64,000 nt of DNA, taken from the NCBI RefSeq assembly GCF_900129295.1, contig NZ_FQUU01000004.1, positions 248,001-312,000 of the forward strand, in the 5' to 3' direction. The notes below the pieces were generated by a model. That model was not told the DNA's origin and did not search any database. It was given only the letters and a program-made list of their open reading frames with translations. The position numbers and the translations under genes were made by a program. Shown in pieces: positions 1-64,000 of the stretch (the first letter of the stretch is position 1; every line of letters starts with the position of its first letter). Source of the stretch: Flavisolibacter ginsengisoli DSM 18119. GTDB lineage: Bacteria > Bacteroidota > Bacteroidia > Chitinophagales > Chitinophagaceae.

Positions 1-437
1 CCATAAGAAAAATTTCCGCTGATCTCAGGCCAAGCCTGTTAGACGATATTGGTCTGGAAGCCGCCATGGAATGGCACCTCAATGAATTTAAAAAAAGAAC
101 AGGAATTGATTACTCTTTTGAAGAAACCAATCATGATCTTAAGCTGCCTGATCCGGTTAAAACTGTTTTGTTCCGAATTTTCCAGGAATCGCTTACCAAT
201 ATCGCCAGGCATTCCAATGCGAAACATATTCAGGTACACCTGGCCCGGGCAAAAGACGCCATCTCCATGACGGTGAAGGACAATGGTAAGGGCTTTAATC
301 CACAGGTTTTAAACACCAGTAACTCATTGGGTATTTTGGGCATGAAGGAAAGGGTTGCTGAACTGAATGGCCGTTTCACCATCAGCAGTTCTCCAAAAAG
401 CGGAACATGCATTTCAACATGGTTGCCCCTTAAGTAA
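1..437 (+). CDS. Sensor histidine kinase, HisKA_3/HATPase C-terminus (5' end outside window)
   Basis: Only the last 144 residues are visible; the frame is open from base 3, so the gene starts before the window. The first residues read LRPSLLDDIGLEAAMEW, typical of the end of the HisKA_3 dimerisation region. The HATPase_c domain follows: N-box FRIFQESLTNIARHSNA, a DNGKGF nucleotide-binding box and a glycine box LGILGMKERV, ending with a complete C-terminus. This family autophosphorylates on histidine and passes phosphate to NarL-type response regulators. It converges on the regulator gene ending at 653, so it is not co-transcribed with it. The sensor part and substrate cannot be seen. Confidence 0.93.
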   Translation, partial: IRKISADLRPSLLDDIGLEAAMEWHLNEFKKRTGIDYSFEETNHDLKLPDPVKTVLFRIFQESLTNIARHSNAKHIQVHLARAKDAISMTVKDNGKGFNPQVLNTSNSLGILGMKERVAELNGRFTISSSPKSGTCISTWLPLK

Positions 438-652
438 TTCCCGGCAGTGTTCTCTGATACAAAATGGGCCATTCATGTTAAAAGTGCCAGAAAACTGGGA
501 AAAATTCTATCCAGGAAATAGACGAAGCGATCGTAGAAGCAAAATTCAAATATATGGCTTCAGCAATCGCTGAGAAATGATTGATTTCTTCAGCATTATA
601 TTGAACTGGAAAGCTAAAAGACCCAGGTTGCCAGTTGAATTTGCTTGTAAAA

Positions 653-1285
653 TCAAACGTTTTTATTTACATACTCAACCAGGGAAACTGAGTTTTTAAG
701 CTTCAGTTTTTTTAAAATATTATAACGATGCACTTCCACTGTTTTTGTAGACAGATATAAACTGGCTGCAATTTCCTTTGATGTATCTCCTTTCTTGATG
801 AGTGATATGATTTCTATTTCCCGGGTTGTTAACGAATGAATCCCTTTCTGCTGGCCATCATTAAACATCATTTGTTCAGCAATAATTTCCTTGATGTTGT
901 TGCAGATATATTTTTTTCCAAAGAAAATTTCTTCAATCGCTTTTACCATTTCCTGTCTTCCGGAATTTTTTGTCACATACCCGCTGGCACCATTTTGCAT
1001 TATTTTTTGCACAAAAGCGGGTTGTGTATGGAGTGATATAGCTACTATCTTCGTTCCAGGTGCATATTTTCTGATCAAAGCTGTTGCTTCAATTCCATTA
1101 ATTCCGGGAAGGTTAATATCCATGAGTACAATATGCGGGCGAAACTGTTTGGCCAGTTCAACCGCTTCTTCCCCACTTCCGCACGCAGCAATTACGTTGA
1201 AGCGTGAATCGGCGTTTAGGATGAAGCTCCAGGTTTCTCTTATCAGGGTATGATCATCAACAATAAGAATCGTAATTGAATTCAT
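653..1285 (-). CDS. NarL/FixJ-family response regulator
   Basis: This 210-residue DNA-binding response regulator has a receiver domain at about residues 4-120 with acidic pair D10/D11, phosphoacceptor D56 (in LMDINLPG) and a conserved lysine in GYVTK. A LuxR-type HTH follows at about 145-205 (LTTREIEIISLIKKG, then STKTVEVHRYNI). It starts at an ATG 10 bases after the stop of the receiver-only gene and is the last gene of a three-gene operon led by the multi-PAS kinase, its probable phosphodonor. The receiver closely resembles that of the upstream gene (shared LPGI.GIEATA and SLHT), indicating tandem duplication. Target genes are unknown. Confidence 0.93.
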   Translation of the reverse strand: MNSITILIVDDHTLIRETWSFILNADSRFNVIAACGSGEEAVELAKQFRPHIVLMDINLPGINGIEATALIRKYAPGTKIVAISLHTQPAFVQKIMQNGASGYVTKNSGRQEMVKAIEEIFFGKKYICNNIKEIIAEQMMFNDGQQKGIHSLTTREIEIISLIKKGDTSKEIAASLYLSTKTVEVHRYNILKKLKLKNSVSLVEYVNKNV

Positions 1286-1295
1286 GACTTAACTT

Positions 1296-1736
1296 TTATT
1301 TTTTATGAATGCCCTTGGCAAATACACCCTTTTGCATTTTTAATTCTTTTCCCAGGTAGCCAGGGGTTTGGTTGTGATAGATACGTAGTAAGGTTTCAGC
1401 CATTTTTTTAACAGATACTGTTTTTTCAATATAGTCAACGGCACCTGCAGCTATAAAACTCCGGGCATAAATGGGTTCGGTATGCAAAGAAAAACCTAAC
1501 ACTTTTGTTTCCGGAACACATTTGCTTATCATTGCTGTTGCTTCAATGCCACTGATTCCCGGCAGGTTGCTGTCCATGATCACAATATCCGGGTGAAGCT
1601 TTTGTACTTGCTCTACGGCTATTTCACCGCTTGTACAAGTGTCAATCACCTGGAACCTCGGATCGAAACCCAAAATGTATTTCCATGTTTTCAGTATGAT
1701 TGTACTGTCGTCCGTAATCAATAGTGTAATCGGCAT
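1296..1736 (-). CDS. Single-domain response regulator (receiver only)
   Basis: A receiver domain fills about residues 3-120 of 146; the rest is a short basic tail ending AKGIHKK with no HTH or output domain. In ATG-start numbering the acidic pair is D9/D10 and the phosphoacceptor D55 (IVIMDSNLPG); the conserved lysine lies in DYIEK. I chose the ATG at 1736; a GTG two codons upstream (1742) is also possible. The gene lies 12 bases after the kinase and 10 before the NarL regulator. Such proteins act as phosphate shuttles or sinks, or bind a protein target. Similarity to its downstream neighbour suggests a duplicated regulator that lost its HTH. Confidence 0.88.
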   Translation of the reverse strand: MPITLLITDDSTIILKTWKYILGFDPRFQVIDTCTSGEIAVEQVQKLHPDIVIMDSNLPGISGIEATAMISKCVPETKVLGFSLHTEPIYARSFIAAGAVDYIEKTVSVKKMAETLLRIYHNQTPGYLGKELKMQKGVFAKGIHKK

Positions 1737-1748
1737 TTGCACTTGTCT

Positions 1749-4700
1749 TTAATTATTTAAAAAAGTGAGCGGTTGAGCAAGGGGAATCCTTAACTGCAGC
1801 TTACAGCCCTGCCCGGGTGCCGACTTGATGTCAATTGTACCATTATAGGACTCAACCCTGTTATAAATATTCGTCAGTCCGACACCGGCACGCTTGGCCT
1901 TGGTATTGAAACCAACCCCATTATCACAGATGTGAAGGATTACTTCCTTTGTATCGTTGCTGATGGTTATTGTTACTCTCGTTGCTTTTGCATACTTACT
2001 GATATTGTTCAATTGCTCCTGCACAATCCGGAAAACTGTCAGCTTAATGTTTTCATGTATAGCCTCTTCATTCAGATCTGCAACATTGAATGCAACTATT
2101 TTTTCAATTGAAAGACCTTTGATGAGGAAACGGATCGCCTCTGTAAAAGAGTCTTCGTCAAAGCGATGGGTGACCAGTCTTTGTGAAAGTTTCCGGATCT
2201 CTTCAATCGCCATTTCCAGATAGGCATGACTGTTTGTTATGATCTCTAAGTTATCATCCGGATTTTCCAGGTAATGCTTTAAATGAAGCTTCACCGCAGT
2301 TAAGATCTGGTTGATGTTGTCATGCAATTCACTTCCTAAAAAGTTGCGTTCATTTTCCTGGACCTGCAAGGCCGCCTTGGTTATTTCTTTTTGTTGTTGC
2401 ACCTTTTGCCGGACAATTTTTTCTTCCAGGCGCTTTCGCTCCGTTACGTCCGTCACCATCGCCAGCGCACCTTTGTAATTACCGTTGTCATCAACAATAG
2501 GATTGGTAGATAAGTGCACCCAGACAACACTACCCGACTTTGTCACAAACTGGTCTTCATACATGTCAATCGCTGTATTTATACCTGTACTGAACATGTT
2601 CTGCCCGGGCTTCTTTCCTTTTTGTTTGACAAAAAAATGGGGAGGCTTTCCCATCATTTCTGCTTCCGAATATCCAAGTATGCGACACATTTTTGCATTA
2701 ACTAACCGGGTCTGATTTTTTTCATCCAACATCCAGATCCCTTCCTGTGCGGTTTCAACAATCTGCCTGAACTGTTTTTCGCTAGCCTCAATCTTTTTTC
2801 GTGAGACAACTTGTTCCGTAACGTCGTTGGCAAAAAAGAAAATGCCTTCCACGTCTCCTCTATTATTCCGGTAAGGCTGGTAGATAAAATTGATATAACA
2901 GTCTTCCAGCCGGTCGGCATTATTCCTGTCAATTTTTGCAAGCATTTCTTTGGCTGTAAAACATTTTCCACTGTAAAACACCCGGTCAAGCAATTTAAAA
3001 AATCCCTGGTCTTCGAGTTCGGGAACAACTTCCCTCACTGTTTTTCCAATGATATCTTTTTTGCCTGTCAATTGCAGGTAAAAAGGATTTACCAATTCGA
3101 ACCGGTGATCAGCCCCTTTTAGAATGGCAATGGCAGACGGTGCCTGGTGGAAAACTTCATAATAACGAAGTCGTTCATTTTCCAATGCCTTTTCCATTGC
3201 TTTTTTCTCCGTGGCATCTTTGGCAATACTGAACATCAGTTGTTCTTTCTCATCCCACCTGGCAGACCAAAGAAGAGGAACCACGTTTCCGTTCTTGTGG
3301 ATAAACCTGTTTTCAAACGTTGTTACAGGTATGCCGCTTAAAATCTTCTTGGCTACAAGGAATGTAGATGCTTTGTCTTCTTCTAAAGTGAGCTCGATGT
3401 ATTTCTTACCAATCAATTCTTCCGGCTTATAGCCCCAAACCGTTTCAGCTGCTGCACTTACATTAATAAATCTTCCTTCCGCGTCGGTACAGCAGATGAC
3501 ATCAATAGATGAATCCATAATCTTATTAAGCTCACCTAATGCCTGCTGTAAGTATTGGGAAGTGCGTAATTGTTTTTCTTCCGCTTTTTTCCTCTCAGAG
3601 ATGTCCCGGATCACCATTGACGTTCTGAGATCACCCTGGGCATCAGTAAAGACAAGAGAAGAAACCTCACCCGGAAATTTACTGCCATCACCCCTGACGA
3701 ATGTGATTTCGCCTTTGGCTTTACCTGTTCGTCGGCGCTCCCTTAGCAAATCATGCAACCTGGGATCCGTTACGTCAACAATTCCAAACCGCCCTTTCTT
3801 ACAAATCTCCTCTTCAGTCATTTTGAAAATAGCACAGGCAGCCGGATTGGCAGCCAGCACATTGCTATCCGTGACCGTCAATAAAATAGCATCCAGGCTG
3901 TTATCAAATATGGAACGGTATTTCGCTTCGTTTTCCAAAACTACAATTTCCGCTTCCTTGCGGTCCGTGATGTCCTGGTTTGTCCCAATTAAACGGTCAG
4001 GACATCCCTGGGCATCGTTCATAACTATGGCTACTGCCTTAATAACGTGTACTGACTGGTCTTGCCAGACGATGCGGAATACCGTATTAAAACCTTTAGT
4101 GGTTGCTAAAGCATTTTGAAATTCCTGGTGAACTCTATTTCTATCATCCTGATGAATGAACTGCATCCACTGTTCGCAACTGCCATCAAACTCACTAGTA
4201 GTAATACCATAAAAAGATAACAGTACATCGTCGGCCTCAAATTTGCACTTTTGAAAAGAATACGCCCAAATTCCGATACCTGCAACCTGTGTAGCCAATA
4301 AAAGTTTAGTAGATAATTCCCTTGAATCTTTTGTTGCTATCGGTTCTTCTTGATGAGCTTCATCAACTTGTATCTTTTGTTCCTTTTCGTGCCGGTACTT
4401 TTCGATGGCTTTTAAAACAGCATGGGGCAAGCGCCTTAGCTGCTCTTTTAAAATATAACCATCGGCTCCTTCTTTTACCACACCTACAACTGCCGGTTCC
4501 GACATCCTGGACGTGATAAGTATAAAGGGAATGTGCAGTTTTTTCCGCTTAACGATCTTTAGGGCTTCTAAGGAATTGAAAGAAGGAAGGGAATGATCAC
4601 AAAGAATCACATCGGGACGGAATTGTTCCAGCGCAAGTAAGTAGGATTTTTCAGAATCAATAACCAGGTGGTCGATTTCAATGCTCTTTCGTAATTCTCT

Positions 4701-4763
4701 CGCTGCCAGTTCGGCATCGCTTTGTACATCTTCGAGGTGGAGTACCTTGTATTTTGCTTTCAT
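1749..4763 (-). CDS. Hybrid sensor kinase: receiver, five PAS domains, HisKA_3, HATPase
   Basis: The protein has 1004 residues from the ATG at 4763, which is preceded by GGAAA; a TTG at 4820 would add 19 residues and is less likely. An N-terminal receiver (about 1-125; E11/D12, phosphoacceptor D56 in LCDHSLP) is followed by about five PAS domains from 150 to 770, a HisKA_3 segment with ERNFLGSELHDNINQ, and a HATPase_c domain (N-box FRIVQEQLNNISKYAKA, DNGVGF, GVGLTNIYNRV). No transmembrane segment is seen, so it is probably a cytoplasmic sensor. Having its receiver at the N-terminus, it can be input-modulated by another kinase. It heads an operon with two response regulators, its likely partners. 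Ligands are not predictable. Confidence 0.92.
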   Translation of the reverse strand: MKAKYKVLHLEDVQSDAELAARELRKSIEIDHLVIDSEKSYLLALEQFRPDVILCDHSLPSFNSLEALKIVKRKKLHIPFILITSRMSEPAVVGVVKEGADGYILKEQLRRLPHAVLKAIEKYRHEKEQKIQVDEAHQEEPIATKDSRELSTKLLLATQVAGIGIWAYSFQKCKFEADDVLLSFYGITTSEFDGSCEQWMQFIHQDDRNRVHQEFQNALATTKGFNTVFRIVWQDQSVHVIKAVAIVMNDAQGCPDRLIGTNQDITDRKEAEIVVLENEAKYRSIFDNSLDAILLTVTDSNVLAANPAACAIFKMTEEEICKKGRFGIVDVTDPRLHDLLRERRRTGKAKGEITFVRGDGSKFPGEVSSLVFTDAQGDLRTSMVIRDISERKKAEEKQLRTSQYLQQALGELNKIMDSSIDVICCTDAEGRFINVSAAAETVWGYKPEELIGKKYIELTLEEDKASTFLVAKKILSGIPVTTFENRFIHKNGNVVPLLWSARWDEKEQLMFSIAKDATEKKAMEKALENERLRYYEVFHQAPSAIAILKGADHRFELVNPFYLQLTGKKDIIGKTVREVVPELEDQGFFKLLDRVFYSGKCFTAKEMLAKIDRNNADRLEDCYINFIYQPYRNNRGDVEGIFFFANDVTEQVVSRKKIEASEKQFRQIVETAQEGIWMLDEKNQTRLVNAKMCRILGYSEAEMMGKPPHFFVKQKGKKPGQNMFSTGINTAIDMYEDQFVTKSGSVVWVHLSTNPIVDDNGNYKGALAMVTDVTERKRLEEKIVRQKVQQQKEITKAALQVQENERNFLGSELHDNINQILTAVKLHLKHYLENPDDNLEIITNSHAYLEMAIEEIRKLSQRLVTHRFDEDSFTEAIRFLIKGLSIEKIVAFNVADLNEEAIHENIKLTVFRIVQEQLNNISKYAKATRVTITISNDTKEVILHICDNGVGFNTKAKRAGVGLTNIYNRVESYNGTIDIKSAPGQGCKLQLRIPLAQPLTFLNN

Positions 4764-5643
4764 TTTCCGATGATTGTTTGCTTTATTATTCAGGTTGACA
4801 GCTGGTGGATGAGGACTCAATAAAAACCCACATCACTTACTACATTCGCCAAACATTGAACTATATCGGTTCCCGACAAAGCTGTTAACCACTTTTACTG
4901 CTCTTCTTTTGAAAACCTCTTTCGGGGAAGTGTCAGCCCAAAATATCCCTGTCATATTTGCAAATGATCACGTGAACAGGGACAAACCCAGCCTTGTGTC
5001 CCCAAATTCCTCCTTAAGGCGCTGAAATACGCCAAACAATTTGCTGGCGTATTTCAAATCAAAGCCCCCCTTGTTGTCTTTTACATAAAAAACATACTCC
5101 CTTAATCATCTAAAGCGCCTTTTTTAATTTATGGTTTTTCATTTTGGATGAATATTTATCGCATTCCCCGGAAGGTTAAACCAAACCTCCCCGGGCATGT
5201 TAACGCCTGTTTAATTTCTGCAACGGTTACCCACCCCCCTCCTCTTAGCTTCCACTAAAAGAAAGGATAAGCTTTCATTCGAAATTGTGAACTGGTGGCA
5301 TTTATGACTCTGAAAAACAGTAATTCAGAGAAGCTGGTGATTTAGGATGGTTAAGAGTGAGCCAGAAATAAGAACACTTGTTATTCCTTTTCTGTTCGGA
5401 TCACAAAGGAAATTCATTCAACTTACTAGGATGATAGTTCAAACACTTAAATATTTGTAGAAGAAACCCGCTTGTTGCTGTCATTGTTATTCTACAAAGC
5501 GGTAAAAAAAACGATTAAATGATATAAATGTTTTTACGTAGCAGGGATGTAACAAGAAGATCAATAGCCGATACCAATGCTGGAAGCATGGATTGGTCAT
5601 CATTGTAAAAAGCAATTACTATACCCAAATACGCTTAAATAAA
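4764..5643. other. Long non-coding interval between two signalling units
   Basis: About 880 bases lie between the kinase start and the solitary regulator's stop, and I see no convincing gene. The interval contains a strong inverted repeat at 5023-5056 and a weaker one near 4979-5002 (GGGACA/TGTCCC). It should hold the kinase promoter. A remnant of a decayed gene or a small RNA cannot be excluded. Confidence 0.6.
5023..5056. repeat. 11-bp inverted repeat, potential stem-loop
   Basis: Arms TGAAATACGCC (5023-5033) and GGCGTATTTCA (5046-5056) pair perfectly around a 12-base loop. No T-run follows on either strand, so it is not a typical terminator. An RNA structure or a regulator binding site are the alternatives. 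Confidence 0.7.
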
Positions 5644-6264
5644 TTAGATTAACTGGTGTGCAATAGCATATTGAATAATTTCTGCATTAGTTTTTATGTG
5701 CAGCTTCTTTAGAATCCTCGCACGGTAGGTACTGATCGTTGTTGCACTCAAATGAAAAAGTAAGCCGATCTCCGAAACTGATTTCCCGGCAGCAAGCAAT
5801 TTCATGACTTCAAACTCCCGGTTTGATAGCTGCTCATGTGCAGGTTTGTGGCGATCATCAAAATCAGCCAGTTTCTCCGCTACAGATGGTGTGATATATT
5901 TCCGTCCACTAAGTACGTGGCGGACTGCATTAATCAATTCGTCAGGAGCGAGGTCTTTGTTCAGGTATCCTGAGGCGCCAGCTTTTAAGGCCCGGATTGC
6001 ATATTGCTCTTCAGGGTAGATACTCAGGATCAAAACTGGTAAGCTCGGTGCTTGTTGCCTGATCTCGGGCAAAACATCCAAAACAGTTCTTCCGGGCATG
6101 GAAAGGTCGCTGATGACAATGTCCCAGCTCTCCCTGATGATCTTTACCATCAAGGCTGCTGCATCCCCCACTTCGGTAATTTCAGCCCATGGAAATTCGT
6201 CCCGTAAAATATCTTTCAGGCCTCGTCGTACTATTGAATGATCGTCTGCAATCAAGATCCGCAT
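5644..6264 (-). CDS. NarL/FixJ-family response regulator (solitary)
   Basis: This 206-residue protein has a receiver at about residues 1-118 (D7/D8, phosphoacceptor D53 in VISDLSMPG, lysine in GYLNKD) and a LuxR HTH at about 143-200 (LSNREFEVMKLLAAGKS, then SATTISTYRARILKKL). No kinase is adjacent: gene-free stretches of about 880 and 480 bases flank it, so it is an orphan regulator. One of the two kinases at the left of the window could phosphorylate it, but nothing in the sequence shows that. It is less similar to the two operon regulators than they are to each other. Confidence 0.93.
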   Translation of the reverse strand: MRILIADDHSIVRRGLKDILRDEFPWAEITEVGDAAALMVKIIRESWDIVISDLSMPGRTVLDVLPEIRQQAPSLPVLILSIYPEEQYAIRALKAGASGYLNKDLAPDELINAVRHVLSGRKYITPSVAEKLADFDDRHKPAHEQLSNREFEVMKLLAAGKSVSEIGLLFHLSATTISTYRARILKKLHIKTNAEIIQYAIAHQLI

Positions 6265-6743
6265 AAAAACAAGATCAGTTATTATAATTGTTCAACGAAA
6301 CCTTTATCATCAGCTTTGTTCTTTCATAGGCTCATGGAAAGATGAATGTTTCCGGCATTTTTCAACGCTTCCATATTCACAAGTAAACCTAGTCATTTTT
6401 TATCGCCTGCATTTCCAATATTACTGGATGTGATTACTATACCTATTTATTAGGATGAATGCCTCCCATGGCCATTATGCCTTGGTCATCACCCTAATAA
6501 GTGAACTTTTTGCCCTACTGGTTGTTTACAGATAGTGAATTCCTTGTCTTTATTCCGGGAAAGCTCATTCAACATTAATATTTCCTTAATGAAAATGGGT
6601 CAGGTAACCCACTTTACAAGCGTAACTTCACATTTCTCCGGGCATGCAAGTGCCCATACATTCTGTGGCAAAATCATATTGCCTGAAAGAATTACACCAG
6701 CCTACCTGCTACTGCTTAAAACTATTATACAAATAGGTTATTT
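6265..6743. other. Non-coding divergent promoter region
   Basis: This is 479 bases between the divergent orphan regulator and the TetR-like gene. It contains an inverted repeat at 6447-6500 but no convincing gene. Promoters for both neighbours should lie here; I see no exact TAnnTTTG match. Confidence 0.55.
6447..6500. repeat. 12-bp inverted repeat with one mismatch
   Basis: Arms TTATTAGGATGA (6447-6458) and TCACCCTAATAA (6489-6500) are reverse complements except at one position, separated by 30 bases. The position in a divergent intergenic region next to a TetR-like gene would suit an operator, but arms this far apart are unusual for a single dimer site. Confidence 0.55.
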
Positions 6744-7400
6744 ATGAAAAAAGGAAAGAAAATAGATAAACAGGTCATTGTCAGCAAGTACGTAGATCAT
6801 ATACTAACCCATGGTGAACGACCAGCCAATGTGTACATTTTCTCTAAAAAGCTTGGTATAGAAGAACAGGAATTTTATGAGCATTATGCTTCCTTCGAAA
6901 GCATTGAACAATCCATCTTTACCAATTTTTTCCAGTCCACACTTGACCTTTTGGAACAAACTGAAGAATACAGCATGTACGATTCCAAAACGAAGCTGGT
7001 TAGTTTGTATTTCACTTTTTTTGAACAGCTATCTGCCAACAGGAGCCTCGTGTTGACCCTATTAGGTAAAGACAGGAACCAGCTCGAAAAGCTGAAGATC
7101 TTATCAGGCTTTCGAACGCTGTTCCTCGAATATATTAAAGGCCTTGAGCTCGACACTATGGAAATACCGGTAAATAAACTGGAGAAGCTCAAAAACAAAA
7201 GCATTGCTGAAGCTTCCTGGATGCAAATGCTACTGGTACTGAAATTCTGGATGGATGACACCTCTCCTGCATTTGAAAAAACAGACCTGTTTATTGAAAA
7301 GTCACTTAATGCGGGGTTTGATGTATTAAACCTATTCAACCAGCAAAATATCCTTGACCTTGGAAAATTCATCTGGAAAGAAAAACTAAGTTTTAATTAA
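6744..7400 (+). CDS. TetR/AcrR-family-like transcriptional regulator
   Basis: The protein has 218 residues. An N-terminal helical region (about 1-60) has the TetR HTH layout: a helix reading VSKYVDHILTHGE, then VYIFSKKLGIEEQEFYEHYASFESIE, where FYEHYASFESIE matches the usual fYhHF.sKe.L signature in degenerate form. The rest is all-helical ligand-binding/dimerisation sequence. It starts at an ATG and is followed 9 bases later by the ABC1-kinase gene, so the two form an operon. The ligand is unknown. The HTH is divergent; a TetR-like fold used in membrane or lipid homeostasis fits the neighbour, but that is inference. Confidence 0.75.
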   Translation: MKKGKKIDKQVIVSKYVDHILTHGERPANVYIFSKKLGIEEQEFYEHYASFESIEQSIFTNFFQSTLDLLEQTEEYSMYDSKTKLVSLYFTFFEQLSANRSLVLTLLGKDRNQLEKLKILSGFRTLFLEYIKGLELDTMEIPVNKLEKLKNKSIAEASWMQMLLVLKFWMDDTSPAFEKTDLFIEKSLNAGFDVLNLFNQQNILDLGKFIWKEKLSFN

Positions 7401-7409
7401 AAAGGACCC

Positions 7410-8735
7410 ATGAAAACCATTGATAAAATACCCACCTCGAAGATCCATCGTGCTTCCAGGCTAATACAGACAGGTGCTAAAGTTGGAATTAACTATATAA
7501 AGTATTACGGAGACAAGATGGTCAGCACCAAAGAGGAAGCAAAGGAAACCCTGGATGAATCGAATGCGAGGGATATTTATGATGGCTTGAAACAATTGAA
7601 AGGCAGTGCACTGAAGGTGGCACAAATGCTTAGCATGGAAAAAAACCTGCTTCCCCAGGCCTATGTTGAAAAATTCAGCCTGGCGCAGTTTTCTGTTCCT
7701 CCCCTTTCAGCGCCGCTTGTTATCAAAACTTTCAGGAAGTATTTTGGCAAGGCACCCTCAGAAATATTTGATCGTTTTGATCCTGTTGCCATAAATGCCG
7801 CTAGTATCGGCCAGGTGCATAAAGCATTTAAGAATGACAAGGAGTTAGCCATCAAGATACAATATCCCGGTGTTGCCGAAAGCATCTCCTCCGACCTTGC
7901 CATGGTGAAGCCGGTGGCCATGAAAATGTTCAACATCAAAGGGAAGGATTCTGATCAGTATTTTAAAGAAGTGGAAGGTAAACTCCTGGAAGAAACAGAT
8001 TATCTAAACGAGGTCAGGCAAAGCATGGCTATAGCCAATGCCTGCAGCATCATTCCAAACATTTCATTTCCTTCCTACTATCCTGAGCTTTCCACAGAAC
8101 GTATCATCACCATGGACTGGATGCATGGAAAACATTTTTCAGAGTTTACAAAACAAAATAAGAATACAGAAACTGCTAACCTTATAGGACAGACGCTTTG
8201 GGATTTTTATATGTTCCAGGTGCATAAGCTAAGGAAAGTGCATGCCGACCCTCACCCGGGAAACTTCCTTGTTTCCTCAGATAAGAAACTGATCGTTATA
8301 GATTTTGGCTGTGTGAAAGAGATCCCTGATGCTTTTTATACTCCCTATTTCGAATTAGCCAGGGATGAAAGCCTATCTGACAAATCTATTTTCGAAGCCA
8401 AATTATATGAGCTTGAAATATTAAAACCCTCAGATTCAAAAGCCGAAAAAAAGTATTTCCTGCAGCTATTCCACGAGTTATTATCACTTTTCACCAAACC
8501 ATTTAACAGTGAAACCTTTAACTTCTCGGATGAAGCATTTTTTGAACAGATAGCCAACCTCGCGCAGAAATATGCAAAAAGCTCAGAGTTAAAAAATATG
8601 AATGGGAACAGGGGGTCCAGGCACTTTATTTATATCAACCGGACTTTCTTCGGTTTATTCAGCCTGATGCACGATTTGAAATGCACCAATACCATTATCA
8701 ATAATTATCGTCATTTAAAACCTATCAAAAGCTAA
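7410..8735 (+). CDS. ABC1/UbiB (ADCK)-family atypical protein kinase
   Basis: This 441-residue protein starts at an ATG behind AAAGGA. It has the family's diagnostic motifs: KGSALKVAQ (64-72, the N-terminal KxGQ-like element), NAASIGQVH (129-137, the alanine-rich nucleotide loop), lysine 149 in AIKIQYPG, ETDY (195-198), HADPHPGN (278-285, catalytic loop) and DFG (298-300). ABC1 proteins are ATPases linked to quinone or isoprenoid-lipid metabolism. Unlike E. coli UbiB, no C-terminal transmembrane hairpin is obvious. Coupling to a TetR-like gene suggests a transcriptionally controlled accessory role rather than core quinone synthesis. The substrate is unknown. Confidence 0.9.
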   Translation: MKTIDKIPTSKIHRASRLIQTGAKVGINYIKYYGDKMVSTKEEAKETLDESNARDIYDGLKQLKGSALKVAQMLSMEKNLLPQAYVEKFSLAQFSVPPLSAPLVIKTFRKYFGKAPSEIFDRFDPVAINAASIGQVHKAFKNDKELAIKIQYPGVAESISSDLAMVKPVAMKMFNIKGKDSDQYFKEVEGKLLEETDYLNEVRQSMAIANACSIIPNISFPSYYPELSTERIITMDWMHGKHFSEFTKQNKNTETANLIGQTLWDFYMFQVHKLRKVHADPHPGNFLVSSDKKLIVIDFGCVKEIPDAFYTPYFELARDESLSDKSIFEAKLYELEILKPSDSKAEKKYFLQLFHELLSLFTKPFNSETFNFSDEAFFEQIANLAQKYAKSSELKNMNGNRGSRHFIYINRTFFGLFSLMHDLKCTNTIINNYRHLKPIKS

Positions 8736-9386
8736 CCCTGGTATATTTTACCACAGCTACAAACAGCAAGACTTCTGAATAAAGATCCGCAGAGATATCA
8801 GGGAAAGGAAAACTAATAGATCAGAACTGGCAGCGCTAGAAATGAGGCAGGCACTCCTTCAAATGGGTATAAGTCAATAAGACAACTAAATGATGCTTCG
8901 GAATAAGCCTCTCCCCGGCCAAGCCTTAGAGAGGCGATATTTAGGTAGCAGAAACATTGCATTTGGGTGGAAAAGCCCTGTTAGGGCGACATTTTATTTA
9001 ATCATGGTGAACATGTATTCACAAATCTCTATTCAATAACTTATTAGGAAAGACATGCTGAGAATTTACAGCTAAAAAATGTCGCCCTGCTGGGGCTTAG
9101 TGATCCTTCTATGATGTCTTCTACCAAAATACCGCCCATACAGGGCTCTCCAAATGTTTCAGAATGATGCAATTGTAAAGAGTCTTGCCCTCTTCTCTGC
9201 GAACCTCTGCATCCTTTGCGATACTGGTTACGAAAGGAAATGTATAGGTTGGCTGCCATTAATATTGTAGTCTTTTTGTTTGGTTCTTAAGATTAGACTG
9301 CATCCTGGAAATTCTCTTCAACCTAAAGAACCAGAAACAAAAAACCAAAAACCATAAACTTTTCTTTCTCCCGACTCCAGGCTTCC
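8736..9386. other. Gene-free interval carrying dispersed repeats
   Basis: I see no gene in these 651 bases. They hold two copies, in opposite orientation, of a hairpin-rich repeat (8919-9030 and 9073-9146). At 9189-9222 there is a copy, on the minus strand, of a CGCAAAG-type motif that recurs at 21745-21788. Confidence 0.7.
8919..9146. repeat. Inverted pair of REP-like dispersed repeats
   Basis: The left copy (8919-9030) reads CCAAGCCTTAGAGAGGCG, then ATATTTAGGTAGCA, then AAAAGCCCTGTTAGGGCGAC with ATTTTA. The right copy (9073-9146) is the same pattern on the minus strand: AGCCCTGTATGGGCG, TATTTTGGTAG, AAGCCCCAGCAGGGCGAC, ATTTTT. Each half-unit contains a GCCC...GGGC hairpin. A third copy lies at 21600-21707. 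The elements sit only between genes and encode nothing; they resemble REP/BIME-type elements. Confidence 0.7.
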
Positions 9387-10265
9387 CTATGGTTCCAGGA
9401 AACCAAACTTTCCCATATTAAAATCGTTTATGGCCTGCAATAGTTCTGCTTTTGTATTCATTACAAATGGACCTTGAGCAGCTATAGGCTCGTTAATTGG
9501 TTCACCACTTAATACCAGGACGATAGCATCTTCCAGGGCTTGGACTTCAAATCTATCACCTTCATTTTCGAATAATGCAAAATGATCTGCAGGCACCTCC
9601 TCTGTACCATTCACAAGAATACTTCCTTCGATAACCAGCAAGGCTGTATTATAATTTGCAGGGAAAGTAAATGTTGCCTTGCCATCCCTATTCAATTTTG
9701 CATTGAACAAATGCAGTGGTGTAAAGCTGGTTGCAGATCCTTTTACATCTTCATATTGCCCGGCTATCACTTCTATCAATCCTGCATTACCCGGCAATTG
9801 ATATTTATTAATGCTATCATTGGAGAGGCTCTGGTATGCAGGCTGGCTCATTTTAAATTTGGCAGGAAGGTTTACCCATAGTTGCACCATCTGGAAATCA
9901 CCACCTTCCCTGCTGAAGTTTTCTTCGTGGTACTCCTTGTGCAGCACTCCTGAAGCTGCGGTCATCCATTGCACATCACCTTCGGCAATTACACCGCCGC
10001 CGCCTGAGCTATCATGGTGGGCTACCCTGCCTTTATAAGCTATGGTAACGGTCTCAAACCCTCTATGTGGGTGCACGCCAACACCCCTGGGCTTATCCGT
10101 TGGGTGAAAATAAAATTTAGAGTTATAATCCAGCATAATAAAAGGGTTCATCCTTTTCATATCAAGCCTATAGCCGCCAGGAATGAAGTTGTGTACCCTG
10201 AATCCATCTCCCACATAATGAGGCTCACCGGGAGGAACAATCACTTCAATATTTTTTGTTGCCAT
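9387..10265 (-). CDS. Pirin family protein (bicupin)
   Basis: The protein has 292 residues with the pirin N-terminal cupin at about 20-130 and a pirin C-terminal cupin at about 170-285. The metal-binding residues of the family are visible: H65 and H67 in HPHRGFE, H109 and E111 in VLHKEYHE. Family members bind iron; some have quercetin 2,3-dioxygenase activity and others act as redox-sensitive protein partners. Length and ligands are canonical, with no sign of degeneration. It is a single gene facing the repeat region, divergent from the DUF4386 gene, so no pathway is suggested by context. Confidence 0.92.
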   Translation of the reverse strand: MATKNIEVIVPPGEPHYVGDGFRVHNFIPGGYRLDMKRMNPFIMLDYNSKFYFHPTDKPRGVGVHPHRGFETVTIAYKGRVAHHDSSGGGGVIAEGDVQWMTAASGVLHKEYHEENFSREGGDFQMVQLWVNLPAKFKMSQPAYQSLSNDSINKYQLPGNAGLIEVIAGQYEDVKGSATSFTPLHLFNAKLNRDGKATFTFPANYNTALLVIEGSILVNGTEEVPADHFALFENEGDRFEVQALEDAIVLVLSGEPINEPIAAQGPFVMNTKAELLQAINDFNMGKFGFLEP

Positions 10266-10434
10266 AATATTTCATTTACTACACAAATCTACTATGCCGG
10301 ATTAGCCCCGGCATTGATGTATGGTAAGAAAAAAACTTGATTCTGGTTAGGCAAATCGTTATTCGTATACCAATACCGGTTGTTTATAGACCATCAATTG
10401 CCTGCCTTATAATAATTAAATACACTTGCACAAG

Positions 10435-11130
10435 ATGAAAGAAAATACAACTAAAACTTCTCTTCGCACTGCGTCTCTCATTGCCGGGTTCAGCTTGCTG
10501 GTTATGGTAATTGCTGCACCGTTTGTTGAGCTTTATGCCTATCCAAAGCTTATAGTTCCAGGCAATGCTACAGAAACTATAAACAATATCGCTGTCAACA
10601 AGGGACTGTATATTTATGTGTTATTCGGATACCTGCTTACATTTATTGCTGATGTTATTGTTGCATGGGCGCTGTATATTTTACTAAAACCTGTAAATGA
10701 ATATCTTTCTTTACTAACAGCTATATTCAGGTGGATCTATACTGTCATTGCCCTGCTTGCACTCCTTAATCTGGTTACTGTTTACCGGATAGTAAATACT
10801 TCCGACTATCTAAATGTTTTTCAACCAGGCCAGTTGAATGCTGAAATAATGTTATTACTCAAATCTTTTAAAAGCAGCTGGTATTTTGGGCTGATCTTTT
10901 TTAGCATTCACCTGGTTCTGCTTGGATATTTAGTGATGAGATCCGGCTATATCCCTTTTATATTAGGTATAGTATTGATTATTACTGGTTTCGGTTACCT
11001 GTTAACCAATGTAAGACCCTACCTGTTTCCAACCATTAATGTTGATTTTGCTAAATACACTTTTTACGGTGAATTGATTTTTATGCTATGGTTACTAATA
11101 AAAGGCTGGCGAATAAAGGAAATGAACTAA
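10435..11130 (+). CDS. DUF4386 family integral membrane protein
   Basis: I use the ATG at 10435 (231 residues); the longer frame would need a TTG at 10426. The protein has about six hydrophobic segments, roughly at residues 10-30, 55-80, 90-115, 140-165, 170-190 and 205-225, and the DUF4386 N-terminal pattern (RTASLIAGFSLLVMVIAAP, later NKGLYIYVLFGYLLTFIADV). The family has no established function. It stands alone between pirin and a GldM-like protein, so context gives no clue. Membership rests on recalled sequence pattern. Confidence 0.8.
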   Translation: MKENTTKTSLRTASLIAGFSLLVMVIAAPFVELYAYPKLIVPGNATETINNIAVNKGLYIYVLFGYLLTFIADVIVAWALYILLKPVNEYLSLLTAIFRWIYTVIALLALLNLVTVYRIVNTSDYLNVFQPGQLNAEIMLLLKSFKSSWYFGLIFFSIHLVLLGYLVMRSGYIPFILGIVLIITGFGYLLTNVRPYLFPTINVDFAKYTFYGELIFMLWLLIKGWRIKEMN

Positions 11131-11250
11131 GAACTTATGTATAAGAATTTTACAGGAAACCTTTTGATTCTTCACTTTGAATAATACTTTTTTGTAATTT
11201 AAAGGATCATTCCATTCAACTCGATTTATACTCATTAAAACCAAAGCGAA

Positions 11251-11919
11251 ATGAACTTTAGCATTGCTGGAAAAGCATTCAAACTGCTTTTAATTGCTGC
11301 CAGCTTATTAGGCAGCTCTATTTATACGTTTGGTCAGACCAATATTGCCATTGCACCAAACAAAATGAATGTGCTTTACATTGGCGTTGATAATCCTTTA
11401 TCAGTTGCAGCTTCCAATGGCAGTGATGAAAAAGTTACTGTTACGGTTACAGGTGGTGGAGGCACAGTATCAAAACTTGGATCAGGCCTCTATAATGTGC
11501 AGGTTACAGATCTGACCGATGAGTGTTTGGTGAATGTGTATGTTGATGGGAAAATAGCTGGCTCCTCTCCTTTCAGAGTTCGCAGTTTACCTGCTCCTTT
11601 CGCTACTGTGGGAGGTTATTCATCTGGTAGTAAAATAAAGGCTGACTCTTTCAGCTCCCAGCCTGGTCTCGGGGTATTCCTTAAAGATTTCCCTTTTGAA
11701 GTTAGGTACGAGGTGACTGGATTTACATTTACAGTGGGTGATGACCAGGGTAATATCAGGACTGCCGATTGTGCGAGTGCCCTTTTTACTCCCAGGGCTA
11801 AGCAATTAATAGACCAATATGCAAAACCAGGAGAAATGGTTACCATTGACAAGATCCGTGTAAAAGATCCTTCCGGGAAAGAATTGAAGATCCCTTCTTT
11901 GGTGTATTACATACAATAG
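11251..11919 (+). CDS. Secreted protein resembling the C-terminal domains of GldM
   Basis: This 222-residue protein has a signal peptide (hydrophobic to about residue 26, ending YTFGQ). Residues 28-115 match the style of the third periplasmic GldM domain (NKMNVLYIGVDNPLSVAA, then VSKLGSGLYNVQV) and 118-222 the last (ATVGGYSSGSKIKADSF, then FTPRAKQLIDQYAKPGEMVT). GldM is the inner-membrane rotor-like subunit of the type IX secretion/gliding motor. Here its transmembrane helix and first two domains are replaced by a signal peptide, so it is an orphan periplasmic piece. No gld genes are nearby. A partner or decoy role is guesswork. Confidence 0.75.
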   Translation: MNFSIAGKAFKLLLIAASLLGSSIYTFGQTNIAIAPNKMNVLYIGVDNPLSVAASNGSDEKVTVTVTGGGGTVSKLGSGLYNVQVTDLTDECLVNVYVDGKIAGSSPFRVRSLPAPFATVGGYSSGSKIKADSFSSQPGLGVFLKDFPFEVRYEVTGFTFTVGDDQGNIRTADCASALFTPRAKQLIDQYAKPGEMVTIDKIRVKDPSGKELKIPSLVYYIQ

Positions 11920-12067
11920 CTAAATAGTTAAATGATTGAATAGTGGGCTTACACAAAGATCCTGGTAGTACTATCTTGCGTAGTTTACCTTAACCTGGCA
12001 ACCTTTAGGGCAGTCGTGGATACAATTGAAAGACAGGGATGCATTTATATTGGAAACCTATAGGTAT

Positions 12068-12628
12068 TTACTGTTTGTTTCCAGGTATACTTGTTCTCCT
12101 GGCAAGCCAGGCATCCTTTTCAATTCTATAGGTAAAATTGAGCTTTGGGGTTTCTCCAAAATAGGCCACTTCCTGCTTTCCCACCTTTTTAGCCCCTAAC
12201 CGGCCAATGGCTATTTGAGAGCGGATATTAATAGCACCTACCTGGAAATTTACACAAGAAACAAAGTCAAAGAGATAATCGAGCAAAAGCGCTTTAACCG
12301 AGGGATTAATGCCCTTGCCCCAATATTCAGTACCATAAAAGGTATAGCCTATCATTATACTATTTTCTTCGGCATTAAAATCGTAAATGCGGGTACTTCC
12401 GGCCACCTTGCCGCTTGATCTGTCAATTACTTTAAAAGCACCTTTGCTTTGAATGGCTCCATCAAAAAAATTACGAAAAACTTCTTTCTTCCATCGGTCA
12501 TTAGTAGGATGCTGTTCCCAAATCTTAGGATTTGATGCCACAGCATACAATTCTTCAAAATCAGTTTCCTTTAATGGATATAATATAGCCTTGTCGTTTT
12601 CCAATATGGGTTGCAGGTCAAAATGCAT
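12068..12628 (-). CDS. GNAT family N-acetyltransferase
   Basis: The protein has 186 residues and covers one GNAT (Acetyltransf_3/RimJ-like) domain. It opens with the beta-1 strand and FEELYAVASNPKIWEQHP. Strands 2-4 run through GSTRIYDFNAEENSIMIGY, and the acetyl-CoA binding region is YWGKGINPSVKALLLDYLFD, with NIRSQIAIGRLGAKKVG completing motif B. Family members acetylate protein N-termini or small-molecule amines. The start is an ATG. It is a monocistronic minus-strand gene with no functional neighbour, so the substrate cannot be predicted. Confidence 0.9.
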   Translation of the reverse strand: MHFDLQPILENDKAILYPLKETDFEELYAVASNPKIWEQHPTNDRWKKEVFRNFFDGAIQSKGAFKVIDRSSGKVAGSTRIYDFNAEENSIMIGYTFYGTEYWGKGINPSVKALLLDYLFDFVSCVNFQVGAINIRSQIAIGRLGAKKVGKQEVAYFGETPKLNFTYRIEKDAWLARRTSIPGNKQ

Positions 12629-12834
12629 ATCATGGTTCTTTTAACTCAATACTCTTATGGGTTGCCGGCATAGAAAATTAATCTTCAATATAAATTGAAA
12701 AGTTAGTTTAGTGTGCAACGTAAGATAAAAAAGTTTGAGATGTGAAACAGGATCCAGTCACAGGCTGCAGGATATATCCCAGGCTATTGCTTATTGTTTA
12801 TTCCAATAAAACTATAATAAGATCTCATGAGAGA

Positions 12835-13785
12835 TCATTTATTTTTCCATCTATTTACAGAAATAGAATCACCAATTGAAAAGCTCATTAAATCTTCACC
12901 CATAGTAACTTTCCCATCATAATGGGCCTTTGTTTTTTTCATTATTTCATCTTCAGTAAGACCACGGATCTTGACAATATGGGAATAAACAGCAAGCCCC
13001 GGACGTACAGTATTAAAAACTTTGGCAGCTTGTTCAGGAGTGGTATGATGCATCAGTATATTGTATTGGGGATCCGACTTGCTTAAAGAGTCCGGAGCTA
13101 TGGCAACTTCATGTATTAATAGATCGGTCCCCCTGGCAAACCTGGATAGATTTTCTGAATACCTGGTGTCGCCTGATAATACAACCGAATGTCCATTATA
13201 TTCTATTCGATAACCAAAAGCAGGGACCACAGGAAAATGATCTACTTCTATGGCAATAACCTTAACTCCATTTTTATCATACACAACACCTTGTTGTATT
13301 TCGGTAGTCAGAAACTTACTGCCTTCCTCTGATCTTTTATCATCTTCCACACGCATCCTGATGTCAAAAGCAAATGCCTTTCGTAAATTAATCAGCATTT
13401 CAGAAGTGCCTGATGGGCCATATACATTGAGTGGAACAACTCTTCTTGATACAAGCCAACCCGATAGCCACAGATCCGGGAGTCCAACTATATGATCAGA
13501 ATGAAGGTGTGTTAGAAACAATGCTGAGATCTTGTCATAAGCAATATTTATTTGCCGTAGCCTTTGCAAACAACCTCTTCCAGCATCAAAAAGCAAAGTT
13601 TCACTTCCTGCCTGCACAAGAATACTCGGGCCAAACCGCTCCATAATAGGTTGAGGTGTGCCTGTACCCAATAAGGTAACTTTTATAATAGGTTGTTTGG
13701 AATGACTCGTATCTATCCCTCCTGTAACCTGGCCAAAACTAAAAAAGAAAAGAAAGGACAATATGCATGTTAATAGCAAGCGCAT
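12835..13785 (-). CDS. Secreted metallo-beta-lactamase-fold hydrolase (RNase Z/AtsA-like)
   Basis: This 316-residue protein has a signal peptide (hydrophobic 3-18, cleavage near FSFGQ). The MBL core starts VTLLGTGTPQP. The zinc motif THLHSDH lies at 92-98, a later LSGDTRYS supplies the bridging aspartate, and LLIHEV and a C-terminal YSHIV histidine complete the site. The order and GTGTP opening are those of the RNase Z/arylsulfatase-like branch, but the export signal argues against tRNA processing. A periplasmic hydrolase for a phospho- or sulfo-ester is more likely. A GATCTC/GAGATC hairpin overlaps its stop codon. Confidence 0.88.
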   Translation of the reverse strand: MRLLLTCILSFLFFFSFGQVTGGIDTSHSKQPIIKVTLLGTGTPQPIMERFGPSILVQAGSETLLFDAGRGCLQRLRQINIAYDKISALFLTHLHSDHIVGLPDLWLSGWLVSRRVVPLNVYGPSGTSEMLINLRKAFAFDIRMRVEDDKRSEEGSKFLTTEIQQGVVYDKNGVKVIAIEVDHFPVVPAFGYRIEYNGHSVVLSGDTRYSENLSRFARGTDLLIHEVAIAPDSLSKSDPQYNILMHHTTPEQAAKVFNTVRPGLAVYSHIVKIRGLTEDEIMKKTKAHYDGKVTMGEDLMSFSIGDSISVNRWKNK

Positions 13786-13953
13786 CTTCTATGAATATAC
13801 AACTATATCAAGGAAGCGTGCATACATTTGAGACACATCAAATCATAACTTAAACAGGTGATGTCCTTAAAATTCAAAATACCATTCCCGAAAAATATAT
13901 GAGTCTATTCCTATTTACACCACACCTCGGCAGCATTAGGCTATTTAGCTGAT

Positions 13954-14394
13954 TTAATTTTGCCAGTTATTCTCCGGGTCAAAATTTACCATCCATTGTA
14001 TACCATATTTGTCCGCAAACATTCCAAAATAGAAACCCAAAGGGCCGTCAGCCATTGGCATTTCTACTTTTCCACCCTCTGATAACCCTTTGAATAACTT
14101 GTCTGCTTCTTCCCGGCTTTCAGCACTAATTGAAATCGTATTCCTGTTATCATGTTCCGTCACCGTTCCCATAACCTCTAACACATCACTACCCATCAAC
14201 ATATTACTTTTTCTAATGGGCAATGCAATGTGCATAAGCCTGTTGGCATCATTTTCGGGTATTTGGAATTCAGAACTTGCAAGATCTTTGTAACGCATAA
14301 CCTTTGAAAATTCACCGCCGAATACTGTTTTGTAAAATGTAAATGCTTCTTCGGCATTTCCATTGAAATGAATGTAGGGATTGATAAGTGCCAT
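13954..14394 (-). CDS. VOC superfamily protein, PhnB-like
   Basis: The protein has 146 residues and a glyoxalase/bleomycin-resistance fold of the PhnB type: INPYIHFNGNAEEAFTFYKTVF at the N-terminus, LMHIALPIRKSNMLMGSD in the centre and FYFGMFADKYGIQWMVNF at the end. PhnB-type members are often annotated 3-demethylubiquinone methyltransferase-like, although activity is usually unproven. It is the last gene of an operon ArsR - SRPBCC - 69-residue protein - VOC. A related protein is encoded at 21024-21464; both keep FY.S/TVFGGEF and the FGMFADK/SCTDKFG..WM ends. Confidence 0.9.
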   Translation of the reverse strand: MALINPYIHFNGNAEEAFTFYKTVFGGEFSKVMRYKDLASSEFQIPENDANRLMHIALPIRKSNMLMGSDVLEVMGTVTEHDNRNTISISAESREEADKLFKGLSEGGKVEMPMADGPLGFYFGMFADKYGIQWMVNFDPENNWQN

Positions 14395-14429
14395 AGCTTC
14401 AATTTTTAAGTTAACTAATCATTGTTTCT

Positions 14430-14639
14430 TTATTCCAGTTCTTCACATTCAAATTGGTTATTTCTCAGCAGGCTGATTATAGGAGAAATAATATTTTCTT
14501 CGCTGTCAATACGCAAAACCTTGTCGCAGTCATCAAGGTCAAAATTCCATTTTGCCTTAACCAGTAATTGGTCAATATGCGGCTTTAGCTTTTTTGCCTG
14601 GATTTTCGTTCTGACAGTTGTTTTGAAAACGTAGATCAT
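14430..14639 (-). CDS. Small conserved-looking protein in ArsR/SRPBCC operon
   Basis: This 69-residue protein has an ATG that overlaps the stop of the SRPBCC gene by four bases (ATGA), good evidence for translation. Its alternating pattern is strand (IYVFKTTV), helix ([15 protein letters not shown]), strands ([15 protein letters not shown]), helix ([13 protein letters not shown]) and a final strand (FECEEL). That resembles a ferredoxin-like or heavy-metal-associated fold, but without the CxxC metal-binding pair. I cannot name a family. A regulatory or partner role for the neighbouring SRPBCC and VOC proteins is possible but not shown. Confidence 0.7.
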
Positions 14640-15133
14640 TTATGTGATAATGTAGCCAGGAGATTTTCAAGGTTACTTAACGACATTTTCATTCCTATTG
14701 TGAAGCCATCAAGTATTCTCTCGAGTCTTTCAAGAGATTCATTATAGATAGAGATGTACACCTTTGTTGTTCCATTATGCTCGCTGAAAGAATGATCCCA
14801 TTCAGAACCGGGGAGTTCAGGATTTTCATCTTTGTCTGCAAAAGCATTGTACATTTTAAAATTAGTTTTGGGACTGATGGAAGTATATTCCTGGATGGCC
14901 CAACGTTCCACGCCTTCGGGGCTTACCATAGCATAAAATCTTTTGCCTCCCACTTTGAAATCCTGGTATTTTGTTTTGCATACCATAGGTTTGGGTGCCA
15001 GCCATTGATCTAGTAATTCTGATTTGGTAAATGCATCCCATACCAATGGAAGTTCGGCGTCAAATTCCCTGGTAATATTTACAGTCTTGGCCGCTTTGTC
15101 TACGGTAAAATCAAATAATAAGGCAGTGTTCAT
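14636..15133 (-). CDS. SRPBCC (AHSA1-like) domain protein
   Basis: The protein has 165 residues and a START-like/AHSA1 fold. The opening strand and helix read [20 protein letters not shown], followed by [11 protein letters not shown], the characteristic W.tp.p..c element. The middle carries [20 protein letters not shown] and the C-terminal helix is [20 protein letters not shown]. It overlaps the ArsR gene by four bases at its start and the 69-residue gene at its end. ArsR-SRPBCC pairs are common in Bacteroidota. The cavity probably binds a small hydrophobic ligand, but nothing here identifies it. Confidence 0.9.
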
Positions 15134-15450
15134 TTTTTATGTTTTTTAATAGTTGATAATACATTGTCAAGCTGATTGAACCTGGTTTCCCAGATTTTCC
15201 TGTATTGGCTTAGCCATTTGTCAATTTCTTTCATCTTTTCTATTTCAAGTGAATAATAGATCTCCCTCCCCTGTTGCTCCTGCTTTACTAAATCACATTC
15301 CGTTAAAATGCGAAGGTGTTTTGAAACAGCCTGCCTGGTAGTATTGAAATTTTCGGCAATGGCATTAGGTGTCATTGCCTGCAATGCTATTAAGGCTATA
15401 ATAGCCCGCCTTGTCGGGTCAGCTATTGCCTGGAAAATATCCCTTCTCAT
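15130..15450 (-). CDS. ArsR-family winged-helix transcriptional regulator
   Basis: This 106-residue protein starts [20 protein letters not shown], the classic opening of this subgroup, followed by the recognition region [20 protein letters not shown] and a wing REIYYSLE. There are no clustered cysteines for metal sensing, so it is a non-metal ArsR regulator. It leads a four-gene operon with ATGA overlaps (SRPBCC, a 69-residue protein, then VOC). By analogy with similar operons it should repress its own transcription until the SRPBCC/VOC substrate appears; that is inference. The operon promoter should lie in the AT-rich sequence just above 15450. Confidence 0.9.
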
Positions 15451-16047
15451 ATTGTTTACTTTATTTTAGGAAACCAATCAGTTGCAAATATATGCGCAAC
15501 TTTTCGGTTTCCTATTATTTATTCAACTTTTTTTTAAAAAAAATTAAATAACAGGAAAACTATTATCATTTCCACCTCTATACTGTAATACTTAAATGAG
15601 TGTGATGAATCCGCACTACTTATTATTTCATACCAGGCTTTTCCGAACCCTTTACAACCATAACCTTTCAGCCTTACGGAATTAGAATAGGTAATCCTTA
15701 CTGCAAATCATTTCTTTATCCCGCAGCTATAATGGAAAAATATATTGGTCCAGTTTTATTCTCCAGGCGTACAAGCAGGTTCATATAAAAGGCTTAATTT
15801 TTATAAGCATCCTCACACCCCTCCTTTACATAAAAATTGCTTCCTTGGTCCTTCTATTATGCAACGCCTATGTAACGGCTATGTAACGGCTCTGTGCCGC
15901 CTATGTAACGGCTCTTTAAAGAACCGTTACATACCAGTAACATACTTTTTTCATTCGGTTTTATTTTATGGATGGCCATTGTTTTTTACTAAGATTTTTA
16001 GTATTTTAGCATTGTAATTATTCTATTATCCTATAAAAACTATAACA
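15451..16047. other. Intergenic interval with 11-bp tandem repeat and palindrome
   Basis: This is 597 bases between the divergent ArsR operon and the 264-residue unknown gene. It contains the promoters of both, a poly-A/T tract near 15530-15545, the 11-bp repeat array at 15861-15915 and a 26-bp palindrome at 15905-15930. I see no credible gene. Confidence 0.65.
15861..15930. repeat. 11-bp tandem repeat array ending in a 26-bp near-palindrome
   Basis: Five 11-bp units run from 15861 to 15915: GCAACGCCTAT, GTAACGGCTAT, GTAACGGCTCT, GTGCCGCCTAT and GTAACGGCTCT. The last unit is also the left arm of an inverted repeat at 15905-15930 (arms GTAACGG and CCGTTAC; the whole 26 bases are self-complementary except one pair). 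The 11-bp period places each copy on the same DNA face, as expected for a multimer-binding site. It begins about 190 bases before the ATG of the next gene. Confidence 0.8.
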
Positions 16048-16842
16048 ATGGCCAGACTAACAGGTCCACTTGCCTTTACCGGGAAGCTGGATGGAATATC
16101 AGCCTTTAAACGCAAAGGCAGCAACCGGGTGATTCTTCGACCACGCTATGGTCCCAGCAAAAAAGATGTGGACACCAAACCTTCATACGACAATACACGA
16201 AGGGTAAATAAAGAATTTGGCGGACGCTCAACGGCCGCTAAATGGATAAGGGATGGATACCATGCCCTGAAACTTATTGCAGACAGTGATAACCTTTCAA
16301 ACCTCAATGCACTGCTGTTGCCCATACAACAACTGGACACCGAAACAGAATATGGAAAACGGTCGGTTATTCTTTCCTTAAACAGGGGGTTGTTAGAAGG
16401 CTTTAACCTAAACAAATGGCATCCTTTTGAATCTGTGATACAAAACCCTGTTGGCTGCACTGTGTTAAGGGAAGAACTAAAAGCCCTGGTTAACGTACCT
16501 GCATTAATAAAAGGAGTAAACTTCATCCCTCCCACTGTTCATCCATTTTTCAGGGTGGTGGCAGCTCTTTCCATTGTGCCAGATCTTTACTACCACCAGG
16601 TCAGGTACAGGCCCATTGGAAGTTATGAAGGTTTTCGCCCGGGAGTAGTGAAGACAGCATGGATGGCAGTTCATACACAAACTGAGGCTATAAACCTGGA
16701 GTTGACGTTGCCTGCTATACCACCGAATGATCATTTTAGCCTTGTGCTTACCATGGGCATTGAAATGGGAACTGCCAAAAGCCTTTCGCTTATTGAAGGG
16801 ATAAAATATGCAGGCTGTGGGAAAATAATGGCGGTAAGGTAA
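16048..16842 (+). CDS. Uncharacterised 264-residue protein
   Basis: I do not recognise a named domain. The protein starts MARLTGPLAFTGKLDGISAF and continues with a basic stretch (KRKGSNRVILRPRYGPSKK), then TRRVNKEFGGRSTAAKWI. My recollection is that Chitinophagaceae genomes often encode proteins with this opening and that they are uncharacterised. There is no signal peptide or membrane segment. The middle is mixed alpha/beta, and the C-terminal half has several hydrophobic strands. It is monocistronic, preceded by an unusual 11-bp repeat array and palindrome that could be its own regulatory site. Phage-structural, nucleic-acid-binding and self-association roles are all open. Confidence 0.75.
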   Translation: MARLTGPLAFTGKLDGISAFKRKGSNRVILRPRYGPSKKDVDTKPSYDNTRRVNKEFGGRSTAAKWIRDGYHALKLIADSDNLSNLNALLLPIQQLDTETEYGKRSVILSLNRGLLEGFNLNKWHPFESVIQNPVGCTVLREELKALVNVPALIKGVNFIPPTVHPFFRVVAALSIVPDLYYHQVRYRPIGSYEGFRPGVVKTAWMAVHTQTEAINLELTLPAIPPNDHFSLVLTMGIEMGTAKSLSLIEGIKYAGCGKIMAVR

Positions 16843-16990
16843 TAAGCATGTTCCAGGACTATGAAATACAAAATCGCTAAATTATCTTTATGCCTGGCAG
16901 AACAAAAAGGAAACACTTGGTTTGGAAATTCCAGTTTTCTTAAATGTTTTCTGTTATAAACCGTTCCCACCAAAACATAACTTCTATAAA

Positions 16991-17533
16991 ATGGACCAGA
17001 AGAACAAAGTCAGATCAGGACTAATTTTCGGAATTGTAACATCCCTATTTTTCATTCTCCAAAATTTGCTCACCCGTGATGATCTTTCCACTCAAAATCT
17101 TATTATAATAATTGCCTCGTCATTGTTTGGAGGAGCTCTTGCGGGGTTCCTATTTGGATGGCTGATTGGATTATTTGCTAATTCCAAATTTTTAAAGAAC
17201 GGTACAAATATTGACACTGCTAGCAATGAAACCATTGTATTTAGTACAGGTGCCAATCATTTCCAGGGAGTTGAAGGTGTAGGTGGTAAATTATACCTCA
17301 CCAATAAGAGATTGATATTTAAGTCCCACAACTTTAATATCCAGAATCATGAATTCTCGATTAATTTATCAGACGTTGACGAGGTGCATAGGTATAGCAC
17401 CTATGGCATCATCAATAACGGGCTATCAGTTACAACCTCTGGCAATGTCATTGAAAAGTTTGCTGTCCAGGAACCAGAAGAATGGATGTTTCAATTAAAA
17501 GAAAAGAATAGCTTACAATCCGTAGAACAATAA
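16991..17533 (+). CDS. Membrane protein with GRAM/PH-like domain
   Basis: I chose the ATG at 16991 (180 residues); the longer frame from 16922 adds 23 unconvincing residues overlapping the presumed leader. Two hydrophobic segments lie at about 9-28 and 38-65 (IIIIASSLFGGALAGFLFGW). The soluble C-terminal part follows the GRAM-domain pattern: ANHFQGVEGVGGKLYLTNKR, then LIFKSHNFNIQNHEFSINLS, DVDEVHRYST and a final EEWMFQL. GRAM domains are PH-like modules that bind lipids or proteins. The gene is monocistronic and its function is unknown. Confidence 0.78.
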   Translation: MDQKNKVRSGLIFGIVTSLFFILQNLLTRDDLSTQNLIIIIASSLFGGALAGFLFGWLIGLFANSKFLKNGTNIDTASNETIVFSTGANHFQGVEGVGGKLYLTNKRLIFKSHNFNIQNHEFSINLSDVDEVHRYSTYGIINNGLSVTTSGNVIEKFAVQEPEEWMFQLKEKNSLQSVEQ

Positions 17534-17874
17534 AAATTACATTGCCCTGCATGCTTACATGAAGTGTTTTACCAGGCTTCTCCCAAAACGACATATATAC
17601 AGGGCAAGTTAGTATGAAAGAAATACAATTGCATTATAATTCATTAGGTAGGTAACCAGATGAAAACAGTAATATAACAAGTCATCACAGGTTAAGTATC
17701 CAGAATACCTGCCATAAAGCTATATATGCTTCAAGGCAGGTATTGGCTGATCTATCTAAATTTTCGCAGGTTTGTTAACACGCGCATAATAATGTTATTC
17801 GCATTTATATGCCCCTAATGTCCTGCAGTCTATTGTCATCACTAAGTTGTAGCTCATCCGGCTTTTTATTCGTG
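17534..17874. other. Gene-free convergent interval
   Basis: These 341 bases lie between two convergent genes. A distant inverted pair TTGCCCTG (17542-17549) / CAGGGCAA (17600-17607) frames a segment with CCAAAACGACATATATACAG, possibly a decayed relative of the dispersed GCCC...GGGC repeat. Nothing else is seen. Confidence 0.45.
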
Positions 17875-19689
17875 TTATTTAAGTTTAAGTAGCCTGATGG
17901 TCTGGTGTTGTTCTCCCTGCATCACTTCAGCAAAATATAATCCTGCCGGGTAATTGCTTCCAACCTCAAGGCGGGTGTTGGGGTTAATGGTCAAAGCTTC
18001 CTTCACCTTACCTTCTGCACTATATATCTGTATATACACTTTCTCATCACTGTTTATACTTTGTACATCCACTGTAAAAGCAGAGTGGCTTGGGTTGTTG
18101 AATGTGAAAACTTTCAAACCATTTCCTTTTAAGAAATCTGACTTTGTAACTGGTTCTTGCTGCGGAGAAGTGATACAGTTGCCCAGGTATGCTCCTCTTG
18201 CCAATTGTGCAGGTACGGCTGAACCACTGACACAAATGTTATTTGGCTTGCCTGAAGGATTTGCCTGGCATAACTCAACTTTATCATTCTTATTGCCGCA
18301 GCGTACATCTGCCACAGCAATTGTTTTGCTAATTGTAACGGAGCATCCTGAACCCTGTGTGATAGTGACACTATAGGTTGTTGAAGTTGTTGGAGATACT
18401 GTAATGGACTTCGTTGTGGCACCAGTGTTCCATGCATAGGTATAAGGTCCCGTGTTGTCTGTTTGTGCCGTTAAAGTAATGCCTGATGCAGGTGCATATC
18501 CTAAGTAAACCGTATTAGGCGATGTACCCTTTAGCAGGGCATAAGTATCAGGGATCGTAGCACTTATGCCGGCAGCGTTGAAAGCTGGTAATGGATAGGT
18601 GTCATTATGAAGGGATGTCATGTAGGCATATGTACTACCTCCCTTAGTTGCAGGAGTTGTTGTTCCAACAAGATAAATAGAGTCCTGGTACAAGGCCATA
18701 GCCGTTGCCCTTAAGAAACTTCCCAGGACAGTTTTACCCTTTCCATCAAAACTTATCTCGTTTGGTGGAGCGGTGTTGTATATATTGAGTGTAGTAGGTT
18801 CACCAAAACTTTCATCCAACGTTCCGTCTGCAGTGAACCGTGCCACCGCCATAGAAATATTAGGCACAGTAGGACAAGGGCACTGAAACAGACCTGCCGT
18901 GCCGGCAAGTAGTATTTTGCCGTCTGCCTGCAAGCCTACAGAAACTGCATAATCATTGTAATGATTAATATCCAGTGTCACCATTCCATCGCCACTAAAG
19001 CTGTTGTCCAGTGAACCATCCGCATTAAAACGCAACAAGGCGAAGGCTGACGTGCCGTTTGCAGGTGTGTAGGTAGCGGAAACCAATATCTTACCATCTG
19101 TTTGTATAGCCAGCTCACTGAAATTGTTTACTCCATTTGGGATGACAACTTGTGTAAAGGAAGGATCAGGGGTGCCATTCTCATTGAAGCGTGTGACCTG
19201 GTGATCTCCTATGGCTACGATCTTTGCATCCGGTGTAACAGCAATCTTTGTAATGGGAAAGCTTGCACTGGCAACCCCATTGGTACCAAAAGAAGGATCT
19301 GTTGCTCCATCGGGAAGCAGTCGTGTGATACTACCACCGGCAGTTAATATTTTGCCATTGCAAAGAACTTTCACATCTGTTCCGGCAATGCTTACTGTGC
19401 CACCGGTACCAAAGCTTTGGTCAGGCGTTCCATCGGTATTAAAGCGTCCCATCTTGTCTCCTATTACAATAAATTTTTCGCCCTGCCAGTCTATACCCAT
19501 ACCTGTTGACCAGTCGTTGTAATAAATGCCCAAGGAGGTGATCATACGGCCCGGACCACCAACGGCCACTATCTTGCCTTGACGGCTAACGGCTATATCG
19601 TTATAAGTTTGGGATATACCAAAATACTGTGAATAACCTGCTATTATTAAAAGCAGGTAAAATGCATTAAAAAGGAAAAGCTTTTTCAT
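17875..19689 (-). CDS. Delta-60 repeat protein with T9SS C-terminal sorting domain
   Basis: The protein has 604 residues and a signal peptide ending near IAGYSQ. Residues 25-330 carry repeated delta-60 blocks of the form GKI..aG....RfN.dGt.D.sFg..G, for example QTDGKILVSAT and LRFNADGSLDNSF. A Trp-poor beta region with GPYTYAWNTGATTKSITV and YSVTITQGSGC resembles the SprB/PKD-like repeats of adhesins. The last 80 residues (FTFNNPSHSAFTVDV, VYIQIYSAEGKV, PAGLYFAEVM, RLLKLK) form a type A T9SS sorting domain. The protein is therefore predicted to be exported by type IX secretion to the cell surface or medium. Binding partners are unknown. Confidence 0.9.
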   Translation of the reverse strand: MKKLFLFNAFYLLLIIAGYSQYFGISQTYNDIAVSRQGKIVAVGGPGRMITSLGIYYNDWSTGMGIDWQGEKFIVIGDKMGRFNTDGTPDQSFGTGGTVSIAGTDVKVLCNGKILTAGGSITRLLPDGATDPSFGTNGVASASFPITKIAVTPDAKIVAIGDHQVTRFNENGTPDPSFTQVVIPNGVNNFSELAIQTDGKILVSATYTPANGTSAFALLRFNADGSLDNSFSGDGMVTLDINHYNDYAVSVGLQADGKILLAGTAGLFQCPCPTVPNISMAVARFTADGTLDESFGEPTTLNIYNTAPPNEISFDGKGKTVLGSFLRATAMALYQDSIYLVGTTTPATKGGSTYAYMTSLHNDTYPLPAFNAAGISATIPDTYALLKGTSPNTVYLGYAPASGITLTAQTDNTGPYTYAWNTGATTKSITVSPTTSTTYSVTITQGSGCSVTISKTIAVADVRCGNKNDKVELCQANPSGKPNNICVSGSAVPAQLARGAYLGNCITSPQQEPVTKSDFLKGNGLKVFTFNNPSHSAFTVDVQSINSDEKVYIQIYSAEGKVKEALTINPNTRLEVGSNYPAGLYFAEVMQGEQHQTIRLLKLK

Positions 19690-20198
19690 AATCTTTTTTT
19701 AAGCGTTAAGATTGTTGCATGGTTCCTGATAGAGCTTGCAGAATAGAGCAGGATAAGTAAAAGGCTATTCGTAGGGGGCGTGAGCAGAGCCTGGTTCTAG
19801 TGAAGTCCTGACTTAATTTTCTAAGGTAAAATATTAGGAAATTTATTTCTATGACAGTCGTCAGCGGAATGGTAGATATAGGTTGGGGAATACAAATTGA
19901 AGAGGTGTTTTGAAACATTAATTACAAAGCATCTTTTCAAGAATGTACTGCAACTCTTTAGAGTATTCACAGTTGACCTTATAAAGAATGATTGAGCATG
20001 AAAGCTAAGGCTTGGTGTACAGCAATTTCAGGTTGTATATAAGAAACGCCTAATTCAGCAATGCCGCTAACTTTAGGTATAATAATGTTTACAGCAGTAA
20101 TAAAATAACTGCCTGGCCCTGCTCAATATACAAACAACCTACTTGAACAGCATGCCCGCCAAATAGCATACTGACCCAGTGTTCACTAACAACCCTTG
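19690..20198. other. Gene-free interval
   Basis: Apart from the presumed promoter of the delta-60 gene, I see nothing recognisable in these 509 bases: no strong inverted repeat, promoter motif or small gene with a convincing start. Confidence 0.5.
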
Positions 20199-20732
20199 TC
20201 ACTTTAGAAGTAAAAGAATAATTGCTGCAACAATACCCGCAATAGTAAGATAGACACCTGAACTGAAAAGTTTTGTTCCTGGTTTGAACATCCAGAAAGC
20301 TGAGATGGACATGAAGAGCAGAGCTATTGCAAAAATTGTGGTGAAATAATGAGCTATACTTTTACTGGAAGATTTGTGAAGGCCGGTAAACGGTAATATC
20401 CAGGAATACCATTCTTTAGTGACATATTTAGCCATACCGGTGCTTGCATTGTAGGTACCTTCTTTATAATAAACAATATCTCCCTCTGTTTTTAAAGGTT
20501 TAAGATCCCTGAGTTTCAGTTTAGGCCCCAACTCTGAAACAGGCAGGTTTGCCGACAATTGCACTTCATGCACCACTTCATGCTTTAGCAACTCAGTATC
20601 CCTGTAAGTCTGTATAATGCCGCTCAGCCCATAAATGAGCACCAGGCCAACAATAAAGAACCCGATCTTGTTATGAAGAAAGCGCATATACCAGCGTATA
20701 TTTCTTTTAGGTCTGGATGTTTCCTTTTCCAT
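20199..20732 (-). CDS. PepSY-associated transmembrane protein
   Basis: This 177-residue protein has a basic N-terminus (RPKRNIRWYMRFLHNKIG) leading into TM1 (about 26-46, FFIVGLVLIYGLSGIIQTY). A periplasmic segment of about 75 residues follows, then TM2 (about 125-147) and TM3 (about 157-176). The RFLHNKIGF opening and WILPFTGLHKSSSKSIAHYF before TM2 resemble PepSY-associated helix proteins, which often sit near TonB-dependent iron receptors or reductases. No receptor is adjacent, and the protein is shorter than the classic four-helix family. The function, possibly electron transfer or protease inhibition, is not established. Confidence 0.75.
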   Translation of the reverse strand: MEKETSRPKRNIRWYMRFLHNKIGFFIVGLVLIYGLSGIIQTYRDTELLKHEVVHEVQLSANLPVSELGPKLKLRDLKPLKTEGDIVYYKEGTYNASTGMAKYVTKEWYSWILPFTGLHKSSSKSIAHYFTTIFAIALLFMSISAFWMFKPGTKLFSSGVYLTIAGIVAAIILLLLK

Positions 20733-21023
20733 TTTGATGAAATTAATCAGATTGTAAATTTCTTGTAGGGCACCAATCCCTAGTGCTTAACAGTAACAAT
20801 TGCAATATATAACCGGCCTTATTAAAAAAAACACTGCATTTGTTAAGTTGGGTTAAAGAATTGAATTTTGAATCAATTGGGTTCATAAGGCAAATTGGTT
20901 ATTGAGCAATACAAAATGCAATTAGAAATATTTCTAGTCAACCACTCATTCAGTTAAAATTTACCTTTGAATGCATATAAAGTATTAGTTACAACAACTC
21001 ATCAAAACTTTAAAATAGGAACC

Positions 21024-21464
21024 ATGGCAAGCGTTAGTACCTACCTGAATTTTGTTCACAATACCGAGGAGGCATTTAATTTTTACAAGTCTGTATTTGG
21101 AGGAGAATTCACCGGCAACAGGATAGCCCGGTTTGGAGATATCCCTGCTTCACCAGGTCAGCCACCTATGAAGGAGGAAGATAAAAACCTGGTGATGCAC
21201 ATTGAATTGCGGATATTGGACAGCCATACATTAATGGGTACAGATGCGCCGGAATCAATGGGCTTCCACGTAAACTTTGGCAATAACAGCCATATCAATT
21301 TGCAGCCAGACACAAGAAAGGAAACAAAGGAATTGTTTGACAAGCTATCTGCCGGGGGCAAAGTAACCATGGACCTGCAGGATATGTTTTGGGGCGATTA
21401 TTATGGCAGTTGCACAGATAAATTTGGTGTGCAGTGGATGTTTAATTGCAGCGAAAAGAAATAG
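21024..21464 (+). CDS. VOC superfamily protein, PhnB-like
   Basis: I chose the ATG at 21024 (146 residues), preceded by AGGA and giving the family-typical start ASVSTYLNFVHNTEEAFNFY; a frame from 20967 adds 19 residues of no family match. It has the PhnB-type fold with FYKSVFGGEF, LVMHIELRILDSHTLMGTD, a substrate-side loop SMGFHVNFGNNSHINLQP and the terminal SCTDKFGVQWMFNC. It belongs to the same branch as the protein at 13954-14394 but stands alone. It could be a dioxygenase-like or resistance protein; there is no context for a substrate. Confidence 0.88.
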   Translation: MASVSTYLNFVHNTEEAFNFYKSVFGGEFTGNRIARFGDIPASPGQPPMKEEDKNLVMHIELRILDSHTLMGTDAPESMGFHVNFGNNSHINLQPDTRKETKELFDKLSAGGKVTMDLQDMFWGDYYGSCTDKFGVQWMFNCSEKK

Positions 21465-21468
21465 AACT

Positions 21469-21580
21469 AGGAGAACCCGGATTAATAGAATTTTATTGGA
21501 TTGTTAAGGAGAAGAGAACCAGGATTACTATTATTATATTGGATTGTTGAGGAGAAAGGAAACCCAGAATAAGTATAGTC
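21469..21580 (+). repeat. Imperfect ~40-bp tandem repeat
   Basis: Three successive units begin with AGGAGAA at 21469, 21508 and 21550. The first two contain CCCGGATTAATAGAATTTTA or ACCAGGATTACTATTATTAT and then share ATTGGATTGTT; the third is truncated (AAACCCAGAATAAGTATAGT). The units vary in length by a few bases. It lies directly after the VOC stop codon. Confidence 0.65.
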
Positions 21581-21599
21581 TTAGATAGGCGTCCTGGTA

Positions 21600-21788
21600 C
21601 CAAGCCCCAGAGGGGTGGTATTTTGGTAGCATAAAGATTAATTATCGAGGACAAAGCCCTGTAGGGGCGCCATTTTAATTATTCGTAGAGAGAATGTAAT
21701 CACAATGCATATTCTGCTTTCTCTTTTCTTTTGGGGGTAAATAGTATCGCTAAGAACGCAATGGACCCGCAAAGAAAAACGCAAAGAA
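21600..21788 (+). repeat. REP-like dispersed repeat plus CGCAAAG motif
   Basis: Bases 21600-21707 read CCAAGCCCCAGAGGGGTGG, TATTTTGGTAGCATAAA, then CAAAGCCCTGTAGGGGCGCC, ATTTTAATTA and GAATGTAATCACAATGC, matching the copies at 8919-9146 part by part. A separate shared block GTATCGC.AAG.A.GCA..GG with CGCA.AGAA follows at 21745-21788; its counterpart near the first locus is on the minus strand at 9189-9222. Confidence 0.7.
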
Positions 21789-21833
21789 TAGATTCGGGCA
21801 TATATACTACCTAATTGCGGGTATTAGATCACT

Positions 21834-22475
21834 CTACTGTTTAACAAATCCTTTAAAATCAAATTCCCTTTCTATTAGCTCCAGGATTTGAACCACTTTT
21901 CCTGCTTCAGGAATATCATGCATATACATATCTGGCACTGCATAGGTATACATCCTGTAACTATTTCCGTTAGCATATTCAACTTCTACTCCATCAGAAT
22001 GAGTTGGTAAATCATAACCAGGTAAACTATGAAAATCAGGCAATGTAGTGATGTCCAGCTTAAAAAGTTTCCTGGTAAAACTATTCCATCCTGAAGCCGG
22101 ATCCCTGAATGCTGATCTTTTACCAATGGATGCTCCTTTTTCAAAAAAGAAGTAATTAAACCTAATCAGTTCTGCAGACCAGGTTGAATTTTTATTAGTT
22201 AATATAAAGAGTTGACCGGTATCTTTATTTGGATAACCACGCCAAATACGAATTTGCAATCCATCAAAACCATTTTCCAGCGTTTTTAATGCCAGGGCAT
22301 TCATTAATTTATAGTTTCTATCTCGTGTAGATTTATTTTGCTCCGATTGAGGAATATCCCTGGTAATCGCTTCATGGCCTTTATCCAATCTTTCAATTTT
22401 TATGGCCGGCTCTTCACATGAACCCAGGAACCAAACAATGATTAAAAAAGTTATTGATCGCAAACCATATCGCAT
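21834..22475 (-). CDS. Uncharacterised lipoprotein
   Basis: The protein has 213 residues and a lipoprotein signal peptide (FLIIVWFLGSC, lipidated cysteine at about residue 20). The mature part has no domain I recognise; it alternates strands and loops (LQIRIWRGYPNKDTGQLFIL, SAELIRFNYFFFEKGASI) and ends in a hydrophilic helix KVVQILELIEREFDFKGFV. It lies 53 bases downstream of the polysaccharide-locus regulator stop on the same strand, so it may share its transcript. No function can be given; association with the polysaccharide locus is only positional. Confidence 0.75.
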   Translation of the reverse strand: MRYGLRSITFLIIVWFLGSCEEPAIKIERLDKGHEAITRDIPQSEQNKSTRDRNYKLMNALALKTLENGFDGLQIRIWRGYPNKDTGQLFILTNKNSTWSAELIRFNYFFFEKGASIGKRSAFRDPASGWNSFTRKLFKLDITTLPDFHSLPGYDLPTHSDGVEVEYANGNSYRMYTYAVPDMYMHDIPEAGKVVQILELIEREFDFKGFVKQ

Positions 22476-22528
22476 AATTGAAATTAATTCTAATTAATAT
22501 TATGGATGGGAAACTATTGCCCTGATTT

Positions 22529-25447
22529 TTAATTTTGACTTTTACCTTTTGCCTTATCTTCTCCATTCAATCCTATCAGGTATTCAAACAAATTCATTTC
22601 TGTGGGAATACCTAATTTTTTGCGCAGGCGGTAGCGGCTTATCTCTACTCCCCTAACTGAGATGTTCATGAGTTGTGCAATCTCTTTGGTTGAAAGATTC
22701 ATACGGAGGTACGCACAAAGCTTCATTTCATTGCCTGTAATAGCCGGATGCTTTTCTTTCACCCTTACCACGAAATCGCTATGAACAGTATCAAAGTGTT
22801 TAGTAAAATTTTCCCATTCCTTATCTACCTGGTCGTCCTCGCTGAGCGTTTTGATCATCTTTTTCAATTCGCTTATGGCCTGCTCATTTTCCAGTCTTTT
22901 CATTACCTGTGTCAACTCGCCTTTCACTTTGGTCAACAATTCTCCTTTTTTCACCAGGTGCATGGCAGAAGAAGCCAGCTCCGAATTTTTGAAGTTAATG
23001 TCTGATTCCAGTTTCTGGTTGCGCAGTGCTACCAGTTCACTTTCTGTTTTATTGCGTTCCAGTTCATGTATATATAAAAGCTTTTGTTGCTCCTCCTCAA
23101 ACTTTTTATGTTGAAGCTGAAACTTCTTATGCTGCCAACGATACACTCCGTAGATGATGGCCAAAAGTAACAACAGGTAAAATAGTTTGGCTATTGTGGA
23201 CTGGTACCAGGGGGGCAATATGGTAAAGGCATAGCCCGACACTGCCGATTCGTTGCCCAGGTTATTGCGCACCTTTACCTCGAATCGGTAATTGCCTGCC
23301 GGGAGGTTGGTGTATTCCTTTTCAGTGCGTCGGGTCCACTCAGACCAATTGTCTTCAAAACCATCCAGCCGGTAACTATATTCAAGGTTGGCCTGGTAAC
23401 CAAATAAGGTAGATGCAAATTCAAAATGAAGCGTCTTCCAGCTATAAGACAGTTCAGGAATATCCTTGCTATCCTGCAACTGCTTTTCATTAACATTTTT
23501 AAAATAGCCGCCAAATAAAAGGCTGTCTTTTTTACCCGTAATACGCACCGTTCTAACCTGGACCCTGAGTTCGGGGACTGTCTTTTTATATTTTGCCAGG
23601 TTGATATGGTAAAACCCGGTTTCACCCCCCATGAAAACATTGCTCTCATCAATAGGATATATGAATTCAAATCCACTGAGCATTTTATTATTTAATTCAG
23701 GCAGGTAAAGGATATGGGGTTCCTGGCCACTTAGGTCTGCCAACCCTAAATTCTTTTCATGGATGAACCAGATATTCCCTTCAGCATCTTCCTTCAGGTA
23801 ACGCAGGCTTTGATTTCCTAATAGTTTTTGATAATAGGGTGATGGCTCAAAAGCATCCTTTTGTGCATTGTATTGGTAAACACCTTTTTCTGTAGCTATA
23901 AGTACCCTGTTCTTTATTTTATAAGCATGGTTATTTAATAAGGAAGGCAAGCCATTCTTATCCGTATACGTTTTTTCAACATAAGCCCCATCAGCATTTT
24001 TGCTGATTCGGAACACCCCATGGTATGGGTGAGATACCCAGATATTATCATCCTGGTCGATAGCCACAAACCTTGATGATTCTGAAAACCATGGCAGATC
24101 AAATGAAGGAATGAACGATCCACCCCGGTAATCAAAGAATTGCAATCCCTTATAATGTCCTGCCACAATTTGAGAACTGGCTAACGTTGACGACAAGGGC
24201 ACAAAATTCCAAAACCCCGCTTTATGTGATACCTGCACGGCTTCATTACCTTTTATTATAAAAGCACCTTCGTGGTGACCTAACAGTAACTGGTCATTAA
24301 TCTCTGACAGGCTCCATGTCTGGCCACTGGTTCCCCTGACAAGGGAAAAGTTTCCTTTACTAAAACTAAGGTCTTTTACAGGCTGTAAGGGCACCTGGTA
24401 TAAACCGTTTGAAGTGCCCATAAATAAACTTCCATCATGCCTCATTACAGCATATCCTGATGCATCTCCTGTGAGGGGACTGATATGTTTGATAGCGCTG
24501 TTATAGGCAATAAAAGCTATTCCATTATCGAGACCGAGCCAGAGGTTGCCCTGGTTGTCAAGGAAAATACTCAGCACATTATTATTCTGTATCTGTTCCT
24601 TCCTGGAAAAGCCCTGGATGATATTGCCTTTATGGTCTATTATATATATACCATTATTATTGGTGGCCAGCCCCACCCAGTCTGAATTAATGGAAACCGC
24701 CGAATAGATGCGGGCATCCTTGAACAATTGGTTATTGACAGAATTAAATTTTGTTATGCCTTTCCGGTTAAGGTAGAAGATGCCGTTTTTTAAAGTGGTT
24801 ACAAGAGCACTATCCTGGCCAACCGGCAAAATAGCAGTTAAAGGATCGCTCAAAGGAAGTTCGCTTTGAATACCAAGGGGTTTCCATGTACTGGAAACGA
24901 AGTGCAACAGGCCTGCCTGGAAATCCTGTGCATAAAGCTCTCCGCGGCACACACCCATAAAGGCCCACTCCAGCGGTGCGGCAAAACTGGTAATCGTTTC
25001 ATCGGTGAGCCGAAAGATCTTACTGGAAGAACGGAAGAATACATCCTTTTTAAAAGCAATAATATCCCAGACATCCCCAAAAGACCGGTCTTTAGCCGGA
25101 ATCTCGGGCACCAGGGAATGATATTGTAGCTTGCCATTGGCACCGGGAAGGAAATATCCCAATTCATCCTGTCCGCCAACATAGATACGGTTATCAGGGC
25201 CTATCTCCAAAGAACGTACAATGGTCCTGTTGGGCAATGGATATAACTTCCAATACCTGCCGTCGTAACTAAGAAGGCCTTCATTATTAGCTATATAGAT
25301 AACTCCGTTTTTATCTTGCTTAATATCCCAGTTTTGCAGGCCTGCACTATATGAAGATTTGGAATAATTGATAACATCGGGGAAGCCAATGGTATTTTGG
25401 GCATACAGGTTAATGGGAAAGAATAGGAGTAATAGCAATTTTCTCAT
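22529..25447 (-). CDS. Transmembrane beta-propeller/Y_Y_Y regulator with LuxR HTH
   Basis: This 972-residue protein has a signal peptide (1-16, FFPINLYAQ). A periplasmic sensor of two-component-regulator propeller repeats covers about residues 20-640 (blocks such as IKQDKNGVIYIANNEGLLSY and LDNQGNLWLGLDNGIAFI). A Y_Y_Y domain (about 675-743, YSYRLDGFEDNWSEW, LPAGNYRFEVKV) precedes one transmembrane helix (about 753-771), a long coiled coil (775-880) and a LuxR-type HTH (900-960, AYLRMNLSTKEIAQLMNISV). There is no kinase or receiver domain, so signal passes straight from periplasm to DNA. It is divergent from susC, whose operon it is predicted to control in response to a released oligosaccharide. 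Confidence 0.9.
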   Translation of the reverse strand: MRKLLLLLFFPINLYAQNTIGFPDVINYSKSSYSAGLQNWDIKQDKNGVIYIANNEGLLSYDGRYWKLYPLPNRTIVRSLEIGPDNRIYVGGQDELGYFLPGANGKLQYHSLVPEIPAKDRSFGDVWDIIAFKKDVFFRSSSKIFRLTDETITSFAAPLEWAFMGVCRGELYAQDFQAGLLHFVSSTWKPLGIQSELPLSDPLTAILPVGQDSALVTTLKNGIFYLNRKGITKFNSVNNQLFKDARIYSAVSINSDWVGLATNNNGIYIIDHKGNIIQGFSRKEQIQNNNVLSIFLDNQGNLWLGLDNGIAFIAYNSAIKHISPLTGDASGYAVMRHDGSLFMGTSNGLYQVPLQPVKDLSFSKGNFSLVRGTSGQTWSLSEINDQLLLGHHEGAFIIKGNEAVQVSHKAGFWNFVPLSSTLASSQIVAGHYKGLQFFDYRGGSFIPSFDLPWFSESSRFVAIDQDDNIWVSHPYHGVFRISKNADGAYVEKTYTDKNGLPSLLNNHAYKIKNRVLIATEKGVYQYNAQKDAFEPSPYYQKLLGNQSLRYLKEDAEGNIWFIHEKNLGLADLSGQEPHILYLPELNNKMLSGFEFIYPIDESNVFMGGETGFYHINLAKYKKTVPELRVQVRTVRITGKKDSLLFGGYFKNVNEKQLQDSKDIPELSYSWKTLHFEFASTLFGYQANLEYSYRLDGFEDNWSEWTRRTEKEYTNLPAGNYRFEVKVRNNLGNESAVSGYAFTILPPWYQSTIAKLFYLLLLLAIIYGVYRWQHKKFQLQHKKFEEEQQKLLYIHELERNKTESELVALRNQKLESDINFKNSELASSAMHLVKKGELLTKVKGELTQVMKRLENEQAISELKKMIKTLSEDDQVDKEWENFTKHFDTVHSDFVVRVKEKHPAITGNEMKLCAYLRMNLSTKEIAQLMNISVRGVEISRYRLRKKLGIPTEMNLFEYLIGLNGEDKAKGKSQN

Positions 25448-25487
25448 CTGGTGGCTGACGCGTTAGGTTGTGAAAGTATAAAAAATT

Positions 25488-25558
25488 ACATGATGTAGTA
25501 ATGATGTACCTCATTTCCCTGTAAAATCAGCTATTACGCCAGGTTGATGTAGTAATGA
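25488..25558. promoter_or_regulatory. Spaced GATGTA repeats upstream of susC (candidate operator)
   Basis: TGATGTAGTAATGA occurs exactly at 25491-25504 and again at 25545-25558. A further ATGATGTA starts at 25501, 11 bases after the first one (25490), and TACATGATGTA at 25488-25498 is palindromic about its central G. The repeats sit in the 189-base divergent region between the LuxR-type regulator and susC, where a multi-site operator would be expected. Confidence 0.5.
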
Positions 25559-25636
25559 AGGGGCGCTTTATTTTACAATTGTAGGGTGGCTGAGTACTTT
25601 TATTCCTTCTTCAATTAAACTAAAACGATTTGCTTT

Positions 25637-28600
25637 ATGAGAGTAAAGAGACTACTTCTGTGTCTGTTATTATTATCAGGAAGTTTTATGCAGCAGGTAA
25701 TGGGTCAAAACCTGGCTGTTTCAGGCACAGTGAAAAGCAAGACCTCCGGTGAACCCCTGGTTGGGGCTACGGTTACCGTCAGGGGCACTTCCAACTCCAC
25801 CCTCACTGATGCTAATGGAAAATTTACCATTAGCGCTTCAAGAGGTGCCCTGCTGGAGATCACGCATACGGGCATGGTGCCATTCAGCCATGTCGTTTCC
25901 AGGACAGAGGATATAATGATTAGTATGGAAGAGAGTTCCAACTCCACCCTCAGTGACGTAATTGTCGTAGGTTATGGTACACAGAAAGTGACCAAAGTGT
26001 CCGGGTCAATTTCCACAGTTAAAAGTGGGGACATTGAAAAATTGCGTCCTGTGCGTACAGAAGAAGCACTACAGGGAAGAGCATCGGGTGTCAATGTGAT
26101 CCAAAGTGGATCGCCGGGCTCAAAGCCTACCGTATTGATAAGAGGTATCCCCTCTTTTTCCGGCACCGACCCTGTAGTAGTAATAGATGGTGTTCCTCAA
26201 ACATTGACAGACCTGAACTCCATTAACCCTGCAGATATTGAATCTATTAACGTATTAAAGGATGCTGCCACCACTGCCATTTACGGGGTGAAAGGGGGCA
26301 ATGGTGTGATCGTAGTTACAACCCGCACCGGAAGAAAGAACCAAAAGACAGAGATCACCGTAAATAGTAATTATGGCGTACAGGAAGTAATGCATACCAT
26401 CGGGGTTTTAAATGCCACTGAATATGCCGCCATGATCAATGAGGGAAGTGTAACCGCTGGTGGACCTATCATTTTCCCGGATCTGTCAACCATTGGTGTA
26501 GGTACCAACTGGCAAAACGAGGTATTTCACAGGGCGCCTTTACAAACACATACTGTAAGTGCAAGGGGCGGAGGTGATAAAATGGCCTTCTTCCTTTCCG
26601 CGGGGTACTTAAACCAGGGTGGCATTGTGGGTGGAATGGATAAATCAAGATTTGACAGGGGCAACTTCACTGCCAACCTGAATTTTGATATATCCTCCCG
26701 TTTAAAGTTTATTGTCAATGCCACTGGTGTGGTTCTCAATGGAAAGGGCATTCAGGAAAACTCCTTCAACAGCGTATTAGGTAGTGCACTGAATTTTGAC
26801 CCTACCGTATCAGTTTATAATACAAACTCAGCCGTGGCAGGTAAATATGGATACAGCAACCTGTTACTTTCAGAGATATTCAACCCTCTGACTAAACTGG
26901 ATAATACCTATAATAAGAATGTTGGCAATAAGCTCTATGGTAAGTTTGAAATGCAATATGATGTATTAAAAAACCTGAAACTGACCTCCCGCTTAGGCTA
27001 TACAAAATATGATGGCAATTCAAAATCTTTCAGCCCATTGGTTTTCTACGGACCATTAAATGTGGAGAACTCTATGAATGCAGATGGCTCTACTGTAACC
27101 GGTAAGCATAACAGCGTATCTCACGATAAGGTCAGCAATTTTAATTATACCTGGGAAACATTTGGCAACTATAATTTCAATGTATTAACCGACCACCATT
27201 TTGAAACAGTATTAGGATTCTCTTTAGCTAAAACTTCTGGTAATGCTGCAGGCGCTACCAGGCAGGATGTGCCTTTTAACTCCTGGGAGTTTGCCGATTT
27301 TACGGCCGCCACAGGAAGTAATTCAGCAACCAATACCAATGCGTTGAGCGGTTATTACTACCAGTATTTCAGACGGAACCTATCCTATTTTGGCCGCATG
27401 AACTATGATTACAGGGATAAATACCTGGCATCTTTTACAGCCCGCCGCGACGGATCCTATGCTTTTGGCAAGGATAATAAATACGCCAACTTCTATTCCG
27501 GTTCTTTAGGTTGGGTAGTAAGCCGTGAAGATTTCTTCCATAGTAATTTTATTGATCTTTTCAAGATAAGGGGAAGCTATGGTTCTATTGGAAATGAAAA
27601 TGTGAACCCTCAATATGTGGGAATTATTACAGGTGGACCAAGCTATGATGCCATGGCTAACAGCAATGGATATACATTTGGCGATGTCTTTTACCCAGGA
27701 TCAACAGTAGGTTCGGCGGCAAATGATGCGTTGAGATGGGAAAAGCAATTGCAGGCCAACCTTGGTTTTGATCTGAACTTCTCACACAATCGTTTTTCTT
27801 TATCGGCCGATTATTTCCAGAAGAAAGTAGATGGTTTACTTTTTACCCCTTCTGCTTCCCTTTACCTCGGAACAGTACCTATCCCAACTGCCAATATCGG
27901 CTCTACCGAAAGCAAGGGTGTTGACCTGACCTTGGGTTATAACGACAAGTTTGGAAAGGATATTCGCCTTTCAACTTCACTGACGTTTACTACAGCTAAA
28001 AATAAAGTAACAGCGACGAACAGCGACGGTACAGCTAAAATACCTGGAGGAGGCTATTTCAATGGACAATCACAAACAGTGACAGTATTTGAAAAAGGTT
28101 TCACCCCCGGTTATTTTTATGGATATAAGACCAATGGATTGTTCCAGACCGCAGAAGACATCAGTGCTTCTGCCACTCAGAATGGAGCCAGACCTGGAGA
28201 TATCCGTTATGTAGATGTAAATGGTGATAAAGTGATCAATGCTGCCGATCAAACTAAAATTGGTGATCCATTCCCGGATTTCACAATGGGATGGAGCCTG
28301 AATTTTGAGTTTAAGAATTTCGACTTCAATGCCTTCACCTATGCCTCTGTGGGAAATGATATATACAGGGCTTATGAAAGAAATGCCAACTACTCCAACA
28401 AGTTCAGGGGAGTGCTGGCAAGATGGACAGGCCCGGGCACTACCAATGAGGCAACTAACCCAAGATATTCTTTCACTGATGATAACAGCAACATCCGTGT
28501 TTCTGACAGGTATGTGGAAGATGGTTCTTTTGTAAAGATCAAGAACCTTCAGCTGGGGTATACATTCCCACAGGGTGTGACCAAAAATATCTTCAGCAAG

Positions 28601-28756
28601 CTGCGTATTTATGCACAGGTGAAAAATGCCTACACGTTCACCAAATATTCAGGATATGATCCGGAGATTTCTGGTGGCATACTGGATACAGGTGTTGACC
28701 GTGGTGCATATCCACAGCCAAGGATCTATTCATTCGGTGTTGATATCAAATTATAA
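25637..28756 (+). CDS. SusC/RagA-type TonB-linked outer membrane glycan transporter
   Basis: The protein has 1039 residues: a signal peptide to about 24 (MQQVMGQ), a carboxypeptidase-D regulatory-like domain (26-95, VSGTVKSKTSGEPLVGATV), then a plug beginning VIVVGYGTQKVTKVSGSIS and containing LQGRASGVNVIQSGSPGSKP and the signature ADIESINVLKDAATTAIYG. A 22-strand barrel fills the rest and ends IYSFGVDIKL. It imports oligosaccharides across the outer membrane with its SusD lid, energised by TonB. The SusD gene follows 21 bases later. Downstream GH16 enzymes point to beta-1,3(-1,4)-glucan fragments as cargo. No truncation is seen. Confidence 0.95.
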   Translation: MRVKRLLLCLLLLSGSFMQQVMGQNLAVSGTVKSKTSGEPLVGATVTVRGTSNSTLTDANGKFTISASRGALLEITHTGMVPFSHVVSRTEDIMISMEESSNSTLSDVIVVGYGTQKVTKVSGSISTVKSGDIEKLRPVRTEEALQGRASGVNVIQSGSPGSKPTVLIRGIPSFSGTDPVVVIDGVPQTLTDLNSINPADIESINVLKDAATTAIYGVKGGNGVIVVTTRTGRKNQKTEITVNSNYGVQEVMHTIGVLNATEYAAMINEGSVTAGGPIIFPDLSTIGVGTNWQNEVFHRAPLQTHTVSARGGGDKMAFFLSAGYLNQGGIVGGMDKSRFDRGNFTANLNFDISSRLKFIVNATGVVLNGKGIQENSFNSVLGSALNFDPTVSVYNTNSAVAGKYGYSNLLLSEIFNPLTKLDNTYNKNVGNKLYGKFEMQYDVLKNLKLTSRLGYTKYDGNSKSFSPLVFYGPLNVENSMNADGSTVTGKHNSVSHDKVSNFNYTWETFGNYNFNVLTDHHFETVLGFSLAKTSGNAAGATRQDVPFNSWEFADFTAATGSNSATNTNALSGYYYQYFRRNLSYFGRMNYDYRDKYLASFTARRDGSYAFGKDNKYANFYSGSLGWVVSREDFFHSNFIDLFKIRGSYGSIGNENVNPQYVGIITGGPSYDAMANSNGYTFGDVFYPGSTVGSAANDALRWEKQLQANLGFDLNFSHNRFSLSADYFQKKVDGLLFTPSASLYLGTVPIPTANIGSTESKGVDLTLGYNDKFGKDIRLSTSLTFTTAKNKVTATNSDGTAKIPGGGYFNGQSQTVTVFEKGFTPGYFYGYKTNGLFQTAEDISASATQNGARPGDIRYVDVNGDKVINAADQTKIGDPFPDFTMGWSLNFEFKNFDFNAFTYASVGNDIYRAYERNANYSNKFRGVLARWTGPGTTNEATNPRYSFTDDNSNIRVSDRYVEDGSFVKIKNLQLGYTFPQGVTKNIFSKLRIYAQVKNAYTFTKYSGYDPEISGGILDTGVDRGAYPQPRIYSFGVDIKL

Positions 28757-28777
28757 ATCTTCCAACAAATAATTACA

Positions 28778-30289
28778 ATGAAGAACAATCATATAAAAAT
28801 ACTCAGCATGCTGTTGGTTATGGCCATGCTGACATCATGTAAAAAATGGGTGGATTACAACCCTCATGAAGATTACAAGATCACGGAGCTTGACTATTTG
28901 AAGTCAGAAAGCGATTACCGCACCATGGCAATCAGCGTTTATACTCCCCTCCAATGGCTCAACCAGGTGGTACCTGTAGGCGAGATAGCTTCTGACAATG
29001 CGGTGAGTGGCGGAGAGAATGCGTCAGACGTTTTATCACTGCAACAAATAGATGATTACACATTGACACCTGTTAACTCAACACTCACAGAGATATGGAG
29101 ATCGGCCTATGAAGGGATCAACAGGGCCAACTATATGAACCAGTACAAGGCTACCAATCTTGCAGGCCAGTCAGTAGACTTTGCCGGTAAGGAAGCCTTA
29201 TATGGCGAGGTGTATTTTTTGAGGGCCTATTATTATATCACGCTGGTGAAAATGTTTGGCGATGTACCCCTTTTTACTGATAAAAGATTAAGTCTTTCTG
29301 ATTCCAGGACGCTTCAGCGTTCCTCCAAAGCAGAAGTGTACAAACAAATCGAAGCTGACCTGACTCAAGCTGTAGCCGTGTTACCAGCTATTCAAACACA
29401 GAAAGGAAGGATCACAAAGTATGCTGCCCAGGCTATGCTTGGCAAAGTATATTTATACCAGAATAAATTTGAAGCCGCAGCAGCCATGCTGGAAAATGTT
29501 ATATCTGCCAATGCCTTTACATTGGTTGATAACTTTGGCTCTATTTTCTTAGCCAGTGGTGAGAATGGACCTGAATCTGTTTTCGAGATACAATATTCCA
29601 ACACTTCTCCTTATTACAATTGGGGCGGTGCTACCAGGGGACAAGGCAACTATGCAGTGCAGCAAACAGGCATCAGGGGTTTGAACGGTTCAGCGCAAAT
29701 GCCTTATGCAGCCGGATGGAGTACCAACCTTCCCACACAGGACCTGGCCAATGCCTACCAGGCAGGCGATCAGCGTAAGGATGTTACTGTACTGGATATT
29801 GAAGCCTACAAGGCAGCACATCCTGATTACAATATTACCTACCAGGTGGCACCCTATAAGAATACAGGACTGTATAACCAGAAATACCTGCCTCGCAAGG
29901 GTGAAACTTCCGGGCAACTGGAATTGAACTATACCAATAATTTCAGGATCATACGCTATTCAGATGTGTTACTGATGGCGGCCGAAGCGTACAACCGCTC
30001 TGCTACACCAAATGATGCCAAAGCGCAGGAATACCTGAATAAAGTACGTCGTCGTGCCTTTGGCGACAACCTGCATGATATAACTGCTACCGGGAGTGCC
30101 CTGACACAGGCTATCTGGGATGAAAGAAGACTGGAACTGGGCATGGAAGGTGATCGTTTTTTCGACCTGGTCAGAACAGGACAGGCAAAGGTGAAACTAC
30201 CCAAGTTCGTTGTGGGTAAAAATGAAGTGTTCCCTATCCCCCAGGAAGAAGTAAATATCTCAGGACTTACTCAAAATGCAGGGTACTAA
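28778..30289 (+). CDS. SusD/RagB-family surface glycan-binding lipoprotein
   Basis: This 503-residue protein has a lipobox at MLTSC (C21). The mature protein shows SusD hallmarks: WVDYNPHEDYKITELDYLKS near the start, EIWRSAYEGINRANY and FLRAYYYITLVKMFGDVPLF in the TPR-like part, EYLNKVRRRAFGDNLHD and ERRLELGMEGDRFFDLVRTG toward the end, and the closing PIPQEEVNIS..LTQNAGY. SusD caps the SusC pore on the cell surface and captures oligosaccharides. It is 21 bases after susC and 24 before the next lipoprotein gene, as expected for one operon. Confidence 0.95.
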   Translation: MKNNHIKILSMLLVMAMLTSCKKWVDYNPHEDYKITELDYLKSESDYRTMAISVYTPLQWLNQVVPVGEIASDNAVSGGENASDVLSLQQIDDYTLTPVNSTLTEIWRSAYEGINRANYMNQYKATNLAGQSVDFAGKEALYGEVYFLRAYYYITLVKMFGDVPLFTDKRLSLSDSRTLQRSSKAEVYKQIEADLTQAVAVLPAIQTQKGRITKYAAQAMLGKVYLYQNKFEAAAAMLENVISANAFTLVDNFGSIFLASGENGPESVFEIQYSNTSPYYNWGGATRGQGNYAVQQTGIRGLNGSAQMPYAAGWSTNLPTQDLANAYQAGDQRKDVTVLDIEAYKAAHPDYNITYQVAPYKNTGLYNQKYLPRKGETSGQLELNYTNNFRIIRYSDVLLMAAEAYNRSATPNDAKAQEYLNKVRRRAFGDNLHDITATGSALTQAIWDERRLELGMEGDRFFDLVRTGQAKVKLPKFVVGKNEVFPIPQEEVNISGLTQNAGY

Positions 30290-30313
30290 TCACTAACTAT
30301 TTAAACTTTCAAC

Positions 30314-32410
30314 ATGAACGCATCAAAATATATAATAGGAATAGCGATGGCGGCCCTGGCTGTGATGCTGGGATGTAAGAAGGAAGAGTACAATGATGTT
30401 TCCTTTGTACAGACGGCCAATGCACCTGACAAGCTTTCAGCATTTTTCGATATTACGCAGGATAATACAGGCCTGGTAACCATAACACCTAACGGTGAAG
30501 GTGCCAGCTCCTACCAAATCTATTACGGAGATAATACTACCACTCCTGTAAGCATTGCTCCGGGGAAAAACACGCAGCACGTATATGCCGAAGGTGTGTA
30601 CAATGTGAAGATTGTGGCAAAAGGGCTGAATGGGAAAACAACAGAAGCTACCAAACAACTGACTGTTTCCTTCAAGGCTCCGGAGAATCTTGAGGTAACT
30701 GCAGCTGCTGATGCTTCCAACCAGTTCAAGTACACGGTATCGGCAAAAGCAAATTATGAGACCGTTTTTAAGGTATATTTTGGTGATGTAGCAAATGAAG
30801 TGCCTCAATCCTTCCTTGAAGGAGAAACGATCTCTCACACCTATGCAAGTGTAGGCACGTATACTATTAAAGTAGTAGCCCTGAGTGGCGGAGCTGCAAC
30901 GACGGAGTTTACAAAGCAAATTACCATTGTTGACCCGGTGCTGTTACCACTGACATTTGAATCTGCCACATTGATTTACGAGTTTTCTAATTTCGATGGA
31001 GGTAACACAACGGTTATTGCGAACCCACATGCTGGCGGCATCAACACCAGCGCCAAAGTGGGCAAGATGGTGAAGAACCCCGGGCAGGTATGGGGCGGAA
31101 GCGTGATCAGGATGGGAGCACCAATAGATTTCTCAACCAATAAGATCTTCCGCATGAAAGTATACTCGCCACGTGTAGGCGCCAAAGTGTTGCTGAAGGT
31201 TGAAAACCCATCCGATGGATCAATAAGTTTTGAAAAAGAAGCAGTAACCACCGTAGCCAATGCCTGGGAAGAGTTAGGCTTTGATTACAGTGCTATCAAC
31301 ACCAGTAACGTATACCAGAATATTGTGCTGATATTTGAATTAGGTACAGTTGGTGATGGCTCAGCTAATTTCACTTTCCTGTTTGATGATATCAGGTTGA
31401 CCAACAGCATGCCGGTACCACCAGGTGCCGCTCCAATTTCGTTACCAGTAACATTTGACGATCCCGGAGTAAATTATACTGTCACTGATTTTGGAAATAA
31501 CCAGACGGTAGATGCTGTTGATCCGGACAATGCGTCCAATAAGGTGAAAAAAACTACTAAACTAAATGGCGCAGAAACCTGGGCTGGAACAACAATAGGC
31601 ACACCTGTTGGTTTTGCAACGCCTATACCGGTAACAGCCACATCCTCTAAAATGAGCATCAGGGTATATTCTCCTGCAGCTGGAATACATGTAAGGCTGA
31701 AAATTGAGGATCACAATGACAATACAAGATCAGTGGAAACAGAAGCCATAACCAGTGCTGCAAACGCCTGGGAAACCCTTGTATTTGATTTTAATAACCA
31801 GGCTGCCGGAACAGCTGCTTTCAATAGTTCCTACACATACGACAAAGCTTCTGTTTTCTTTGATTTCAATGTAGCCGGTAATGGTAAAGTATTTTACTGG
31901 GATGATGTAATGATGGCAGCAGCTGCGCCTTCATCCAGCTCATTGGGGCTACCCCTGGATTTTCAATCTGCAACATTGAACTATACCTTCACCAATTTTG
32001 ATGGAGGTAATGTAACGGTGGTTAATAATCCTGATGCTTCAGGCATTAATACCAGCACAAAGGTGGCTAAGATGGTGAAAAATGCCGGACAACCCTGGGC
32101 AGGAAGTTATATCACACTGGACAATCCCATTGATTTTTCTACACAAAAGACGGTAAAGATGAAAGTGTATTCTCCGCGTGTGGGTGCTAAAGTGCTGTTG
32201 AAAGTGGAAAACCTTACAAACGGTGGTATCAGCTATGAAAAAGAAGTAACTACCACTACGGCTAATGCCTGGGAAGAGTTAACCTTCGATTACAGCGGTA
32301 TCAATACAGCCAATTCTTACCAGAAGGTGGTTTTGATCTTTGATAATGGCACCATGGGAGATGGATCTGCAAACTTTACCTATTACTTTGATGACATCAG
32401 GCTTAATTAA
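30314..32410 (+). CDS. Surface glycan-binding lipoprotein: PKD domains plus three carbohydrate-binding-like repeats
   Basis: The protein has 698 residues with lipobox VMLGC (C21). Two PKD-like domains lie at about 45-120 (YQIYYGDNTTTPVS, HVYAEGVYNVKIVAKG) and 125-208 (KVYFGDVANEVPQSF, HTYASVGTYTIKVVA). Three beta-sandwich modules follow at about 214-365, 372-540 and 548-698. Modules 1 and 3 are close copies (TFTNFDGGN/EFSNFDGGN, MKVYSPRVGAKVLLKVEN, NAWEEL, GDGSANFT); module 2 is divergent. The modules resemble jelly-roll carbohydrate-binding domains. By position (SusE/F slot) it is a surface glycan-binding protein for the locus substrate. Confidence 0.85.
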   Translation: MNASKYIIGIAMAALAVMLGCKKEEYNDVSFVQTANAPDKLSAFFDITQDNTGLVTITPNGEGASSYQIYYGDNTTTPVSIAPGKNTQHVYAEGVYNVKIVAKGLNGKTTEATKQLTVSFKAPENLEVTAAADASNQFKYTVSAKANYETVFKVYFGDVANEVPQSFLEGETISHTYASVGTYTIKVVALSGGAATTEFTKQITIVDPVLLPLTFESATLIYEFSNFDGGNTTVIANPHAGGINTSAKVGKMVKNPGQVWGGSVIRMGAPIDFSTNKIFRMKVYSPRVGAKVLLKVENPSDGSISFEKEAVTTVANAWEELGFDYSAINTSNVYQNIVLIFELGTVGDGSANFTFLFDDIRLTNSMPVPPGAAPISLPVTFDDPGVNYTVTDFGNNQTVDAVDPDNASNKVKKTTKLNGAETWAGTTIGTPVGFATPIPVTATSSKMSIRVYSPAAGIHVRLKIEDHNDNTRSVETEAITSAANAWETLVFDFNNQAAGTAAFNSSYTYDKASVFFDFNVAGNGKVFYWDDVMMAAAAPSSSSLGLPLDFQSATLNYTFTNFDGGNVTVVNNPDASGINTSTKVAKMVKNAGQPWAGSYITLDNPIDFSTQKTVKMKVYSPRVGAKVLLKVENLTNGGISYEKEVTTTTANAWEELTFDYSGINTANSYQKVVLIFDNGTMGDGSANFTYYFDDIRLN

Positions 32411-32428
32411 TTTCAAAAAATAAAAAGT

Positions 32429-33325
32429 ATGAATAATACGATAAAAATATTTGCCTTCCCATTCCTGGCTTTAATGGCTGGAATAAGTGGTTGCAAAAAG
32501 ACAGAATATCAATTCGGAGAGTTAAAAACTCCTTCTAACCTGGCATTGACAACCGTCGTGGCCGGCGTAGATGCTAACAATCCAGATGGCAACGGAACAG
32601 GTGCTGTGACAATTAACACCAGTGCATCTAATGCCATTACTTATAATATTGATTTTGGAGATGGCATTAAACAGATCGTTCCAACTGGAGCTATCAATTA
32701 TAAATACACTACACCAGGCACGCATGAGTACACCATTACCGCCAATGCCATAGGAACAGGAGGCAACACTTCAACGATCAGCAAAAAGGTCAAGGTATTT
32801 GTGGCCTTTGAAATACCTGCCAACATTATTCAGTTCCTGACCGGTGGATCTTCAAAAACCTGGATGACAGCCAATGAAGAACCAGGACATGTTGGAGTGG
32901 GCCCGGCCGACCAGTTCTCTCCTATCTGGTATGCTGCTACACCCAATCAAAGAGCAGAGTGCCTGTATGATGATGAGATCACTTTTACAAAAGATGCGAA
33001 TAATAACATATCCATGTCGATAGACAATAAAGGTCAATCTTTTTCTATTGGCGCGGCAAGTGCTTATTATGGAGCTAGCGGTGGTGATGATTGCTATACG
33101 ATTGATGTTGCTGCCCCAAGGAAACTTGCATTCATGGGTGCCACATCAGCTTCAACAACAGCTAATTCCACGCGTATACAATTTATGGTGCCTGGCAACG
33201 GGTTGATCAATTTTGGAACTGGTGGAAACACCTATGAGATCCTGTCAATCTCTGAAACACTAGTCCAGCTACGTAATATTGGAATAGATGGAAATGCATG
33301 GTATCAAATATTGAAAGCCAAATAA
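32429..33325 (+). CDS. PKD-domain surface lipoprotein (SusE/F position)
   Basis: This 298-residue protein has lipobox GISGC (C22). A PKD domain (about 33-125) has YNIDFGDGIKQIVPTGAINY and GTHEYTITANAIG, closely matching the PKD in the next gene. The C-terminal domain (130-298) begins FLTGGSSKTWMTANEEPGHV and includes ADQFSPIWYAATPNQRAECL; this GGSSKTW domain recurs in lipoproteins next to GH16 genes in Bacteroidota (from memory) and probably binds glycan. It is 18 bases after the triple-module lipoprotein and is followed by a hairpin terminator, so it probably ends the susCD transcript. Confidence 0.85.
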   Translation: MNNTIKIFAFPFLALMAGISGCKKTEYQFGELKTPSNLALTTVVAGVDANNPDGNGTGAVTINTSASNAITYNIDFGDGIKQIVPTGAINYKYTTPGTHEYTITANAIGTGGNTSTISKKVKVFVAFEIPANIIQFLTGGSSKTWMTANEEPGHVGVGPADQFSPIWYAATPNQRAECLYDDEITFTKDANNNISMSIDNKGQSFSIGAASAYYGASGGDDCYTIDVAAPRKLAFMGATSASTTANSTRIQFMVPGNGLINFGTGGNTYEILSISETLVQLRNIGIDGNAWYQILKAK

Positions 33326-33330
33326 TTTAA

Positions 33331-33364
33331 AAAGGATAAGGCCTTAGGGTCTTATCCTTTTTTC
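33331..33364 (+). terminator. Intrinsic terminator after the glycan-binding lipoprotein
   Basis: AAGGATAAG pairs with CTTATCCTT around GCCTTAGGGT and runs into six T residues. It lies between the lipoprotein stop and the first GH16 gene, so it ends the susCD transcript or attenuates read-through into the enzymes. Confidence 0.8.
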
Positions 33365-33388
33365 TAATGGTGCAATAAAATAATTAAA

Positions 33389-34411
33389 ATGAGATCTATG
33401 CCATTTTATATCCTGGCCATCTTATTGGGACTGTTTTCATGTAGCAAGAAGAGTGATTCACCTACACAAAATCCTGTCCCGTCAAACCTGGTAGTGAATG
33501 CAATACCCAGCACAGATAATAGTGGCAATGTAAGTTTTACAGCTACTGCCACCAACGCTGTGAGTTACGAATATGATTTTGGCAATGGTGTCTTTCAAAC
33601 CGTACCTACAGGGGTTGTGACTTACCAATATCCAAACGGCGGCACTTATACAGTAAATGTGACGGCTAAGGGCGCTGTAGGGCAAACTATTTCCAAATCC
33701 TTACAGGTAACTGTGGCTACAGCCCTGGGGCTGGTATGGTCGGATGAATTCAATACCAACGGCGCACCGGATCCTGCCAAATGGGGCTATGACCTTGGTG
33801 GTGGTGGCTATGGTAATAATGAACTGGAGTATTATACCAACAGGCCTGAAAATGTGATCGTTGAAAATGGTGTTTTGAAGATCAAGGCTATCAAAGAGAA
33901 TTACAATGGCAGTGCTTACACTTCGGCACGGCTGCTATCAAAAGACAAGTTTGCATTCAAATATGGCAAGGTGGAAGTGAGCGCTAAATTACCTGCAGGT
34001 GTGGGTACATGGCCTGCCATTTGGATGCTGGGCAGCAATATCTCCACGGCCGGCTGGCCTGCTTGCGGTGAAATAGATATCATGGAACACCGGGGCAGCG
34101 AGCTGAATAAGATCTTTGGAACACTCCACTATCCCGGTCACTCCGGAGGTAACGCCGATGGTAATACGAAGATGATCAGCAATGCCACCACTGCATTTCA
34201 TAAATATTCTTTGGATTGGTCAGTATCGGCCATAAAGATCTATGTTGATGACCAGTTGATCCATACGGTTGCCAATACAGCAAGTCTTCCTTTTAACCAG
34301 GATTTTTTCTTTATTCTCAATGTAGCTATGGGAGGAACTTTTGGGGGAACAGTAGATCCCAATTTTACTAATGCAACTATGGAGGTAGATTATATAAGGG
34401 TATATAGGTAA
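33389..34411 (+). CDS. GH16 beta-glucanase, lipid-anchored, with PKD domain
   Basis: The protein has 340 residues with lipobox LFSC (C18), predicted to be surface anchored. A PKD domain covers about 32-110 (YEYDFGNGVFQTVPTGVVTY). The GH16 catalytic domain is 114-340: LVWSDEFNTNG, KWGYDLGGGGYGNNELEYYT and the active-site signature GEIDIMEH, with nucleophile E228, assisting D230 and acid/base E233. The extra methionine bulge in EIDIME is typical of laminarinase-type GH16 enzymes, which cut beta-1,3 or mixed beta-1,3-1,4 glucan. It has its own start behind a terminator and follows the susCD operon. Confidence 0.92.
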   Translation: MRSMPFYILAILLGLFSCSKKSDSPTQNPVPSNLVVNAIPSTDNSGNVSFTATATNAVSYEYDFGNGVFQTVPTGVVTYQYPNGGTYTVNVTAKGAVGQTISKSLQVTVATALGLVWSDEFNTNGAPDPAKWGYDLGGGGYGNNELEYYTNRPENVIVENGVLKIKAIKENYNGSAYTSARLLSKDKFAFKYGKVEVSAKLPAGVGTWPAIWMLGSNISTAGWPACGEIDIMEHRGSELNKIFGTLHYPGHSGGNADGNTKMISNATTAFHKYSLDWSVSAIKIYVDDQLIHTVANTASLPFNQDFFFILNVAMGGTFGGTVDPNFTNATMEVDYIRVYR

Positions 34412-34444
34412 CAGTACTTTCCCAGGTAACCAGGAGTCAGATTT

Positions 34445-34462
34445 CACACTGGATCCAGTGTG
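34445..34462. promoter_or_regulatory. Perfect 18-bp palindrome between the two GH16 genes
   Basis: CACACTGGATCCAGTGTG is exactly self-complementary. It lies 33 bases after the first GH16 stop and 66 before the second GH16 start. With no loop and no T-run it suits a dimeric protein-binding site better than a terminator. Confidence 0.55.
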
Positions 34463-34528
34463 TACGCTTCTCATGTCATTTTATGGTACTCCGTTCGCAA
34501 AACAGATCATCAAATAAACTATAACACT

Positions 34529-35344
34529 ATGTTTCAAAATAAATCTAAACTGCTTATGGCAACCCTTGTAATTGGGTCAATGATAAGCAGTATAACCGGC
34601 TATTCACAGGAATTTAAAAAACTGGTTTGGGCAGATGAGTTTAACTACAAAGGATTGCCGGATAGTACAAAATGGGGTTATGATATTGGGCGGGGATGCC
34701 CTGACAATTGTGGCTGGGGGAATAATGAATTGCAATTTTATACCGAGAAAAGATCCCAAAATGCAAGAGTAGAAAATGGCCTGCTGGTAATAGAAGCCCG
34801 CAAAGAAAATTTTGCAAATGCCAGTTATACATCTGCCAGGCTATTATCGAAGAACAAAGGAGACTGGAAGTATGGACGTTTTGAGATAAAAGCTAAAGTT
34901 CCTGAAGGAAAAGGCATGTGGTCCGCCATATGGATGTTGCCTACAAAATGGGAATATGGAGGATGGCCTCATAGTGGAGAAATAGATATCATGGAAAATG
35001 TAGGTTACCTCCCCGATTCTCTTTTTGGAACCGTACATACAGGAGCTTACAATGGCATGCGCGGTACCCAAAAAACCGGGGGCGTGCTTAGAAATGACTT
35101 GTCGAAGGCTTTTCATGTTTATGCTATGGAATGGACACCAACAACCATATCCTTCTTCCTTGATGGACAGAAATACCATGTTTTCAGCAATGAGAATAAA
35201 GGTAGCGAGGAATGGCCCTTTGATAAGGACTTTCATGTATTACTGAATATTGCTGTTGGTGGCAACTGGGGAGGAAAAATGGGTGTCGATGACAGCCATT
35301 TCCCACAAAAAATGGAGATAGACTACGTAAGGATCTATCAATAA
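34529..35344 (+). CDS. GH16 beta-glucanase (laminarinase type), secreted
   Basis: I chose the ATG at 34529 (271 residues), which gives a clean signal peptide (LLMATLVIGSMISSITGYSQ); the frame is open further upstream but across the palindrome. The GH16 domain fills the mature protein: LVWADEFNYKGLPDSTKWGY, GWGNNELQFYTEKR, then GEIDIMENVGY with E151, D153 and E156. HTGAYN after the active site and VGGNWGGKMGVDD near the end are typical of endo-beta-1,3-glucanases. It has no lipobox, so it is released to the periplasm or medium, complementing the anchored paralogue upstream. A strong terminator follows. Confidence 0.93.
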   Translation: MFQNKSKLLMATLVIGSMISSITGYSQEFKKLVWADEFNYKGLPDSTKWGYDIGRGCPDNCGWGNNELQFYTEKRSQNARVENGLLVIEARKENFANASYTSARLLSKNKGDWKYGRFEIKAKVPEGKGMWSAIWMLPTKWEYGGWPHSGEIDIMENVGYLPDSLFGTVHTGAYNGMRGTQKTGGVLRNDLSKAFHVYAMEWTPTTISFFLDGQKYHVFSNENKGSEEWPFDKDFHVLLNIAVGGNWGGKMGVDDSHFPQKMEIDYVRIYQ

Positions 35345-35395
35345 CGATTGGAATAAAACTTCTTTCAAAATAAAGCGTGTTTTCAGTGTTCAGTT

Positions 35396-35431
35396 ACGGA
35401 GGTGGAACGAAAGTTTCACCTTTCCGTTTTT
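35396..35431 (+). terminator. Intrinsic terminator after second GH16 gene
   Basis: ACGGA-GGTGGAAC pairs with GTTTCACC-TT-TCCGT (one G-T pair, a two-base bulge) around a GAAA tetraloop, followed by TTTTT. It marks the end of the polysaccharide locus. Confidence 0.78.
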
Positions 35432-35481
35432 GAAATGTTCTAATTAACGTTTTATGCCCGATAAATCAAACATCGCATCTA

Positions 35482-35489
35482 TATATTTG
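35482..35489 (+). promoter_or_regulatory. Bacteroidota -7 promoter element
   Basis: TATATTTG matches the TAnnTTTG consensus exactly and lies 19 bases before the ATG of the DUF4403 gene. A convincing -33 TTG is not visible at the usual distance, so confidence is moderate. Confidence 0.4.
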
Positions 35490-35508
35490 ATAAAAGCATT
35501 GTTACCGA

Positions 35509-36909
35509 ATGAGAATTATTTTCTTTTCCCTGGTGCTATTATTTTCCATTGGTTCAAAAGCCCAAAAAACCGGCAGTAACGCTACCATCGACTCCCTGCC
35601 TGTTTCACAAATAGATATACCCATTCACGTGAGCCTGGGCTCTATATATAAACTGGCAGAAAGAAATGTGGACACGGTATTTACGTCCCCGAACTATCCC
35701 AACGACTGGGTGCAATCTGATTGTGCTACCCGCTATAAATATCATTTCCGCCGGTCGCCATTGAAAATGAAAATGAATGGCACTACAATGGACCTTGGAT
35801 TTACGGGCTATTACCGCATCATTGGTTCTACAAGGGCTTGTGCAGGTAATACTGTTTTTTCACCATGGACTCCAGCCTGCCGATGCGGGTTTGACGAACC
35901 GGAGCGCCGGGTGAATATCGGTTTCACCAGTAAATTTGAATTACTGCCTAATCATTTATTAAAGACAAGGATCACCCGTACAGAACCACAACCTTTGGAT
36001 AAATGCGCGGTTTGCTTTTGGGGCCAGGATGTTACCACCAGCGTCATGGATGGATTGAAAGCTGAACTGGACCTGTCTAAAAAAGCTATGGAAGATTCTT
36101 TCGGCTCCTATAATCTAAGGCCATACCTGCAACAAGCCTGGAATAAGATCAATGATGTATATTCCATTCCTGGTATAGGTTTCTTTAGCTTACATCCTAA
36201 AATCCTGCGCATGGAAAAAATAAACGCTCAAAATGATTTCCTGAACATTAATATAGGCATCTCTGCTACACCGGTCATCAGCTTTTTAAAACCTGCACCG
36301 GCAACATCGGCAGTACCCGATCTTTCCAATAGTAATAATCCCGGGGGATTCAATATCTACCTGGAGGCCGCCCTGCAATACGATTCATTAAGCAAGGTGT
36401 TGAATGGTTACCTGGTGAATAAAAGATTTGATGTGTCGGAAGGCTTGTTCAAAAAACATATCATTATTGAAAACACAATGGTGTCCGGCAATGAGGATGG
36501 CAATATGCTGATCCGGCTGGATTTTAGCGGATCTTTTGAGGGAACAGTTTTTTTTACAGGCAAGCCTGTATACAATGCCGATATTAAAACCATCGAGGTG
36601 CAGGAAATGGATTATGACCTGCGCACAAAAAACCTGCTATTAAAAACAGCCAAATGGTTATTCAATAACAAGATCATCTCGGAGCTGAAAAAGTACACTT
36701 CCTTTAAAATGGACAATTATTATGCTACGGCAGCCACAAATTTAAATGGCTGGCTGAATAGAGAATGGACTAAAGGAATAAAAGGTTCCGGAACTGTAAA
36801 AGACCTTACCCTAACCTCTGTAAAAGCATTGCCGGAACATTTGCTGATAAGAAGTAATTGCACGGGTCAATTGTCAGTGGCGGTTACTGAACTGGAACTT
36901 GGTCTTTAG
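35509..36909 (+). CDS. DUF4403 family exported protein
   Basis: The protein has 466 residues and a signal peptide (LVLLFSIGSKAQ). The mature part has the DUF4403 layout: two long lipid-transfer-like halves opening with DIPIHVSLGSIYKLAERNVD, a cysteine-containing middle (STRACAGNTVF, CRCGFDEP, KCAVCFWGQ) and a second half starting NPGGFNIYLEAALQYDSLSK. The family resembles tubular lipid-binding/BPI-like folds, but its role is unproven. Its last 26 bases overlap, in convergent orientation, the end of the GtrA-like gene. It is probably transcribed from its own promoter (TATATTTG just upstream). Confidence 0.82.
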   Translation: MRIIFFSLVLLFSIGSKAQKTGSNATIDSLPVSQIDIPIHVSLGSIYKLAERNVDTVFTSPNYPNDWVQSDCATRYKYHFRRSPLKMKMNGTTMDLGFTGYYRIIGSTRACAGNTVFSPWTPACRCGFDEPERRVNIGFTSKFELLPNHLLKTRITRTEPQPLDKCAVCFWGQDVTTSVMDGLKAELDLSKKAMEDSFGSYNLRPYLQQAWNKINDVYSIPGIGFFSLHPKILRMEKINAQNDFLNINIGISATPVISFLKPAPATSAVPDLSNSNNPGGFNIYLEAALQYDSLSKVLNGYLVNKRFDVSEGLFKKHIIIENTMVSGNEDGNMLIRLDFSGSFEGTVFFTGKPVYNADIKTIEVQEMDYDLRTKNLLLKTAKWLFNNKIISELKKYTSFKMDNYYATAATNLNGWLNREWTKGIKGSGTVKDLTLTSVKALPEHLLIRSNCTGQLSVAVTELELGL

Positions 36910-37429
36910 TCCTCATCGATTTACTATCTCCTGACTTACTGCCCACCCTAAAAGAAAAATGTCGCTGGGAAATATAACTAAAGCAGATCACTATTACTGT
37001 TGTAATAATTTGCGAAGGCGTGGGGAACCAGCCAAAAGATTCAACAAACAGCTTCAGGCAAAAATAGTTTATGGTCATGCTTCCCATTACAACCAGGAAA
37101 TACCTGAATAACTGTATGCGCCTTCTTAATTGTGAACCCTGGAACACTACAAACATGCTTAGGTAAAAGCCTATAGGAAAAGTGATAAAAAAGGCAATAA
37201 ACAATGCAGCTATATGGGGCTTAAAGGCAATAAAACCCAGGTCCAGCACCTGCTTATGCAGTATGAAGTTATAAGATAGAAAATATATCAAAAGGCTTAA
37301 AACAGTATTTCCACCCCCACAGGCAGCATAATGGTATGTTTGTAAAGGCATGAATCGCCTAAAGGGCGGGTAAAATACATCCAACACCTTAAAAATGGAC
37401 CTTCGGACCTTATGGTGGATCTTACGCAT
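36884..37429 (-). CDS. GtrA-like membrane protein
   Basis: This 181-residue protein has four hydrophobic segments at about 35-55, 70-92, 100-120 and 135-155. Family features include YHYAACGGGNTVLSLLIYFL at the start of the domain, FYLSMFVVFQGSQLRRRIQL between TM2 and TM3, and the closing FSYISQRHFSFR. GtrA proteins are small four-helix proteins linked to flipping or transfer of lipid-linked sugars in cell-surface polysaccharide synthesis. No glycosyltransferase is adjacent. It is divergent from argS and overlaps the DUF4403 gene end by 26 bases. Confidence 0.85.
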   Translation of the reverse strand: MRKIHHKVRRSIFKVLDVFYPPFRRFMPLQTYHYAACGGGNTVLSLLIYFLSYNFILHKQVLDLGFIAFKPHIAALFIAFFITFPIGFYLSMFVVFQGSQLRRRIQLFRYFLVVMGSMTINYFCLKLFVESFGWFPTPSQIITTVIVICFSYISQRHFSFRVGSKSGDSKSMRTKDQVPVQ

Positions 37430-37554
37430 GAAAGCTGCGAAAATAAAAGCTATTTCGGGAGAATCTGCATAGAATTCGTTAAGTATGGTTAAAGTGTCGG
37501 GGTGCGCTCTGGTGCCGATTAATTAAATTGCGGCGCAAATCTCAACAGATCAGT

Positions 37555-39333
37555 ATGAGTTTAATACAACAAATCAAGGAAGTAACCGCCAAAGCACTTT
37601 CTGAAGCCTTCTCAGTTTCAATGCCGGCAGAGGAAATTTCAGTGAACCAGACCAAGCCGGAATTTGAAGGCGATTACACCATTGTGCTTTTTGCACTGGT
37701 AAAGCAATTGAAAAAGTCACCTGACCAATTAGGAAAAGAATTGGGCGATATACTCGTAGCAAAAAATGAAAGTCTGTTTACTTCTTATAATATCATCAAG
37801 GGTTTTCTGAACCTTACCGTTAATGATAGCTATTTTACTGCGTTTCTTAACAAGCAGTATGCGGATGGCAAGGCCTTAAGACCGCAAGTGGAGGAACAAA
37901 GGATAATGGTGGAATACTCCTCTCCCAATACCAATAAGCCCCTTCACCTGGGGCATTTGCGCAATAACTTTTTAGGATGGAGTGTGGCGGAGATATTGAA
38001 AGCCAACGGGCATGATGTAATGAAGACCTGCGTAGTAAACGACCGGGGTATTCATATATGTAAAAGTATGGTTGGCTGGCAGCTATTTGGTAATGGGCAA
38101 ACACCGGAATCGACAGGCATTAAAGGCGATCACCTGGTAGGTGATTTTTATGTGCGGTTCAGTAATGAATTGAAGAAAGAAACACAGGAACTTATAGAGC
38201 AGGGCCAGGCAAAAGAAGAAGCCGAACGTAATGCGCCCATCATGCAAAAGACACAACAAATGCTGGTGGACTGGGAAGCTGGTAAGCCAGATGTGATGGA
38301 GTTATGGAAAACAATGAATGGATGGGTATATGAAGGGTTTGATATTACCTACAAAACCATTGGCAGTGACTTTGACAAAACTTATTATGAAAGTAATACC
38401 TACCTGTTGGGAAGGGTCTTTGTTGAAAAAGGATTACAAAAGGGTGTGTTTTATAAAAAAGACGATGGCAGTGTGTGGATAGATCTTACGGAAGAGGGTT
38501 TAGACGAAAAGTTGGTTTTACGTAAAGATGGCACGTCTGTATACATTACACAGGACCTTGGACTTGCTGATCAGAAATATGAAGAATTCCATTATGACAA
38601 GAGCATTTATGTAATCGGCGACGAACAGAACTATCATATGAAAGTGCTCAAGCTTATTTTAAAAAAGCTTGGGATGCCCTATGCGGATGCCATTCATCAT
38701 TTAAGCTATGGGATGGTGGAACTACCCAGTGGAAGAATGAAAAGCCGGGAAGGTACCGTTGTAGACGCAGATGACCTGGTGGCGGAAATGATAAAAGAAG
38801 CGGAAAAGAAAACAGCTGAGAAAAGTAAGGTTGATGAATTCTCTCATGATGAATTGCAGGAACTGTATAGCATGATAGCCTTAGGAGCCTTGAAATTCTT
38901 CCTGCTGAAAGTGGACCCCAAAAAGAAAATGGTCTTTAACCCGGAGGAATCGATAGACTTCCATGGTTTTACAGGACCTTTTATACAGTATACACATGCA
39001 CGAATAAAATCAATATTAAGAAAGGAACCTGTTGATGCTACTACTTCAATCGAAGCCGGCAAGCTCCTGCCTTTGGAAAAAGAATTATTACTATTACTTG
39101 AACAATACCCGGATGTTACAAAACAGGCAGGGTTAGAATATAACCCCTCTGCTATTGCCAATTACATATATAGTGTAGCGCAGACTTATAATACTTTTTA
39201 CACGGCGCATAGTGTATTAAAAGCAGAAAATGAAGAAAAGAAGCAATTGCGTTTAAGACTGTGTCAGTTAACAGCTACAGTGATCAGGGATGCCATGCAT
39301 CATTTAGGTATAAAAGTTCCTGAGAGGATGTAA
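37555..39333 (+). CDS. argS: Arginyl-tRNA synthetase
   Basis: I start at the ATG at 37555 (592 residues), since the longer frame would use a TTG at 37528. This is a class I synthetase: an N-terminal Add-1 domain (1-95, PEFEGDYTIVLFALVKQLKK), then the catalytic core with YSSPNTNKPLHLGHLRN (HIGH motif as HLGH, 131-134). The KMSKS loop is the variant GRMKSREGTVVD. The C-terminal anticodon-binding domain contains FTGPFIQYTHARIKSIL and NTFYTAHSVL. It charges tRNA-Arg and is essential in most bacteria. A bidirectional hairpin terminator separates it from the convergent TPR gene. Confidence 0.97.
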   Translation: MSLIQQIKEVTAKALSEAFSVSMPAEEISVNQTKPEFEGDYTIVLFALVKQLKKSPDQLGKELGDILVAKNESLFTSYNIIKGFLNLTVNDSYFTAFLNKQYADGKALRPQVEEQRIMVEYSSPNTNKPLHLGHLRNNFLGWSVAEILKANGHDVMKTCVVNDRGIHICKSMVGWQLFGNGQTPESTGIKGDHLVGDFYVRFSNELKKETQELIEQGQAKEEAERNAPIMQKTQQMLVDWEAGKPDVMELWKTMNGWVYEGFDITYKTIGSDFDKTYYESNTYLLGRVFVEKGLQKGVFYKKDDGSVWIDLTEEGLDEKLVLRKDGTSVYITQDLGLADQKYEEFHYDKSIYVIGDEQNYHMKVLKLILKKLGMPYADAIHHLSYGMVELPSGRMKSREGTVVDADDLVAEMIKEAEKKTAEKSKVDEFSHDELQELYSMIALGALKFFLLKVDPKKKMVFNPEESIDFHGFTGPFIQYTHARIKSILRKEPVDATTSIEAGKLLPLEKELLLLLEQYPDVTKQAGLEYNPSAIANYIYSVAQTYNTFYTAHSVLKAENEEKKQLRLRLCQLTATVIRDAMHHLGIKVPERM

Positions 39334-39351
39334 TAACAATATGTTGGATAC

Positions 39352-39378
39352 AAAAAGGGAACCTGACGGTTCCCTTTT
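39352..39378. terminator. Bidirectional intrinsic terminator between argS and TPR gene
   Basis: AAAAGGGAACC pairs with GGTTCCCTTTT around a TGAC loop; A-runs and T-runs flank the stem, so it can work for both convergent genes. Confidence 0.85.
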
Positions 39379-39387
39379 ATATTAATA

Positions 39388-40416
39388 TTAAAATCCGCCT
39401 GGCATTTCTTTTTTCTGCTTGAGATTCTGAAGACTGGGATCCATTTCGATGGCCTTATCACAAAGATCCATACCTTTTTGCTTTTCACCTTTCTTCTGGT
39501 AACACATACCAATCATGTAAAGCGCCTCAGCATTTGTTTTATTTGCGGCCAAAACTTCATCATAATAGTTAATGGCGTTATCGTATTTCTTTGCGTTATA
39601 ATAAGCTTCGGCGATGGTATACAAAAGATTCATATCGCTGGGCCGGAGACGCAGGAGATCCTGCAAAACGCCTATCCCCTCGTTAAAACGACCCGCATTG
39701 ATATAGGCTGTAGCAAGGTTCTGCATATAGTTATTATCCTTTTTAAGGCCTTTTTCAGCCGCTTCCAGCATATACTTTAAAGAATTCTGGTCATCATTCA
39801 TGGCATAGTATATCAATGCCATCTCATAAGTCCAATAGCTTTGAGAAGGATTGAGTTTAACTGCTTTTTGAAAGTAAGGAATGGCACGGGAGTAATTTTG
39901 CATATCTGCATAGGCTTTTGCCACCATGTAAGGTATATCTGCATTTTGATCATCTTCCTTTGCTGCCACTTCCAGGAATTTAATGGCATTGCCCAGGTCC
40001 TCCTTATCATAATAGGCCTTCCCTACATAATAAGCTGTCTTAGCTGCTGGATTTATTTTCTTTAATTCACCAGCATATTTTATGGCATCATCAAACTGGC
40101 GCATATTGAACGAGAGTAGCATTAACTGGCGGTAGGTACTGTCAGTTCTGTCACCCATGTCTGAAAGGAGCTTGAATTGGTCCCTGGCCTGTCCATACCG
40201 ACGCAGTTCCAGGTATGCAGCAGCCAACTGGCTTACTACTTCCTTATCCGTTTTATTGTATTGAAAGGCTTTTTCAAAATGCTTTAAAGACTCCATACGG
40301 CGTCCTTTTACTTTTTCTTCAATGCCTTTTTGTAAAAAATAGGTAGAACTATCAGACTGGGCAAAGAGTGAGAATGATATGCCCATAGCAGCACCCGCAA
40401 GGATCACTTTCAGCAT
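39388..40416 (-). CDS. Exported tetratricopeptide-repeat protein
   Basis: The protein has 342 residues: a signal peptide (LAGAAMGISFSLFAQ) followed by about eight TPR units covering nearly the whole mature protein, for example MESLKHFEKAFQYNKTDKEV, AIPYFQKAVKLNPSQSYWTY and ALYMIGMCYQKKGEKQKGMD. TPRs are protein-interaction scaffolds, so a periplasmic assembly role is likely. No enzymatic domain is present. It is convergent with argS, with a shared terminator 10 bases from its stop, and is transcribed alone. No specific partner is suggested. Confidence 0.88.
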   Translation of the reverse strand: MLKVILAGAAMGISFSLFAQSDSSTYFLQKGIEEKVKGRRMESLKHFEKAFQYNKTDKEVVSQLAAAYLELRRYGQARDQFKLLSDMGDRTDSTYRQLMLLSFNMRQFDDAIKYAGELKKINPAAKTAYYVGKAYYDKEDLGNAIKFLEVAAKEDDQNADIPYMVAKAYADMQNYSRAIPYFQKAVKLNPSQSYWTYEMALIYYAMNDDQNSLKYMLEAAEKGLKKDNNYMQNLATAYINAGRFNEGIGVLQDLLRLRPSDMNLLYTIAEAYYNAKKYDNAINYYDEVLAANKTNAEALYMIGMCYQKKGEKQKGMDLCDKAIEMDPSLQNLKQKKEMPGGF

Positions 40417-40569
40417 AGGATATTGTTTTTGTGGTTCTTCGGTTTCGAAAATAAAAAATAAGTCCCGTAATTGCCAGCGAAATACAGGTTTTAAATATTT
40501 TTTACATAAAAAACCTTATACCGTCTACCATAACCATGCATATGTCTTTTATACCATCAGGTAACCCGG

Positions 40570-42600
40570 CTATTTTAGGATAATTCCGGCCAGTGGAGGG
40601 AGGTTGATGGTCAACCTATACCTGTCTTCTTCCCTATCCAGGGTTTCTGTTCTGATATCAGGGTTATAAATATTTCCTGATCCACCATATTTTTCTGCAT
40701 CAGAATTAAATATCTCTGCATTGTAAATATGGCGAACATCAATTACCCAATCCATCCTGACCATCGGGGTAAGGTTAAGGATCACTAACAAATCATCTCC
40801 ATCTTGTTTGCCTTTTCTTCTATACACCACTACGCTTTCATCCCGGTGATTCAGGTCTACCCATTCAAAACCCTGTGTATTAAACTGGTTGACATATAAG
40901 GCTTCTTCTGAAGTAAGTAGGTGGTTAAGGTCCTTAACACAATCCTGCAATTTTTTATGAAAAGGATGAGCAAGGAGATACCAATCGAGTTCGGATTTAT
41001 AATTCCACTCAGAAGTCTGGCCGAATTCGCTCCCCATGAACAGCAACCGGGCACCGGGGTGAGTCCACATATAAGTATACATGGTGCGCAGGTTGGCAAA
41101 CTTTTGCCATTCATCGCCCGGCATTTTATAGATCATGGGTGATTTTCCATGAACTACTTCATCATGGCTAATGGGAAGCATGAAATTTTCATCATAATAA
41201 TACATCATGCTGAACGTGAGTTTGTTCTGGTGGTCTTTGCGATAAAGTGGGTCAAGCTTGAAATAATCAAGCGTATCATGCATCCAGCCCATCATCCATT
41301 TCATGCCAAAACCAAGTCCTCCCCCAAAGGTTGGTTTTGATATCCCCGGCCAATCAGTAGCTTCTTCCGCGATGGTCTGTATATCGTGAAAATCCCTGAA
41401 CAGGGTTTCATTGAGGTCCTTGATAAATGCGATAGCCTCAAGATTTCCGTTGCCGCCATATTCATTTGGCTCCCACTCACCTTCGTTACGTGAATAATCG
41501 AGCTTTAACATGGAAGAAACAGCATCTACCCTGATACCATCAATATGAAACAGATCGAACCAGAAACGGGCACTGCTGATGAGAAATGATTTTACCTCAC
41601 CCCTTTTATAATTGAAGATATAGCTGTTCCAGTCGGGGTGAAACCCCTTACGCATATCTGCATATTCGTAAGTATGAGTTCCATCGAACATGAATAAACC
41701 ATGGGCATCGTATGGGAAATGGGAAGGTACCCAGTCAAGGATAACGCCAATGCCTTCCTGGTGAAACCTGTCAATGAGGTACATAAAATCTTCCGGTGCA
41801 CCAAATCGTGAAGTGGGCGCAAAGAACCCTGTACATTGATATCCCCAGCTTCCATCAAAAGGATGTTCCATTACGGGCATCAATTCTACATGGGTAAAGC
41901 CCATTTCTTTTACATAGGGCACCATCAGATCGGCAAGCTGGCTATATGTGTTATAGGATTCTTCATTGTACCTGTCGGGACGCATCCAGCTGGCGAGGTG
42001 TACTTCGTAAACACTCCATGGAGCCTCAAGAGAGTTGTGTTTCTTTCTTTCTTTCATCCACTGTTCATCATTCCACTTGTAGTCAAATTCCCAGGTGATG
42101 GAAGAAGTCAATGGTCTTTTTTCCCAAAAATTGGCAAATGGATCTCCTTTTTCTGTTTCCTTTCCCTCGTAACCCCGAATATTATATTTATATAGTTCGC
42201 CTTTAGGAATGCCGGGAATAAAACCTTCCCATATGCCACTTTTGTCCCACCTCGGATGTAATACATGCGAATGTTTATCCCAGTCATTAAAATTGCCAAC
42301 TACAGTAACCTTTGTTGCATTGGGAGCCCACACACAGAAATAATATCCTTCCTTTCCTAATACCACCAATCGCTTGGAGCCAAATTTTTTATAGAGATTA
42401 TAATGAGTTCCATTTTGATAGTTTGAAATATCATCATCATACAAAATAGAATAATTCCATACAGGCAAGGTGGTATCAACAAAATTCCTGTCTTCATATT
42501 TTTCTTGACTGGTTGGTGCAAACCTTTCAATAAATCCGGAACTATTTTCCATTTCTCCATGTTGATTAGAACCACCTGGCGCATTTATAGGATCTGACAT
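40570..42600 (-). CDS. glgB: 1,4-alpha-glucan branching enzyme
   Basis: This 676-residue protein starts at an ATG. A CBM48 domain lies at about 65-165 (LGKEGYYFCVWAPNATKVTV, VGNFNDW) and a GH13 barrel at about 195-560, with WSVYEVHLASW, GIRVDA (nucleophile D359), AEEATDWPG (acid/base at 412/413) and ISHDEVVHGK (D480). The C-terminal beta domain follows. It makes alpha-1,6 branches in glycogen. The DGIRVDAVSSMLKLDY element and length are canonical, although this version lacks the extra N1 domain of E. coli GlgB. It is separated from glgC and glgA by other genes, but all belong to one glycogen block. Confidence 0.96.
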   Translation of the reverse strand: MSDPINAPGGSNQHGEMENSSGFIERFAPTSQEKYEDRNFVDTTLPVWNYSILYDDDISNYQNGTHYNLYKKFGSKRLVVLGKEGYYFCVWAPNATKVTVVGNFNDWDKHSHVLHPRWDKSGIWEGFIPGIPKGELYKYNIRGYEGKETEKGDPFANFWEKRPLTSSITWEFDYKWNDEQWMKERKKHNSLEAPWSVYEVHLASWMRPDRYNEESYNTYSQLADLMVPYVKEMGFTHVELMPVMEHPFDGSWGYQCTGFFAPTSRFGAPEDFMYLIDRFHQEGIGVILDWVPSHFPYDAHGLFMFDGTHTYEYADMRKGFHPDWNSYIFNYKRGEVKSFLISSARFWFDLFHIDGIRVDAVSSMLKLDYSRNEGEWEPNEYGGNGNLEAIAFIKDLNETLFRDFHDIQTIAEEATDWPGISKPTFGGGLGFGMKWMMGWMHDTLDYFKLDPLYRKDHQNKLTFSMMYYYDENFMLPISHDEVVHGKSPMIYKMPGDEWQKFANLRTMYTYMWTHPGARLLFMGSEFGQTSEWNYKSELDWYLLAHPFHKKLQDCVKDLNHLLTSEEALYVNQFNTQGFEWVDLNHRDESVVVYRRKGKQDGDDLLVILNLTPMVRMDWVIDVRHIYNAEIFNSDAEKYGGSGNIYNPDIRTETLDREEDRYRLTINLPPLAGIILK

Positions 42601-42690
42601 AAGTTGATAATTACCGTTTAAGTAAAGTTAACAAGTCAATAAGGTTTTTCATATTATTATTGTTAGCTATAAACCAAGCAAACCTGCATC

Positions 42691-45444
42691 ATGAGAAAAT
42701 TCTTCATAGGAATATTCTTACTCCTACTCACCCAACTGGCTATAGCTCAACAATCGTCTGTAACCGGAACGGTTGCGGATACATTAGGAAAGAAAACATT
42801 AGCCAATGCCGTTGTCAGCTTATTACAAAAGAAAGATTCAAGCCTGTATAAGTTCATAAGGACTGATAAAGAGGGCAATTTCCAGATCCCAAAGGTAGAT
42901 ACAGGTAGATATGTGATACTAGTTAGCTTCCCCAGGTTTGCCGACTACGTGGATGAAGTGGTTGTAAAGGCAGGAGAAACCAATTCAATCGGCTCCATAC
43001 CGCTCACACTGAAATCCCAATTACTTGACGCCGTTGTGATAAGAAGTGCAGGAGCTATTAGGATAAAGGGCGACACTACCGAATTTGTTGCAGATAGTTT
43101 TCATGTGAAAGAAGGTGCTACTGTTGAAGAATTATTAAAAAAACTTCCGGGATTCCAGGTGAATAGCAAAGGCGAAATTACTGCCCAGGGACAGCGAGTG
43201 CAGAAAGTACTGGTGGATGGAGAAGAGTTTTTTGGTGATGATCCAACCATGGCTACTAAAAACATTGGTGCAAAGGCTGTTGATAAGGTACAGGTATTTG
43301 ATAATAAATCAGAGCAGCAAAATCTTACGGGCATATCCACCGGAACAGAAGGGAAAACAGTAAATATCAAACTCAAGGAAGATAAAAAAACCGGGGCATT
43401 TGGAAAGGCTGAGATTGGTTCTGACTTTGACAAACTGCTTGATGCACGGTTGTTGTATAACAAATTCATTGGTAAAAAGAAATTTTCACTTTATGGCACT
43501 AAAAGCAAAACCAATACAGGAAGCCTCAACTGGCAGGATCAAAGAAAACTCGGTTTTGAAAATGATTTTGAATACGATGAACTAAGCGGCTATTATTTCA
43601 GCTTTGGGACATCGGATGATTTTAGTGACTGGAGTTTAAAAGGTTTACCCGATGCCTATACTGCAGGAGCTTTATACATTGACAGGTGGAATAATGATAA
43701 ACAAGCTGTAAACGGCTCCTATCGTTTTAACAGGCTTGGTACCAGCAATATAGCTTCTAAATACATACAAAGCATTATTCCGGGAAGATTGATCAATACA
43801 AGCACCCTTACCAGGTCAAATGGATTAAATCAACAACATGCCATCAACTTTAAGTATGAATGGAAACTGGATTCGCTGGCCTCATTGAAGCTGGTAACTG
43901 CAGGTACAAGAAAAGCCACAACTTCTTTTAATAATACCAATACTGACATCACCAACAAAACTGATAATAAAGAAACGATCAACTTGGGTAATACTTCCTA
44001 TGATTCAAAACGTTTACAAAGCGATAACCAGCTTCAATACAAACAATTGTTTCATAAAAAGGACAGGCAGCTATTATCAACAATCAGGTACGGAATTACC
44101 AATGATGATCAAAAGAATTTTATTTATTCTCAGGCAGACTTTTACACTTCTGGCAACCTGGATTCGTCGAAATTGCAAGATCAGCAAAAGATCAATAGTG
44201 GAAGTTCCACTACCCTGGGCGCCAAGGTCACTTACAGTGAGCCCTTGAATGACAAATGGAGTTTGGTGGGGGAATACAGCTATAATCAGAATAATTCTAC
44301 CTCACATAAAAACACTTTTGACAAAGATTTTAATGATAAATATGAAATATTAAACCAGGCCTTTAGCAATAATTTTGACCTTAGGGCAAGTTCGAATAGC
44401 GGTACGCTGATCACTAAGTATGTCTATAAAAAAATAAGGCTGGCTTTTGGATCAGGTTTATCAGCTACTAAATTAAGATTAAATAATCTTGACCATAGCA
44501 GTTTTACAAATTACAATTTTACCAATCTTACTCCCCAGGCATCTTTCAATTTCAGACCCAAGCAGCAATCTGGTATTGGGATCAATTATCGGGGTACTAC
44601 TCGTCAGCCCACAATAGATCAACTGCAACCTATTCGTGATAACAACGACCAACTGAATGTATTAGTTGGAAATCCAGATCTCAAAGTTGGATTTAACCAC
44701 AACCTGTCAATTTTTTATAACAGCTATAAAGTTTTAAGCGCAAGGGGTATATGGCTAAATCTGGGAATAAACTTCACTGACAATGCCATAACCCAGGATA
44801 ATACAATTGATCCTTCTGGTAAACGTATATTCAAACCAGTCAACGTTAATGGAAATAACAATTGGTATATGTGGAGTGAATGGAATAAAGGAGAAGGAGA
44901 AAAGAAATTTAATCATACTGTCAGGTTAAATGGTAGTGGTGGCAGAAATATCAACTTTATAAATGGACAAAAAAATCAGACCGATTATTACCATTATGAA
45001 ATAGCATATGGTATACGTTATGAATACCCTGAAAAGTATAGCCTTAATATCAATCCCTCATTGGAATATAATGCTTCTAAATCTTCATTAAATCCCAACT
45101 TTAAAAACAACTATTTTGCTTACGGAGGGGAAACAGAAGGTTATTTAATGTTACCAGGAAAACTTGAATTAAATACTGATTGCAAGGTTCAATTGTACCA
45201 GCAATTAGCTGCTTTTGGGGGAAACAGGAATATTATTATATGGAATGCCAACCTTTCAAGAAAGTTTTTTAAGGATAAATCAGGTAAGATCATATTTGCT
45301 GCCAATGATTTACTGAATAAGAATCAGGGATTTGATCGGAGCATTAATAGCAGCATGATCAGCGAAGAACGTTTCCAGCGCATCAGCAATTACTATATGC
45401 TCAAGTTCGAATGGTCCTTTAATAAAATGCCAGGTCAAAAATAA
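42691..45444 (+). CDS. TonB-dependent-receptor-like outer-membrane beta-barrel protein
   Basis: The protein has 917 residues with a signal peptide (FLLLLTQLAIAQ). A carboxypeptidase regulatory-like domain (about 22-105, SSVTGTVADTLGKKTLANAV) is followed by a plug-like region (VVIRSAGAIRIKGDTTEFVA, VEELLKKLPGFQVNSKGEIT, VLVDGEEFFGDDPTM) and a large barrel (OMP_b-brl_3 type) ending YYMLKFEWSFNKM. This family often pairs with GLPGLI proteins, as here, where the next gene starts four bases after its stop. The cargo is unknown. It is divergent from glgB and may not concern glycogen at all. Confidence 0.88.
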   Translation: MRKFFIGIFLLLLTQLAIAQQSSVTGTVADTLGKKTLANAVVSLLQKKDSSLYKFIRTDKEGNFQIPKVDTGRYVILVSFPRFADYVDEVVVKAGETNSIGSIPLTLKSQLLDAVVIRSAGAIRIKGDTTEFVADSFHVKEGATVEELLKKLPGFQVNSKGEITAQGQRVQKVLVDGEEFFGDDPTMATKNIGAKAVDKVQVFDNKSEQQNLTGISTGTEGKTVNIKLKEDKKTGAFGKAEIGSDFDKLLDARLLYNKFIGKKKFSLYGTKSKTNTGSLNWQDQRKLGFENDFEYDELSGYYFSFGTSDDFSDWSLKGLPDAYTAGALYIDRWNNDKQAVNGSYRFNRLGTSNIASKYIQSIIPGRLINTSTLTRSNGLNQQHAINFKYEWKLDSLASLKLVTAGTRKATTSFNNTNTDITNKTDNKETINLGNTSYDSKRLQSDNQLQYKQLFHKKDRQLLSTIRYGITNDDQKNFIYSQADFYTSGNLDSSKLQDQQKINSGSSTTLGAKVTYSEPLNDKWSLVGEYSYNQNNSTSHKNTFDKDFNDKYEILNQAFSNNFDLRASSNSGTLITKYVYKKIRLAFGSGLSATKLRLNNLDHSSFTNYNFTNLTPQASFNFRPKQQSGIGINYRGTTRQPTIDQLQPIRDNNDQLNVLVGNPDLKVGFNHNLSIFYNSYKVLSARGIWLNLGINFTDNAITQDNTIDPSGKRIFKPVNVNGNNNWYMWSEWNKGEGEKKFNHTVRLNGSGGRNINFINGQKNQTDYYHYEIAYGIRYEYPEKYSLNINPSLEYNASKSSLNPNFKNNYFAYGGETEGYLMLPGKLELNTDCKVQLYQQLAAFGGNRNIIIWNANLSRKFFKDKSGKIIFAANDLLNKNQGFDRSINSSMISEERFQRISNYYMLKFEWSFNKMPGQK

Positions 45445-45448
45445 GATC

Positions 45449-46183
45449 ATGAAAAAACTATTATTTTTCTTGACCATATTGGTTACAACCATTTCCAGTT
45501 GGTCACAAACCTTTCATCCTGCGGTAAAAATAGAGTTTGAGAAAGTAGTCTACGTGAGACAATTGTATAAGGAGCTGGAACCGGAATGGTATGAGCGCAT
45601 AAAAGATCGCCTTCCGCAATTGTCAACTACCTATTTTGATTTTATTGGTGACACCTCCCGATCCATTTATAAACCTGGAAAAGAAGTTAAGGTGGATTCC
45701 AGAACATGGTACCAGGGTATTGCTGATAAAAATGTGGTTTATAATGACTACAAAGCGGGAACAACCATAACTCAGAAGCCCATTTTTGAAGAAACCTTCC
45801 TGGTGCAGGATAGTCTGCAAAAGATCAAATGGAAGCTTACCAGCGATACACGGAATATCGCGGGATATGATTGTCGCAAAGCAATTGGACTCATTGATGA
45901 TTCCATAGCCATATTTGCTTTTTATACAGACGAGATCCTGATCAATGGCGGCCCTGAAAGTGCTAATGGATTACCCGGGATGATATTAGGCCTGGGAATG
46001 CCCCGCATTCATACCACCTGGTTTGCTACAAGGGTGGAAGTAAACGGGCTAAATCTTAATGGAGTTACACCAGCTACCAAAGGCAAAAAAGTAGACCGTA
46101 AAACAATGATAAGCTCAATAGATAAAGTGCTTAAGAACTGGGGCGATTACGGTAAAAATATGGTCTGGAATTTTGTTATTTGA
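45449..46183 (+). CDS. GLPGLI family exported protein
   Basis: This 244-residue protein has a signal peptide (LTILVTTISSWSQ). The family's name motif appears as NGLPGMILGL, preceded by IAIFAFYTDEILINGGPE, and the N-terminal half has VRQLYKELEPEWYERIKDRL and TYFDFIGDTSRSIYKPGKEV. GLPGLI proteins are Bacteroidota periplasmic proteins of unknown function, often encoded beside outer-membrane barrels. The gene starts four bases after the upstream barrel stop, so co-translation is likely. Its end overlaps the convergent amylase gene by eight bases. Confidence 0.9.
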   Translation: MKKLLFFLTILVTTISSWSQTFHPAVKIEFEKVVYVRQLYKELEPEWYERIKDRLPQLSTTYFDFIGDTSRSIYKPGKEVKVDSRTWYQGIADKNVVYNDYKAGTTITQKPIFEETFLVQDSLQKIKWKLTSDTRNIAGYDCRKAIGLIDDSIAIFAFYTDEILINGGPESANGLPGMILGLGMPRIHTTWFATRVEVNGLNLNGVTPATKGKKVDRKTMISSIDKVLKNWGDYGKNMVWNFVI

Positions 46184-48023
46184 CCAGTTCCATTATCCAT
46201 ATCGATTTGGCTGGAAGTTTCCATTTTTCATTGAGATCTTCCTGCTTTGTATTGATTATATTCCTTGCTTTTGTAAAACCATTGATCCTTTCAGAAAAGC
46301 GTTTAGGGTCAATGGCTTTTTCTTCATTGGCCGTATTCATCACCACCATTACGGTTTGCTTATCGTCATAACGGAAGTAGGTATATACCCAGTCTTCAGG
46401 TACATATTGCATCAATTTACCAGTTTTGATTGCAGATGATTTTTTCCTGAAATTAGCAATAGTTCTTGTCCAGTTAAACACGTCGTTTTCTTTATCCGTT
46501 CTGCCTTCAGCAGTGAATTTATTACTGGGATCTTCTTTCCATCCACCTGTAAAATCGCCACGGACAAGTCCATCCGGGTTGGAAATTCCTTTTAATAAGA
46601 TTTCAGTGCCATAATACAACTCAGGAATGCCCCGGGTTGTTAGCAACCAACCAATACCTACTTTCAGCTTATCCACATCTTCACCTACCTGTGAAAGAAA
46701 ACGAGACATATCATGGTTATCAAGGAACACCACATTCATCATTGGATCCTTGTACACAAAATCATTGGCAAGCGTTTGATAGAGTTTGTTGACCCCTTCT
46801 GTCCAGCCAAAGTTCTGTGTAAGTGCCGGATTGATACCATACATATTGGTTTGAAAGTCTGTAACTGATAGCAAATTACTTTTGAAGCGCACATTGGTGA
46901 GATTGTTCTGGGTAAAATAAGCCTGGTTTAAAACTCCATGCACCCAGGTTTCACCAAACATTGTCATCTTAGGATATTCATCTGTCAAAGCCTTATTACA
47001 TCGATTCATAAAGTCAAGGTCATTATAGATGTAGGTATCTATCCTCCACCCGTCTACCCCAAATTCTTCTACGCTCCAAATGGCATTCTGTATAAGGTAA
47101 TTAGCCACATAGGGATTCCCCTGGTTGAGATCTGGCATTTGAGGTGTGAACCAACCATCAGACATCCGGGTTTCATCAGATTTCGAAGCATGGGGATCCA
47201 TTAAAGGCTGATCTTTATAATTGGTGCCTGTATAAGTTGGCCATTGGTGTACCCAATCTTTCATAGGCATATCACGGATGAAAAAGTTTTGCAGTCCACA
47301 ATGATTATAAACAGCATCCTGTATTAGTTTCATCCCTCTCTTATGCAATTCATCACTGAGTAACTTATATGCCTCATTACCCCCATGCCTTGTGTCTATC
47401 TTATAATAATTTGTAATGGCATAGCCATGTTCTGTCCGGTTGGGCATATCATTTTCCATGACAGGTGTCATCCATACAGTGGTCACCCCTAGGTCTTTCA
47501 GGTAATCAAGGTGTTGTATCACACCTTTGATATCTCCACCGTGACGATGGTACATAGAATCGCGATTCAATGATTGATCCCGCATGCCTGGTGCCCTATC
47601 ATTGCTGTAATCCCCATTTGCAAAACGATCAGGCATAATAAGATAAACAAGGTCCTGGGATCGAACGCCCTGCGCAAAAGCGGTGCCCTTTCCATGTCGG
47701 CGCGCTTGTAAATCAAAAAGTATTGGTTCTCCTTTGCTCCTTTTTATACTGACCTTTCCAGGTTTTGATGAAGGTGATATCAGGAGATCCAGGAAAACGT
47801 AATTTTTATTTTCTACCTTATTCACCTTTACAAGTCTTACTCCCGGATAATTGAGCGAATAATTATCCGAGGCGATATTATCACCATGAAGCATTAATTG
47901 CAATTTGGGCTCTTTCATACCTATCCACCAATTGGCGGGGTACACTTCAATGTTTTGAGCGCTGAGTTGAAATGAGCTAAACAGTAGAACAACTATGGTA
48001 CTAAATATTTTCAAGCGTTTCAT
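46176..48023 (-). CDS. Secreted GH13 alpha-amylase/neopullulanase-like enzyme
   Basis: I chose the ATG at 48023 (615 residues), which gives a signal peptide (STIVVLLFSSFQLSAQ); a longer frame to 48083 lies inside the MFS gene. An N-terminal cyclomaltodextrinase-type beta domain (24-105) precedes the GH13 barrel. The conserved regions are DAVYNHCG (236-243), GWRIDT (nucleophile D329), GETW (acid/base E358) and FLDNHD (D438). The C-terminal beta domain ends KSIWIMELVK. It cuts alpha-1,4-glucans in the periplasm or at the surface. Its start overlaps the end of the MFS gene by 23 bases, suggesting coupled hydrolysis and sugar uptake. Confidence 0.93.
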   Translation of the reverse strand: MKRLKIFSTIVVLLFSSFQLSAQNIEVYPANWWIGMKEPKLQLMLHGDNIASDNYSLNYPGVRLVKVNKVENKNYVFLDLLISPSSKPGKVSIKRSKGEPILFDLQARRHGKGTAFAQGVRSQDLVYLIMPDRFANGDYSNDRAPGMRDQSLNRDSMYHRHGGDIKGVIQHLDYLKDLGVTTVWMTPVMENDMPNRTEHGYAITNYYKIDTRHGGNEAYKLLSDELHKRGMKLIQDAVYNHCGLQNFFIRDMPMKDWVHQWPTYTGTNYKDQPLMDPHASKSDETRMSDGWFTPQMPDLNQGNPYVANYLIQNAIWSVEEFGVDGWRIDTYIYNDLDFMNRCNKALTDEYPKMTMFGETWVHGVLNQAYFTQNNLTNVRFKSNLLSVTDFQTNMYGINPALTQNFGWTEGVNKLYQTLANDFVYKDPMMNVVFLDNHDMSRFLSQVGEDVDKLKVGIGWLLTTRGIPELYYGTEILLKGISNPDGLVRGDFTGGWKEDPSNKFTAEGRTDKENDVFNWTRTIANFRKKSSAIKTGKLMQYVPEDWVYTYFRYDDKQTVMVVMNTANEEKAIDPKRFSERINGFTKARNIINTKQEDLNEKWKLPAKSIWIMELVK

Positions 48024-49410
48024 TTGGCAATGCGATTTCTTCTTTAATTCTTTTAGAGGCAGGATCATACACATATATAACACTAATTGCTGCGCAGATC
48101 ATAAAGATTCCTGCCAGTACAATTGCATAAATTGGCTGGTTGCCATACAGGTGCTTTACTATCCATCCTCCAAATAATCCATTGATGATCTGGGGAAGTG
48201 TAATAAAGAAATTAAAGATGCCCATATAGATTCCAAGCTTCCCGGCAGGAATAGAACTGGATAGTATCACGTAGGGCATGGCAAGAATACTTGCCCATGC
48301 AAGTCCTACACCGACCATAGAAAATTTAAGCATAGCCGGATCTTTTATAAAGTATATAGAAATGAGCCCAATTCCTCCTGCTATAAGTGATACAGAATGT
48401 GTAAGCTTACGGCCAATATACCTGGCTACCACCGGGAGAAATAAGGCATAGATCATCGCTATAAAGTTGTACACAGCAAAAGCAGATCCTACTTTATTGC
48501 CCGCCTCATTGTATTGTATGGACTTGGAATAATCTCCCGTTAGTCCATAAACATGTGTTGCCACTGCATCTGTGGTGAAAACCCACATGCTAAAAAGAGC
48601 AAACCAGCTAAAGAATTGAACCAAACCCAGTTGTTTCATTGTCTTTGGCATATTGCCAAAATCTGAGAAGATTTCACTTATTCCATGTTTTTTAGATACC
48701 GCTGGTTTACCATGATATCTTTCATATTCCCTAGGGGCATATTCCTTGCTAAAAAAAACAGTGATGAGTATAGCTATTATAAAAACGACCGCACCTATAT
48801 AGAAAGCATATTTTATATTATTTGCTACCCCGTCCGGCCCAGCTTCCATGCTCACACCACTATTAGCCAGGATCTCAGGCAAAGCCGAACCTACAACGGC
48901 TCCCAACCCGATAAGAAAGGTTTGAATGCTAAAGCCCATTGTCCGCTGACTATCGGGAAGGTTATCTGCAACCAGGGCCCTGAATGGTTCCATGGCAACG
49001 TTAAAAGATGCGTCCATTACCATCACCATTCCAGCACCTATCCATAATGCAGGAATGATAGCCGATAGGGATGCAGAATTTGGAAGAAACACAAGGGCAA
49101 GTGAAGAAAGTATGGCTCCAGTTAAAAAATAAGGTTTTCTGCGTCCAAGCCTGTTCCAGGTACGATCACTATAATGCCCGATTAAAGGCTGAACGATCAT
49201 ACCAACCAAAGGAGCAACGATCCAGAACATAGGTAACTGGTCAACATCCGCACCAAATGAACGGAGTATTCTGCTAGTGTTACCATTTTGAAGTGCGAAA
49301 CCAAACTGAATACCAAGAAAGCCAAAGCTCATTGTGAAGATCTGGAATATGGAAAGCTTTGGTTTTGGATATTTACCTTCCTGTAAGGCCGTAGAAGACT
49401 GAATAGCCAT
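48001..49410 (-). CDS. MFS sugar transporter (SLC45/maltose-type)
   Basis: I chose the ATG at 49410 (469 residues); the longer frame needs a TTG. Twelve hydrophobic segments are visible. Family features include the opening MSFGFLGIQFGFALQNGNTS, WIVAPLVGMIVQPLIGHYSD (loop 2-3), RTWNRLGRRKPYFL, and DASFNVAMEPFRALVADNLP, characteristic of glycoside-type MFS carriers. Such proteins carry maltose, sucrose or related disaccharides with protons. The gene lies directly upstream of, and overlaps, the secreted amylase gene, so its probable cargo is maltose or maltodextrin released by that enzyme. Confidence 0.9.
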   Translation of the reverse strand: MAIQSSTALQEGKYPKPKLSIFQIFTMSFGFLGIQFGFALQNGNTSRILRSFGADVDQLPMFWIVAPLVGMIVQPLIGHYSDRTWNRLGRRKPYFLTGAILSSLALVFLPNSASLSAIIPALWIGAGMVMVMDASFNVAMEPFRALVADNLPDSQRTMGFSIQTFLIGLGAVVGSALPEILANSGVSMEAGPDGVANNIKYAFYIGAVVFIIAILITVFFSKEYAPREYERYHGKPAVSKKHGISEIFSDFGNMPKTMKQLGLVQFFSWFALFSMWVFTTDAVATHVYGLTGDYSKSIQYNEAGNKVGSAFAVYNFIAMIYALFLPVVARYIGRKLTHSVSLIAGGIGLISIYFIKDPAMLKFSMVGVGLAWASILAMPYVILSSSIPAGKLGIYMGIFNFFITLPQIINGLFGGWIVKHLYGNQPIYAIVLAGIFMICAAISVIYVYDPASKRIKEEIALPNETLENI

Positions 49411-49505
49411 AAGCAATCAATAGATTTGATTGCGAAAGTTAGTAAGGAAATGTGTAATAATGTGTTTTAATTACACATTTCCTTTTTGAGATTTTAATAG
49501 TATTA

Positions 49506-50780
49506 TTAAACTCCTATTGTATATCCATTGGGAAGCACAGCTCCTTTCTTCAAAACTACAATTCCATCTTTCACTGTATACAAAGGGGAATCCCCATCTT
49601 CTATGTGAGCGCCCCCAATGATCCGGACATCATCACCTATACGACAGTTCTTGTCTATGATAGCATTTTGGATCTGGCATCTTGAGCCAATGCCTAACTG
49701 TGGTATGCCATGTTGCAGGTCCAGGGCTATATCTTCCAAAGTTTCATAATAGTCACTACCCATAATATAAACATCTGTGAGGTTTGAGTCGTTGCCAATG
49801 CGAGATCTGATACCAATGACAGAATTCTCTATGTGGGCAGCATTAATTATACATCCATCAGCTATAATACTATGATCAAGCCTGGTGCCGCTAACCTTGG
49901 CTGGCGGTAGCATACGGGCGCGGGTATATATGGTCTTGTTATTATCAAACAAATTGAATTCAGGTATATCCTTGGTTAATCCAATATTGGCATGGAAAAA
50001 AGCAGGAATGTTTCCTATATCTTCCCAATATCCTTCATACTGATAGCTGGCTACTTTATACTTATTAATTGATTGTGGAATGATCTCCTTGCCAAAATCT
50101 GCAGCGTCTTTATTTTCATTTTGAAGCAGGTCAAATAACAAGTGACGGTTGAAGATGTATATACCCATTGAGGCGAGGTATACTTTTCCCTTTGCACGCA
50201 TTTCATCACCTGTATCGCTGACCCAGTTTTCCAGGCCCGATTTAGGTTTTTCAGTAAAGGCAGTAATCATGCCTTCTTCTGTTTTCAGAATTCCAAATTC
50301 AGAAGCTTCCTTTTCAGTTACAGGAATAGTGGCAATAGTTATATCGGCCCCTTTTTCCTTATGGTTAAAAAGCATTTCCTGGAAGTCGATCTGGTATAAC
50401 TGGTCACCTGAAAGGATTAAAATATATTCACTATCAAATGGTGCTATGTGCCGCAAGCCTTGCCTTACAGCGTCTGCTGTACCCTGGAACCAGGTTGGGT
50501 TATCAGGGGTTTGTTCAGCAGCAAGAATGTCTACAAAAGCAGAGCTAAATGCACTGAAGTGGTACGTATTCTTTATATGCCTGTTCAGTGAAGCGGAATT
50601 ATACATTGTCAATACAAACATTCGTGTAATGCCAGAATTCAAACAATTTGAAATAGGAATGTCAACTAACCTGTATTTACCGGCTATAGGCACAGCTGGC
50701 TTTGACCGGCTTGCTGTTAATGGAAATAAACGGGTTCCGGCACCTCCTCCCAAAATAACAGATAACATTTGCTTGCTCAT
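49506..50780 (-). CDS. glgC: Glucose-1-phosphate adenylyltransferase
   Basis: This 424-residue protein starts at an ATG. The N-terminal nucleotidyltransferase domain has GGGAGTRLFPLTASRSKPAV and KYRLVDIPISNCLNSGI; SGDQLYQIDF carries the metal-binding aspartate, and FTEKPKSG and YEGYWEDIGNI complete the active site. A left-handed beta-helix domain follows (ENSVIGIRSRIGNDSNLTDV). It forms ADP-glucose for glycogen synthesis. It lies 138 bases downstream of glgA on the same strand, consistent with a glgA-glgC unit. Length is typical of the bacterial enzyme. Confidence 0.96.
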   Translation of the reverse strand: MSKQMLSVILGGGAGTRLFPLTASRSKPAVPIAGKYRLVDIPISNCLNSGITRMFVLTMYNSASLNRHIKNTYHFSAFSSAFVDILAAEQTPDNPTWFQGTADAVRQGLRHIAPFDSEYILILSGDQLYQIDFQEMLFNHKEKGADITIATIPVTEKEASEFGILKTEEGMITAFTEKPKSGLENWVSDTGDEMRAKGKVYLASMGIYIFNRHLLFDLLQNENKDAADFGKEIIPQSINKYKVASYQYEGYWEDIGNIPAFFHANIGLTKDIPEFNLFDNNKTIYTRARMLPPAKVSGTRLDHSIIADGCIINAAHIENSVIGIRSRIGNDSNLTDVYIMGSDYYETLEDIALDLQHGIPQLGIGSRCQIQNAIIDKNCRIGDDVRIIGGAHIEDGDSPLYTVKDGIVVLKKGAVLPNGYTIGV

Positions 50781-50918
50781 AGATCTTCTTTTTATATGTA
50801 TAATTACGAACTACTTAAATCATAAAAATTGTTGGGGATAGTCATAGGAATAGCTTCATTCCATAGTATAAATTTAATTATAAACTGTTAGTACTTTACA
50901 AATGGAGTACCAGGTAAA

Positions 50919-52334
50919 TTACAAAGATTGATACAACCTTAAATAATCTCCTGCAGAGGCATCCCAGGAATGATCAATGTTCATCATAAAACTTCGCATC
51001 CAGTTATAAAGGTCCTTTTTATTATAATATAGATCTATTGCTCTTCCTACTGAATAGGTTACATCATTCACATCAGCATTGTTGAAACGAATTCCAAATC
51101 CCTGCCAATCCCCAAAATCACGAACAGTATCTTTTAAACCACCAGTACTTCGAACCATTGGTACTGTACCATACCGCAAAGCGTACATTTGGTTTAATCC
51201 ACAAGGTTCTACCCTGCTTGGCATTAATAAAAAATCTGCACCAGCATAAATCAAATGACTTAGGGCTTCATTGTATCCAATATATGTACCTACGAATCCA
51301 CCCAATTGATTTTTCGTTTCTTCAAGCCTTGCTTCCACTACAGGATCTCCAGAACCAAGTATTAGAAAATTAACTGCACCATGATGCTGATAAATTGAAT
51401 TGCGAATTGCATCAGGTAAAATATCAGCAGCTTTCTCCCCTACTAACCTGCCTATAAAGGCAATAAGTGGTTTATCTGCATCGAGGCCAAAACGTATGGC
51501 CAGTTCCCTCTTATTTTTTTTCTTTCCTTCTTTTACTTCCTGATCGTTAAAATTCCGGACAAGAAATTCATCTGTTGAGGGATCCCATACATCGGTATCT
51601 ATACCATTTAATATACCAACACATTTACCCTGCTCATATTGCATCAGCATTTCCACACCATTGGCTGCATACTTCAACTCCTCCAAATAACTAGGACTGA
51701 CTGTAGTAACCTTCCAGGCACATTTAACAGCGGAGGCGAAAGGATTGATTTTATTATCCCAGTCAAGAAATCCCCATTTATAGGTATCATAGCCAGGAAG
51801 CAGGTTAGACCTTTCCCAGCCAAACTGTCCCTGGTATTCACCATTATGGATTGTAAACACTGTGGGAACTGATTCAAGATTTTTAAACTGGTAAACATAT
51901 TTAAAAAAGAAGGGGATGAACCCTGTATGATAGTCATGACAATGAACTATATCAGGTTTATGCTCCCATTTACTGATCCAGTCAGCTACAGATACCTGGA
52001 ACGCTATAAATCTGTCAGTATCATCATCATACCCATATATTTTTTCCCGGTCAAGAAGACCGTAAATATCAACGAGATAGAGATCAAAGCCGAGTTTATT
52101 GGTCTTCTCCTTAATAATGGCATAATTGAATTGATGTGTCCCTATCTGCTGTCTACCTTCATGTACCAGGTCCCATTCATTATTTACGAGGAATTTTGTG
52201 CGATACATGGGCATTACTACTTTAGCAAGGTGCCCTGCTTTGGATTGATATTTTGGTAAAGCCCCAACTACATCCCCTAATCCGCCTGCCTTTGCAACAG
52301 GATAACATTCTGCTGATACATGAATTATTTCCAT
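50919..52334 (-). CDS. glgA: Glycogen synthase (GT5)
   Basis: I chose the ATG at 52334 (471 residues), giving the family-typical start MEIIHVSAECYPVAKAGGLG; a longer frame adds 31 unrelated residues. The GT5 N-terminal domain carries the ADP-glucose-binding KAGGLGD (15-21) and HCHDYHTGFIPFF. The C-terminal domain has IAFIGRLVGEKAADIL and the SRVEPCGLNQMYALRYGTVP loop with the retaining-GT E-x7-E pattern, then RSTGGLKDTV. It elongates alpha-1,4-glucan from ADP-glucose made by the adjacent glgC product. It is divergent from the sugar MFS at 52451. Confidence 0.95.
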   Translation of the reverse strand: MEIIHVSAECYPVAKAGGLGDVVGALPKYQSKAGHLAKVVMPMYRTKFLVNNEWDLVHEGRQQIGTHQFNYAIIKEKTNKLGFDLYLVDIYGLLDREKIYGYDDDTDRFIAFQVSVADWISKWEHKPDIVHCHDYHTGFIPFFFKYVYQFKNLESVPTVFTIHNGEYQGQFGWERSNLLPGYDTYKWGFLDWDNKINPFASAVKCAWKVTTVSPSYLEELKYAANGVEMLMQYEQGKCVGILNGIDTDVWDPSTDEFLVRNFNDQEVKEGKKKNKRELAIRFGLDADKPLIAFIGRLVGEKAADILPDAIRNSIYQHHGAVNFLILGSGDPVVEARLEETKNQLGGFVGTYIGYNEALSHLIYAGADFLLMPSRVEPCGLNQMYALRYGTVPMVRSTGGLKDTVRDFGDWQGFGIRFNNADVNDVTYSVGRAIDLYYNKKDLYNWMRSFMMNIDHSWDASAGDYLRLYQSL

Positions 52335-52450
52335 ATTTCTAATACATCCTGATTGAAGGTATATAAAATCTTTTTCAAGATATTCACCCAACTCAATTTT
52401 TCTATCAGTTAAACTTATTATTTTCAAGCCTTCTAAAAACCAAAATCAGT

Positions 52451-54229
52451 ATGGCTACATCGATGGGACCGAACAGGAATGTTTCAAAAGTGTCACAAGG
52501 ACAAGGCATTCCCACTAATTATGGTGCTTTAAGCACACTCGTGACCGTTTTCTTTTTCTGGGGTTTTATCGCCGCAGGGAATAGCGTCTTTATTCCTTTC
52601 TGTAAGCACTACTTCCAGCTTGATCAATTTCAAAGCCAGTTAGTAGACTTTGCCTTTTATACAGCTTACTATATAGGTGCATTGGTTTTGTTTGCCTATG
52701 GCGCTTTTGGAGGTAATGACCTGGTGGCTAAATGGGGATTTAAAAAAAGTATTGTATATGGGTTATTATTTTCCGCATTGGGCGCAGTGGCTATGATCAT
52801 TGCCGTAAATGCAAATGCATTTGCAGGTATGCTTTTTGGACTATTTGTGGTAGCACTGGGTTTCTCACTACAACAAACAGCGGCCCAACCATTTGCCATT
52901 GCCCTGGGGGATCCTTCTACAGGTACCAGCCGTGTAAACCTGGGAGGTGGTGTAAACTCCTTTGGTACAATGATAGGACCATTGGTTGTTGCATTTGCCC
53001 TGTTTGGTACAACTGCAGCATTAACTGATGAAAAGATCCAATCATTAAGTCTTAGTAAAGTGATCATACTTTATGCAGGTGTTGGCGCTTTGTTCATAGC
53101 AGCGGCTGCATTATTCTTTTTCTCCAAAAAAGTTCCTTCAGGGATTTCCACAGAAAAAACCGAGAAGGCAAATAAAGCCTTGTACTCACTGCTGATCATG
53201 ACTGGTTTGCTGATCATAATGTTCGTTCCGGTATTCCACAGTTATCAGACGGATCCTGCTACCTTAAGTGATGCTGAAAAGCATGGATTGGAAACCTACA
53301 GAATGAAGTGGCTTTTTGGAGCCTTAGCGGTAGTAGTTTTTGGACTGTTGATCTCAAATTGGAGAGCTACAAAGAATCCTGAGGGTTGGGGTGCTATGAA
53401 GTATCCCCAGTTGGTGTTGGGAATGCTAGGCATATTTGTATATGTAGGCGTAGAGGTTTCTATTGTAAGTAACATGGGTGAGTTATTAAAACAACCTGAC
53501 TTTGGAAGCTATTCTTCCTCCCAGGTAGCTCCATTCGTATCTATGTATTGGGGAAGCCTTATGATTGGCCGGTGGACAGGTGCTATATCTGCTTTTGACC
53601 TAAAACGTTCCACCAGGCAATTAATGATGTTGTTGGTTCCATTGATTGCTTTTGGAATAGTCATCGGAGTAATTGCCATTTCTCAATATGATGTAAAGCC
53701 TTTGCTTTACTATATAGTATGTGTATTAATTCAAATGGCAGCATTTTACGTTAGTAAGGACAAGCCTGCCCGTACATTGCTCATTTTTGCAAGTCTTGGA
53801 CTTCTAGCTATGATCATTGGTTTATTAACTAAAGGCAACCTCGCTATTTATGCATTTCTTAGTGGGGGCTTGTTTTGCTCCATTATGTGGCCTTCCATAT
53901 TCAACCTATCAATTTTAGGTTTGGGAAAATACCAGACCCAGGGATCAGCCTTTCTAATCATGATGATTCTTGGAGGAGGTATCATTCCACCTATCCAGGG
54001 AAAACTGGCAGATTATATTCAAACAAAAACAGATGTTATTGGTTATGGTATTCACCAGTCGTACTGGATTCCTGTAATTTGTTTTGCTTACCTTGCATTC
54101 TTTGCATTCATAGTGCGGGGCATATTAAAACGCCAGGGTATAGACTATGAAGGCACAGCCAATGAAGACCTGCAACCATTAGAAACCTCTCCGGAAGGTG
54201 CTTTAGATGTAACCGATAAAAAACTATAA
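52451..54229 (+). CDS. MFS sugar transporter, FucP/GluP-like
   Basis: The protein has 592 residues and 12 or more membrane segments. The opening [20 protein letters not shown] and [20 protein letters not shown] are characteristic of the fucose/glucose/galactose permease family, as is [20 protein letters not shown] in TM4-5 and [21 protein letters not shown] long loop between TM6 and TM7 (about 225-300) makes it larger than E. coli FucP (438 residues). It is followed five bases later by the glucokinase gene, so glucose is the likely cargo. The pair is divergent from glgA. Confidence 0.92.
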
Positions 54230-54234
54230 AAAGG

Positions 54235-55203
54235 ATGATTGATTTATCAAATGAGTTTGCTATAGGTATAGATATTGGTGGAACCAATACAAAATATGGA
54301 ATTGTAAATCATAGAGGTGATATCGTAGAAAAAGGTGAACTGCGAACTGATGCTTTTCCTGAAATTGATGATTATATAAACGCCCTTTATGAAACCTTAT
54401 CTCCTATTCTGAAAGTTCATGCAGATGAAGGGAAGATGAAAGGTATTGGAATAGGAGCTCCAAATGGAAATTTCTATACAGGGACTATCGATTATGCACC
54501 CAATTTACACTGGAAAGGGGTCATTCCTTTGACAAAATTAGTTACAGCTAAATTTGGCTTACCCTGCTCTTTAACCAATGATGCTAATGCAGCTGCCGTT
54601 GGAGAAATGAACTATGGTGCTGCACGGGGCATGCGTGATTTTATCATGATCACGCTTGGAACCGGCGTAGGTAGCGGAATTGTAGCTAATGGTCAATTAA
54701 TATATGGACATGATGGTTTTGCCGGGGAATTAGGCCATACTATTATCCGCCATGGAGGCAGGAAGCATTGGTCTACCAAACTTGATGGTTCGCTGGAAGC
54801 TTATTGTTCTGCAACTGGAATAGCTATTACAGCTCGCGAATTATTAGAAAAAAATAGTAATAGCCTGCTGGCCAAATACAGACCTGAAGAAATAGATTCT
54901 AAACTTGTTTGTGATTGTGCTTTAAAGGGAGATGAGACAGCTTTGGAGGTATACCGGTTTACTGGTCAAATACTGGGTGAATCATTGGCCAACTTTATTA
55001 TGTTCTCTTCTCCTGAAGCTATAGTACTGTTTGGTGGAGTTATAAAAGCAGGTGACCTTATTATGAATCCTACAAGGGAGCATATGGAGAAAAACCTTCT
55101 TCCCATATTCCAGAATAAAGTAAAACTTGTTTTTAGCGAATTGCAGGAAGCTGATGCAGCAATACTTGGAGCCAGTGCCCTTGTTTGGGAAATGAGGGAA
55201 TGA
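54235..55203 (+). CDS. ROK family glucokinase without the zinc cysteines
   Basis: This 322-residue protein has the ATP-binding loop IGIDIGGTNTKYG (10-22), catalytic D116 in TNDANAAAVGEMNYG, phosphate-2 loop TLGTGVGSGIV (140-150), and substrate-binding E165/H168 in GFAGELGHT with E188 in GSLEAY. ROK kinases normally have CxCGxxGCxE here, coordinating zinc; this protein instead has RKHWSTKLDGSLEAYC, so three of the usual cysteines are missing. It has no N-terminal HTH, so it is a kinase and not a repressor. It sits five bases behind a sugar MFS and phosphorylates the imported glucose, giving glucose-6-phosphate for the adjacent glycogen pathway. A strong terminator follows. Confidence 0.9.
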   Translation: MIDLSNEFAIGIDIGGTNTKYGIVNHRGDIVEKGELRTDAFPEIDDYINALYETLSPILKVHADEGKMKGIGIGAPNGNFYTGTIDYAPNLHWKGVIPLTKLVTAKFGLPCSLTNDANAAAVGEMNYGAARGMRDFIMITLGTGVGSGIVANGQLIYGHDGFAGELGHTIIRHGGRKHWSTKLDGSLEAYCSATGIAITARELLEKNSNSLLAKYRPEEIDSKLVCDCALKGDETALEVYRFTGQILGESLANFIMFSSPEAIVLFGGVIKAGDLIMNPTREHMEKNLLPIFQNKVKLVFSELQEADAAILGASALVWEMRE

Positions 55204-55230
55204 AAAGTTTAAATGAATAATCTTACTATA

Positions 55231-55266
55231 AAAATCCCCCTGACATTGCCGCCAGGGGGATTTTTT
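55231..55266. terminator. Intrinsic terminator between glucokinase gene and lipA
   Basis: AAAATCCCCCTG pairs perfectly with CAGGGGGATTTT around a 10-base loop, flanked by A-rich and T-rich runs, so it can serve both convergent genes. Confidence 0.9.
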
Positions 55267-55290
55267 ATTTTAACCTGTAAGTCTATAATT

Positions 55291-56220
55291 TTATGACTGT
55301 ATTTTAGCCTTCTCTCCTGCCCAGGCATTTTTACCAAATCCTGGAATAACATGTTTTTCACTATGGTAGGATGATCTGACCAAAGGTCCACTTTCAACAT
55401 AATCCAATCCCATTTGGTACCCAACTTCCCTATATTCAGCAAATTCATCTGGATGTACGAATCGGTTAACTGGTAAGTGTTTTTTAGTAGGTTGTAAATA
55501 TTGTCCTATGGTAACAACATCACAACCCGCATTTGCCAGGTCTTGTAAAGTTTGAAACACTTCTTCTTTTTTCTCTCCCAGTCCAAGCATAATACCGCTT
55601 TTAGTTCGCATGCCTCCTTCTTTGAGAATTCTTATTACTTCCATGCTTCTCCAGTATTTAGCCTGGATACGTACCTGCCGGCTCAATCGTTCAACCGTTT
55701 CAATGTTATGAGATACAACCTCCGGACCAGCATCAATGATCCGTTGAATATTTTCTTTTTCTCCTTTAAAGTCAGGAATTAAAGTCTCAAGAGTCGTTTC
55801 GGGATTTAATGTTTTTACTGCATGAATGGTATTGTACCATATTATGGAGCCGCCATCCTTTAATTCATCCCTGTCTACAGAAGTAATTACGGCATGCTTA
55901 ATCTTCATTAAATTTATAGCTTCAGCTACTCGCTGTGGCTCATCCCAGTCTACCGATGATGGTCTGCCAGTGGCTACCGCACAAAAGCCACAGCTGCGGG
56001 TGCAGATATTGCCAAGGATCATAAATGTCGCTGTTCCTGCGCCCCAACACTCTCCCATATTAGGACAGTTACCGCTTTCGCAAATTGTATGAAGTTTATG
56101 GGTATCTACAAGATTACGAACGTTTTTATAACTTTCTCCAATAGGAAGCTTTACGCGAAGCCAATCGGGTTTAGTTCTTTTTGGAAGGTCGGATTGAGGA
56201 GCTATGGGAAGTTCGATCAT
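55291..56220 (-). CDS. lipA: Lipoyl synthase
   Basis: The protein has 309 residues. The auxiliary-cluster cysteines C47, C52 and C58 lie in [12 protein letters not shown], and the radical-SAM CxxxCxxC in CTRSCGFC (C73, C77, C80). Further family elements are [27 protein letters not shown] and a C-terminal RSSYHSEKH carrying the serine ligand of the auxiliary cluster. It inserts two sulfurs into octanoyl groups to make lipoate for 2-oxoacid dehydrogenases. It ends at a shared terminator with the glucokinase gene and is transcribed alone. Length is canonical. Confidence 0.97.
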
Positions 56221-56323
56221 TTCAAATCAATTCAGAGTTAACACAAGGGCCTGGCCCATAAAAGGGCAAATTTCCTAATAATTTGTGGAAAATAATCTTA
56301 AATATCTCTGAAGGCCTTTATAG

Positions 56324-57142
56324 TTACTTCCTGCGTCCGAAAACAAAGGCTATATGACCCTGGTAGAAGAAACGCTGGGCACCCGCCGCTTTACCATCAA
56401 GTGTCACAGGTGCCATAATAGATATCTTGTCAGCATAAGCATTCAGGCTCATACCTATTTCTATTGCACTAACCGACTCATTGAAGCGCCCGAAATCAAA
56501 TCGCAAAGCAGTCTTTATATATGCCCCGGGCTTTAATTTCAACTCTCCCCACCCCTTAGTAAAACCTGCGCCAGAATTTTGATTGTTGTAAGTGAGAAAT
56601 ACCAGGCTATCCTCTGGACTGTATTTTATGGTTTCATCAGAGCCACTGGTGTTAGTAGTAATATAATAAGGTTTCAATAAACCAAGGGAAAGTCCACCCT
56701 GTGCCAAACCTATAACAGCTACCCCATTTTTATTGCCCTTTTGTCCAAAAATGTATTGTTTACCAAGTCCCAGGTTAAGCTGGTAAAAATTGTTGATCTT
56801 ACCATAAATAAAAGGGTTGGAAAAAAAATTACCCCCTGTTTTTTCCTCTTTTGGGTGTTTAATTTCAGTAAGTTCTATACTATAAGTACTGGTAACACGT
56901 GGAGTTTTCCTTCGACCAACTTCAAAGAAAATTCCATAACCATTTGTGCGAAGCTGGATTCCAAATCCATTCTGCTTTACATAGTTAAGGTTCCCTTCCT
57001 CCTCCTGCTTCATTAAAGTATTTGTACGTTGGCGTTTTTCATCTTTAGTGGATTGATCATTATTTTCCCGGCTAGTTGAGTCCTGTGCCAAAACTGTAAC
57101 ACCACTTGTCAATAGAACTATAAATAGAAGTACTTTTTTCAC
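56324..57142 (-). CDS. Exported outer-membrane-like protein of unknown function
   Basis: I chose a GTG start at 57142 (272 residues) because it gives a clean signal peptide, VKKVLLFIVLLTSGVTVLAQ, as the first 20 residues; the only alternative in this frame is a TTG at 57184, and there is no ATG. After a charged segment (about 22-50), the mature protein alternates amphipathic strands: GFGIQLRTNGYGIFFEVGRR, FYQLNLGLGKQYIFG, GVAVIGLAQGGLSLGLLK, ending FYQGHIAFVFGRRK. That pattern and the C-terminal aromatic residue suggest a small outer-membrane barrel. No family is recognised. It is divergent from OsmC. Confidence 0.75.
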   Translation of the reverse strand: MKKVLLFIVLLTSGVTVLAQDSTSRENNDQSTKDEKRQRTNTLMKQEEEGNLNYVKQNGFGIQLRTNGYGIFFEVGRRKTPRVTSTYSIELTEIKHPKEEKTGGNFFSNPFIYGKINNFYQLNLGLGKQYIFGQKGNKNGVAVIGLAQGGLSLGLLKPYYITTNTSGSDETIKYSPEDSLVFLTYNNQNSGAGFTKGWGELKLKPGAYIKTALRFDFGRFNESVSAIEIGMSLNAYADKISIMAPVTLDGKAAGAQRFFYQGHIAFVFGRRK

Positions 57143-57190
57143 TGAGATAAAATATGTTAAGTTGTACAACGTAAATTTAGGCAAAAAAGT

Positions 57191-57604
57191 ATGACGTCAA
57201 CTGTTGTTTATACAGGCGAATTAAGAACTACATGTACTCACTTGCGTTCAGGTTCTAATTTTGAAACAGATGCCCCGGTGGATAACCAGGGAAAAGGTGA
57301 ACGCTTCTCACCAACAGATCTTATGGCAACCTCTTTGGGTACTTGTATGATAACAGTTATGGGTATCAAAGCAAGATCAATGGGCTTTGACCTGGATAAA
57401 GTTACAGTGGAAGTGGAAAAGGTAATGAAGCCTGACCCCAGAAGAGTTGCTGCTATTAACCTGTTATTTCATTTCCCGGAAAATTTGAAAGAAGTAGATG
57501 ATAAAACTAAAATGATACTAAAGAACACAGGCATAAATTGCCCGGTGCAAAAAAGCATTCACCCAGACCTTGAAGTGAATATTAATTGGGGGTCGTGGAG
57601 TTAA
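57191..57604 (+). CDS. OsmC/Ohr family protein
   Basis: This 137-residue protein starts at an ATG 48 bases from the divergent neighbour. It has the family's two redox cysteines, C52 in ATSLGTCMITVMGIKARSMG and C117 in TGINCPVQKSIHP, and the strand/helix order of the OsmC fold (opening VYTGELRTTCTHLRSGSNF, GERFSPTDLMATSLG). OsmC-type peroxidases reduce organic hydroperoxides; others in the family are redox-inactive. Cysteine placement fits the YhfA/OsmC group, not classic Ohr. It is a single gene, probably cytoplasmic. Confidence 0.9.
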   Translation: MTSTVVYTGELRTTCTHLRSGSNFETDAPVDNQGKGERFSPTDLMATSLGTCMITVMGIKARSMGFDLDKVTVEVEKVMKPDPRRVAAINLLFHFPENLKEVDDKTKMILKNTGINCPVQKSIHPDLEVNINWGSWS

Positions 57605-57678
57605 GATTCGTTCATAATGGAACTATCAACATGGGAAAGAAATTGATTTCTTAAAAAGTATTTTTACCAGGTAGAAAA

Positions 57679-57715
57679 ACAGAGGGTTTTATTTAGATTT
57701 CACAAAACCCTCTGT
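57679..57715. terminator. Strong 12-bp hairpin after OsmC gene (possible terminator)
   Basis: ACAGAGGGTTTT pairs perfectly with AAAACCCTCTGT around a 13-base loop. No clear T-run follows on the plus strand beyond the stem itself. It ends right next to the TAGCTTTG promoter element, so it may insulate the small lipoprotein from OsmC transcription or act as an operator. Confidence 0.55.
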
Positions 57716-57723
57716 TAGCTTTG
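57716..57723 (+). promoter_or_regulatory. Bacteroidota -7 promoter element for small lipoprotein
   Basis: TAGCTTTG matches TAnnTTTG exactly and lies 14 bases before the ATG of the 39-residue lipoprotein. A start point about 5-8 bases downstream would leave a leader of roughly 10 bases, with no Shine-Dalgarno. The -33 region holds TTTA, not TTG. Confidence 0.45.
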
Positions 57724-57737
57724 TTCAAATTACTCCT

Positions 57738-57857
57738 ATGAAATTCCAGTTAATCATCTTTTGTCTTATTGCTATTTTATTAGTGTCTTGTGCCCGTTCT
57801 GTAACTCCCTCAGAGGCTGCTAGTGGCCGTTACAAAAAATGTCGCGGGGTAATGTAA
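57738..57857 (+). CDS. Small 39-residue lipoprotein
   Basis: The protein reads MKFQLIIFCLIAILLVSCAR for its first 20 residues: a full lipoprotein signal peptide with lipobox LVSC (C18). A mature part of about 22 residues follows, with SVTPSEAASGRYKK and then CRGVM. I recall similar tiny Bacteroidota lipoproteins ending in a GRYKKCR-like tail, but cannot name a family. The stop codon abuts the last base of the convergent DUF2851 gene. Evidence for a real gene is the intact signal peptide and lipobox, the extra cysteine with basic residues, and an exact -7 motif just upstream. Its function is unknown. Confidence 0.7.
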   Translation: MKFQLIIFCLIAILLVSCARSVTPSEAASGRYKKCRGVM

Positions 57858-59168
57858 TCAGCTTTTAAGGATGGCATTCCCTATAGAACATTTTAAACAA
57901 TGCCTTGGATCGCAGTATTGAGTTTTTAATTCAATGTATGCCTGCGATTCATAAGCTGTTTGATTGGGGAGCCCCAGGGCAGTAAATCCTTTAGTGATAT
58001 TGTTTTCTTCTGCTGGTGTATGCTCCAACCAGTCTAATGCTTTTAGCTTATATTGTTCTTCCCTGTGGTGAAGCCCATATGCAAAGACCACAGGCACAAT
58101 TGTGTTAATTACAATGTTATCAACCATTGTTTTCCCGATAACTTTTCTTTTATAGGTTGATGGTTCGTCAAACCTGTAATGGTAATGCCAATAATCATTT
58201 GCGGTAATCTCGAACAAACCATTTATATCTTTTACATTTTTCTTTTCAAGAATTGTAGAAAACAAATGAACTGAGTTATGTATCAACATGGCTAGCTGGG
58301 CCAGGCGCACAGTTGGGAAATTGCCAGGTCGCATCCTATGAAAATATACCGGCACCTGTATTGGTTTCAAAGCATACTTCTTTTGCAGAAACTTATATTC
58401 CCTTTGCAATAGCAGGGGATAATCTTCGGTAAAACTTTCATTTAATAAACCTGCCTGTCCCATCAAAAGTGCTTCAACCTGGTGTATCTGGCTCTTATGG
58501 CGTGCCAGTATCCTTAATGGTATGGAACGGGCCATGGCTTCGAATGCTTCCATATTCACTTTTAACCCAAAATTCCGGGCTAACATCCACCAAAAGATCT
58601 CTTCCCAATGATCTGTATTCCCTAATAAAAAATCAAATACGATGGCTGATTTTCTTGTTAGTCTTTCTGCCAGTAATCGTTCCTTCCAGGAAGCCCAGGT
58701 AATATCTTTGATAGCGCCAATCTTGTTATAACAGGCAATGAACGCTTTTGTATCCATCAGTGTGGCATAACGTTCGATCATTAAATGGGGAATCCTTGAT
58801 TGCAATTCAAGAATAGGTAATGGAAACTTCAGGTCTTCCTCCTTGTCATTTTCAAAAACAACATGAAGAATCACATTATTGTAGTTGGCATCGTCCTGGT
58901 GGCCATGTTCGATCCATTGCGACGTACGTAAATGAATCTCCACAGAGCCAACCATTAAAGTTCCACCGATTCTTACCTGTGCTTCTAAAAAATCAGGACC
59001 CTGGTTGTTATTGAGGCTGCCAGGGTATACTATTTCAATGGGTTCTCCGTGGGCAGACGTAAGATCTGCCTTATTGTAATATTGGAATTGCCAGAGATAT
59101 TGCAGCAATTTTTCATTCAACCGTTCAATACTTTTATAGGCAAGGGGAGCCTGGATATATTTATCCAT
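57858..59168 (-). CDS. DUF2851 family protein
   Basis: The protein has 436 residues with the Bacteroidota DUF2851 pattern: EKLLQYLWQFQYYNKADLTS near the start, IVYPGSLNNNQGPDFLEAQV, GSVEIHLRTSQWIEHGHQDD and NNVILHVVFEN. A C-terminal cysteine cluster follows (YCDPRHCLKCSIGN). The central part resembles nuclease-like folds, with the histidine/acidic residues of EIHLRTSQW, but no activity is established. It leads the minus-strand run that continues with Maf, a UbiA-type prenyltransferase and a HAD hydrolase. It is cytoplasmic, with no signal peptide. Confidence 0.88.
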   Translation of the reverse strand: MDKYIQAPLAYKSIERLNEKLLQYLWQFQYYNKADLTSAHGEPIEIVYPGSLNNNQGPDFLEAQVRIGGTLMVGSVEIHLRTSQWIEHGHQDDANYNNVILHVVFENDKEEDLKFPLPILELQSRIPHLMIERYATLMDTKAFIACYNKIGAIKDITWASWKERLLAERLTRKSAIVFDFLLGNTDHWEEIFWWMLARNFGLKVNMEAFEAMARSIPLRILARHKSQIHQVEALLMGQAGLLNESFTEDYPLLLQREYKFLQKKYALKPIQVPVYFHRMRPGNFPTVRLAQLAMLIHNSVHLFSTILEKKNVKDINGLFEITANDYWHYHYRFDEPSTYKRKVIGKTMVDNIVINTIVPVVFAYGLHHREEQYKLKALDWLEHTPAEENNITKGFTALGLPNQTAYESQAYIELKTQYCDPRHCLKCSIGNAILKS

Positions 59169-59232
59169 TTAAAAGATTTAAGCATTGCTAACTTAAATAA
59201 TATTTAAAAGAATAACAATATAACTTACCTGC

Positions 59233-59793
59233 TTATTTCATTTTTTCAAGGGCTTGGACTACCCTGCTTACAGGTAAACCCATAACGTTATAAAAATCTC
59301 CTCTAATGGTCTTTATCCCCACGACACCGATCCATTCCTGGATTGCATAGGCCCCGGCTTTATCATAAGGCTTGTACTTATCCACGTAAAACTCAATTTG
59401 CGATTGTGTTAAATAATGAAATTCGACATCTGTAAGGTCTGAAAAGGAAACTTCAGTTGATTTATTCCATATTGTAACCCCGGTGATCACCTGGTGATGA
59501 CTACCACTAAGTTTACTTAAGATCTTTACAGCGTCTTGCCTGTCTTTAGGTTTCCCTATGATCTCATTATTTAATACCACAATTGTATCTGCTGCAATAA
59601 TTATTTTGTCTGGCGCCTTGTATTTAACAGCCGCAGCTTTTTGAGTTGCAATATAAATGGCAACATTGCCGGGATCCAGGTTGTCGGGATAAGTTTCATC
59701 AGTGGGCTCAACTATAATTTCAAAATCAACCTCCGCCCACTCCAGTAATTGTTTTCTTCTTGGTGATTGAGATGCCAGGACAATATTAGCCAT
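59233..59793 (-). CDS. maf: Maf family nucleoside triphosphate pyrophosphatase
   Basis: This 186-residue protein has the Maf opening LASQSPRRKQLLEWAEVDFE (residues 6-25), KIIIAADTIVVLNNEIIGKP with the catalytic aspartate, SGSHHQVITGVTIW and the closing YAIQEWIGVVGIKTIRGDFY NVMGLP pattern. Maf proteins hydrolyse non-canonical or m7G/UTP-type nucleotides and are linked to cell division and nucleotide-pool control. It starts at an ATG three bases after the prenyltransferase stop, so the two are co-transcribed. Length and motifs are typical. Confidence 0.93.
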   Translation of the reverse strand: MANIVLASQSPRRKQLLEWAEVDFEIIVEPTDETYPDNLDPGNVAIYIATQKAAAVKYKAPDKIIIAADTIVVLNNEIIGKPKDRQDAVKILSKLSGSHHQVITGVTIWNKSTEVSFSDLTDVEFHYLTQSQIEFYVDKYKPYDKAGAYAIQEWIGVVGIKTIRGDFYNVMGLPVSRVVQALEKMK

Positions 59794-59795
59794 GA

Positions 59796-60704
59796 TTAAA
59801 AATAAATACGGAAAAAGATCATTGAAAGAATACCGGTAAACATGATCAATTTAGTAAGCCTGCTTAAATAACTGAAATCGGGTAAGCTGGAGGCTTTAAT
59901 AAGTTTGGAAGTGGTAAAGAATAAAGGTAAAACCACAAGTAATATACTATACAATACAGCTATCCACCATCCGAATTGCAAAATATACAATTGTAGTATA
60001 AGCAATGCTGCCGTTAGAACTACCATCCATACAAGAGTATATATTTTAGTGGTTTTTAACCCAAAAACTATAGGAAGCGTTTTGCACCCATACCTGGCAT
60101 CTCCATCGATGTCCTCCATATCTTTTATTGCCTCCCTTACCAATGAAATTACAAAGGCAAAACCTCCATAAAGAAATGCGATCCGGAAAAACTTTACTGA
60201 TGCCGGATCGGCAACGAAAGCATGTTGGGGATTAGTGAAAGCAAAAAATACAATGAGTACTGTCCATGCAGTCAAAAGGGAAATAACAAGGTTACCGATT
60301 AATACCTGTCGTTTAAAAGAAGTTGAATAAAACCAAAGTAGTAAAACCACGATTATATTAGCCAGCACCAGGTACCATTTATGTAATCCCACGGCGGCAA
60401 GGGTTGCTCCAATTCCTATCAGGCTAAAAATAAAATGCCAGATTATGGCCCAGCGCCTGTTAACAGACCTTACAAAAACATTTCTTTCAGGCTTGTTAAC
60501 CTGGTCTATATTGAGGTCGAAATAGTCATTGATGATATATCCAGCAGCAGCAATAAAAATTGAAGCTATGATGAGCCAAACCAGCTTTACGTATTCATTC
60601 AAGCCAAATAAAGGAATGTAAACACAATAATAAAAAAGCAACTGTGTCAATATAATAAAGACAAGGTTAGGCCAGCGTATCAATTTTAAAAAAGCAGCTA
60701 TCAT
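59796..60704 (-). CDS. UbiA-family prenyltransferase (geranylgeranylglycerol-phosphate type)
   Basis: I chose the ATG at 60704 (302 residues), giving the family-typical MIAAFLKLIRWPNLVFI; an ATG at 60743 would overlap the HAD gene by 34 bases. There are eight or nine membrane helices. The two aspartate-rich motifs are present: NDYFDLNID (59-67) and DMEDIDGDARYG further on. The subgroup is commonly annotated geranylgeranylglycerol-phosphate geranylgeranyltransferase in Bacteroidota, although its product in this phylum is uncertain; menaquinone-type MenA is less likely. The gene lies between maf and the KdsC-like HAD gene. Confidence 0.87.
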   Translation of the reverse strand: MIAAFLKLIRWPNLVFIILTQLLFYYCVYIPLFGLNEYVKLVWLIIASIFIAAAGYIINDYFDLNIDQVNKPERNVFVRSVNRRWAIIWHFIFSLIGIGATLAAVGLHKWYLVLANIIVVLLLWFYSTSFKRQVLIGNLVISLLTAWTVLIVFFAFTNPQHAFVADPASVKFFRIAFLYGGFAFVISLVREAIKDMEDIDGDARYGCKTLPIVFGLKTTKIYTLVWMVVLTAALLILQLYILQFGWWIAVLYSILLVVLPLFFTTSKLIKASSLPDFSYLSRLTKLIMFTGILSMIFFRIYF

Positions 60705-60709
60705 CCAGA

Positions 60710-61285
60710 TTATCTTGAGGAAATATTTGGGTAATACTTCCAATGGTTATTTAATTTTAAAACCTTCTCTATAACATCCCTTACGCAACCGTAACCTCCA
60801 TTTATAGGTGAGATATATTTACTTACCTGCTTCACCTCCACTGCGGCATCGGCAGGGCAACAGGAAAGACCGACCTTTTGCAATACCTCAACATCAGGGA
60901 GGTCGTCCCCCATATACAGAATCTTATCCCATTGCAAACCGTTTTGTTCAATAAATAATTCCAGGAAATATAATTTGTCAGAAACTCCTAAATGGATCTC
61001 ATCAATTCCCAGGTATCGAAACCTGTTAATCACTGGCGTAGATGCTGCACCAGAAATTATCACTACTTTATAACCATTTTTTATCGCCATCTGAAGGCCA
61101 AGGCCATCCTTTATATTCATTTGTCTGGCTTGTAATCCATTCTCCAACAGAAGTACACTACCATCTGTAAGTACTCCGTCAACATCAAAAACAAATGTAT
61201 TAATGTTATGAAAATGAGACAGTACATTATCATCGGAAGCAGTAAGATTGCCAGGTACATTGCCTTTATCTGAAGTGTTTGGCAT
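60710..61285 (-). CDS. KdsC-like HAD-superfamily phosphatase
   Basis: The protein has 191 residues and a HAD core without a cap: FVFDVDGVLTDG with D34 (nucleophile) and D36, KVVIISGAASTPVINR (motif II), and KILYMGDDLPDVEVLQKVGL (motif IV). It closes with CPADAAVEVKQVSKYISPIN GGYGCVRDVIE, the typical end of 3-deoxy-manno-octulosonate 8-phosphate phosphatase. The 20-residue hydrophilic N-terminal extension is unusual; translation may start later, but no other ATG is available before the motif. It dephosphorylates KDO-8-P in LPS synthesis if a true KdsC, which the sequence supports but does not prove. Confidence 0.87.
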   Translation of the reverse strand: MPNTSDKGNVPGNLTASDDNVLSHFHNINTFVFDVDGVLTDGSVLLLENGLQARQMNIKDGLGLQMAIKNGYKVVIISGAASTPVINRFRYLGIDEIHLGVSDKLYFLELFIEQNGLQWDKILYMGDDLPDVEVLQKVGLSCCPADAAVEVKQVSKYISPINGGYGCVRDVIEKVLKLNNHWKYYPNISSR

Positions 61286-61379
61286 AATAGAAAAATGAAA
61301 GATATAAATAATACTTATAAACCTCTGAATAGAATATGGGAGTTACAGGTACTGATAGTTTTAACCAGACAACACCTGA

Positions 61380-62144
61380 CTAAGACACCTTTTCAAAATA
61401 AATGCTTTGACTTAATAAAACATACAATTTTTTCATTTCCGGGTAAGCATCAAGCATCTTCAGGTGTTCTTCCATTGTAGCATGGTCATTCCTGACTGCA
61501 GGACCTGTTTGTGAAATTCCCGGGCTGACAAACTCCACCCTTCCAGCCGTTTCTTTTATCAATGGCATTAGAAGTTTGAATTCAATTCCTTCCTTATTAC
61601 AATAGTTCTCTGCCAGCGTATATAAATGATTGACAAAATTGTTGCAAAACACGGCTGCAAGATGAATTTTCTTTCGTTGTTCATCATCAGCTATAGTCAC
61701 ACTATCACTGATGGTCATGGCTAACATTTTCAATTGACCAAGAGTAGTTGGATCGCTTGCATCAATGATCATAGGTATATCCGGCAATGCCTGGATCTCC
61801 TTTCTAAGGCTTTGAAGAGGGTAAAATACCCCATAATGCTCAGAAGATTTGTCAAGAATAAATTTTGAAACCGAAGCAGCAGTATGTACTATGATCTTTC
61901 CGGGAAAGTGAAGCTCCCTGACAATTTCACCAATAGCTATATCCGAAACAGCAAGTAAATAAATGTCAGCCTCCTTATTGACTACATTCCAATAGTTAGT
62001 AGATTCAGTTGCCAGTTCGTATGCCAACTCACTGGCATCTTTTGAATTTCGGCCGTAAACCTGGACTATGCAGTGTCCTGCAGCTTTTAATTTACGACCC
62101 AATACAGAAGCTGTATTCCCTGTGCCGATAATTACAATATTCAT
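61380..62144 (-). CDS. Rossmann-fold/DUF2520 oxidoreductase-like protein
   Basis: I chose the ATG at 62144 (254 residues); the longer frame needs a TTG. The N-terminal Rossmann domain has MNIVIIGTGNTASVLGRKLK, with IYLLAVSDIAIGEIVRELHF and IIVHTAASVS. The C-terminal DUF2520 helical domain has KIHLAAVFCNNFVNHLYTLA and LMPLIKETAGRV. The pattern resembles ketopantoate reductase/P5C reductase-like enzymes, but the substrate is not known. It precedes the HAD gene by 94 bases on the same strand and is divergent from the alpha/beta hydrolase. Confidence 0.88.
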   Translation of the reverse strand: MNIVIIGTGNTASVLGRKLKAAGHCIVQVYGRNSKDASELAYELATESTNYWNVVNKEADIYLLAVSDIAIGEIVRELHFPGKIIVHTAASVSKFILDKSSEHYGVFYPLQSLRKEIQALPDIPMIIDASDPTTLGQLKMLAMTISDSVTIADDEQRKKIHLAAVFCNNFVNHLYTLAENYCNKEGIEFKLLMPLIKETAGRVEFVSPGISQTGPAVRNDHATMEEHLKMLDAYPEMKKLYVLLSQSIYFEKVS

Positions 62145-62283
62145 TTTCAATTCAAAACTTAATTTCCGAAGTTATTGCAAAGGAAAAACTTCTCATCAGT
62201 TTGATCAAATTACCAAATCCCTGGTTCATTATGTGCATTTGTCTTTTAATTTCGATCTTCGAAGTTTAAACCTTTTCCTTATA

Positions 62284-63126
62284 ATGGCATTACAGAAACG
62301 TTACCTTATTAAGTATGTCAGAACAAAATTTGCTCTTCTTTCCGCAGTTTCAAGGAGAAAGGCAGCTAAGGCAGCCTTTCATCTTTTTTGTACACCCCAG
62401 CATAAAAATACCAAACCCCTTCCTGCTTCATTTGAAAAGTCTGAAAAACTTGAATTTAGACTGGAAAATGATATAATAAGGGGATACCGATGGAATCATC
62501 CCGCTTCAAAAAAAATATTGATCCTTCATGGATTTGAATCCAGTGTCGTCAATTTTGATAGGTATGTTACCCCTCTAATTAAAAAGGGATATGAAGTTTT
62601 AGCTTTTGACGCACCTGCACATGGAAAAAGTACAGGTAAAGAGGTCAATGTACTGATGTATAAAAACATGATACAGAAAATTTATGCTGACTATGGCCCT
62701 ATAGATGCATTCCTGTCACATTCTTTCGGCGGACTGGCCGTTAGCTTATTTCTTGAAAACCTTCCTCATAATGAAAATATAAAGGTTGTTCTCATTGCTC
62801 CTGCCATGGAAACAAAAACAGCAGCAGATCATTTTTTTAAATTATTAAATCTGGATGAAGGTGTAAGAAAAGAATTTGATAATTATCTCACAGGTCTTGG
62901 TGGAAATGGTCCTGAATGGTATTCCATATTAAGAGCTTCTCAGCATATCAAATCGCAGGTATTGTTTTTGCAGGATAAGCATGATGAAATGACTCCAATG
63001 TCTGATGTTAAACCTTTAATGGATAAAAACTATCCGAATTTCCAATTTATCATTTCCGAGGGTTTGGGACATAGAAGAATTTACAGGGATAATAATTCAG
63101 TGAAGGCTATATTAGAGTTCTTATAA
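62284..63126 (+). CDS. Alpha/beta hydrolase
   Basis: I chose the ATG at 62284 (280 residues); the open frame upstream runs inside the divergent gene. The alpha/beta hydrolase fold is clear: oxyanion strand ILILHGFES, then LAFDAPAHGKSTG, the nucleophile elbow SHSFGG with S147, LLQDKHDEMTP-like acid region (VLFLQDKHDEMTP) and a terminal GLGHRRIY carrying the catalytic histidine. There is no signal peptide. A lipase, esterase or thioesterase of unknown substrate is all that can be said. The SGNH hydrolase gene follows 42 bases later on the same strand and may be co-transcribed. Confidence 0.9.
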   Translation: MALQKRYLIKYVRTKFALLSAVSRRKAAKAAFHLFCTPQHKNTKPLPASFEKSEKLEFRLENDIIRGYRWNHPASKKILILHGFESSVVNFDRYVTPLIKKGYEVLAFDAPAHGKSTGKEVNVLMYKNMIQKIYADYGPIDAFLSHSFGGLAVSLFLENLPHNENIKVVLIAPAMETKTAADHFFKLLNLDEGVRKEFDNYLTGLGGNGPEWYSILRASQHIKSQVLFLQDKHDEMTPMSDVKPLMDKNYPNFQFIISEGLGHRRIYRDNNSVKAILEFL

Positions 63127-63168
63127 AAATTTTTTAAGCTCCCGGATTAATCATTAAAGGAAAGCTGA

Positions 63169-63777
63169 ATGCATTCAAACTATACTTACCTGGCTTTAGG
63201 AGATTCTTATACAATTGCAGAGGGATTACCTCTTCATGAAAGTTATCCTTATCAAACAGTTTACCAATTACGCCAATTAGGCTTCAATTTTTGCGCCCCA
63301 GAAATAATTGCCAAAACCGGCTGGACGACAGACGAGTTGGAGGAAGGTATTAAAAAATGTCAGTTATTACCCCGTTATGATTATGTCACTTTATTAATTG
63401 GCGTAAATAATCAGTATAGGGGACGTGATGTGATGTTATATAAAATGGAATTGGAAGAATTATTAAAAAAGTCTATTGCTTTTTCTAATGGAAAGCCAGC
63501 TCATGTATTAATGATTTCCATTCCAGATTATAGTATTATGCCTTTTTCAAAAGAAATGAACAAAGAAAAGATCGCAAAGGAAATAGATGTGTTCAATAAT
63601 ATTGGAAAAGCATTGTCTGTACAATACAAAACAGGATTTATAGATATTACCAATGAATCCAGAAAAGCAGGCGAAGATGATTCTCTTATGGCTAATGATG
63701 GACTTCACCTGTCGGCCAAGGAATATAAAATCTGGGCGGGTTTAATTAGCAAAAATATAGCTCTACAATTGAAATAA
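63169..63777 (+). CDS. SGNH/GDSL hydrolase family protein
   Basis: This 202-residue protein begins with an ATG behind AAAGGAAAG. The SGNH blocks are visible: block I YLALGDSYTIAEG with S13, a glycine in block II (IIAKTGWTTDELE), block III IGVNNQYRG with the asparagine, and block V NDGLHLSAKEY with D177 and H180. The family contains esterases and lipases acting on acylated carbohydrates or lipids. There is no signal peptide, so it works in the cytoplasm. It follows an alpha/beta hydrolase gene and ends at a hairpin terminator. Confidence 0.93.
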   Translation: MHSNYTYLALGDSYTIAEGLPLHESYPYQTVYQLRQLGFNFCAPEIIAKTGWTTDELEEGIKKCQLLPRYDYVTLLIGVNNQYRGRDVMLYKMELEELLKKSIAFSNGKPAHVLMISIPDYSIMPFSKEMNKEKIAKEIDVFNNIGKALSVQYKTGFIDITNESRKAGEDDSLMANDGLHLSAKEYKIWAGLISKNIALQLK

Positions 63778-63782
63778 CCGGC

Positions 63783-63812
63783 ACCGCTTTTAACCCTTTA
63801 AAGGCGGTTTTT
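63783..63812 (+). terminator. Intrinsic terminator after SGNH hydrolase gene
   Basis: ACCGC-TTTTAA (about 63783-63793) pairs with TTTAAAGGCGGT (about 63797-63808) with one bulge around CCC, followed by TTTTT. It separates the hydrolase gene from topA. Confidence 0.75.
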
Positions 63813-63895
63813 CTATAATTAATGTTCTTTGCATTATACTTGCATGTTCGCAACCCCCAAACTTTGGGATTAAAATTGAACAGAAATACGCTCAT

Positions 63896-64000
63896 ATGGC
63901 GAAGAATTTGTTGATAGTTGAGTCTCCTGCAAAAGCTAAGACGATTGAAAAGATTTTGGGTAGCAACTTCGAGGTCAAGAGTTGCTATGGTCACATCCGT
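63896..64000 (+). CDS. topA: DNA topoisomerase I, N-terminus (3' end outside window)
   Basis: The 35 visible residues include [20 protein letters not shown] and then [15 protein letters not shown], the Toprim start of type IA topoisomerase I. The metal-binding glutamate is E9 in VESPAKAKT, and YGHIR is the usual next conserved element. The enzyme relaxes negative supercoils. The gene continues past the window. A weak -7-like TATACTTG lies at 63835-63842, and a CCCAAA/TTTGGG inverted repeat at 63856-63868 sits in the leader. Confidence 0.93.

Follow-up and report, generated by a model that had tools for sequence, protein, structure and literature searches.

An array of 11-bp units and the uncharacterised gene beside it: a candidate gene-and-repeat pair in Bacteroidota

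Does a short array of 11-bp repeats upstream of an uncharacterised gene belong with that gene, and is it then a control site, a dispersed repeat, or both? The question is raised by one locus in a 64,000-nucleotide stretch of the Flavisolibacter ginsengisoli DSM 18119 genome (the window), which lies in contig C35 of a 4.68-Mb genome. The reading that we prefer, with a probability of roughly 45%, is a two-part Bacteroidota system comprising an undescribed gene family and a cognate element, in which the protein would recognise the array and arrays would have spread as non-autonomous repeats. In this element, five units of 11 bp, each spanning one helical turn, would lead into a palindromic AT-rich centre followed by inverted units; the protein, most likely acting as an oligomer along a single face of the helix, would recognise the phased units. 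The array beside the gene would serve as its own control site, and further copies, of a distinct type for every paralogue type, would have spread to other positions between genes. The features of the locus are as follows.

15847-15857, forward strand: weakly conserved leader before unit 1 (information content, 27 copies aligned out of 30)
15858-15912, forward strand: five direct 11-bp units (sequence; Tandem Repeats Finder; 0 of 200 shuffles; gap-free alignment of 18 copies)
15858-15868: unit 1, TATGCAACGCC, read off the sequence
15869-15879: unit 2, TATGTAACGGC, read off the sequence
15880-15890: unit 3, TATGTAACGGC, read off the sequence
15891-15901: unit 4, TCTGTGCCGCC, read off the sequence
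15902-15912: unit 5, TATGTAACGGC, read off the sequence
15902-15933, no strand: 32-bp palindrome formed by unit 5, the centre, and the first inverted unit, with one mismatched pair
15913-15922, no strand: AT-rich palindromic centre, TCTTTAAAGA, identical in 24 of 27 aligned type-1 copies (the 27 were chosen by the centre pattern, which 3 of 30 copies did not fit)
15923-15944, reverse strand: tail of two inverted 11-bp units (sequence)
15923-15933: inverted copy 1, ACCGTTACATA, read off the sequence
15934-15944: inverted copy 2, CCAGTAACATA, read off the sequence
16048-16842, forward strand: uncharacterised gene of 264 amino acids (open ORF), of what we call the MAR family after its usual first residues
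16851-16867, forward strand: shared 3' end of the block, TTCCnGrACnATGAAAT (by eye; one base shorter in two paralogues)

The whole window array thus occupies 15858-15944, starts 190 bp upstream of the gene start (142 to 410 bp for other elements), and ends 103 bp before the gene. The five units that a sequence-only reading had noticed here are present: Tandem Repeats Finder at its default score returned three rows for the 64-kb window, two of them the window array (period 11, 4.8 copies, score 64; period 22, score 75), and the period-11 score of 27/33 in the 400 bp upstream of the gene was reached by 0 of 200 dinucleotide shuffles. The same reading had described a 26-bp palindrome, which is indeed there and extends to 32 bp. 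On the 388,517-bp contig that holds the window, four places reach 24/33 or more at period 11, all of them belonging to the array types described here, and Rfam gave no match at gathering score within the window. A 43-bp sequence in two copies with 86% matches was reported by Tandem Repeats Finder at 21471-21556 of the window.

The adjacent gene had been described as uncharacterised with a highly basic N-terminal region, and both points held. The protein has no Pfam match at an E value of ≤0.1 (the best, at 0.18, falls below the cut-off) and belongs to no NCBIfam or PHROG family; no DNA-binding or catalytic domain was recognised by Pfam, and the translation reads as rich in lysine and arginine in its N-terminal part. 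No solved structure was found by profile search. The predicted model of the window protein is poor (mean pLDDT, 64.3), and Foldseek returned nothing for it at an E value of ≤0.001. A relative from what we call the typical subfamily gave a better model (mean pLDDT, 81.8), with a hairpin and helices predicted towards the N terminus and a beta-sandwich towards the C terminus; it drew one structure match at an E value of ≤0.001 (TM, 0.21) and VIA-align Z scores of up to 5.7 over residues 127-251, a common beta-sandwich arrangement. No transposase appeared in the fold-search lists, which covered mainly the C-terminal half (the sandwich) and barely the N-terminal part, so that absence among these predicted matches is no proof of absence. 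An origin as a phage gene was considered and set aside: only 1 of 127 pattern matches in viral contigs encodes a relative (L185), and with relative L105 as query there were 0 matches in 50,697 phage records and 1 in 72,556 plasmid records.

The window array is one of many. A model built from 18 copies found at least 32 places of the window's array type (type 1) in the genome at an E value of ≤1e-10, and this is a lower bound because the best 150 of 1,074 candidates were scored (65 rows in all, the rest being alternative readings of the same places, except one at E 0.24). Thirty of the 32 places are without the gene. The copies that we read follow the same plan, namely a short leader, five direct units, the centre, and inverted units. 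Among the 27 of 30 type-1 copies aligned, the information content of the leader exceeds background from about position -61 relative to the GGC before the centre, and conservation fades gradually at both ends. Type 1 was absent among the candidates scored in 17 other genomes of the genus (the best 150 of 484 to 1,922 per genome).

Four close members of the gene family (the window's included) and one distant member are present in the genome. The C18 paralogue, 66% identical to the window protein, is preceded at a similar distance by a type-1 array that has diverged. Upstream of the C34:5635 and C35:161326 paralogues, 73% identical to each other, the arrays keep this plan but use different units, around ATGTCCCATAG and GATATCCCGAA, respectively. 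Counting the gene-linked arrays, the C34:5635 type occurs in 3 places and the C35:161326 type in 22 (23 strong rows, one reassigned to the C34:5635 type as a better fit); the type-2 alignment used 15 of 22 places. Array similarity tracks protein similarity: the 66% and 73% pairs have related arrays, and pairs at 43 to 46% identity, which join one pair to the other, do not. An impression that the paralogues lacked arrays came from a motif count that used the window array's motifs alone, and it was reversed for the four closer members by model search and reading; the fifth, distant member (L005) has a 10-bp repeat in place of the 11-bp array. Judged by these comparisons, each branch of the family has a dispersed array type of its own. 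Recurrence of the array independently of the gene had been named as evidence against a pairing, and the array does recur in about 30 places without the gene, yet each paralogue type has its own dispersed type.

Array and gene also form one discrete block of about 1 kb. Similarity between the window and C18 spans 15862 to 16835, approximately from array start to gene end, with none outside in the stretches compared, and C34:5635 and C35:161326 share 75.6% identity along 996 bp that run from the array to a point 23 bp past the stop codon, where similarity ends abruptly. A second block identity among the paralogues of this genome is 70% over 979 bp. The 3' end of the block recurs at C35:161326 and C34:5635, after which similarity stops, and is not clear at C18. 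The window and C35:161326 also share neighbour genes of AHSA1 and ArsR kinds (67% over 755 bp), which may reflect an older joint duplication. The next gene downstream in the window (16922-17533) encodes a GRAM-domain protein (PF02893) and is absent after the three other close paralogues.

To assess linkage beyond this genome, we searched 294 genomes of the taxonomic family, of which 31 (its own included) have a homologue at an E value of ≤1e-15. The 30 other genomes hold 52 homologues, 48 of which were testable (28 genomes), four being dropped at contig ends. An 11-bp period lies within 500 bp upstream of 42 of the 48 (22 genomes; P ≤ 0.01 against shuffles) and of 42 of the 43 homologues at an E value of ≤1e-23, compared with 0 of 48 control stretches from the same loci. 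The top upstream period is 11 or 22 in 39 of 48; a score of 24/33 is reached at period 11 in 29 of 48, at period 22 in 19, and at periods 6, 7, 8, 14, and 16 in one each. The six that fail are five distant homologues (E values of 1e-16 to 1e-19) and L282 (P = 0.105), in which units are nonetheless visible by eye. The proposed pairing of array and protein is strongly supported for the closer homologues, 42 of 48 of which carry the array, and by the single block that array and gene form in the window's own genome. It does not extend throughout: 6 of 48 in this closer set lack the array by this test and 79 of 80 typical-subfamily genes fall below the threshold. Homologues without an array, and arrays without the gene, are thus each seen in part; they leave the pairing intact, since every paralogue type is matched by a dispersed array type of its own.

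Anatomy recurs as well as period. For this comparison and for the consensus, a set of 48 gene-linked arrays was used that leaves out the five distant homologues and adds this genome's own four and L055 (G015). Five direct units are present in 34 of the 48, four in 10, six in 3, and seven in 1, as counted by a method that starts from a four-unit seed. An inverted unit (≥9/11 matches) follows 30 of the 48 and precedes 2; the window array's own tail scores only 7/11 in this test. In a few genes we noticed a palindrome on the promoter side by eye, but a strict pattern recovered it in just 1 of 48, so it is no general feature. The earlier expectation that GTAACGG arrays would recur upstream of homologues failed, as units differ between genomes, and type 1 was not found in the 17 genomes of the genus scored. 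Instead, the features that recur in the sequences compared are the 11-bp phase, usually five units, the inverted tail, and a loose circular consensus of units across genomes, TAGATATCCCG. For the 42 of 48 arrays with a score of 22 or more, this consensus carries 11.41 bits, compared with 4.72 (standard deviation, 0.17; maximum, 5.13) in 60 shuffles, and part of the agreement is shared descent. Unit and protein distances correlate (n = 42; Mantel r = 0.42, reached in 0 of 2,000 permutations), a correlation in which shared descent is not separated. Helical-turn spacing, a consensus for each unit, and co-divergence with the protein are together most simply read as binding by the encoded protein. 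The sequences themselves show the partnership of gene and array and the spread of arrays; recognition by the protein, self-control, and a role in multiplication are inferred from them.

Dispersal is likewise found elsewhere. Gene-linked arrays included, the type beside the homologue occupies 9 places in G015 (E ≤ 3e-4) and 3 in G019 (E ≤ 9e-6), and the type beside a typical-subfamily gene occupies 40 in G005 (E ≤ 1.2e-5), some of them partial and with 40 of 79 candidates scored. In 400 kb of G034, a single gene-free control genome in which no homologue was found, there are no period-11 arrays at 24/33; 400 kb of G124, a genome that does have a homologue, holds five period-11 arrays with differing units, and no homologue was found within those 400 kb. 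The match to the closest homologue in G015 (C1:1477736-1478523) is split into two pieces that overlap (query residues 1-49 and 43-263), as would be expected of a broken frame.

A profile scan from the typical subfamily found at least 585 relatives, of which 80 were kept, all from Bacteroidota by record title. Only 1 of these 80 upstream regions reaches 24/33, no better than control stretches (1 of 155), and in many of these genes a degenerate 11-bp pattern like CATACTTTATC CATGCCTTTGG TATGGCTTTGC can be seen by eye near -270. In a first sample of 29 homologues, this genome's own included, 11 pass the period-11 test (29 of 31 rows were tested, one of the others being a second piece of a counted gene and one having no locus). 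Because the typical-subfamily pattern is weak, we limit the strong claim to the window's subfamily and part of the typical one.

The alternative that survives best, although we consider it unlikely, is that the gene encodes a transcription regulator for which the arrays serve as operators, with solo arrays controlling their neighbours and having arisen by selection rather than copying. A recurrent unit count and a shared consensus would fit such a regulon, and so would location. None of the 30 type-1 loci inspected, the window's among them, overlaps an ORF of ≥100 amino acids, and the same holds for 15 of 16 solo loci of other types, the sole exception overlapping a 104-amino-acid ORF that is probably no gene; the overall figure is 45 of 46 loci (30 of the 32 type-1 places and 16 of the 23 solo places of other types), and only 12.2% of the contig lies outside such ORFs. 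Furthermore, of the 23 type-1 arrays for which both flanking genes were called, none sits between convergent genes, although such positions make up 23.5% of the available intergenic bases of one contig. Types 2 and 3, on the other hand, lie between convergent genes in 4 of 14 cases, and the genes that flank solo arrays look unrelated when their translations are read. Copies conserve the leader and tail outside the units, as copying predicts, and type 1 was not found among the candidates scored in the 17 other genomes of the genus, both of which count against a regulon. Type-1 arrays between co-oriented neighbours show an orientation bias (11 versus 3) that the other types do not clearly repeat (4 versus 2).

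A second alternative, which we judge to be less probable still, sees the arrays as miniature elements that depend on an unrelated transposase for their movement, with the gene as a passenger. In their size and their location between genes, solo arrays do look like MITEs, and the gene travels as part of a discrete block. Nine of 30 type-1 arrays also have an exact IS-like end, CAACCTATTTT, no more than 60 bp away, and this end occurs just once in the 388-kb contig, beside an array. This end is missing near the other 21, two of which show near variants by eye, and it looks like a later insertion beside arrays; moreover, the array accompanies the gene in 22 other genomes with differing units, which a passenger would hardly maintain. 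The 9 of 30 suggest rather that arrays may attract insertions, and an insertion sequence that targets array edges is a likely source of these ends. The IS-like end (..CAACCTATTTTGGAACTACACA) is seen, for example, at L077, L078, L083, L084, L090, and L097, and other repeated IS-like ends are visible by eye near type-2 arrays at L222 and L233. For REPs, an insertion sequence that inserts into them, ISPpu9, is described.

We give about the same low credence to the idea that a folded form, RNA or single-stranded DNA, is what is recognised, either as a leader RNA element or through REP-like hairpin processing. Five arrays folded as RNA have z scores of -2.6 to -5.6 (the predicted single-strand fold of 15857-15946 has a z score of -3.36), but such pairing is close to inevitable for tandem plus inverted units. 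The first inverted unit agrees with a unit of its own copy slightly more than with those of other copies (25 of 5,000 permutations; 27 copies), and the second shows no such match (4,983 of 5,000 permutations reach it). RNAalifold gives nine pairs, one of them changed on both sides, and helical-turn spacing with a consensus for each unit suits double-stranded DNA. Minisatellite slippage without function is a known source of tandem repeats, and there are 7-, 9-, and 10-bp repeats upstream of some relatives (L044, L038, L005, and L057), but it is very improbable given the preference for period 11 (29 of 48, with 19 at period 22 and single cases at 6, 7, 8, 14, and 16) against 0 of 48 controls, five units in 34 of 48 gene-linked arrays, and full copies dispersed in the genome. 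The repeats at L038, L005, and L057 are 9- or 10-bp repeats of CGGCACAAA, CCGGCCAAAC, and CGTGCCCAAA types that stand in place of 11-bp arrays.

We thus return to a protein that would recognise the array beside its gene. Autoregulated repressors with phased operator arrays have helically phased repeated sites upstream of their genes, as the MAR system does. What sets the MAR system apart is the many copies that are dispersed without the gene, each with a leader and tail. In outline it resembles the REP/REPIN-RAYT systems (REPtrons), with cognate repeats beside the gene and dispersed between genes. The REP/RAYT papers describe a gene with adjacent cognate palindromic repeats, dispersed copies, and co-evolution of repeat and protein (PMC8266576, PMC8049555, and PMC3733652). 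RAYTs are HUH tyrosine transposases, whereas PF01797 (HUH/Y1 tyrosine transposase) has no match in the window protein or the scanned relatives, and the system therefore fails the defining protein test of REP/RAYT. The elements differ too: REPs are palindromes of 20 to 40 bp, tagged GTAG or CGTC at one end, and the window element is about 100 bp of 11-bp units; GTAG occurs inside the cross-genome unit consensus and not in the window's units. Unlike REP/RAYT, array and gene of the MAR system form one block of about 1 kb at several places. A RAYT acting as partner from elsewhere was also considered, but none of the five PF01797 places in the genome has a type-1 array within 1.5 kb, the nearest seen being about 8 kb away.

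Within the phylum, the nearest dispersed tandem-repeat element that we found in the accessible sources is BrickBuilt of Porphyromonas gingivalis, which with MITEPgRS is similarly built of tandem repeats and dispersed as about 10 to 20 copies of the element, BrickBuilt always being intergenic (PMC4596501). These have units of 23 or 41 bp, in a number that for BrickBuilt varies from 1 to 22.8, and terminal inverted repeats like those of IS5-family elements, and the available part of that report mentions no linked protein family (PMC4596501). A second gene family, DUF6266, may carry arrays too. A DUF6266 gene in G124 (L349:5125-5769, reverse strand; PF19781, E 9.6e-40) has a period-11 array 222 bp upstream, and 2 of 5 DUF6266-like ORFs in the loci studied reach 24/33, one of the two being this G124 gene, itself found through its array. 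No homology between DUF6266 and the MAR family was detectable by hhalign against one DUF6266 sequence (probability, 0.34%), and PF19781 had no match up to an E value of 10 in the window protein and four relatives.

A fuller version of the preferred reading is a gene-repeat system without a tyrosine transposase or a known IS, in which the protein would read a five-turn array, control itself, and multiply the array, with private types for each paralogue; we consider this more doubtful than not. The protein may move the arrays itself, or may simply use arrays that other machinery copies. We found no description of the gene family or its arrays in the open-licence PMC literature. As far as we are aware, REP/RAYT is the main case in which the origin and persistence of short dispersed repeats with a partner gene have been worked out, and an unrelated second protein family with cognate repeats would, if confirmed, provide an independent test case and a first lead to the function of a family with at least 585 relatives. 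The system would be a variant if all genes with dispersed repeats of their own are placed in a single kind, and a new kind by its parts. Its regular anatomy, five helical turns and then an inversion, offers a directly testable model of DNA recognition.

Several gene arrangements recur around relatives in the wider family. In Flavobacterium (L154:4001-5419), a DUF5675-like gene (PF18925 in L154) comes after the typical gene, together with a gene for a small protein that resembles a membrane protein. The neighbourhood at L158 and L171 also includes a second paralogue and a gene resembling a nuclease (PF00565 in L171), so that these genes form a recurring cluster. Proteins of about 200 to 240 amino acids at L188:5968-6570 and L234:492-1211 (both reverse strand) share just the N-terminal part of the family, and palindromic arrays with 11- or 22-bp steps are visible by eye upstream of them. 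Several typical members have upstream of them, near the array, a small divergent gene of about 74 amino acids, helix-turn-helix-like by reading only; it is seen at L121:3590-3814 (reverse strand) and also upstream of L043, L048, L053, and L060.
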